Part shown: one piece after another, positions 1-27,503 of the stretch
Layout: each line of letters begins with the position of its first letter
Numbering within the stretch: position 1 is the stretch's first letter
From: a virus
Reading direction: 5' to 3' (one strand)
IMG/VR virus record: IMGVR_UViG_3300037485_000774
Coordinates: 1 to 27,503 of that record
DNA length: 27,503 nucleotides
Program-made: the position numbers and the translations under genes
The notes under the pieces: model-generated
The model's input: only the letters and a program-made list of their open reading frames with translations
Databases searched by the model: none
Told to the model about the DNA's origin: nothing

Positions 1-1
1 C

Positions 2-358
2 GGCGATAATGCATACGATGCCGAGGGAAGCGAATATCTTGTACTTACCGACGATGAGGCCGATAACCTTGCGGCCGAGCGCATTAAAGAAAGCCTATGG
101 GCATTTAATGCCGAGTTTATCTCTTCGCACACTAAACACGGACTAGACGACGATCAGATCGAAGCTTTGAAGGAAATGCAGGGAAGGCTCTGTGAGAACG
201 CCAATTCCATTGTAGAGGCTTTGATAGTCGACCTTGATCACTTTATCGAAGATGCGATTAGGTCCGATGGGCGTGGGCATTTCATTAGTTCATACGATGG
301 CGAAGAGCACGAAGTTGGCGACAAGGTAATTGAGTTTTACATTTACCAAACGAACTAA
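2..358 (+). CDS. Conserved phage protein of unknown function (5' end outside window)
   Basis: The frame is open from the first bases of the window to the stop at 358, giving 118 residues without a start. An internal ATG at 167 exists, but the coding frame clearly continues upstream of it, so that ATG is not the start. The visible protein begins near an EYLVLTDDEAD motif, continues with a helical acidic stretch (ESLWAFNAEFI), and ends with a DGRGHF..YDGEEHEV..FYIYQTN block. From memory this matches a family common in tailed phages, usually annotated hypothetical and often next to the family encoded just downstream. It is acidic and has no signal peptide or membrane segment. Function is unknown; it is probably an early cytoplasmic protein. 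Confidence 0.75.
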   Translation, partial: GDNAYDAEGSEYLVLTDDEADNLAAERIKESLWAFNAEFISSHTKHGLDDDQIEALKEMQGRLCENANSIVEALIVDLDHFIEDAIRSDGRGHFISSYDGEEHEVGDKVIEFYIYQTN

Positions 359-382
359 GACTAACAATACGGAGATATGACT

Positions 383-775
383 ATGAGTTATTTTGAACTA
401 GACGTTACACACATGGTAACGGATGCCGACTGGATGCCATACTTAAGCGGCTCTGTGGCTGAATTAGGTGACAGGGCGGGCGCATTAACGTGGGAAAATT
501 CCCAAAATTATGCTGCCAAAGCTCCGTTGTTATCAAACGACAGATTGGATGATGCAAGAGAATACTTTGCTTGCATGGGCTTTGGTGACGATGCCCGCCA
601 GTGGTCGGATGCTGAAACTCAAGCTGCGATGATTCAAGATGTAGCATCGGCAATTAGAGAAATGGAAGCCTACGAAGATTATGCATCTTATGAAGTAGCT
701 TCAGAGAAAGGGCAAGTGAGTGGCCAGTTGTATAAGACCGATACGAATCAATGGTACTTTTCTGTGAGTTCGTAG
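383..775 (+). CDS. Conserved phage protein of unknown function, acidic
   Basis: A 130-residue acidic protein. There are two in-frame ATGs, at 377 and 383. The second is preferred because GGAG at 371-374 lies 8 nt before it, against only 2 nt before the first. The sequence has an N-terminal SGSVAELGDRAG..TW..S block, a central AREYFACMGFGDD..QWSDAE block, a helical IREMEAYEDYASYE stretch and a C-terminal GQVSGQLY...WYFSV strand pair. I recall this pattern as a widespread phage family of unknown function that often travels with the preceding gene. It lies 24 nt downstream of that gene, presumably on the same transcript. No catalytic motif is visible. Confidence 0.8.
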   Translation: MSYFELDVTHMVTDADWMPYLSGSVAELGDRAGALTWENSQNYAAKAPLLSNDRLDDAREYFACMGFGDDARQWSDAETQAAMIQDVASAIREMEAYEDYASYEVASEKGQVSGQLYKTDTNQWYFSVSS

Positions 776-803
776 AAAGGTTTAACTAAGGAGATATGAC
801 TAT

Positions 804-887
804 ATGACGCTATTTTTACAACTCTTATGCGCTGTCGCCAACTTCGCAGCTTGGTACCTAATCCTTATATGCTATTGGAGCTTCTAG
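804..887 (+). CDS. 27-residue hydrophobic membrane peptide (small ORF)
   Basis: A very short frame, ATG at 804 to TAG at 885-887, coding for 27 residues. Nearly the whole peptide is one hydrophobic segment (MTLFLQLLCAVANFAAWYLI followed by LICYWSF), so it would be a single-pass membrane peptide. GGAG at 790-793 lies 10 nt before the ATG. The 14 bases upstream (790-803) are identical to those carrying the ribosome-binding site of the gene at 383. Its end runs straight into the ribosome-binding site and start of the next gene (GGAG 877-880, ATG 890), which suggests translational coupling. Function is unknown. Small phage membrane peptides can be toxins, superinfection factors or lysis regulators, but nothing here selects among these. 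Confidence 0.5.
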   Translation: MTLFLQLLCAVANFAAWYLILICYWSF

Positions 888-889
888 CC

Positions 890-1213
890 ATGAAAATTAT
901 ACTTTTTATTCTTGCACTACTAACACCTGTCACAGTATCAGCACAAGATTGGTATGCCGAGGATATTCCCGGCTATTACCTAGAGCAAGCTATCCCTATT
1001 GTGCCTAATGTTCCCGCTCCACCAAATTATTACGGCGTGGCGAATGGTGCCTACCGTAATGGATACACCGTGACCGAAACCGAACGGACGCAGTTTGACC
1101 CGTATCGCGCCGCTACTGGCTTCATGGATCCATTCTATAAACAAAAGACGATTCAAGTAGTGCCGAATGACAGTAATGGCACACCTGATCAGCCATGGAT
1201 ATTGGGTAAATGA
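890..1213 (+). CDS. Small secreted/periplasmic protein, unknown function
   Basis: Encodes 107 residues from ATG 890, which has GGAG 9 nt upstream. A longer frame from 827 exists, but it would place the signal sequence internally. The N-terminus is a clear signal peptide: MK, a hydrophobic core (IILFILALLTPVTV), then a VSA|QD cleavage site. The mature part is about 87 residues, rich in Tyr and Pro (GYYLEQAIPIVPNVPAPPNYYG, with a cut around the middle), and ends VPNDSNGTPDQPWILGK. No cysteines, catalytic motif or known domain is recognised. It sits in a run of three small exported or membrane proteins (804, 890, 1301), suggesting envelope modification or superinfection functions. That role is inferred from context only. 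Confidence 0.75.
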   Translation: MKIILFILALLTPVTVSAQDWYAEDIPGYYLEQAIPIVPNVPAPPNYYGVANGAYRNGYTVTETERTQFDPYRAATGFMDPFYKQKTIQVVPNDSNGTPDQPWILGK

Positions 1214-1215
1214 GT

Positions 1216-1266
1216 AGCCTTAGAACGTCATACGTGGCGTTCATTAGGCTAGTCAATTCCGACTAG
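1216..1266. other. Structured intergenic element (two overlapping inverted repeats)
   Basis: The gap between the secreted-protein gene and the lipoprotein gene can fold into two hairpins. The first pairs AGCCT (1216-1220) with AGGCT (1246-1250) and GAACG (1223-1227) with CGTTC (1238-1242). The second pairs CTAGTC (1249-1254) with GACTAG (1261-1266) around a 6-nt loop. They share two bases. No T-run follows, so this is not a canonical terminator. It could stabilise or process the mRNA. Confidence 0.4.
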
Positions 1267-1300
1267 TTGGGAAGCTGTTAACATTGAAATGGAGGGTTAT

Positions 1301-1570
1301 ATGCGGGTTCTAACCGTAGGTGTTTTGTCGTGTTTATTATCTGGTTGCGGTCTTTTGTCTGATGGCGTCGTGATTTACGGCACACCAGAAGGCATCCGTG
1401 CTTACCACGATGGCGTCGTGGGGATGGTGGCACAAGCCAAGACCTCACGGCCAAACGGTAACACGGCCTATTGGCAGCAACGTGAGCAACAAATACAACG
1501 GCTCTCAGTGTGGGAGATGTTGTCAAAAGGGCTAATTGCAAGCAAAGAGGAAGCAAAAGATGGTGAGTAA
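1301..1570 (+). CDS. Small lipoprotein
   Basis: Encodes 89 residues from ATG 1301, which is preferred over the upstream ATG at 1289 because GGAGGG (1291-1296) lies directly before 1301. The N-terminus is a lipoprotein signal: MRVLTVGVLSCLLSGCGLL, with lipobox LSGC and Cys16 as the predicted lipidated residue. The mature part has a short segment with two DGVV repeats, then a Gln/Glu-rich amphipathic helix (AYWQQREQQIQRLSVWEML). It is not proline-rich, so it does not resemble a typical o-spanin, and it lies far from the lysis genes. The 3' end overlaps the start of the next gene. Membrane anchoring is well supported; the function is unknown. Confidence 0.75.
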   Translation: MRVLTVGVLSCLLSGCGLLSDGVVIYGTPEGIRAYHDGVVGMVAQAKTSRPNGNTAYWQQREQQIQRLSVWEMLSKGLIASKEEAKDGE

Positions 1571-1793
1571 ATTATGGAGCTGGTTCTTAGTTACATCAAT
1601 GATTGTCGGCGTACCCGTTACAATCGGCCTGATACTTGTCACGTGTGAGAGAGGATTGCACACGTTGACTTGTGAAACAGCTCGCTATGGTTGTAACCGG
1701 AGCCTATTGCATGGTGTCGAATATATCACTGAGCAAGTCGATAGCGAGCACGATGTAGTGCTAACGCCAAGACCTACGAAAAGGATAAAATAA
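1560..1793 (+). CDS. Small membrane protein, unknown function
   Basis: Encodes 77 residues from ATG 1560, with GAGG (1547-1550) 9 nt upstream. It overlaps the end of the lipoprotein gene by 11 nt. An N-terminal membrane segment covers about residues 6-29 (WSWFLVTSMIVGVPVTIGLI), followed by a short polar domain with three cysteines (CERGLHTLTCETARYGC) and a charged tail ending TPRPTKRIK. The preceding lipoprotein and this inner-membrane protein form a translationally coupled pair. That organisation recalls i-spanin/o-spanin pairs, but the order and sequence do not fit spanins well. Function is unknown. Confidence 0.65.
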   Translation: MVSKLWSWFLVTSMIVGVPVTIGLILVTCERGLHTLTCETARYGCNRSLLHGVEYITEQVDSEHDVVLTPRPTKRIK

Positions 1794-1824
1794 TATGTAC
1801 TCATAGAGATAAAACAGGTATAAC

Positions 1825-1855
1825 CGCAGGGAGAAGCAAAACGTTTTTCCCTGCG
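1825..1855. other. Perfect 8-bp inverted repeat in leader of the annealing-protein operon
   Basis: CGCAGGGA (1825-1832) pairs perfectly with TCCCTGCG (1848-1855) around a 15-nt loop that contains the palindrome AAAACGTTTT. The element sits in the 107-nt gap before the gene at 1901. It is followed by A7 then T4, so it is not a canonical terminator on either strand. A weak sigma70-like -10 (TATAAC, 1819-1824) lies just upstream. It may be an operator or a 5' UTR hairpin. Confidence 0.4.
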
Positions 1856-1900
1856 AAAAAATTTTGCAAAATTGAAGTTGAAACCAAAATGGAGACAAAA

Positions 1901-2104
1901 ATGGACATAGTGACACTAAAGGAATGGAAACTCCTCATGCGACATAACGATGTCGAATTCTGGCTGAGAGCCACGCGGGATGGCGAAAGATTGATTTTTG
2001 AACCGGAAGATGGCTGGAACCAGATAGCCGCTGAAACAAACATACATCCCGAGAACTTGCTCGAACAAATAGACGAGGCTGTATTTAATTTCGGAGGGCT
2101 CTAA
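1901..2104 (+). CDS. Small hypothetical protein upstream of the annealing protein
   Basis: Encodes 67 residues from ATG 1901, which has GGAG (1891-1894) 6 nt upstream; the earlier in-frame ATG at 1889 has no such site. The protein is acidic and amphipathic (LKEWKLLMRHNDVEFWLRAT, then RLIFEPEDGWNQIAAETNIH), with no signal peptide, membrane segment or known motif. It ends 1 nt before the ERF-family gene, and its last codons supply that gene's GGAGGG ribosome-binding site, so the two are probably translated together. A role as partner or modulator of recombination is possible from position but is not shown by the sequence. Confidence 0.65.
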   Translation: MDIVTLKEWKLLMRHNDVEFWLRATRDGERLIFEPEDGWNQIAAETNIHPENLLEQIDEAVFNFGGL

Positions 2105-2105
2105 G

Positions 2106-2759
2106 ATGAAAACGATTTACTCAGCGTTTGTGAAAGCTCAAAAAGCCTTCGGTCCTGCACTAAAAACCAGCACTAATCCGCATTTCCGTTCTAAATATGC
2201 TGATTTGTCGGCATGTATAGAGGCTGTGATTGATGCGCTTAATGATAATGGCATTGGACTCATACAAACCTTGCATGAGTGCGATAACGGCGTGGTCGTC
2301 GAAACCATCTTTATCCATGAATCAGGAGAGTCTTTGTCGTGTGGTAAACTTCACGTGCCTGCAACAAAACAGGACGCTCAAGGATTTGGGTCAGCTTTAA
2401 CTTATGCCAGGCGTTACAGCGTTATGGCAGCCTGTGGCATGGCACCAGAGGACGATGACGGCAACGCAGCAGTTAAAGATTATAAGCCGCAAAAGACTGG
2501 TCGGACACCGGGAGAGATTGTTGCCGGGAAGAAAGTTTTAGAGGGTGATGTAGCCAAAATCGTGCAAGCTGTGGCACCCGGTAAATTGACGCCGACAACG
2601 TATGACCTGTCGCCACTGGATGAGACAAAACGGCAAGCGGCGAGGGAATACTTGTTGCAAAATGGTGCCGTAGAAATTTCTGAAAATAGGCTTAGAACCA
2701 AATTCAGACTTGAGCGGCTAACACAATATGTAGTTGATAACGATGAGAAAAATACCTGA
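2106..2759 (+). CDS. ERF-family single-strand annealing recombinase
   Basis: A 217-residue protein matching the ERF superfamily of phage single-strand annealing proteins (P22 Erf type). These bind ssDNA and promote annealing of complementary strands in phage recombination and replication. Diagnostic features are the N-terminal AFGPALKTSTNPHFRSKYADL segment (broken here by the 20-residue limit), the IEAVIDALNDNGIGLIQ helix, a strand pair ending GESLSCGKLHVPATKQDAQG, and the hallmark GSALTYARRYSVMAACGMAPEDDDGN near residues 97-122. The family core occupies about residues 1-125. The C-terminal ~90 residues are a less conserved linker and tail, as is usual. GGAGGG at 2094-2099 precedes the ATG. 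The 3' end overlaps the next gene by 17 nt. Confidence 0.93.
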   Translation: MKTIYSAFVKAQKAFGPALKTSTNPHFRSKYADLSACIEAVIDALNDNGIGLIQTLHECDNGVVVETIFIHESGESLSCGKLHVPATKQDAQGFGSALTYARRYSVMAACGMAPEDDDGNAAVKDYKPQKTGRTPGEIVAGKKVLEGDVAKIVQAVAPGKLTPTTYDLSPLDETKRQAAREYLLQNGAVEISENRLRTKFRLERLTQYVVDNDEKNT

Positions 2760-2922
2760 TAGACCGAGTTACGATGCACCTCCGACTGGATATAAACGCC
2801 AGACGGTATACGTGCAAAAAGAGACTTTTGCTCAGTTTGCAAAGCTGGCGAAGGTTAATCGAGAAAGTCTTAAGGACGCACTAGAAAAAGCTATAAAATG
2901 GTATCTAAAAAATGGACATTAG
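2743..2922 (+). CDS. Ribbon-helix-helix-like small DNA-binding protein (candidate)
   Basis: Encodes 59 residues from ATG 2743; a TTG nine bases upstream is a less likely start. The pattern fits a ribbon-helix-helix fold: a basic, proline-rich N-terminus, a short beta strand (KRQTVYVQ), then two helices (KETFAQFAKLAKVN and RESLKDALEKAIKWYLKN). Proteins of this Arc/MetJ/CopG type dimerise and insert the strand into the DNA major groove. It overlaps the annealing-protein gene by 17 nt and the next gene by 11 nt, so translational coupling is likely. Autoregulation of this operon would be typical but is not shown. The assignment rests on pattern only. Confidence 0.6.
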   Translation: MRKIPDRPSYDAPPTGYKRQTVYVQKETFAQFAKLAKVNRESLKDALEKAIKWYLKNGH

Positions 2923-3181
2923 AGGACAAGTGGAAAAAGACGCTTTGGAGTTTGGCACTGAATTTTGCCCGCGCCGTAATCGGGCACAAGCGGTTGAAGA
3001 TTATCAAATTGCGTACATGGCGGGAGCGAAACAACTCAAAATTTACGTGAATGATTTTATTGAACGAGTTGATATGCTGATAGGTGAGCCGAAAGGCGAG
3101 TTTGAGCAGGGTCAGCGAGATAGTTTGTTTTGGTTGTTAGACCACGTCAAAGAATTGTTTGCTGAAGACACTGAAGAGTAA
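2912..3181 (+). CDS. Hypothetical protein, acidic, 89 residues
   Basis: The start overlaps the preceding gene by 11 nt. The protein is helical and acidic, with an N-terminal basic cluster (FCPRRNRAQAVEDYQIAYMA), a central amphipathic helix (LKIYVNDFIERVDMLIGEPK) and a C-terminal DSLFWLLDHVKELFAEDTEE helix. It has no signal peptide, membrane span or motif I recognise. It is the last gene of the first + strand cluster and ends 6 nt before the tRNA. Function is unknown. Confidence 0.65.
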   Translation: MDIRGQVEKDALEFGTEFCPRRNRAQAVEDYQIAYMAGAKQLKIYVNDFIERVDMLIGEPKGEFEQGQRDSLFWLLDHVKELFAEDTEE

Positions 3182-3187
3182 TCGCGA

Positions 3188-3260
3188 TGAGGTGTAGCTC
3201 AGTTGGCAGAGCAGGTGACTGTTAATCACCACGTCGCAGGTTCGAGTCCTGCCACCTCAG
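3188..3260 (+). tRNA. tRNA-Asn (anticodon GTT)
   Basis: A complete cloverleaf is visible. The acceptor stem is TGAGGTG (3188-3194) with CACCTCA (3253-3259). The D stem is GCTC (3197-3200) with GAGC (3209-3212). The anticodon stem is GGTGA (3214-3218) with TCACC (3226-3230), and the loop CTGTTAA holds anticodon GTT at 3221-3223. The T stem is GCAGG (3236-3240) with CCTGC (3248-3252), and the loop is TTCGAGT. The discriminator base is G3260, as in bacterial tRNA-Asn. CCA is not encoded (CAC follows), so it would be added by the host enzyme. Confidence 0.95.
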
Positions 3261-3267
3261 CACCCAT

Positions 3268-3304
3268 AAAAAAACCCTGCTTGGCATGGACGTACCGAGC
3301 AGGG
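3268..3304 (-). terminator. Rho-independent terminator of the replication-gene operon
   Basis: A 10-bp stem, CCCTGCTTGG (3275-3284) with CCGAGCAGGG (3295-3304), contains one T-G wobble and has a 10-nt loop. On the - strand it is followed by seven T residues (3274 back to 3268), giving a strong intrinsic terminator. It lies 138 bases beyond the stop of the initiator-like gene and stops that transcript before it would run antisense into the tRNA. The + strand side has no T-run. Confidence 0.85.
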
Positions 3305-3441
3305 CCGAATGGAGACATGACAACAACTCATGCTCTCTCAATGTACACATTCTGACTCAATATCACAACATTTCATTAAAGCCTCTAGGATAAACGCTAT
3401 TGAACGATAGCTTCCTACCCACCCTGAGACATACCCTAGCT

Positions 3442-3981
3442 TTACTTCGTGTCACTGGCTTCATCCTGGTGGCTTTTAGAGGTATCACTGAACCTACGAC
3501 GTAGTCCAGAACGCTCTGCAAACGTGTTCAGCTTCTCAAAATCAAGATTAGAATCATTCATGGTACTTTTATTGGTATCTTTTAATGGTAATACTTTTAA
3601 TGGTAGTGGATCATTTTGATCCCTATCACCGGGATCATTTTGATCCCTATCGTGATCAATTTGATCCCTATTCCGATCATTTTGATCCCTATTCTTGATT
3701 GGGATCATTTTGATCCCATTTGTAGTCAAAAACCGACCTCTCCCACGTACTGTTTCTGTCAAAAATTGCAGGTGTAAAAGTCGCCTGATATGTCGTTTGA
3801 CTGTCGGCGCTGACATTCTTAACTCCGCCGCTATGTGGGTGATGCTTGCAAAGCATGGCCGCTTGTTACGTTGGAAACGTTTCACATACGCATAAATAAG
3901 CGCTTCATGATGCGATAGCCCTGCGTCAACTAGCGCAAAGTCGACTATCCCAATGCGGTTTTTTTTGGTATTATTCTTCAT
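3442..3981 (-). CDS. Winged-helix replication initiator-like protein (lambda O-like organisation)
   Basis: A 179-residue protein. Residues 12-75 form a winged-helix domain of the type in phage replication initiators: LSHHEALIYAYVKRF, then SITHIAAELRMSAPTVKRHI, then RRLLHLQFL, with a GRGRFL wing. Residues 89-125 are a low-complexity linker of RDQND-type repeats, encoded by the five DNA iterons (3608-3720). The C-terminal ~50 residues are charged and lack a known domain. In phage lambda, the O protein binds iterons lying inside its own gene, between the DNA-binding and helicase-loader-binding domains; this gene reproduces that layout in a shorter form (lambda O is about 300 residues). No strong Shine-Dalgarno precedes the ATG (only AAGAG 11 nt away). 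A transcriptional regulator is the main alternative. Confidence 0.7.
   Translation of the reverse strand: MKNNTKKNRIGIVDFALVDAGLSHHEALIYAYVKRFQRNKRPCFASITHIAAELRMSAPTVKRHIRRLLHLQFLTETVRGRGRFLTTNGIKMIPIKNRDQNDRNRDQIDHDRDQNDPGDRDQNDPLPLKVLPLKDTNKSTMNDSNLDFEKLNTFAERSGLRRRFSDTSKSHQDEASDTK
3565..3605. repeat. Three A+T-rich 13-mers, candidate DNA-unwinding element
   Basis: Near-identical 13-mers lie at 3565-3577 (ACTTTTATTGGTA), 3578-3590 (TCTTTTAATGGTA) and 3593-3605 (ACTTTTAATGGTA). They lie immediately beside the iteron array and inside the same gene, where they encode a repetitive VLPLK-type segment. A+T-rich direct repeats next to iterons are the usual melting region of iteron-controlled origins. 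The unwinding role is inferred from that analogy. Confidence 0.55.
3608..3720. repeat. Five palindromic iterons inside the initiator gene (putative replication origin)
   Basis: Five copies of a 19-bp unit, consensus GGATCATTTTGATCCCTAT, start at 3608, 3632, 3653, 3674 and 3702. Each core is a dyad, GGATCA-TTT-TGATCC. Copies 1, 2 and 5 are perfect; copy 3 has TGATCA-ATT and copy 4 begins CGATCA. Spacings are 24, 21, 21 and 28 bp, so the copy nearest the gene's 5' end is read in a different frame (GIKMIP instead of RDQND). That argues for selection on the DNA rather than on the protein. Each copy carries two GATC sites, ten in 107 bp (3609-3715). The likely role is binding of the initiator and origin control. 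Confidence 0.75.
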
Positions 3982-4004
3982 GAGAGGAAACTCTTATACA
4001 TTGA

Positions 4005-4047
4005 AAAAGCCACTCAGTTCCCGGCAAGGTTTCGAGTGGTTTTTTTT
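4005..4047. terminator. Hairpin terminator, possibly bidirectional, between the two replication-module genes
   Basis: CCACTC (4010-4015) pairs with GAGTGG (4034-4039). Five A residues lie before the left arm (with one intervening G), and eight T residues follow the right arm (4040-4047). On the + strand this is a good intrinsic terminator. On the - strand the stem is followed by a C and T5, giving weaker termination. It lies between the helix-turn-helix gene and the initiator gene, both on the - strand, so it could attenuate initiator expression. Confidence 0.6.
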
Positions 4048-4249
4048 ATTCCTGTTGTTCAATCAACCAACGCTCCACTTCTGATATCTTAAAGCGATAT
4101 TCAATTCCTACCTTAATTTGAGGCAAGCCCTTCTTTATCAGCTTGCGCACCGTCGTTTCCGATATGTCAAAGTGTTGGCACACAACCTTTATCGGAACAT
4201 ATTTTTCCGGTGCCGCTGTAATAATTGATTCGTTTTTGTCTTGTGTCAT
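4046..4249 (-). CDS. MerR/excisionase-type helix-turn-helix protein
   Basis: A 67-residue protein made almost entirely of a MerR-like winged helix-turn-helix of the excisionase family (HTH_17 type). Residues 15-64 show YVPIKVVCQHFDISETTVRKL, then a GLPQIKVGIEYRFKISEVERWL ending typical of these domains, where the wing (YRF) leads to a final helix. Such proteins act as excisionases, directionality factors or small repressors. No integrase is visible, so a regulatory role at the adjacent divergent promoter region is at least as likely. It is upstream of the initiator gene on the same strand. The Shine-Dalgarno sequence is weak. Confidence 0.8.
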   Translation of the reverse strand: MTQDKNESIITAAPEKYVPIKVVCQHFDISETTVRKLIKKGLPQIKVGIEYRFKISEVERWLIEQQE

Positions 4250-4302
4250 GTCTTAGAGTGTACTAGGTTGCGATAGGTAACGCAATCATTATAGGAGACA
4301 AC
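4250..4302. promoter_or_regulatory. Divergent regulatory region with dyad TTGCG-N8-CGCAA
   Basis: This 53-bp gap separates the - strand replication module from the + strand nucleic-acid cluster, so it is the natural site for divergent promoters. A dyad pairs TTGCG (4268-4272) with CGCAA (4281-4285), a plausible operator for the neighbouring helix-turn-helix protein. A perfect TATAAT lies on the - strand (complement of 4288-4293), but no good -35 is seen at 16-18 bp. AGGAGA at 4293-4298 is the ribosome-binding site of the + strand gene. Confidence 0.45.
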
Positions 4303-4614
4303 ATGGCAAAACCAGCACAATCATGGCGGATGAAGGGAGTAGACATAGCAGCGTGGCAAGGCGAACGAGGCTATAGCTACACGTTTCGCAAAACCTACAA
4401 AGACAAGGCAAGCGGCGAGTACAAAGAGAGCAAGTACTGGTACCCGGACGATTTAACGGTACTCAGTGAGCTTCTCAGCCAGGTTGATAAATGGCGAGAC
4501 GCTCGAAACTTAGACCGACAGATCCACGAAGCGGAAGGAGTTGCTAGCGGTCAAGGTAAGCCAGGACCAGTAGCAAAACACGAAGAGTACGAAGATGATC
4601 TTATACCTTTTTAA
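4303..4614 (+). CDS. Putative ssDNA-binding protein with SSB-like acidic tip
   Basis: A 103-residue protein. Residues 8-65 form a compact aromatic domain (SWRMKGVDIAAW, YSYTFRKTYKDK, SKYWYPDDLTVLSELLSQVD) resembling small phage proteins of likely ssDNA-binding or PC4-like type. The last nine residues, EYEDDLIPF, closely match the conserved C-terminal tip of bacterial SSB proteins (acidic residues followed by IPF), which recruits replication and repair partners. A flexible Gly/Pro linker (ASGQGKPGPV) joins the two parts, as in SSBs. The ATG has AGGAG a few bases upstream. It opens the + strand metabolism cluster beside the putative origin, which fits a replication role. The ssDNA-binding call is inferred. 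Confidence 0.6.
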   Translation: MAKPAQSWRMKGVDIAAWQGERGYSYTFRKTYKDKASGEYKESKYWYPDDLTVLSELLSQVDKWRDARNLDRQIHEAEGVASGQGKPGPVAKHEEYEDDLIPF

Positions 4615-4629
4615 GCCTCAAGGACGGTC

Positions 4630-5112
4630 ATGGACGCCACATCACGATTGAACCACGGAGAAGCCTTCAACGCCGCTGTAGCAGGCTTACAGAGACAATT
4701 TAGAGCGATAGAAAGAGGTGCAAAAGACAATAACGGGAACATTACCGTTGATACTTTTACGACCCATATCCACGGAGCTATAGCAGAAGTATTTGTGGCT
4801 AAAACTCTTGGTCTATATTGCAATGTTGCCAGTCCAAATCGGGTACTAGCTGACGTTGGCTCAAACATAGAGGTACGCAGCACGATTAAATCCGATGGAC
4901 CGCTTATCATTAGGCCACGGGACTACGACGATCGGCGGTACTATCTGGTTGTTGGCATATATCCCGATCTTAAAATTGTAGGTTGGTTGACCGGAAAAGA
5001 AGCTAAGTGCCCGGAGTATTGGGTAGACAAGGATCGTTCTGGTCAACCGATCAACAATCCGTACTGGCGTGTCCCTCAATTCGTTTTACACATGCATATT
5101 TTTGCGTACTAA
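4630..5112 (+). CDS. PD-(D/E)XK-like nuclease candidate, conserved phage protein
   Basis: A 160-residue protein with AAGGA upstream of ATG 4630. The arrangement HGAIAE (Glu53), DVG (Asp75) and IEVRS (Glu81-x-Arg83) matches the E...D...ExK core of the restriction-endonuclease-like fold, with Arg in place of the usual Lys. It is followed by GPLIIRPRDYDDRRYYLVVG, another common strand-helix pattern of these nucleases, and KIVGWLTGKEAK. I recall this family as a phage hypothetical. It sits between the SSB-like gene and other nucleases, consistent with DNA processing or host DNA breakdown. The Lys-to-Arg change could mean weak or absent catalysis. Confidence 0.6.
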   Translation: MDATSRLNHGEAFNAAVAGLQRQFRAIERGAKDNNGNITVDTFTTHIHGAIAEVFVAKTLGLYCNVASPNRVLADVGSNIEVRSTIKSDGPLIIRPRDYDDRRYYLVVGIYPDLKIVGWLTGKEAKCPEYWVDKDRSGQPINNPYWRVPQFVLHMHIFAY

Positions 5113-5113
5113 T

Positions 5114-5365
5114 ATGAAACTTTACTCGCTATACAAAATAACCGACGGTCGATGGGAAGTTGTGCTCCATATTCGTGAAAACGACGATTACAAGTTTGCC
5201 TACGAGCCACGACCCGACATACGCGCTCTCATTGACGAGCACTACAACGTAGAGCCACACGAAATGGCCAAGCTACTAATCGAGCGAGTGTTGCACTGTG
5301 ACGCAGTAGAGGTGCATACGTTGTCAGGCCAAGGTTTCTATATGGAGCGTCATGACCATGACTAG
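5114..5365 (+). CDS. Hypothetical protein, 83 residues
   Basis: The ATG at 5114 follows the previous stop by 1 nt and is preferred to an ATG at 5069 lying within the upstream gene. The protein starts with a three-strand-like segment (KLYSLYKITDGRWEVVLHIR), continues with a charged middle (DDYKFAYEPRPDIRALIDEH) and a helix (MAKLLIERVLHCDAVEVHTL), and ends with HDHD. No domain is recognised. It overlaps the start of the GIY-YIG gene by 14 nt and supplies that gene's GGAG. It is presumably a cytoplasmic early protein; the function is unknown. Confidence 0.65.
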   Translation: MKLYSLYKITDGRWEVVLHIRENDDYKFAYEPRPDIRALIDEHYNVEPHEMAKLLIERVLHCDAVEVHTLSGQGFYMERHDHD

Positions 5366-5792
5366 ACAAGCAGAAATTTTAGACCCTGATTTAATCGAAA
5401 CCCTTTTTAATTTATTTTTTCAATGCGGAGCGTTTGTCCCGTTGTTACAAAGACTGTGTTGGAACAATGAAAAAAAACAATCTGTGAAAGGTCCTGGTTT
5501 ATATTGCTTTACAGAAGTTCAACATAAAACCAAAAGTTGCAGCACGTTTTTATATGTGGGACGCACTCAGACATTGAATAAGAGATTTAATGAGCACAGA
5601 CGTGCTTGGCTAAACAAATACGTGTTGGCCAATCCACATTACTACCTGCATTGGGGTTATATTTGTGCAGAAAAACTTCCAAGTAATTTCGGTTGTGTTG
5701 GTCAAGTAGAAACGTGGTGTTGGAAAAATAAAGAAAAACTAGGCTTGAGCCTTGGGACAAAGTTAATTGGTACGGACTATGAGTCAGATTAA
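5352..5792 (+). CDS. GIY-YIG family nuclease
   Basis: A 146-residue protein with the GIY-YIG nuclease signature in order: GLY (residues 49-51, in GPGLYCF), YVG (68-70, in FLYVGRT), Arg71 and Arg78, His82 (NEHRRAW), and Glu120 (GQVETWCW), the expected metal-binding glutamate. The nuclease module thus spans residues 45-125 and has no recognisable DNA-binding extension. The N-terminal ~45 residues are helical and rich in aromatics. In phages these enzymes act as homing endonucleases, host-DNA nucleases or repair nucleases. Because the gene overlaps both neighbours by 14 nt, it looks integrated into the operon rather than freshly inserted. GGAG at 5344-5347 could serve ATG 5352 or 5358. Confidence 0.82.
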   Translation: MTMTRQAEILDPDLIETLFNLFFQCGAFVPLLQRLCWNNEKKQSVKGPGLYCFTEVQHKTKSCSTFLYVGRTQTLNKRFNEHRRAWLNKYVLANPHYYLHWGYICAEKLPSNFGCVGQVETWCWKNKEKLGLSLGTKLIGTDYESD

Positions 5793-5952
5793 ATCAGTAA
5801 AACAACTCTTCCAGGAGCAGTTTTGGCGCGAACTACAGGCTTCGCACCAGGCTGCGGCTAAATTGCAATCGGCTAAAGTTAGTTCAGATGCTAAACTTTT
5901 TGAGACTATACTTAAAAAGGAGCAATCATGCCGCTTACAAAAAAAGGTTTGA
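5779..5952 (+). CDS. Small helical hypothetical protein
   Basis: Encodes 57 residues from ATG 5779, overlapping the end of the nuclease gene by 14 nt; a TTG at 5767 is a less likely start. The protein is almost wholly alpha-helical and polar (SVKQLFQEQFWRELQASHQA, then AKLQSAKV, then KLFETILKKEQS), compatible with a short coiled coil. Its 3' end overlaps the next small gene by 25 nt. No family is recognised. Confidence 0.5.
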   Translation: MSQIKSVKQLFQEQFWRELQASHQAAAKLQSAKVSSDAKLFETILKKEQSCRLQKKV

Positions 5953-6065
5953 AAATTCGCGAGTCGATGGAAAAGTTTTACGGCAAAAAACAAGGTGACT
6001 CTGTGTTTTATGCGACAGTAAACAAAGGCAAAATTAAAGGTGCCGAGAAGAAAAAAAAGAAATGA
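5928..6065 (+). CDS. Small basic conserved phage protein (45 residues)
   Basis: A short frame with a strong AAAAAGGAG (5914-5922) before ATG 5928. It encodes 45 residues: MPLTKKGLKIRESMEKFYG, then a middle with GDSVFYATVNKGKIKG, and a poly-lysine end (AEKKKKK). This pattern (a start like MPLTKKG, then a Y-G-KK-G motif, VFYA..NKG.I.G and a lysine tail) is familiar from many tailed phages as a small protein of unknown role. The high Lys content suggests nucleic-acid binding. Its TGA overlaps the ATG of the next gene (ATGA). Confidence 0.75.
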   Translation: MPLTKKGLKIRESMEKFYGKKQGDSVFYATVNKGKIKGAEKKKKK

Positions 6066-6673
6066 ACGCAAACATCCCTCCACTTAAAATCTTGATACCA
6101 GCAGCGTTTTTAACTCAAGACGATACGGCATCAGGATTTGAGAAAGGGTACGCGTTCGCAATCATTTCGCACAAAGGCAGGGCATTACAGTTTCACGTTC
6201 TTCTGGAATCTGGCGCACACTTTCGGCACATACCATTGCACTGGTTGTTACACGACGAGCCAACGGTTGAAAGCACTAACCTTGAAGACCTCCAACTATG
6301 GGATTGCTTTAGCTTTAAGCCAATCGTAACGGTTTTTGATTTCTTAAAAGATTATCAGTGTGATGTGTTGCTTAAAAACAAATCTGTGGTGTCTGGTACA
6401 TATTACTGTACGGTCGATTGGCTGGCTGATTGCGATACTACCGCAGGTTTCTTGCACCAACCAGACCAAAATAAATGTGGGCATATCATACTGCTCGATG
6501 ACGGAAGGATCTGTTGTTTGCCGACCAATCGTGTCTGTTTCAAAGATGCGTTTTTTATTGGGAACGCACCCAACGCAGCTGACCGAAAATACAGAACCAT
6601 AGACACAATATTCCAGGCTGAAAACAGCGATAGGTGGTCTGTAGCTAACACAGACGAAACGTTTTATCGGTAG
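6062..6673 (+). CDS. Conserved phage protein of unknown function, beta-rich
   Basis: A 203-residue protein starting in an ATGA overlap with the preceding gene. Visible blocks are KGYAFAIISHKGRALQFHV, LESGAHFRHIPLHWLLHDE, a DLQLWDCFSFKPIVTVFDFL core, GTYYCTVDWL, and CGHIILLDDGRICCLPTNRV near residue 145. I recall this as a conserved family in marine and freshwater phages without assigned function. The alternating strand pattern and short conserved motifs suggest a mostly beta fold. No signal peptide or nuclease motif is seen. Its place among nucleases suggests DNA metabolism, but that is context only. Confidence 0.75.
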   Translation: MNANIPPLKILIPAAFLTQDDTASGFEKGYAFAIISHKGRALQFHVLLESGAHFRHIPLHWLLHDEPTVESTNLEDLQLWDCFSFKPIVTVFDFLKDYQCDVLLKNKSVVSGTYYCTVDWLADCDTTAGFLHQPDQNKCGHIILLDDGRICCLPTNRVCFKDAFFIGNAPNAADRKYRTIDTIFQAENSDRWSVANTDETFYR

Positions 6674-6694
6674 GCTAGTAGCACAATCCGTTGC

Positions 6695-7219
6695 ATGATA
6701 GTCGCAATGGAGCCCACCAGAGACTTTACACCGCGACTGCCACACATCCCTGAAACGCCAATAAAGTTTGCCTCAAAATCAGAATACGCTTGTGGGATGC
6801 TCTTAGAACGCTACGTGCGAGGCTTCCAGTTACAAAACGGTACAACGTTTCAAATTGGTGTCGGGTACAACAAGACCATCGACTTTCTCGTTAATGGTGT
6901 TTTTGTTGAGTATCATCCTATCAACCTAAAGTTTGAATTTGATAACTCTTTCGCTCTCCGAAAAGTCTTGGACGGTATTCGCAAGATTGACGCTCACTCC
7001 AAACAACTTATTGTCGAAGGGATAAAAGACGAGCTTGCAGAAAAATATTACCGCAGACGCAAATTTTTAGTTACACTGGCAGCGGGAAAAGATACTGAGT
7101 TGATTTGCGCTTACACTGACGAACAGTTTTGCAAAAATGTAATCAGACGCTTTGGGGATAACCCACCAAAAGTCCCAATACTACTAAGTCAATTTCACAA
7201 CTTGATACAAAGAGCATGA
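6695..7219 (+). CDS. Candidate PD-(D/E)XK-like nuclease
   Basis: A 174-residue protein. Residues 28-74 show SKSEYACGMLLERYV, then TFQIGVGYNKTIDFLVNGVF, then VEYHP: two glutamates (30 and 38), an Asp63 and Glu72-x-His74 in a D...ExH arrangement recalling the restriction-endonuclease-like fold. The C-terminal half is helical and basic (EKYYRRRKFLVTL). No Shine-Dalgarno is obvious before ATG 6695 or the alternative ATG 6707, so the start is uncertain. It ends in an ATGA overlap with the Hjc-like nuclease, supporting a shared pathway. It could equally be a non-nuclease phage protein. Confidence 0.5.
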   Translation: MIVAMEPTRDFTPRLPHIPETPIKFASKSEYACGMLLERYVRGFQLQNGTTFQIGVGYNKTIDFLVNGVFVEYHPINLKFEFDNSFALRKVLDGIRKIDAHSKQLIVEGIKDELAEKYYRRRKFLVTLAAGKDTELICAYTDEQFCKNVIRRFGDNPPKVPILLSQFHNLIQRA

Positions 7220-7545
7220 CAAACGGTAAACAAAAAGGGTCAGCCGGAGAGCGAGAACTGGCATCAAAGCTACGAGAGCACGGATTTACTGCCCGGCGTA
7301 CTCAACAGTTTTGTGGTGCCGCTGGTGACTCAGACGTAGAGTGCACTGAGCTGCATCAGTTCCACATCGAATGCAAAAGAGTAGAAAAGCTAAATGTTGA
7401 TAACGCCATGGATCAATCCCTAAGAGATTGCCACGACCGGGTACCAACAGTAATGCACCGTAGAAATCACAAGCCTTGGTTAGTCACAATGTACCTAGAA
7501 GACTGGATCGCTTTGGTGAAAGATGCGAAGAGATTTAATACTTAA
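7216..7545 (+). CDS. Hjc-like PD-(D/E)XK nuclease (Holliday junction resolvase family)
   Basis: A 109-residue protein with a full archaeal-Hjc-like core: GSAGERELASKLREHGF with Glu12 and Glu14, then GDSDVE (Asp38 and Asp40), then IECKR (Glu52-x-Lys54). The TARRTQQFCGAAGDSD segment between them is typical of phage resolvase-like nucleases. Family members cut branched DNA; in phages this resolves recombination and replication intermediates before packaging. The ERF-type annealing protein at 2106 would generate such branches. The start overlaps the previous stop (ATGA). Confidence 0.82.
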   Translation: MTNGKQKGSAGERELASKLREHGFTARRTQQFCGAAGDSDVECTELHQFHIECKRVEKLNVDNAMDQSLRDCHDRVPTVMHRRNHKPWLVTMYLEDWIALVKDAKRFNT

Positions 7546-7546
7546 C

Positions 7547-8020
7547 ATGGAACAAGAAGAAATCTCTCAAGACTTTCCAGAGCGTACTCTGTGGCTGGCC
7601 GTAATCGAACGAGCACTCAAGGACTACTGTTTCTTCTTTGACCGTTTAGACGGATTGCCACAAATCGGTATCAAATCAATATTCCACGACCAGAAATGTG
7701 ATCGTAAAAACGTGATGTATCACAAGACTATCGGCGACTTTTCTCGGCTACGATGGTTTCTGTTTGACCCATACCCATCACCATTTAACCTCTCATACCT
7801 TACCCGTGAGCTATACAATGATGATGAGAGCATTGCAGAAGCTATGCGTAAGCAAGCAAAGGAACAGTTTAAGCTACAACTAAACAAGGTACGAGAGCAG
7901 GGACGATTCGCTTTGATCGTAAAGTACATTGAGGAAAATACTGGTGCTGATAAGGCAGTAGCGGCTACAGAGGAAAGCAAACTCCGCAACAAGCGCTACC
8001 GCCTCAATACCGACGTTTAG
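7547..8020 (+). CDS. Conserved phage hypothetical protein, last + strand gene
   Basis: Encodes 157 residues from ATG 7547, just after the previous stop; ATG 7523 in the same frame is possible but would overlap the nuclease gene by 23 nt. The N-terminal half is aromatic (ERTLWLAVIERALKDYCFFF, then a GDFSRLRWFLFDPYP segment with many W/F/Y). The C-terminal half is a charged helix (DDESIAEAMRKQAKEQFKLQ). From memory, similar short proteins, in which an ERTLWLAVI-like start is common, occur in phage early regions with no assigned function. Its stop overlaps the stop of the convergent holin gene. Confidence 0.65.
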   Translation: MEQEEISQDFPERTLWLAVIERALKDYCFFFDRLDGLPQIGIKSIFHDQKCDRKNVMYHKTIGDFSRLRWFLFDPYPSPFNLSYLTRELYNDDESIAEAMRKQAKEQFKLQLNKVREQGRFALIVKYIEENTGADKAVAATEESKLRNKRYRLNTDV

Positions 8021-8205
8021 CGCTTCTTCTTACTGTCAATCAGCGACCAAGCCTGAGATACGCCGTACAACACAACGCCACCCACAACTGGTTCAGCAGC
8101 TTTTACAAGGTTGTGAGCATCGTCTTCAGCAACGCCTAAGCCAAGTAGGCCACCAGCGGCTAGAGTGAGCAGGTGTCTGAGGATTGATCCAAGAAAGAAT
8201 GGCAT
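8017..8205 (-). CDS. Small holin (Pam3-gp28-like)
   Basis: A 62-residue membrane protein at the end of the late operon. It has an N-terminal hydrophobic segment (ILRHLLTLAAGGLLGLGVAE), a short acidic turn (EDDAHNLVKA), a second hydrophobic segment (PVVGGVVLYGVSQAWSLI) and a basic tail DSKKKR. Two transmembrane segments with a charged C-terminus fit class II-type small holins, and the RHLLTLAAGGLLGLG...VWSLI-like layout matches the Pam3-gp28 type as I recall it. Holins permeabilise the inner membrane to trigger lysis. AAAAGGA precedes the ATG. It overlaps the upstream secreted-protein gene by 46 nt. Confidence 0.75.
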   Translation of the reverse strand: MPFFLGSILRHLLTLAAGGLLGLGVAEDDAHNLVKAAEPVVGGVVLYGVSQAWSLIDSKKKR

Positions 8206-8978
8206 AAGATTCCTTTTGTATAATCGTACATACTTTTATCGTACTTACAGTCCCGTTTTCGTGGGTCAACAAATGAACCTCGAATACAGTTCATCCAATG
8301 TTCCCAATAAAAGGTTATGTCACAGTGTCGGTAACGAGCGGCAAACTTGTCAACGTTAATATCTGTCCCGTCAACACCGTCTAAATCAACTATACATGGC
8401 GCAGAGATTTTAGGACTCGCTCCGTGCTTTTCACAGACATACCCTGGCAGACAGGCGGATCCGAAAGGATTATCCACAATGATACAGCTAGGCAACATAT
8501 CAGATACACGAGCGGCAAGATGTTTTCGAGCTTTTCCATTCAGATCACACTCTAAGCAGGGCGACACATAACACTGCACACTACCAGTCGCTCTTGTTAA
8601 TCGGTTTCTAAACCTTCGTACTACTCTGTCAAACTTATGCAAAAATTGACGATTCTTTCTGATTACCTTTTTACTAGCAGAAATTGCTGTTTCGCCATGA
8701 AGCACCTCATACTTCCCGCACCTACCGTTGCGCATGCATGGCGAGTTAATCAAATGTACGCGTATCACCTTGGCTTTGTGGCTCGCTAAAAGCTCGTCAG
8801 CGCATTTACATTCTGACCCAAACGTTTGCTCAAGCCAGCCAGTAGTAATCGTATCCTGGCCACGCCAGGTGCGTTTAAGAGCTTTGCAATCGGTAGTTGG
8901 GTGGCAGAGAGATAAGTAACTTGGCGCTTGAGCTTGTGCGGTAGCCATCAGTGCTAACAACACAATCAAGAGTTTCAT
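8160..8978 (-). CDS. Cysteine-rich secreted protein in the lysis cassette
   Basis: A 272-residue protein with a strong signal peptide (MKLLIVLLALMATAQAQA, cleavage near residue 18). The exported part has 18 cysteines and is probably disulfide-bonded in the periplasm. Conserved-looking blocks are KVIRVHLINSPCMRNGRCG, YVSPCLEC, VDNPFG, CEKHGA, PCIVDLDG and FYWEHWMNC..FVDPRKRDC. I recall similar sequences as phage hypotheticals next to lysis genes. The acidic residues within conserved blocks (Glu in CLEC and CEKHGA, Asp in VDLDG, Glu in YWEHW) would suit a glycosidase-like enzyme, but no family is certain. It overlaps the upstream gene by 4 nt and the holin gene by 46 nt. Confidence 0.7.
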   Translation of the reverse strand: MKLLIVLLALMATAQAQAPSYLSLCHPTTDCKALKRTWRGQDTITTGWLEQTFGSECKCADELLASHKAKVIRVHLINSPCMRNGRCGKYEVLHGETAISASKKVIRKNRQFLHKFDRVVRRFRNRLTRATGSVQCYVSPCLECDLNGKARKHLAARVSDMLPSCIIVDNPFGSACLPGYVCEKHGASPKISAPCIVDLDGVDGTDINVDKFAARYRHCDITFYWEHWMNCIRGSFVDPRKRDCKYDKSMYDYTKGILCHSFLDQSSDTCSL

Positions 8979-9217
8979 TTGTCTAAAACCTTATCGAGCT
9001 TCTTATCGATCCGGTCCATTTGAGTTTTAATATAGTTTAGCTCCGTTTGAATGATCTGCACTTCCATCGTGACCCGATACTTAGACTCTTCCAGCTCTTT
9101 CAATGAGTTTTTCACAGCACGGTAATCCATGCCGACAATGGATATGACAATGCCGATCACTGCTTTAACAGCGATATCAAGCCACGTCTTTACTTGGGTA
9201 AAATCTTGCTCCGTCAA
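8975..9217 (-). CDS. Membrane-anchored coiled-coil protein, lysis cassette (candidate holin/spanin)
   Basis: An 80-residue protein with one transmembrane segment at about residues 14-32 (DIAVKAVIGIVISIVGMDY) followed by a long charged coiled coil (KNSLKELEESKYRVTMEVQI, then QTELNYIKTQMDRIDKKLDK). An N-terminal membrane anchor with a periplasm-type coiled coil is the layout of i-spanin (Rz-like) proteins; small hemolysin-XhlA-like holin partners have the reverse order. It has 4-nt ATGA overlaps with both neighbours. No o-spanin gene is embedded in another frame that I can recognise. The exact lysis role is inferred. Confidence 0.65.
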   Translation of the reverse strand: MTEQDFTQVKTWLDIAVKAVIGIVISIVGMDYRAVKNSLKELEESKYRVTMEVQIIQTELNYIKTQMDRIDKKLDKVLDK

Positions 9218-9633
9218 TGCACCCGGCCTCCACCATAAGCATCAATCACTAATAATTGCGCTTCCGGAGTGTCCTTCATCAGTTCCATGAACTGTAAAAA
9301 CGCCGAACGACTTGCAAGGACAGCAGAATCAGGACCGACTTTACCGTATTGCATACCTAATAGAATACAGCCTTCTGTATCACGATGAGTATTGCCAGCG
9401 TGGATTAGGATATGTTCTCGATTAGGTACGTCTAAGACCTTGTACACAGCTCCAAAACGAGGCGATTTGTGCCGCACTATTTTATAACGACCGACCGGGA
9501 TACAGGACACTTTGGTTTCATTATCGCGCCAAGCGTCCTCTACAGTCACAAACTCAGGTGTTTCATTGATACAAAGCACACCAAACGTAGCGCCGGCGTG
9601 CTCTGTAACTCGAATCAACCTGAGCGTTTTCAC
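9214..9633 (-). CDS. DUF5675-family protein, probable cell-wall active
   Basis: A 139-residue protein with the DUF5675 pattern: TFGVLCINETPEFVTVEDAW, then SCIPVGRYKIVRHKSPRFGA, then HILIHAGNTHRDTEGCILLG. The block from His78 through Gly80-Asn81 to Asp85-Thr86-Glu87-Gly88-Cys89 resembles the His...(S/T)xGC active site of YkuD-type L,D-transpeptidases, with Cys89 as a candidate nucleophile. Members are common in phage lysis modules. As there is no signal peptide, it would be cytoplasmic until the holin acts, or packaged. It is the only plausible endolysin-like gene in the cassette other than the cysteine-rich secreted protein. Enzymatic activity is inference. Confidence 0.75.
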   Translation of the reverse strand: MKTLRLIRVTEHAGATFGVLCINETPEFVTVEDAWRDNETKVSCIPVGRYKIVRHKSPRFGAVYKVLDVPNREHILIHAGNTHRDTEGCILLGMQYGKVGPDSAVLASRSAFLQFMELMKDTPEAQLLVIDAYGGGRVH

Positions 9634-9869
9634 TTTGGTGGCTCGGGAAAAACAATCAGTTTAGGGTCTTCGTTTTGCGCCATGATGTCACGCAATGCTT
9701 GGCGATAGACTGCCCAATCCCATTTGTTGGCTAGGTCAACGTCGGGTAGTTGCGTCCAATCTGATTGAAATAAACATATGTTACGATAAGACCGAATAGC
9801 ATCTTGAATTTCTTGATCGGTCGGAGCTTCTGCTATTTTTGGTGTAATAAACAAATCTTTGTAATTCAT
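9630..9869 (-). CDS. Tail fibre assembly chaperone-like protein
   Basis: A 79-residue protein of the phage tail assembly chaperone type. The diagnostic C-terminal block is SDWTQLPDVDLANKWDWAVY, then RQALRDI and a DPKLIVFPEPPK end. An SDWTQ..D...W..YRQALRDI..PE-P arrangement is typical of proteins encoded immediately downstream of tail fibre genes that help fold or attach the fibre. It lies 2 nt after the fibre gene at 9872 on the same strand, which agrees. It overlaps the DUF5675 gene by 4 nt. Confidence 0.85.
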   Translation of the reverse strand: MNYKDLFITPKIAEAPTDQEIQDAIRSYRNICLFQSDWTQLPDVDLANKWDWAVYRQALRDIMAQNEDPKLIVFPEPPK

Positions 9870-9871
9870 AA

Positions 9872-10789
9872 TTATACACTCTCGTAGCTAAAATTTATAT
9901 TCACTGCATTTGCGCTAGTTCCCCATGCTCCTACTGCTGCGTTTACTAGTAATGTATAAATTGTGTTGCTTGCTTCATTGATAGCAAGGCCAATTCCATT
10001 AGTAGCAGCAAGCACAGAACGATATGGATTTATAGAATGGTTAGCACCACCATAATTGGAATTTACTGGAATAGTGCAGGTAATTGTTGCTCCAACTCCT
10101 GTTGTATTAAAAGTAATATATAACGATAGTTCAATGCTTTTGCCTCGTTTTCGATACTTCGCTCTCGTTGCAACTACACTACTAATAGAGCCACCACTTG
10201 TTGTTGCAATAGTTGGAGTATAGGTAAGCCATCCACCAGAATCGTTTGTAATCCTAAAATTAGTGCCATCGTATATAAGTTCTATTAACGCACCGGAAAC
10301 CCATGTTCCCAGTGTAGGATTGGTAGAATCCTCGTTATTTACAATGTTCTTAGGACTAGCAAGACCATTTATTGCAAGCGTGTGCGCTGTAGCAGTCGAG
10401 CCAGTAGAACCAGAAGCAGTAATCATTTTAAACTTCTGACCAGCTTTGTACGCTGTAATTGCAGGAGTAGCTGAAGCGGTCATTGCGGTAGCAGTACCAG
10501 CGGTCGTGCCAAGCCAGATAAAGTCACCGTCCTGTACCTGTCCAACAGCAGCGTAGTTAGTTCTGCCAGTCGCATTGGCTACGTTGGTATGCTTAAAGCC
10601 ACCCATCGGCAAGTCAGCGGTCGCAGCATTCGACCCGTCTTTGTTAAGGCACTGGTTAATGCCTGTCGCAAAGTCATTGTCTTGCGTGTCATGACGACCA
10701 GCCTCAATGCCGATACCAAGCGAAGCATCGCCAGTCCAGCCGCCAGTGCTATTATTGCCTTTTGTGTAAGTTCCGCCAGCCCAGCCCAT
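9872..10789 (-). CDS. Tail fibre/tail spike protein
   Basis: A 305-residue protein, rich in Gly, Thr, Asn and Ala. The N-terminal ~75 residues (GWAGGTYTKGNN, GGWTGDASLGIGIEAGRHDT, INQCLNKDGSNAATADLPMG) match the N-terminal segment of many phage fibres that carries the DASLGIGIEAGRHD-type virion-attachment motif. The middle has a beta-structured TAGTATAMTASATPAITAYK and a KNIVNNEDSTNPTLGTW region, then a C-terminal beta domain (KYRKRGKSIELSLYITFNTT...) that probably contacts the host. It is followed directly by its likely chaperone gene. GAGGCG precedes the ATG. Confidence 0.85.
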   Translation of the reverse strand: MGWAGGTYTKGNNSTGGWTGDASLGIGIEAGRHDTQDNDFATGINQCLNKDGSNAATADLPMGGFKHTNVANATGRTNYAAVGQVQDGDFIWLGTTAGTATAMTASATPAITAYKAGQKFKMITASGSTGSTATAHTLAINGLASPKNIVNNEDSTNPTLGTWVSGALIELIYDGTNFRITNDSGGWLTYTPTIATTSGGSISSVVATRAKYRKRGKSIELSLYITFNTTGVGATITCTIPVNSNYGGANHSINPYRSVLAATNGIGLAINEASNTIYTLLVNAAVGAWGTSANAVNINFSYESV

Positions 10790-10790
10790 A

Positions 10791-12926
10791 TTACGCCTCT
10801 AGTTGATTTAGCTTTTTAATTACTCGTTTAACGTATTCTTCAGTCTCAGTTGGGACAGAATTGTATTTCAATATGTTTTGCCAAGTTGGTTTCTGACCTT
10901 TCGATTCAACCTTTGCAACGGCTTTCGCCATATTGCCTGGTCCCCAATTGTAACTTGCGATAGCTGTTTTCATGTCAGGAAACTTCTTTCGCATTTGATT
11001 GTAGTAACGTGTCCCACCTTCAATATTTTTTACCGGGTCTAATGGGTCAACTCCTAAATCGTTTGCAGTGCCGGGCATTAATTGCATTAACCCAACTGCT
11101 CCAACCTCGCTTCTAGCGTTTGGATTCCCGCTCGATTCAGTGTCAATTATTGCTTGAATGATCGGCGGTTGCTTAGCAATCAATGCGCTAATGTTTTGCT
11201 TGGTAGCAGGCTTTGTTGACACGCTTGGCGCTGGTGCTTCTGGTTGAGTCTCAGTGCCTCTAGCTATCGCCTTCAACTCATCCACGGAATATTGGCTGTA
11301 GTCAATTTCGTTCGTAGCTGAGACAGCTGCTTCTGTTTGTGGAAACATTGGCATAATCTCAGGACGGTTAGCAGCTCCAGCTTGCACACCCATTCGACTC
11401 AATGCCGTGGCTAAATCTTGTGGACGAGAAAGACCTTGGCCAATTATATCTTGAACCGGCTTGCTTCCTAAAGCAGCTCCTAAAATGCCAAGACCCGCTG
11501 CTGGGCCAGCTCCAAGCAATCCAGCTGCTCCTGTGCCAAATACGCCACCAGTTGTAAATCCTGCTTTGCCTATACGTGAAGCAAGACGTGCAAAAATGTT
11601 CGATTCCTCTGCGACCCTCCCAGCAATAATTGGCCGAGTTAAAAGCAAACTTTGAACTTCTTGATTAATTTGTTTAGCTTGTGGAACGTATTTCTCAATT
11701 TCAGCTTGCAAAGCATGATAAATATCACGATTGAACATTGCCTCTGACGAGTTGCTCTTCGGATCGTAGGTAGCACCAAATGCTTTTTTTTGCTCTTGCA
11801 GATAGCTTAATTTGCCTTCGCCACGTTGATTTAACTTACCTTCAATATCGGCAATCTCTGTAAGATACTTATCTTGTTCTCTAACAGTATAGCCTTTACC
11901 GCGCTTGATTTTATCTTTTATGTTTTGAAACGAAGGTGCTTTGACTTGGATACCTTGCGTTTCAATATCTGAGATTGCTGCGTCTAGTCGATTCTCTAAC
12001 TGTTGTACGTTTGTCTCTAAAAGAGCTTGTTGCTTCCGTGGATTTAAACTTTCACCGAGATAACCTCTTTCGATGACATTATCTAATCCTTTCTCTGTCA
12101 AGGAACGAGCGCCTGTATCTGGATCAATATCAATTTGACGTTTGCCAATGCCTTTTTTGTAATTGCCAAGTTTAGCGCCAATGGCACTTCTACGTGCTGA
12201 TTTACCAAGGTCTATTAATTTTGGTCCAGCAGCACTTATTGCTTCTCCTACTCCTCCTGCGCCACCAGCTATCAATGCCGCTGGTCCTGCAATGTCCTGA
12301 GCAGCACTGAGCCGCTCTTCAACAGTACCAGGTGTAGAAAGAAACGTTTGTAGTCCAGCAGCACCAGCGCCAGTTCCAGCAGCCTTAGCAACGTTTGCTC
12401 CACGGGTAGCTAAAGCAGACGCAAGTGGAGCGCCACGCGCTACAACGCCAGGCGTATAAAGACGACCGATTGGAGATAACAAGCTGCCACCAATCTCTGG
12501 TCCAGTCATGCCAAGAATAAGTTGGTTCTGTTCTAAGTCTTTTTGTCTAACAAGCTCTTTGAGAATGTCTTGCCGTTCTGTCTCTTGCGCAAATTGTTGC
12601 AACGGATTACGACCGAACAACAAAGCCTTTGCAGCTTCCGCACCGGCTTCTACCTTTGGCAAAATACCTACGCTATACGCCTCTTGCGCGAGTAGTCTAC
12701 GACCTTGGATATCAGCCAATGCTTGCTCTAATGGCGATCTAGTTCGCATCTGAGCTACACCAAGCTCAATAGGCGACGGTGCAGAAGTGGCACCCGTAAC
12801 AGGTGTCATAAGTTGATCTACGGCTGGCGCTGATGGCGCAGGTGTCATTACCGGGCCAGTTGGGATACCTGCAATAGCTTTTAGCTCATCAACGCTATAC
12901 TGTGAAAAATCAACTTCATCAGCCAT
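10791..12926 (-). CDS. Internal virion protein with C-terminal lytic transglycosylase domain
   Basis: A 711-residue protein. Residues 579-711 form a goose-lysozyme/SLT transglycosylase domain: IIDTESSGNPNARSEVGAVG with catalytic Glu597, then GLMQLMPGTANDLGV, then AIASYNWGPGN. It would cleave peptidoglycan locally during genome entry, as T7 gp16 does. The N-terminal two thirds have Ala/Gly-rich hydrophobic stretches (about residues 200-240 and 455-495) and long helices, as in ejected virion proteins that cross membranes. A YSQYSVDELKAIA-type motif occurs twice: near the N-terminus (FSQYSVDELKAIA) and about residue 543, before the transglycosylase domain. It shares a packed operon with the other structural genes. 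Confidence 0.9.
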   Translation of the reverse strand: MADEVDFSQYSVDELKAIAGIPTGPVMTPAPSAPAVDQLMTPVTGATSAPSPIELGVAQMRTRSPLEQALADIQGRRLLAQEAYSVGILPKVEAGAEAAKALLFGRNPLQQFAQETERQDILKELVRQKDLEQNQLILGMTGPEIGGSLLSPIGRLYTPGVVARGAPLASALATRGANVAKAAGTGAGAAGLQTFLSTPGTVEERLSAAQDIAGPAALIAGGAGGVGEAISAAGPKLIDLGKSARRSAIGAKLGNYKKGIGKRQIDIDPDTGARSLTEKGLDNVIERGYLGESLNPRKQQALLETNVQQLENRLDAAISDIETQGIQVKAPSFQNIKDKIKRGKGYTVREQDKYLTEIADIEGKLNQRGEGKLSYLQEQKKAFGATYDPKSNSSEAMFNRDIYHALQAEIEKYVPQAKQINQEVQSLLLTRPIIAGRVAEESNIFARLASRIGKAGFTTGGVFGTGAAGLLGAGPAAGLGILGAALGSKPVQDIIGQGLSRPQDLATALSRMGVQAGAANRPEIMPMFPQTEAAVSATNEIDYSQYSVDELKAIARGTETQPEAPAPSVSTKPATKQNISALIAKQPPIIQAIIDTESSGNPNARSEVGAVGLMQLMPGTANDLGVDPLDPVKNIEGGTRYYNQMRKKFPDMKTAIASYNWGPGNMAKAVAKVESKGQKPTWQNILKYNSVPTETEEYVKRVIKKLNQLEA

Positions 12927-12928
12927 GA

Positions 12929-14170
12929 TTATGGAGCCTCGCCGATAGACTTTAAGTAAGCCGCTGCTTCTGCTGGTGTAGGCGCACGTCCCTTTTTATA
13001 TTTTGGCAATCGCATGATTGAATCAACTTGAGGCACTTCGTAACTTTGAGCAATCTTGCCAGCCTGTCTATTATAATTTTCACCCAATATTCCGTGGATG
13101 TTTCGTATAAAATCAATCGTGTCGTTAATAGCTTTTTTGCTTATTTGTGGATCGCCTTTTAGGTTAGATTTAATTTGTGTTTCCCATCGAGTCACTAATG
13201 GATCAACACGTGTGTAAAGGTCTTGTTCACCCATTGTAACTTGGCTCTTATCAACAGTCTTTGCAGCCATCGCAATAAGTTTTTGAATGTCGCCAATAGA
13301 AGGGCTTTCTTTTTTTGCTATGTTTTCAGCAGTTCCTAATAAAATGCCGACACGTTCATATTCCTTTGCGCCATCGGTATCTGCTAATTCTTTGCCAGCC
13401 TCTCTAAAAATTCTCTTTTGGTCTTTTATTGTTTCTTGTTCAAGACGTTTTTGCTGACCATATAATTCTAAATCTCTCTGCTGTCGAACAATGCGAGCTT
13501 GTTTTTGCTCATACTCTTTTGGCGACAAAAGTTGTGCATCAGCTTCGGTAAGTTGCTCAACTGTCGGAGGTGTTGGTGATTTTAAGGTTTCAGTTGCAAC
13601 CTCTGGCAGTTTTGCTGCTGGTTGCGCAACTGTTTCAGCTAACGTCTGTTCTGCTGTCTTGGCAGTTGAGATGCCTGGCACTTTTTGAGCAGCTAACAAC
13701 TGCTCTACTTTTGCAGGACTAACCAGACCGCCTTGAAGGGCAGCTAACAACATCTTGCTAGGTGCTTCAGCTTCTGCCTCCGCTTGCTTCTGTTGTCGCA
13801 ATGCTTGCACTAAACGCTCTTGTCCGAGCAACTGAGTATTTAAGCCAAGCAACTTACTTTGCATTGTAGCATCAGGTGTACTTTCAATAATGCTCAGTCG
13901 CTCTTGAGGTGTTGCAGCACCAAGTAGAGAAGTGCCTAATCGAGCAGCTTGCAATGACTGATCTGCGGCTTGTTGACGTGCCTGATATCCAAGCAAAGAG
14001 GATAGCAAAGTGCCACCTAAAGCAATGCCGATAGCCTGACCAGTGCTACCGTATGGGTTAATCAGACCAGGTGTTGCACTTGCTATAGTACCAGCTGCGG
14101 TGCCGAATGGAGTCTCGTATGGGCTATATTGTAACCCGCCAAGTGCGCTGTATAAATCTTCTCCAGCCAT
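12929..14170 (-). CDS. Putative internal virion/ejection protein
   Basis: A 413-residue protein, Ala, Gln and Glu-rich and mostly helical. The N-terminus is Gly-rich (LYSALGGLQYSPYETPFGTA), with one Gly/Ala/Leu hydrophobic stretch (QAIGIALGGTLLSSLLGYQA) near residues 45-65. Long polar coiled-coil-like regions follow (RLVQALRQQKQAEAEAEAPS; RIVRQQRDLELYGQQKRLEQ). The C-terminal part has QVTMGEQDLYTRVDPLVTRW. Position between nozzle-side genes and the transglycosylase gene, plus composition, fits a podovirus ejection protein (T7 gp14/gp15 place). Sequence homology is not recognised directly. GGAAG precedes the ATG. Confidence 0.65.
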   Translation of the reverse strand: MAGEDLYSALGGLQYSPYETPFGTAAGTIASATPGLINPYGSTGQAIGIALGGTLLSSLLGYQARQQAADQSLQAARLGTSLLGAATPQERLSIIESTPDATMQSKLLGLNTQLLGQERLVQALRQQKQAEAEAEAPSKMLLAALQGGLVSPAKVEQLLAAQKVPGISTAKTAEQTLAETVAQPAAKLPEVATETLKSPTPPTVEQLTEADAQLLSPKEYEQKQARIVRQQRDLELYGQQKRLEQETIKDQKRIFREAGKELADTDGAKEYERVGILLGTAENIAKKESPSIGDIQKLIAMAAKTVDKSQVTMGEQDLYTRVDPLVTRWETQIKSNLKGDPQISKKAINDTIDFIRNIHGILGENYNRQAGKIAQSYEVPQVDSIMRLPKYKKGRAPTPAEAAAYLKSIGEAP

Positions 14171-14171
14171 A

Positions 14172-15089
14172 TTAGCTTCCTACTTTTCTGCCTAAATTCT
14201 GACCAAATCCCTGCCCAAATCCCGCAGCTAGACCTTGAGCGCCAGCGGCCCAAGGATTGACCTGCGGTGTTTGGTTATAGCCATTCTGTAATGTTCCGAG
14301 CAGATATTGACCCATATAATCAGGAGGAGGTGCACCACCACCGCCACCACGTGGGGTCTTAGCAATTTGCTGAAGAGCATATTTTTGTTGTTGTGCAGCA
14401 AGTGCTTTTTGTTGCTCAAATTGAGTCTGTTGTTGTTGTCCAGCAAAACTTTGCTGTTGTTGCAACATGTATGGGTCCATGAATCCAGCAGCAATTTGTT
14501 GAGGCAACAAAGCAGTACCAGTTGCTTGTCCATACATCTGCTGCTGTACGCCTTGTGCGGCGCTCTCAGCGGCACTCAGAGCCTCTTGCCGAGCTAGGTC
14601 TTGTCTCTCGGTCACTTGTTTTCTCAAAGCCCTGGCAGCCTCGCCAGCCGGGTCTAGGCCACGCTCTGCAATCGACCGCTCAAGCTCCTGAGTCTGTCTA
14701 CCAAACTCTTCTACGTTGCGACGCTCAAACTGACCAAGTACGTTCTGTCTCGCTCGTTCCATCTCCTGCGAGTACACCGGCTCGTATTGAGACTGGAAAG
14801 TACGCGGATCAAACTGTTTGGCATAACCAGACATTTGCTCAAATACATCACCGCCAGCTTGTACTATCCGGTCCTCTTGCGACGGTTGAGTGGGAGGTGC
14901 TTCAACGCTTTTAGCTACATAGCCTGACTTTTTTACACTACCCTGAAGTTTACGGATCTCTGGGTCGTTTGGTCGGACTCGCTTCAAATATTCAATTCGC
15001 TTGGTAGCACGGGCAGCATCAAACGGCACCGCGTCTTTTTTACTTGGCTCTTTTCCTAATGCACCTTTGGTCGATTTCTTTTGTGCCAT
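14172..15089 (-). CDS. Putative internal virion protein, Gln-rich
   Basis: A 305-residue protein with a lysine-rich N-terminus (AQKKSTKGALGKEPSKKDAV), a long helical section (SQEMERARQNVLGQFERRNV, ELERSIAERGLDPAGEAARA), a Gln-rich segment about residues 205-245 (runs of QQQQ) and a Gly/Pro-rich stretch (GGGGGAPPPDYMG). The C-terminus is Gly-rich (AGFGQGFGQNLGRKVGS). No hydrophobic membrane span is evident. Such helical, Gln-rich proteins between nozzle and transglycosylase genes in podoviruses are usually virion-internal proteins. The function is inferred from context. Confidence 0.6.
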   Translation of the reverse strand: MAQKKSTKGALGKEPSKKDAVPFDAARATKRIEYLKRVRPNDPEIRKLQGSVKKSGYVAKSVEAPPTQPSQEDRIVQAGGDVFEQMSGYAKQFDPRTFQSQYEPVYSQEMERARQNVLGQFERRNVEEFGRQTQELERSIAERGLDPAGEAARALRKQVTERQDLARQEALSAAESAAQGVQQQMYGQATGTALLPQQIAAGFMDPYMLQQQQSFAGQQQQTQFEQQKALAAQQQKYALQQIAKTPRGGGGGAPPPDYMGQYLLGTLQNGYNQTPQVNPWAAGAQGLAAGFGQGFGQNLGRKVGS

Positions 15090-15091
15090 AA

Positions 15092-16648
15092 CTATACCTG
15101 CCCACCCATATCGAATCGTATTTCAAAGCCCAATATTTGCAAAGTCGAGTTTTTAATAGAGCCACCAAAGCGCACCGCCGCACAATGTCCCTGGCCCTTT
15201 GCAGCGAACCTATCAAACACGTACTCAACATCCGCAGACCAAGGACTACCCCATGGGGTGTAAGTAGGTGTGCCACCAGTGCTACCCCACGGCGTAAACG
15301 ACCCGCTAGGAGTAACGACACTGGTAATAGTTTGTGCTCGCTTAAAATCAGTATCCAATCCAAGTGATAGCGTAATGCCTCGCTTGGTTCTCATTAAAGG
15401 ACGAATATCCCTAAACGCTTTGTAATTGCCTCGCGAATTGTAGAAGCTAAATGCTGACCGTCCGGCAAAAGAAATGCTTTGACTAGTCGTAGTTGTAATA
15501 GCATCTGCCTGGCCTGTCTCACCTTTCCAGACTATGCCAAGAGACGAGCAGTAAAAGGGTAGGTCTTGAAAAATACAACTAGACAATGCGTGGCTATCAT
15601 CAAATAACTGAAACAGGGTCCAGCCTTTTGTATCAATGCTGTAAACTAAAAACTTACAAGCAGTTCCAGACACCGGTACGGCAATGTAGATCCGCCTACC
15701 TTGTGGCCAAAAGAAGCCAGTCCATTCATGGTCAAACGGAGTACTTATAGCGTACTCAGTGATTAGCGGGTTAATCTTCGCACTGACAAGATTAAGCGCC
15801 GCTTCTGGATCTGATTGAATCAAACCAGATAAGGGAACTACACCTTGAGCGGTGATAACCCAGACATCACTGTTGTAACGAATAAATGCTCTAAAACCTA
15901 AAGGCTTTCCAATATAGTAGCGAGCAACAAGACCCCACGTGCTTGGGTCGCCCGCATAATTGCCGCTGTAGAAAACAACCTCACCTTCCGAGCTGCAAGC
16001 GTAGAAGTAATCCTGAGAAGCTACGTTTGTACTTTGGCTAAAACTACCAATGCCAACGAGAAAACCACCACGATTAAATACATACTGAAAATCAAATGAT
16101 GTAAGAGCGGGAGTACCGCCCGTTCCTGTGACTTGTAACCCGCCATACCACACCTTTGAACTGTTTGCCTCCACAAAGTATAGACGCTCTTTGTGTGCAG
16201 TAACGTTTATCAAGCTGGTCATTGTTGGACCAGTAAACGTAGTCGCACTTACGTTACCAGCTCCGGTATAAACTAAAGGCGTGTCAACACCATTACAAAG
16301 GTACAAATTATTGGCGTACGTTACAGATTGCCAATCTCCGCTGGTAATGGTTGCTGCGCCGGTAATATCTGTAACGGTTCCAGCAGAGTTAATTGAATAA
16401 AGTTTGTTTGACGTTCCAACAACTAGCTGGCTTGAACCAGTCGCAAGGTTTAACGTTTGTGCAAACTTTATTGCAGCCGAAGATACTGTATCAGCGAACT
16501 GAGTATAACCAAGTCTAACCGTAGGTGCACCAGCGCCAGGGAATACGTTGACCAACTCCAACGCATAAGCTGGATCCATATTGTCTATCGGACTTACTAG
16601 GTCCAACCCACCATAGGGTGGTGACATTGTGTAACCCTCAAAAGCCAT
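15092..16648 (-). CDS. Tail nozzle / stabilisation protein (beta-propeller, P22 gp10-like)
   Basis: A 518-residue protein, almost entirely beta structure. It opens with a typical PYGGLDLVSPIDNMDPAYAL motif and ELVNVFPGAGAPTVRLGYTQF, a pattern I associate with podovirus tail stabilisation/nozzle proteins (functional counterparts of P22 gp10 and T7 gp12). Repeating strand blocks such as VVGTSNKLYSIN, NNLYLCNGVDTPLVYTG, KERLYFVEANSSKVWYG, and RIYIAVPVSGTACKFLVY look like beta-propeller blades. The protein would form the distal tail tube that closes the virion until adsorption. Late residues include a TPWGS repeat (about 462-485). Confidence 0.82.
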   Translation of the reverse strand: MAFEGYTMSPPYGGLDLVSPIDNMDPAYALELVNVFPGAGAPTVRLGYTQFADTVSSAAIKFAQTLNLATGSSQLVVGTSNKLYSINSAGTVTDITGAATITSGDWQSVTYANNLYLCNGVDTPLVYTGAGNVSATTFTGPTMTSLINVTAHKERLYFVEANSSKVWYGGLQVTGTGGTPALTSFDFQYVFNRGGFLVGIGSFSQSTNVASQDYFYACSSEGEVVFYSGNYAGDPSTWGLVARYYIGKPLGFRAFIRYNSDVWVITAQGVVPLSGLIQSDPEAALNLVSAKINPLITEYAISTPFDHEWTGFFWPQGRRIYIAVPVSGTACKFLVYSIDTKGWTLFQLFDDSHALSSCIFQDLPFYCSSLGIVWKGETGQADAITTTTSQSISFAGRSAFSFYNSRGNYKAFRDIRPLMRTKRGITLSLGLDTDFKRAQTITSVVTPSGSFTPWGSTGGTPTYTPWGSPWSADVEYVFDRFAAKGQGHCAAVRFGGSIKNSTLQILGFEIRFDMGGQV

Positions 16649-16650
16649 TA

Positions 16651-17241
16651 TTATCCTTGCCGGCTTTGATACATAGACGGATTAAACTGTGGAGCTGGCT
16701 GCATTTGCTGTGCTTGTTGCGCTTGTTGCAGCTGGTTAATGTACTGCTGAATCTGCTCACCAGACATGTTTGATATCTGACTCAAATCAAGTTGCTGCTG
16801 TTGAGGCATCGATTGACTTCGATATGGCGCACCAATGTTGGTCGGACCCTGATTCATCCATGGCTTTTGCATATCCAATGATGCCGGTCCTTTTGGTGTA
16901 AAGGAACTGCCAGCACCTTGAGCTATGCCAGTCATTGCATCACGCATAGCGCTTTCAAATCCAGCTGGCACTTGTCCAACTTGATTTTGTGTCAAAGGTG
17001 GCGCCATCTGTGGTCTTGCTTGCGGCAAAGTTGCAGAAGGACGCTGTGAAGGTTGTGCCATAGGTTGCTGTAAACTACGCACAAGCTGACCCGACGGAGC
17101 ACGATAAACACCAGGGCTAACACGTGTGGCCGATGGTGGAGGTGATGTATACTTGCCAGTGCGCTCATCAAAGTTTTTAGAGCCACCAGCGTATACTCGA
17201 CCGCCAGTCTTAGGACTTTTTGTCATTGCACCTTTAGCCAT
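16651..17241 (-). CDS. Proline/glutamine-rich putative virion protein
   Basis: Encodes 196 residues from the ATG at 17241 (MAKGAMTKSPKTGG); an upstream frame extension of 27 residues is rejected because AAAGGAAAG sits just before this ATG and the start follows the previous stop by 1 nt. The protein is low in hydrophobic residues. It has a Lys/Gly-rich N-terminus, a Pro/Gln/Arg-rich middle (QPMAQPSQRPSATLPQARPQ), and a C-terminus rich in Gln (QQQQLDLSQISNMSGEQIQQ). A GVYRAPSGQLV motif resembles the GMYMNDKGRVG motif of the upstream gene. Probably virion-associated and disordered; function unknown. Confidence 0.6.
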   Translation of the reverse strand: MAKGAMTKSPKTGGRVYAGGSKNFDERTGKYTSPPPSATRVSPGVYRAPSGQLVRSLQQPMAQPSQRPSATLPQARPQMAPPLTQNQVGQVPAGFESAMRDAMTGIAQGAGSSFTPKGPASLDMQKPWMNQGPTNIGAPYRSQSMPQQQQLDLSQISNMSGEQIQQYINQLQQAQQAQQMQPAPQFNPSMYQSRQG

Positions 17242-17242
17242 A

Positions 17243-18418
17243 TTACTTTCCTTTTCCTGCATTGTAATTTGCACGTAGTGATTCTCGAACACTCTTAGCT
17301 GGCCCCACACGGCCTTTGTCATTCATGTACATGCCTGGGGATACTCGCACAACTTCACCTTTTGCCGGTCGCTGTACTGGCGCTATTGGCCCCTGTACGC
17401 CAACGCCAGCCTTTTGAGCAAACGTAGACTTCCCAAGCATAGCCTGAATGTTGTTTTGTACATCCTGCTCTGACTTAGCATTCGATGTAACCGCGTTGAC
17501 CAGCATACCGGTATACTGCTCAGGCTTTACTCCTTTTGGTGCTTCTGCATAAATGCTACGAATCATCGGGTCGATTTGATCGGTAGCAAACTTGGCTAAT
17601 GGGTTGCTGAAATCAACATCCCACGCTTGTCGTGTAGTCTTTCCATCAATGTTCTCGCCGACGTTTGTATAGCGAGTTTTGCCATCAAGCCCGATATTAA
17701 ACTTTGAACCATCGGCTAGACTAACTTCATAGTTCTTATTGGCAACGCCTGTTTCTTTGAGAAGACCACGGAAGTCATCACGTTGTAATTGAGCGTCTGA
17801 CTTGCCAGTGGTCATCATTTTGCCAATGGAACGCTTGCCCATAAGACGCAAGCCAAGATTCGGTAACCCGCCTAGGCCGCCTGTTCCAACAGCAAGACCA
17901 GTATTTATATAATCTTCTCTCGTGCCTCTTCCACGTAAAATATCTTTCATGCCGCCTTCCCATAGTTGGTTTAGGCCAATGGCTCCAGCAGCGGCTATTC
18001 CTGCGATTGGCGCCGCACCGAGCGCGGCGGGTCCACCAGTAGTAGTAGCGCTAAGTAAAGTCGGTGTTGCTACAGTTCCAGCACCAGTTGCACCAGCTGC
18101 ACTAGCGCCAGTAGTAGCTGCTACAGTCGGAGCTACAGCGCCCGTTCCACTACCAAGCAGTTGGCCCGTCAAATAACCTGCACCTACTGTACCAGCTAAT
18201 GCTCCACCAGTTTGCGCAAGACCAGCCGTCTGAGCTTGAGAAGCCCTATCCTTTGCCTGCTCCTCTGGAGTCTTTGGCATACCAAACCGCTGTGTCACCA
18301 TTTGATACACCTGTTGTGGTGGCAGCCCTTGTGTGCGTAGGTATGCAATGTACGCATTAGGGTCTTTATAGGTCAGCTCTGGATCACCTTGAAATGTTGT
18401 TGGTCCTGCAATAGCCAT
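17243..18418 (-). CDS. Putative ejection/internal virion protein with Gly/Ala-rich hydrophobic region
   Basis: Encodes 391 residues from ATG 18418, which overlaps the preceding stop as TAATG; a GTG at 18427 is the alternative. The N-terminus (FQGDPELTYKDPNAYIAYLR, VYQMVTQRFGMPKTPEEQA) resembles phage proteins found after the tail adaptor gene. Residues about 70-150 are Gly/Ala/Thr-rich and hydrophobic, with several potential membrane-inserting segments (GGALAGTVGAGYLTGQLLG; AAPIAGIAAAGAIGLNQLW). The C-terminal half is polar. A pore-forming or internal ejection role is suggested by composition and location, but no homology is certain. Confidence 0.6.
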   Translation of the reverse strand: MAIAGPTTFQGDPELTYKDPNAYIAYLRTQGLPPQQVYQMVTQRFGMPKTPEEQAKDRASQAQTAGLAQTGGALAGTVGAGYLTGQLLGSGTGAVAPTVAATTGASAAGATGAGTVATPTLLSATTTGGPAALGAAPIAGIAAAGAIGLNQLWEGGMKDILRGRGTREDYINTGLAVGTGGLGGLPNLGLRLMGKRSIGKMMTTGKSDAQLQRDDFRGLLKETGVANKNYEVSLADGSKFNIGLDGKTRYTNVGENIDGKTTRQAWDVDFSNPLAKFATDQIDPMIRSIYAEAPKGVKPEQYTGMLVNAVTSNAKSEQDVQNNIQAMLGKSTFAQKAGVGVQGPIAPVQRPAKGEVVRVSPGMYMNDKGRVGPAKSVRESLRANYNAGKGK

Positions 18419-19281
18419 TATATCCACGTTCCAAATACAGCGGTTCCACTTCTAGCGAACAGTTCAGCACGAGTATGGCCACCAGCATATATGATCTTGC
18501 CAGGGTTATCTCGGCTGTACTCTTCATGTAATTGTGTTGGAAATTTTTGTTGAATGGTAGTTAGTCCATGTATCTCAGCGAAGCGTTCCAAGACGCCTTG
18601 CTCAACTAACTTTTCATTAAAAATGCTTACATCCGTATCGGCAAGGAATGTGCTGTAAGCGCCATTGTAATAATCCCAAGTCACACCGCCATCAGACACG
18701 GATCCAGTTGTATGTGTAGGTGGTGTTGCTCCGGTGGTGCCACCGGCTGTAGTGGAGTAGTAATTGCCGTTGTAGAAACAGTACGAGTTAGCTGTAAAAA
18801 CTGTAGCTGTAGCCCAAGTTTTTGGCTTAACGCTTCTATCAGCAATATACTCAAATACAATAATGTTACCATTGTTATTAGCTCCAGGAGTCGGACTAAT
18901 AAGTAACTCAGTATTTGATATGCCACGGATTTGCATACGCTGGTAGATCGTGGTGTTGAGTCCGAATCCTCTGATCTCCCCATACTCTTGCTCGCTCATT
19001 GGTCCGAGGATTCTAAAACGTGTTGAGCTGTTCCAGAACGTTTCGTACTGATACCAGGAAAAAGCGGAGGGCAACGCATAGTTCGCTTGCCCTCCGACCA
19101 AAGTAATACTTCCAGACGCATAACATTTAGGCCAAGGATAAGCCTCGAAAATGTCTCTGTTGATACGCTGTGTAATAGCTAACAACTGTTTAGTTGTAGT
19201 CTCTGTGGATGTGACTACATTTGACTCAACGGTATAGCCACACTCATTTGCTACATTCTGAACAATCGTCGCTAAACTCAT
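18418..19281 (-). CDS. Tail adaptor (tail tubular protein A / gp11-like) with inserted beta module
   Basis: A 287-residue protein. Residues 1-150 and 208-287 look like the podovirus head-tail adaptor family (T7 gp11, P22 gp4 class): a helical start (SLATIVQNVANECGY, LAITQRINRDIFEAYPWPKC), strands (SGSITLVGGQANYALPSAF), GPMSEQEYGEI and a C-terminal FNEKLVEQGVLERFAEIHGL helix. Between them, residues 153-207 form an extra module (TWATATVFTANSYCFYNGNY; AGGTTGATPPTHTTGSVSDG; VTWDYYNG) of a type seen in phage fibre and decoration domains. The 4-nt ATGA overlap with the upstream gene suggests coupling. The adaptor connects the portal to the tail. Confidence 0.82.
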   Translation of the reverse strand: MSLATIVQNVANECGYTVESNVVTSTETTTKQLLAITQRINRDIFEAYPWPKCYASGSITLVGGQANYALPSAFSWYQYETFWNSSTRFRILGPMSEQEYGEIRGFGLNTTIYQRMQIRGISNTELLISPTPGANNNGNIIVFEYIADRSVKPKTWATATVFTANSYCFYNGNYYSTTAGGTTGATPPTHTTGSVSDGGVTWDYYNGAYSTFLADTDVSIFNEKLVEQGVLERFAEIHGLTTIQQKFPTQLHEEYSRDNPGKIIYAGGHTRAELFARSGTAVFGTWI

Positions 19282-19955
19282 ACTTTTCTTGGTCTACCTC
19301 TTCGCTTTGGCGCATCCTCAACAGGCTCATCTGCGATCTCATCTTCGACCTCAGATTCTCGGATCACCTCCTTTCTAACACCACGCAAGTCTGTGCCTTC
19401 ATTGGCTTCAACCCTCTGCATGAGTATTTCGAGCTGGTGCTCAAGTTTGGCAGTGCGCTTCTGTTCGCGCTCTAATAGCTGTCGAAGCCCAACAACATCA
19501 TTCTGTGATGAATGTGCAGCATCCAACCAATCTTTTGCCATCTTTACAAACTTAAAGAGTGGACCAAGTTTTGACCGCAAGCTGTCATTTGCTTCTGCTA
19601 ACTGCTCAACTGTTTTGAATCCAATGTATTGAAGTTCGCGTACCGCAGAACCATTGATTGGTGGCCACTCCACAAGTGGGGTTCCGCTTTCAATAGGCTC
19701 GTTACCAATAGAAAACGCTTTATATTGCTCTGGATATTCCTGGATATCCTGTGGTTCAATTCGGCGAACAGTCTCATCACCACCCGGCCATTGAATTGAT
19801 ATTGAAGGTATCTCGTCAAAAATTGGTCGGCCTTCTTTTAACGATTTTTCTCTGTTTTCATTGTAAGCATTGAAAAACTTTACGTTCGCACCAGCAAAGC
19901 GTTTCTTTTGCTGTGACGGACCGTTCATGATCGTATTCCAGTCTATTTGTGGCAT
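19278..19955 (-). CDS. Conserved phage structural/neck-region protein with C-terminal AT-hook-like tail
   Basis: A 225-residue protein with AGGAGACTT before the ATG. The N-terminus has KKRFAGANVKFFNAYNENRE and IPSISIQWPGGDETVRRIEP; the middle has QYIGFKTVEQLAEANDSLRS, a helix-hairpin-like segment, followed by a coiled coil (LLEREQKRTAKLEHQLEILM). The acidic EVEDEIADEPVEDAP stretch precedes a basic RRGRPRKV end, an AT-hook-like RGRP core. I recall similar proteins in podovirus head modules just before the adaptor gene, with no fixed function. The basic tail may touch packaged or minor-groove DNA; this is inference. Confidence 0.7.
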   Translation of the reverse strand: MPQIDWNTIMNGPSQQKKRFAGANVKFFNAYNENREKSLKEGRPIFDEIPSISIQWPGGDETVRRIEPQDIQEYPEQYKAFSIGNEPIESGTPLVEWPPINGSAVRELQYIGFKTVEQLAEANDSLRSKLGPLFKFVKMAKDWLDAAHSSQNDVVGLRQLLEREQKRTAKLEHQLEILMQRVEANEGTDLRGVRKEVIRESEVEDEIADEPVEDAPKRRGRPRKV

Positions 19956-20024
19956 AAGTCTCCTATGTAAGATTGCCTATGCCATTATGTATACACTAAG
20001 AATCAAATCTTGGGACCAACGCAT

Positions 20025-20792
20025 TTAGATACCCCACTTACCCTGTATCCAAGTCTGCATCTTACCTCTAGTCGTAGCGTCATGCGCTCCTGCAAAACAC
20101 GACACATGATATAGATCCATTGCCATGCGCCGTGTAGTGCCAAAACCTTTACCAATCAAAATAGGCTGCCCCAGAGTGGTAGTGTCTAAAGTGTAGCTAC
20201 CACTGATTTGACCATCTTGAACATTGTTTGTGTAAGAGGTCACAGGGTTAGTAGCGCTGTTCCCGACTACCCAAGCCAAAGTGTACTTGTTATTGGCCAC
20301 GTAAGTCGTCGCTCCGGTGCCATCATAGGAAACCTGTGGCGCACCAGTTTTAGCGTATACCGCACTTTTGTATGTATTTTTGATGTAAAAAGTATAGCCA
20401 GCGTTGCCGCCTAGACCTTGGTAAGTATCAATAATGGGTCCGTAATCAACCGACAACGTAGGCACCTTCAGTGCTACATACCACGTAACTGGATACGCAT
20501 ACGGTCCTGTAAACAATGGGATTTGCAAGAAATCAGTCCCACCGTCAAACCTAAGAATATTGAGGCCGTTTTGACCCGCTGCAACAATAAGAGGTCTATC
20601 AGCCAGAGTAGCTTGAGCGGCATTACGGGAATTGCCACTCAAATCTCCCCAAGCTGAACAGTTGCCACTACCGTCGTTAGTAACGTTTGTATCTCCCTCA
20701 AGCCACACTAAAGGGCTCAGAGAACTTGGATCAAATGACGCACCCTGTTTGCCGGGACGACAAATTGATATGCCATTGATTCCAATAAACAT
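20025..20792 (-). CDS. LamG/concanavalin-like domain protein, probable head or tail appendage
   Basis: Encodes 255 residues from ATG 20792, one base after the upstream TAG. A longer frame would add a hydrophobic 37-residue N-terminus that is out-of-frame translation of the preceding gene. After residue 15 the sequence is typical of a jelly-roll LamG-like lectin fold: FDPSSLSPLVWLEGDTNV, CSAWGDLSGNSRNAAQATLA, LRFDGGTDFLQIPLF, WYVALKVPTL, then AWVVGNSATN, ILIGKGFG. Such domains decorate phage heads or fibres and bind glycans. There is no clear Shine-Dalgarno, so translation is probably coupled to the 85-residue protein upstream. Confidence 0.75.
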   Translation of the reverse strand: MFIGINGISICRPGKQGASFDPSSLSPLVWLEGDTNVTNDGSGNCSAWGDLSGNSRNAAQATLADRPLIVAAGQNGLNILRFDGGTDFLQIPLFTGPYAYPVTWYVALKVPTLSVDYGPIIDTYQGLGGNAGYTFYIKNTYKSAVYAKTGAPQVSYDGTGATTYVANNKYTLAWVVGNSATNPVTSYTNNVQDGQISGSYTLDTTTLGQPILIGKGFGTTRRMAMDLYHVSCFAGAHDATTRGKMQTWIQGKWGI

Positions 20793-20793
20793 A

Positions 20794-21051
20794 CTAGTAA
20801 AAAGCCACAATAGACGTTGCGGTAGTAGCGGCCATAACACGACTAGCAAAAATAGGAATAAGCACACCAGCGGCAGGGATAACGATTGTGACAGCTGAAA
20901 CATTGTCCACTCCTTTCACAACTAAGTTTCCGGTACCACCAACCCACAAAGCTCTACAGCCAGTCAGATCAGTTGAATCTGATGCGGTTACAGCGGCAAC
21001 GCTTCGAGCGGAAAATAGTGCACTAGGATTAGAGGGTGTAAAATCTGGCAT
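20794..21051 (-). CDS. Small virion/decoration protein
   Basis: An 85-residue protein. It has a polar start (PDFTPSNPSALFSARSVAAV), then beta strands (CRALWVGGTGNLVVKGVDNV) and IPAAGVLIPIFASRVMAATT, ending ATSIVAFY. I recall the ALWVGGTGNL...PAG.L.PI...RV.ATGT-like pattern, with a terminal IVA.Y, as a small conserved phage protein next to head genes, probably a decoration or spike-base subunit. AGGTGAG lies before the ATG. It is preceded by a hairpin at 21069-21087 that may lower transcription of this and later genes. Confidence 0.65.
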   Translation of the reverse strand: MPDFTPSNPSALFSARSVAAVTASDSTDLTGCRALWVGGTGNLVVKGVDNVSAVTIVIPAAGVLIPIFASRVMAATTATSIVAFY

Positions 21052-21061
21052 AACTCACCTA

Positions 21062-21087
21062 ATAAAATGGCCGGACTTTCACCGGCC
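21062..21087 (-). terminator. Hairpin between head genes, weak terminator or attenuator
   Basis: GGCCGG (21069-21074) pairs perfectly with CCGGCC (21082-21087) around a 7-nt loop. On the - strand the G+C-rich stem is followed by ATTTTATT, a short T-rich run. This suits partial intrinsic termination after the abundant head-protein genes, with readthrough to the tail genes. It also could be a processing or stability element. Confidence 0.55.
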
Positions 21088-21092
21088 TCGTA

Positions 21093-21497
21093 TTATGATT
21101 CCTTAGCAACAACGTATACAAGCCAATCTGTCGATGAGCGTTTGATACAAATGTTACCAGCCGCAGCAGCACACGTTACCGCAGCACCAGCAGTCCCACC
21201 GTTAAGTGTTCCCAATGATGATTGCGGAAATACGTTGAGAGCATTTGCGCCATTGTTTTGTACAACCACGATTCCACCGACCTGCACGTCAGGAAGTTTA
21301 ACTCCTGTTGAAGCAGCAGTGGTGCCTACAAGGTTAATAAAAGACGTAAGAGCAAGAGCATCTGTAATTGTCGTGCCAGTAGCAGTCAAACTTCCACTTG
21401 ATGAAAGTGCGGGAGCCGACGTAATGCTAAAAGTTGACAACACATTTGCTTGCTCTGGTGGCATTCCCAAACCAATCAAATCTGTAAGAAGTGACAT
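21093..21497 (-). CDS. Small head/decoration protein
   Basis: A 134-residue protein with AAGGAG 6 nt before the ATG. The N-terminus is SLLTDLIGLGMPPEQANVLS, a pattern I recall in small phage head-region proteins. The rest is Ser/Thr/Ala/Gly-rich beta structure (TATGTTITDALALTSFINLV, VKLPDVQVGGIVVVQNNGAN, ALNVFPQSSLG, CIKRSSTDWLVYVVA). It lies two genes downstream of major capsid and is flanked by hairpins on both sides, suggesting a protein needed in amounts different from the tail genes. Decoration or head-fibre function is probable but unproven. Confidence 0.65.
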   Translation of the reverse strand: MSLLTDLIGLGMPPEQANVLSTFSITSAPALSSSGSLTATGTTITDALALTSFINLVGTTAASTGVKLPDVQVGGIVVVQNNGANALNVFPQSSLGTLNGGTAGAAVTCAAAAGNICIKRSSTDWLVYVVAKES

Positions 21498-21513
21498 ATA
21501 ATCTCCTTAAATT

Positions 21514-21537
21514 GCGGCTGCTATACAAGCCAGCCGC
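21514..21537. other. 7-bp perfect intergenic hairpin
   Basis: GCGGCTG (21514-21520) pairs with CAGCCGC (21531-21537) around a 10-nt loop in the short gap between two - strand head genes. On the - strand it is followed by AATTT and then the next gene's AAGGAG. This is not a good terminator in that direction; on the + strand TTTT follows. An mRNA stabilising or processing role is plausible. Confidence 0.45.
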
Positions 21538-21543
21538 TTTTGA

Positions 21544-22041
21544 TTAGTCAATCGACAATGTTCTAGTAGACTGAAGCTCGGCTGCGGCTGCTGTAGCGCC
21601 AACAGTTGTAAGTCCAATCACACCAGAAAGAAGTACAAACGACCCACCAGAAGCATCATCAGCAACGCCACCAGTTGCAGTCGTATATACTGAGCTTTTG
21701 GCTGTGTAATTGATAAGACGGCCTTTAATGCCCTTACCACTTCCACCACCAGCCACTCCACCAACCCATACCCAAAGGTACTCGTTAGTGCTTGCCGCTA
21801 CCTGAGCTGCGCCAAATGAACGAACTTTGGTAGCAGCTTCCGTGTTATCCATCTGAAGAGCAGTAAAGTCGTCCTTAATCGATACGAAATCGTATTGAGT
21901 AAGAGCTTCACCAGCTTTACAGAAAATAAAAGTACCCTCTGGCGAGTGTCCTACATCGCCAAGTTTAGCTGGCAATGAAGGTACAGTAGTCGCATCGAAT
22001 ATTTTTTTGTAATTAACTCCAAAAGATCCTGAACCTGACAT
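21544..22041 (-). CDS. Probable head decoration protein
   Basis: A 165-residue beta-rich protein directly after the major capsid gene, with GGAGGAAC 5-8 nt before the ATG. It contains SGSFGVNYKKIFDATTVPSL, GTFIFCKAGEALTQYDFVSI, AATKVRSFGAAQVAASTNEY and YLWVWVGGVAGGGSGKGIKG. Its small size, beta structure and place immediately after the major capsid gene fit head decoration or cement proteins (a role like lambda gpD), though sequence homology to a named family is not certain. The strong ribosome-binding site implies high expression. Confidence 0.65.
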   Translation of the reverse strand: MSGSGSFGVNYKKIFDATTVPSLPAKLGDVGHSPEGTFIFCKAGEALTQYDFVSIKDDFTALQMDNTEAATKVRSFGAAQVAASTNEYLWVWVGGVAGGGSGKGIKGRLINYTAKSSVYTTATGGVADDASGGSFVLLSGVIGLTTVGATAAAAELQSTRTLSID

Positions 22042-22059
22042 TTTATGTTCCTCCTACAA

Positions 22060-23016
22060 TTAAGCGTAAATAACAGCCTGAAGCGCAGGAGCAGCACAGC
22101 AGAGGTTACCCTCTACAATGATCACAGTGAAGAACGCATCCTGGTCAACAGGACGTGCCATCTCTGGAGCAAGCGGCTTGAAATCTGCGCCACGAACTAC
22201 ATCAAACGACCAATACTTGGTGTTGAGAAGTCGGCAACTGTTTGTCTCAAGTACAGAGGATCCGTATCCACCATCGAATACAAAATCACATCCGTCATAC
22301 TGAAGAACACGGAATCCAGCTACAGCCTTCTTTGCAGGAAGCTGAATACGCTGAATTGCTGTCAAAGAACTATGAAGGTACTTCCAAGCAGTACGATCCA
22401 TAAGTCCAAGGTCAGGCTGCTCATCACCACGAGTGATTTGGCTGATTGCATCCGTGATTTGCTCTTGTACGTTTGAAGCAGAAAGTGTGACGTTTACTGC
22501 AAGGTTACGTGCAAAAGTGTTTGAAGTACGGTCAATCGTTCCATAAGTACCAGAGGAAGGTGAAGTCGAAACTGCCTTCTTAATACCATCAAACTCAAGT
22601 CCTCCGCTTCCTGTTCCGTCGCCGCGAAGCGAGGTAGAAACGGTATTCTTAAGACGAGCGATTGCTGCCTTCATCTTCATCTCAGCAAGGTCAAGAAGCA
22701 TAGCTTCGTCGCGGTTAGCACGACGATCACGTCCTGAGATTGCTACAGGCTCATACACCTGCTTGATAGCGAATCGGAACGCAGTAGCGTCATCGATTGC
22801 ATCAAGGTTGAAAGATGAGAATCCAGAATAGAAGCCACCGACAGCTGCATCATTGTACATGATCGGCTTACGAAGCTCATATCCACCGGAGAATTTACGA
22901 ATAAGACCCTGCTCATCAAGCGAAGCCAAAAGCGGATTATGGTGAAGTACCTCATCTGCGATTGCATCTGATTGATCAAAGAGGGTCGCTACTACTGCTT
23001 CCTCAAGATTTGCCAT
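22060..23016 (-). CDS. Major capsid protein
   Basis: A 318-residue protein directly downstream of the scaffold-like gene. Its features fit an HK97-fold capsid protein: an N-terminal helix (NLEEAVVATLFDQSDAIADE), a GGYELRKPIMYNDAAVGGFY E-loop-like region, AFRFAIKQVYEPVAISGRDR, a long spine-type helix (RDEAMLLDLAEMKMKAAIAR), GDGTGSGGLEFDGIKKAV, QPDLGLMDRTAWKYLHSSLT and a C-terminal DAFFTVIIVEGNLCCAAPAL. The GDG.....L.G and (D)L.LM....W...S patterns are typical of phage capsid proteins. The start lies after a hairpin (23021-23047) that contains the ribosome-binding AAGGG. Confidence 0.9.
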   Translation of the reverse strand: MANLEEAVVATLFDQSDAIADEVLHHNPLLASLDEQGLIRKFSGGYELRKPIMYNDAAVGGFYSGFSSFNLDAIDDATAFRFAIKQVYEPVAISGRDRRANRDEAMLLDLAEMKMKAAIARLKNTVSTSLRGDGTGSGGLEFDGIKKAVSTSPSSGTYGTIDRTSNTFARNLAVNVTLSASNVQEQITDAISQITRGDEQPDLGLMDRTAWKYLHSSLTAIQRIQLPAKKAVAGFRVLQYDGCDFVFDGGYGSSVLETNSCRLLNTKYWSFDVVRGADFKPLAPEMARPVDQDAFFTVIIVEGNLCCAAPALQAVIYA

Positions 23017-23020
23017 TTTA

Positions 23021-23047
23021 GTTATCCCTTATAAGTTTCGGGATAAC
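23021..23047 (-). promoter_or_regulatory. Hairpin covering the major capsid ribosome-binding site
   Basis: GTTATCCC (23021-23028) pairs with GGGATAAC (23040-23047), an 8-bp perfect stem with an 11-nt loop. On the - strand mRNA the second arm holds AAGGGAT, the only Shine-Dalgarno-like sequence, 8 nt before the capsid ATG at 23016. The folded RNA would hide that site. No T-run follows, so termination is unlikely. Confidence 0.55.
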
Positions 23048-23054
23048 CTAATGG

Positions 23055-24095
23055 CTAGTCTCCGCCTTGGAGCCGCCGTCGCAGATTATCCCGTATGTCT
23101 TTTGTTTGTACCCTGGGAGTCCCTGAACCAGCGGAGCCAGAAATTGACTTTGAGGCAGCCTTGGCCTTTTGGACCGCTGCTTTTTGTTCTTGAATTATCG
23201 GCTTTGCAGCCATCTTTGAAATGAGGCTGGAATAAGCCGGATTCCCGTTAATGACGTAGTTATAGGCGGTATCCAGGATTTCTTCTGGGGAGCTATAGCG
23301 TCCAGTTCCCGTCAATGCCTGTACTACCGGAGCCATATCAGCCTCTATTTGAGCGGCTGTTTCTGGATCCCGAAATACGGGTTTACTATTCATAAAAGAT
23401 TCTACGACCCTTTGGTTGTAATACTCAACGGCTTTTTGTTCCTGTTGTTGCATCAACGTTTGCATCCGTTGCTCGGCTATCTGCTCGGCATCTTCCCGAG
23501 TCAGGTAGTTTTGAGGTTGCTGCTGCGGCTGGTAATTAGCTTTTGCTAAATCTTCCAAAGAAACGCCGTAAGACTCCAACCACTCCCTGGCAGTATCGAC
23601 CGGGTTAGCTTGCATTGCTCGATCCCAAGCAATCGAGCGTTTAGCAATGTCTCCTAAACTGATACCCTGTTTGGCATAATCACCCTCATACTGTTTTATG
23701 GTATCGTAAACAGACGAGGTGTTCTTACGAAGTTCCTCAACTTCAGCCATTTTTCGGCTATAGTCAGAGCGAGTTTCGTAGGCTCGACGATTAAGATAGG
23801 ACTGCAAAATATGCGCATTTTCAGCCGTTGGATTGAGGAAGGCATCTTTTTCCTCTTTACGCATATCTGCTGGTGGGAGCAGAGCCGGCTTTGCCGCTGT
23901 CTCAATTACCTGTTCAACGGCTTGAGTGCTTTGATTTTCTTCCTCTTGTGCTTCTGCCTGGGGTTCAGTTTCGTTTTGGGACTCTTCTGGTTTTTCAAAC
24001 TTTTGCTGCAAGGCATCACGGATACTCAGACGCTCTTGTGCTGATCGCTCGGTCTGTACTTCGGTGTCTTGAATGTCTTGTGTGTTATCGGCCAT
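23055..24095 (-). CDS. Scaffolding-like protein
   Basis: A 346-residue, highly charged and Gln/Glu-rich helical protein immediately upstream of the major capsid gene, the standard position for a scaffold. The N-terminal ~75 residues are acidic and disordered (EPQAEAQEEENQSTQAVEQV). The middle has helices (KMAEVEELRKNTSSVYDTIK) and a DPETAAQIEADMAPVV region near residue 240. The C-terminus is basic (KSISGSAGSGTPRVQTKDIR and NLRRRLQG), as in scaffolds that bind the capsid inner face through a C-terminal helix. GGGAAAG precedes the ATG. It overlaps the upstream gene by 11 nt. Confidence 0.82.
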   Translation of the reverse strand: MADNTQDIQDTEVQTERSAQERLSIRDALQQKFEKPEESQNETEPQAEAQEEENQSTQAVEQVIETAAKPALLPPADMRKEEKDAFLNPTAENAHILQSYLNRRAYETRSDYSRKMAEVEELRKNTSSVYDTIKQYEGDYAKQGISLGDIAKRSIAWDRAMQANPVDTAREWLESYGVSLEDLAKANYQPQQQPQNYLTREDAEQIAEQRMQTLMQQQEQKAVEYYNQRVVESFMNSKPVFRDPETAAQIEADMAPVVQALTGTGRYSSPEEILDTAYNYVINGNPAYSSLISKMAAKPIIQEQKAAVQKAKAASKSISGSAGSGTPRVQTKDIRDNLRRRLQGGD

Positions 24096-24396
24096 ATCTT
24101 TCCCGTAAATTACGCATCATTTTGTCAACAAGTTGCTTTTCTGACCGTTGCGATTCCTTCTCAGGAATATACCCACGGTCGTAAGCATCGCCGACTTCTA
24201 CAGCACCAGCCGCACGATAAGCGGATCGGAGCTTGGATTTGCTTGTATATATTTCTTTAGGATTAAGCGGATTTCGTGTTGGTGGCATCTCGTCTTGGAT
24301 GAAGAGATCCCGGCAAAAGCGTTCTTTTTGAACTTCATCAATAGGAACAACTTTTTGCTGTATAGGACAGTATTGGAACAGTTTGTATTTGCTCAT
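24085..24396 (-). CDS. Conserved small phage protein upstream of scaffold
   Basis: A 103-residue basic protein. It starts with a TAATG overlap with the upstream gene and overlaps the scaffold gene by 11 nt. Blocks include YKLFQYCPIQQKVVPIDEV, IQDEMPPTRNPLNPKEIYTS and KSKLRSAYRAAGAVEVGDAY, with DRGYIPEKE afterwards and a basic end NLRERYGR. The MPPTRNPLNPKEIYTSKSKLR-like block is one I recall from phage proteins of unknown function adjacent to scaffold or portal genes. There is no membrane segment. A head assembly role is suggested by position. Confidence 0.7.
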   Translation of the reverse strand: MSKYKLFQYCPIQQKVVPIDEVQKERFCRDLFIQDEMPPTRNPLNPKEIYTSKSKLRSAYRAAGAVEVGDAYDRGYIPEKESQRSEKQLVDKMMRNLRERYGR

Positions 24397-24710
24397 TAGT
24401 CATCCATAACCAGGGCTAACAACAGCAGTCTAATGCGCTTTGTGCGCTCTAAACCCTGTACCTCGTCTGGCTTTATGTTTTCATACAACTTTTCACGAAG
24501 AATTGCACCTAGCTTTATAACGTCTACCGTAGCCGGTATTACAACATCGGCCTGACGTGCCTTAAGCAATTGAGCGGCAATTTCTTCCTCAAGTAGTTCA
24601 TCCTCGCGCTTTCTACGGCGCTTTCGGTAAACATCCAGAATATCACTTGTATCTGGCGTTACAACCTCACCACCGTACTGCTTTGGGTTAAGAAGCAGTA
24701 ACAGGCTCAT
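24396..24710 (-). CDS. Small helical structural-region protein, unknown function
   Basis: A 104-residue protein. It has the short N-terminus SLLLLLNPKQYGGEVVTPDT, a strongly charged helix (YRKRRRKREDELLEEEIAAQ) and a C-terminal half with DVIKLGAILREKLYENIKPD and RIRLLLLALVMDD. The MSLLLLLNPK start is familiar from phage proteins near tail fibre or head genes, with no assigned role. ATG 24710 overlaps the previous stop as ATGA, and its own stop overlaps the next ATG as TAATG, so translation is coupled on both sides. Confidence 0.65.
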   Translation of the reverse strand: MSLLLLLNPKQYGGEVVTPDTSDILDVYRKRRRKREDELLEEEIAAQLLKARQADVVIPATVDVIKLGAILREKLYENIKPDEVQGLERTKRIRLLLLALVMDD

Positions 24711-25234
24711 GTGGCTTTTATGATGTAATTAACAACCAAGTAAGGAGAGTTTTGACTACCAGAGGTCATAGCGGCGTTACCGTTTACGCCACCTGTAACA
24801 AGACCAATATTGCCAGTCCCGTCTCCTGATTGCATATCTCGGTAGTTATTTCCGGCGCTGCCAAGAGTGTACGACCCTAACCCTGCACCGACGAATTTAG
24901 GAACTCCGCTGCCAGCTAGGTAATTAGCACCAGCTCCCATGCTGTGATAATGCGCCGGAACTGTATGGGTATGGTCTATACTGCCACCTGTTCCAGCAAG
25001 AGTGTTGCCTGTCCCTGAAGCCGCTTTACCCATTGGGAAACGCTGTCTGAGGTCAGGAATGTTAAAGGTTGTACCACTTGCCGAGCCATAAGTAGTGTTG
25101 ATCACGGCAAACAGTTTTGGGTAATCAGCTCGATTTAAGCTGCTACCATCAGCGATTAACCAGCCGGCGGGAGCGGTATTGGTGTACCAAATCATGCCAG
25201 CACCCACGGGTACATCTGATCCATATACTGGCAT
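24707..25234 (-). CDS. Phage tail collar domain protein
   Basis: A 175-residue protein with a clear phage tail collar domain at residues 8-60: VGAGMIWYTNTAPAGWLIAD, then GSSLNRADYPKLFAVINTTY and SGTTFNIPDLRQRFPMG. The C-terminal part is Gly/Ser/Asn-rich with a histidine cluster (DHTHTVPAHYHSMG, near residues 87-100) that recalls metal-coordinating His motifs of fibre tips, and ends SPYLVVNYIIKAT. This domain typically lies at the tips of short fibres. Its TAATG overlap with the preceding fibre gene suggests they form one appendage. Confidence 0.9.
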   Translation of the reverse strand: MPVYGSDVPVGAGMIWYTNTAPAGWLIADGSSLNRADYPKLFAVINTTYGSASGTTFNIPDLRQRFPMGKAASGTGNTLAGTGGSIDHTHTVPAHYHSMGAGANYLAGSGVPKFVGAGLGSYTLGSAGNNYRDMQSGDGTGNIGLVTGGVNGNAAMTSGSQNSPYLVVNYIIKAT

Positions 25235-27198
25235 TATGTGATCTCCGTAACTCGCATACTACCAGTTGGACTTGTTTCCCAAATAGCATCAATGGCACCA
25301 GTGTAAATTGGGATGGGTAATTCCAAAATTTGTCCTGGTGAAAGTTTATAGGAAAAACTTGTCGTACTTGCTGTCGCACCAAGTTTTACATACACACTCT
25401 TATCAGTGTCATTGACCATGATTGCCATGCGCCGATTGGCATTGCTTGCTAATATGCTTGTGCTCACCGCAGCTGAAACAACACTTGTTACAGCACTTGT
25501 TGAATAGTTCTTTATTGCAACATCCGGCAACGTAAGAACATCGACATCGCCTATGTTATTTGTTCCAGCAGGCAACGCGGTAGAGATAGTAACTGCACCT
25601 GTGTTACATGCCGTAACTTTACCATTAAGGGTGGAAAGTGTTGATTCAGTAGCAGCACCAGTAGGTAAGCTAATAGTTCCTGAGACGTTTGTAATGTTCC
25701 ACGTGCCGCTTTGAGTTGCGGCAACGGTACCATCGACTGTGATAGATCCAGCGTTATCCGATATTGGAATTGCCGAGGTAAACGGATTTGCTTGAGAGGC
25801 TAATGTCACGTTTGGCAATGTAAGAACGTCTACATCACCAATATTATTTGCACCTGCTGGCAATGCAGCCGAAATAGTAACCGCGCCGGTATTACACGCG
25901 GTGACTTTGCCGTTCAAGGTAGACAAAGTTGTTTCTGTCGCAGCACCAGTAGGCAATGAAACAGTGCCAGTAATGTTGTTGAGATTCCACGTTCCAGACT
26001 GGCTAACCGGTATAGCTGTTTGGTTACTTGCTATAGCTACTGGCAAGCTGTTTGCCATCGTGTTCTGACCAACAATACCTGTAATATCGCCAATCGCAGT
26101 AATGAGGGAACCAGACGGATTAACTTTTACGTTGTAGTACGTTCCACCACCAGTGCTTGAGCGTCCTGCAATAACAGCACGAGTAAGGTTAGCTTGGCTG
26201 TAATCTGTAAGAGTTTCTGTAATTGGATTGTAATCTGATGTAGTTCCAGCCGCCCAACATGCTGTGTAAATCGATAAATTTGTGGCTCCACCACCTGATT
26301 TAACGCACTCAAGTTTCATTCCAAGATTAGGAGTTTGAATTGACGGTGCAAGTTGTGAGTTAGGTATGCGAATGGTGTGAAATGTTACCCATTTTGCGTC
26401 AGGACTAAACACTTCAAATATAAATGATGCTGAGCCAAGCCAAGCAAATCGAATACGATAAAGATTTGAATACGCAAGATTGATTGCTTCTGGTGTGCCA
26501 GCACGAGTAAAGATTGAGCCAACAGAACCATCAAGCGGATCGCCATTCCAACTTGTTCGCGCTATTCTTGTATCACTAGTCCCACTACGAAGCGTTACGC
26601 CAAATGACGTACCTTCGTATCCAATGAAAGCGCCATTATCAGTATCGTAAATACCAATGCGTTGATATGAGTTTGCAATTCCTGTTGTAAATGCCGCAGT
26701 AAAAAAAGCGTATTCTTCGTGCGCTGGTCTGTAATTACATTTGTAAATTGTTTCTCCACGTGAAGCACCGTTTGTATTAGTTCCAGTGCTGTATTGTGCG
26801 TGTCCTGCTGTAATGGTTGCTGAACCAGTGGTACTATGAGTGTTGTTAATAAGATTAGTATCAAACGAGTCAAAGAAACTTAGTTCAATCTCATTGTTTC
26901 GTCGGCCTCCAACGCTTACGCCAAGGATGTCGGAGTTAGTTGTAATGTTGAAATACAAGCCGCCAGCGATTGCAGCGTTAATACTTTGTAGCGTGTTTTC
27001 GGTGGCAAAGTCTTTTCCTTCCAAAGCCGACAGTGTTGTTTCCGTAGCAAAGTCTGGAACGGTAAGGTCCTCTGCGCCAGCACCGCCGTAGTCTACCGCG
27101 ACTACCTGTACCTGTTCGCCACCTTTGTCGATGGTACGAACAGGGATATCAGGGTTTACACTAGTAGGACTGTTGGATACATCAACGTTGTCAGCCAC
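25234..27198 (-). CDS. Tail fibre protein with duplicated beta modules
   Basis: Encodes 654 residues from a GTG start at 27198, with GAGGC about 8 nt upstream. The N-terminus (NPDIPVRTIDKGGEQVQVVA) leads into a first pair of ATETTLSALEGK and ATENTLQSINAA motifs. The central part (about residues 90-320) is a beta-sandwich-like region typical of fibre or lectin domains. Residues about 399-560 carry two copies of a 66-residue module with ATETTLSTLNGK, TACNTGAVTIS, NNIGDVDVLTLP. The C-terminus is a smaller beta domain (VYVKLGATASTTSFSYKLSP). The protein is Thr/Asn/Gly/Ala-rich and cysteine-poor, as trimeric fibres are. It sits directly upstream of the collar-domain gene. Confidence 0.82.
   Translation of the reverse strand: MADNVDVSNSPTSVNPDIPVRTIDKGGEQVQVVAVDYGGAGAEDLTVPDFATETTLSALEGKDFATENTLQSINAAIAGGLYFNITTNSDILGVSVGGRRNNEIELSFFDSFDTNLINNTHSTTGSATITAGHAQYSTGTNTNGASRGETIYKCNYRPAHEEYAFFTAAFTTGIANSYQRIGIYDTDNGAFIGYEGTSFGVTLRSGTSDTRIARTSWNGDPLDGSVGSIFTRAGTPEAINLAYSNLYRIRFAWLGSASFIFEVFSPDAKWVTFHTIRIPNSQLAPSIQTPNLGMKLECVKSGGGATNLSIYTACWAAGTTSDYNPITETLTDYSQANLTRAVIAGRSSTGGGTYYNVKVNPSGSLITAIGDITGIVGQNTMANSLPVAIASNQTAIPVSQSGTWNLNNITGTVSLPTGAATETTLSTLNGKVTACNTGAVTISAALPAGANNIGDVDVLTLPNVTLASQANPFTSAIPISDNAGSITVDGTVAATQSGTWNITNVSGTISLPTGAATESTLSTLNGKVTACNTGAVTISTALPAGTNNIGDVDVLTLPDVAIKNYSTSAVTSVVSAAVSTSILASNANRRMAIMVNDTDKSVYVKLGATASTTSFSYKLSPGQILELPIPIYTGAIDAIWETSPTGSMRVTEIT
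25519..25716 (-). repeat. Second copy of 66-residue tail-fibre module
   Basis: This 198-bp segment encodes a 66-residue module that is the C-terminal copy of a tandem pair within the tail fibre gene. It matches the copy at 25807-26004 at 56 of 66 residues. Nucleotide identity is visibly lower, because synonymous positions differ widely. Confidence 0.8.
25807..26004 (-). repeat. First copy of 66-residue tail-fibre module
   Basis: The N-terminal copy of the module, 90 bp (30 residues) apart from the second copy on the gene. Shared blocks are SGTWN, SLPTGAATE, TLSTLNGKVTACNTGAVTIS, ALPAG and NNIGDVDVLTLP. Shorter relatives of the ATETTL..L.GK motif appear again near the fibre's N-terminus (27000-27056). 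Confidence 0.8.
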
Positions 27199-27200
27199 AA

Positions 27201-27503
27201 CTATGCCTCGTCATCAATGTTATTAAGTTCAATGGATGGATTACCTAACTCATCCATCGTCACCTTACCAACTCGCTTACTTGGCTTTGGGATGATGTTG
27301 TTGATTACTACTGGTTGAGATTCTGACTTTGCTGGAACTTGCATAGTTTGCATTGCCATGCGAACACGCTCAAGCTCTTGCTCATTGTTAAGCCGTCTCT
27401 CTTCCATTAGCTTTTCTGACTCAGCCAATCGTACTCGCATGTTGTCCAATTCAAGTTTTTGAATCTCAAGAATTTGAGACATGCGGTTAGTCTCTTGCTG
27501 AAT
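27201..27503 (-). CDS. Coiled-coil protein, possibly continuing beyond the window
   Basis: The frame from ATG 27482 gives 93 residues: a coiled-coil N-terminal half (ILEIQKLELDNMRVRLAESE, RRLNNEQELERVRMAMQTMQ) and a C-terminal half with QPVVINNIIPKPSKRVGKVT and an acidic end. The same frame stays open to the window edge (IQQETNR upstream), and no strong Shine-Dalgarno precedes ATG 27482 (only AAGAG 10 nt away). This protein may therefore start outside the window, perhaps as the C-terminus of a larger protein such as a portal. The stop lies 2 nt before the tail fibre GTG. Confidence 0.6.
   Translation of the reverse strand: MQQETNRMSQILEIQKLELDNMRVRLAESEKLMEERRLNNEQELERVRMAMQTMQVPAKSESQPVVINNIIPKPSKRVGKVTMDELGNPSIELNNIDDEA

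Follow-up and report, generated by a model that had tools for sequence, protein, structure and literature searches.

A probable replication origin inside the gene of a small winged-helix initiator in an uncultivated phage group

A minus-strand gene in the record of a small-genome phage assembled from environmental DNA carries a row of palindromic repeats within its coding sequence, and the question that it raises is whether these repeats form a replication origin bound by the protein that the same gene encodes. The window analyzed here, to which all coordinates refer, is an IMG/VR virus record of 27,503 bases. From comparisons among related genes we conclude, with a probability of about 0.82, that the gene at 3442-3981 is likely to encode a small origin-binding initiator and to contain the replication origin.

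Five dyads of the form GGGATCA-www-TGATCCC are located at 3607-3717 (Table 1). The sequence-only reading of this locus had placed five 19-bp palindromic repeats (starts at 3608, 3632, 3653, 3674 and 3702) inside an initiator-like minus-strand gene of 179 residues. The gene and the five places stand, but the dyads are 17 bp long, each 19-mer having extended two or three bases beyond its dyad, and just two of the dyads are perfect palindromes: from iteron 1 to iteron 5, the arms are complementary at 7, 5, 6, 7 and 6 of 7 pairs, and the spacers are 28/21/21/24 bp. The pattern GGGATCANNNTGATCCC, searched over the whole window with up to three mismatches, gave five matches, all at 3607-3717, where 0.60 were expected, and none of 100 shuffles reached five. 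Mapping of the reading frames confirmed that one repeat (at 3702, the fifth of the earlier reading) is read as GIKMIP in a different frame from the four RDQND-type copies: iteron 1 falls in frame +0, whereas the other four (RDQND/RDQID) fall in frame +1. The window has 75 GATC sites, ten of them within the array. DnaA-box matches in the window numbered four against 3.5 expected, with none near the iterons. The GC-skew analysis that had been suggested as a check was performed; the skew tracks coding strand and gene orientation and has no mark at 3.6 kb, so it is uninformative for this purpose.

Table 1. Positions of features at the initiator-like locus and of the neighboring SSB-like gene
Feature	Position	Strand	Description
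Initiator-like gene, 179 aa	3442-3981	-	Winged helix, disordered linker (coded by iterons/AT-rich repeats), short C-terminal helix
Winged-helix domain, residues 15-88	3718-3939	-	AF2 block, pLDDT about 82-95
Recognition helix, residues 58-70	3772-3810	-	AF2 helix; residue 59 co-varies with iteron class
Iteron 1	3701-3717		Nearest winged helix, perfect 7-bp dyad, read GIKMIP
Iteron 2	3673-3689		Read RDQNDR
Iteron 3	3652-3668		Read RDQIDH
Iteron 4	3631-3647		Perfect 7-bp dyad, read RDQNDP
Iteron 5	3607-3623		Adjoins AT-rich repeats, read RDQNDP
AT-rich repeat 1	3593-3605	-	TACCATTAAAAG, read LPLK, putative unwinding element
AT-rich repeat 2	3578-3590	-	TACCATTAAAAG, read LPLK, putative unwinding element
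AT-rich repeat 3	3565-3577	-	TACCAATAAAAG, other frame, read DTNK
C-terminal helices, residues 148-165	3487-3540	-	AF2; LNTFAERSGLRRRF motif; candidate partner-binding tail
SSB-like protein, 103 aa	4303-4614	+	PC4-like model; acidic tail ending DDLIPF

Two alignment scans of IMG/VR returned the same set of 24 related contigs, all of them uncultivated viral contigs, and 21 non-identical genes, that of the window included, were extracted for the family comparisons. Searches of isolate phages, plasmids and GTDB genome contigs by tblastn and pattern scan found no relative of the protein and gave only local matches of 31-32%.

Directly 3' of the dyads in the sense of the gene, a second array was found that is absent from the sequence-only reading: three 12-bp TACCAwTAAAAG repeats at 3565-3605. 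The GC content of the 50-base block 3550-3599 is 24%. The repeats were considered as the single lowest-GC extreme of the window, but in AT content they only tie for third among its 40-mers. Two to three copies of the TACCAwTAAAAG type are present in 20 of the 21 family genes, and the total of 52 in the 21 genes compares with 3.5 ± 1.8 after synonymous recoding. The position and composition of the repeats are those expected of an unwinding element, a putative role in which they would be predicted to melt.

The AlphaFold2 (AF2) model of the protein, built from the 21-sequence alignment, has residues 96-147 disordered, and this segment is encoded by most of the iterons together with the AT-rich repeats. 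The protein matched HTH_36 in Pfam (1.2e-7) and the PHROG replication initiation families 270, 678 (O-like) and 428 (E 3.8e-9 to 6e-8; 270 and 678 at 3.8e-9 and 1.5e-8), the PHROG matches spanning the winged helix and the linker. The profiles of these three families are 346-455 positions long, whereas members of the window family have 143-218 aa and are without the C-terminal part. A fold search of the PDB returned generic MarR/ArsR winged helices only; structure matches in a viral library were helix-turn-helix and replication-initiator proteins. The C-terminal LNTFAERSGLRRRF motif is common to the window protein, L162, L163 and L165, and the family has three types of C-terminal tail (LNxxxexxGLkkRF, DD(L/I)PE and FVMxWDExRQVMVRRK). 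By comparison within the family the tails seem exchangeable, and the three types may be partner-binding motifs. Many of the family initiators end in DD(L/I)PE or DE(I/L)PE, which resembles an SSB tail with E in place of F.

The half-site differs between relatives, and it does so in concert over all copies within a gene. Among the 21 members the classes are GGGATCA (10, including the window), GGGGTCA (4), GGTGCCA (3) and GCGGCCA-like (4), and in the last of these (group D) the iteron copies are few and degenerate. Residue 59, at the start of the recognition helix, tracks the half-site in 21 of 21 members: it is P with GGGATCA, S or C with GGGGTCA, and R with both GGTGCCA and the GCGGCCA-like sites. 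Its mutual information with iteron class is the highest of the winged-helix columns; column 90 equals it but is itself encoded by an iteron. Two broader proposals were discarded. P59 is not a universal code for GATCA dyads, since the initiators L130, L129, L010 and L197 have GATCA dyads and other residues at that position, and Dam/SeqA-type control through GATC clusters is not a general function, since half-site classes B-D are without GATC.

On a tree built from the winged-helix domain without the recognition helix, the iteron classes are intermixed, with seven changes needed against a minimum of three. L160 (GGTGCCA, R59) and L164 (GGGATCA, P59) are sisters on this tree (support 96/94). The DNA of their genes is 97-100% identical upstream and 90-94% identical downstream, but 43-80% identical over the helix plus iterons. 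Because the two genes are nearly identical on both sides of this divergent block, the pairing of helix and iterons appears to change as a unit. Such unit changes may have arisen by recombination or by rapid co-evolution, and recombination of the block may lie behind the switches. Two independent switches fall on well-supported branches, with helix and iteron changing in the same direction, and six pairs are counted on the best tree; with only two switches on well-supported branches, a sign test on them cannot reach significance. From the co-variation of helix and half-site we infer that the winged-helix protein binds the iterons.

Two relatives, G001 (33,084 bases) and G002 (25,105 bases), align to the window in circular permutation and close its gap with genes for terminase and portal and with small genes. 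The capsid protein shares 33% identity with its counterpart in Myxococcus phage Mx8, and the terminase shares 41% with its counterpart in Pseudanabaena phage Pam5. The phage genes also include an annealing protein of the Erf type and a small nuclease. The annealing protein is of the Erf type in the window's group (2106-2759, plus strand), and in L090, L148 and L164 a different sequence, RecT-like by eye, occupies a comparable position among the genes. DnaB_C, IstB/DnaC, lambda-P and phage-integrase models gave no match in nine to ten near-complete family records in scans that detected their controls, and PHROG scans of window and family proteins gave no polymerase or primase. Neither Pfam nor PHROGs recognized the 103-aa protein encoded close to the initiator gene (Table 1). 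Its family is present in 17 of the 21 loci with tails ending in DD(I/L)PF, and its AF2 model has four strands and a long helix, with weak top matches to PC4/Sub1. Single-strand-binding proteins carry tails of this kind, and the model and tail suggest that the 103-aa protein is a probable phage single-strand-binding protein.

Other features of the neighborhood were recorded. A tRNA-Asn gene (GTT; 3188-3261, plus strand) adjoins the initiator gene, although nine family records gave no integrase match. A 67-aa excisionase-like HTH gene (4046-4249, minus strand), present in five loci, immediately precedes the initiator, and between the two a hairpin with a T run was noted by eye at about 4003-4047. 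On the plus strand, a 146-aa protein (5352-5792) has a weak GIY-YIG match (4.8e-4), and a 203-aa protein (6062-6673) conserved in nine loci matches a PHROG that is oddly labeled ferredoxin (3.3e-37).

These observations bear on other functions that the dyads could have. In a partition system they would be a centromere-like array, and the winged-helix protein would segregate a phage-plasmid. The fold search did return winged-helix centromere binders (AspA/pNOB8), TubR is a weak match by sequence (E 0.42), and iterons with concerted evolution are likewise expected of such a system. However, the PHROG matches are to replication initiation, an AT-rich repeat array would be unneeded and the phage would be left without a visible initiator; no ParA/TubZ/ParM-like partner was found among the scanned proteins of the window and the gap region, several small ones of which match nothing. 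We consider partition improbable, and to the same degree a function of the protein as a transcription regulator with the array as its operator, whether for autoregulation or roadblocking. Repressors of the MarR/ArsR type, for which a dyad-binding winged helix is typical, head the fold matches, but the profile matches are to replication proteins, the array sits in the gene's 3' half, and a promoter scan found two candidates against 2.2 expected, none at 3560-3720. Five phased dyads together with AT-rich repeats fit an origin better. Less probable still is a conserved unit of RNA, in which GGGAUCAAAAUGAUCCC hairpins would form in the mRNA or an antisense RNA. Every dyad is able to fold into a stem of 7 bp closed by a 3-nt loop, and two are terminator-like in the plus direction, but hairpins would not explain why the half-site co-varies with a residue of a DNA-recognition helix; several copies have a disrupted arm (e.g., GGGATCAAATTGTCATC in L148), and the geometry equals that of the protein-bound iterons of lambda.

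Whether the repeats are maintained as DNA or as peptide was addressed by comparison of reading frames and by synonymous recoding. The spacers in L090 are 24/21/22/24 bp, compared with 28/21/21/24 bp in the window, and the differences of +4 and -1 cancel to +3, a compensated frameshift by which iterons 2 and 3 are read in other frames in the two genes. These two iterons are identical at 16/17 and 15/17 positions in DNA, whereas their peptides are RDQNDR and RDQIDH in the window and GIKLIG and GIKMIP in L090; in L164, four of the five copies are in frame 0. When the window gene was recoded synonymously, the observed sum of arm matches was reached in 79 of 100,000 trials, and a test on dyad number in the window alone gave a modest P of about 0.04. 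Over the 21 members, 65 dyads with at least 6/7 arm matches were present against 17.9 ± 3.5 after recoding (maximum 30), a figure that describes an excess and gives no probability because the sequences are related. The proposal that DNA, not peptide, is under selection is thus borne out by frame switches within and between genes and by the recoding excess; in the alignment of related phages that had been suggested as a check, the dyads persist in relatives whose peptide has changed, and the reverse was not found. Selection on a DQND peptide repeat with secondary DNA resemblance, which could appeal to the single frame of four window copies and to the partial dyads that repeated DQND can yield (after recoding, the five dyad places of the window still show 24 of 35 arm matches on average), is effectively ruled out by the frame switches and is further opposed by the recoding excess and by the disorder of the coding linker in the AF2 model.

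The preferred reading, an origin within the initiator gene, has a precedent in phage lambda, where dyad iterons inside the gene for the O initiator are followed by an AT-rich stretch (PMC7466680, PMC3349717). The lambda record has four iterons in gene O, spaced by 20, 24 and 23 bp and of the form (A)TCCCTCA-AAA-CGAGGGA, and then an A-rich stretch. The window shares with ori-lambda the 7-3-7 dyad geometry, the TCAAAA/TCAAATTG center, the strand orientation and the AT-rich side, and its spacing of 21-28 bp compares with 20-24 bp. It differs in having five iterons with a half-site unlike that of lambda's four, and its initiator of 179 aa, compared with 299 aa for lambda O, has no room for a long C-terminal domain; in the AF2 model the C-terminus is a short helix only. 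Alignment of the family to lambda O by hhalign gave a probability of 0.1%, and Phage_lambda_P was absent from nine family records. Neither result supports membership of the lambda O protein family. Dyads inside the initiator gene in the window and its relatives, regular spacing and an adjacent AT-rich region are nevertheless features of a lambda-type in-gene origin. The earlier analogy to lambda, in which iterons lie within the initiator's own gene, gains from the AT-rich repeats beside the dyads, the helix co-variation and the initiation and O-like PHROG matches, and by that analogy the best reading is that the window origin would work like ori-lambda, whereas membership of the lambda O family lacks support.

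Two other systems are informative. In the B. subtilis phage SPP1, gp38 binds repeats inside its own gene at oriL, adjoining an AT-rich unwinding element (PMC6316719); SPP1 encodes the loader gp39 and the DnaB-type helicase gp40, whereas no such gene was found in the window family. In RepA of the V. cholerae PLE satellite, the DNA-binding domain and iterons co-vary and have been exchanged as one module, with the C-terminus conserved (PMC8263062); RepA belongs to the RepA_N family and has an intergenic origin, whereas in the window helix and iterons lie within one gene.

A pattern scan of IMG/VR and genome contigs found clustered GATCA-www-TGATC dyads in other winged-helix initiator genes (L033, L055, L137, L136, L129, L130, L139 and L197), just after the wing. 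These genes are unrelated or distant, and their dyads are in mixed frames; five of the seven proteins scanned match PHROG replication initiation, O-like or DnaD-like families. In-gene dyad arrays are probably common in phage initiators, judging from these scans, and the arrangement itself is to that extent less novel. L197 is located in a Caldilineaceae MAG contig. In L191, from a Competibacteraceae MAG contig, a long ORF that starts, by eye, like a bifunctional primase-polymerase contains dyads with the same core.

A mechanism can be proposed for the in-gene origin. Winged-helix dimers would bind the five GATCA-www-TGATC dyads through the recognition helix, with residue 59 helping to set the half-site, and the nucleoprotein complex would strain and open the adjoining TACCAwTAAAAG repeats. 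The host replication machinery would then be brought in, perhaps via the short C-terminal tail, and the phage SSB-like protein would cover the single strands. With no recognizable phage helicase, loader or polymerase, the host machinery would have to be recruited. Origin activity, melting and host-helicase recruitment are predicted on these grounds. A more specific proposal is tentative, and we think it somewhat more apt to fail than to hold: helix and iterons would be an exchangeable single-gene cassette whose specificity is switched mainly at residue 59 (P for GATCA, S/C for GGTCA, R for (T/G)GCCA), and the minimal initiator would use a short C-terminal tail, itself exchangeable, to recruit the host helicase with no phage loader.

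Taken together, these results place a likely replication origin in a phage group known only from metagenomes. Initiators and dyads of this family form naturally matched pairs, among them the near-identical L160 and L164 with switched helix and iterons, and pairs such as these make a change of origin specificity in a winged-helix initiator readily testable. Since helicase, loader and polymerase appear to be lacking, one may ask how small a phage initiator can be and still recruit the host replisome.
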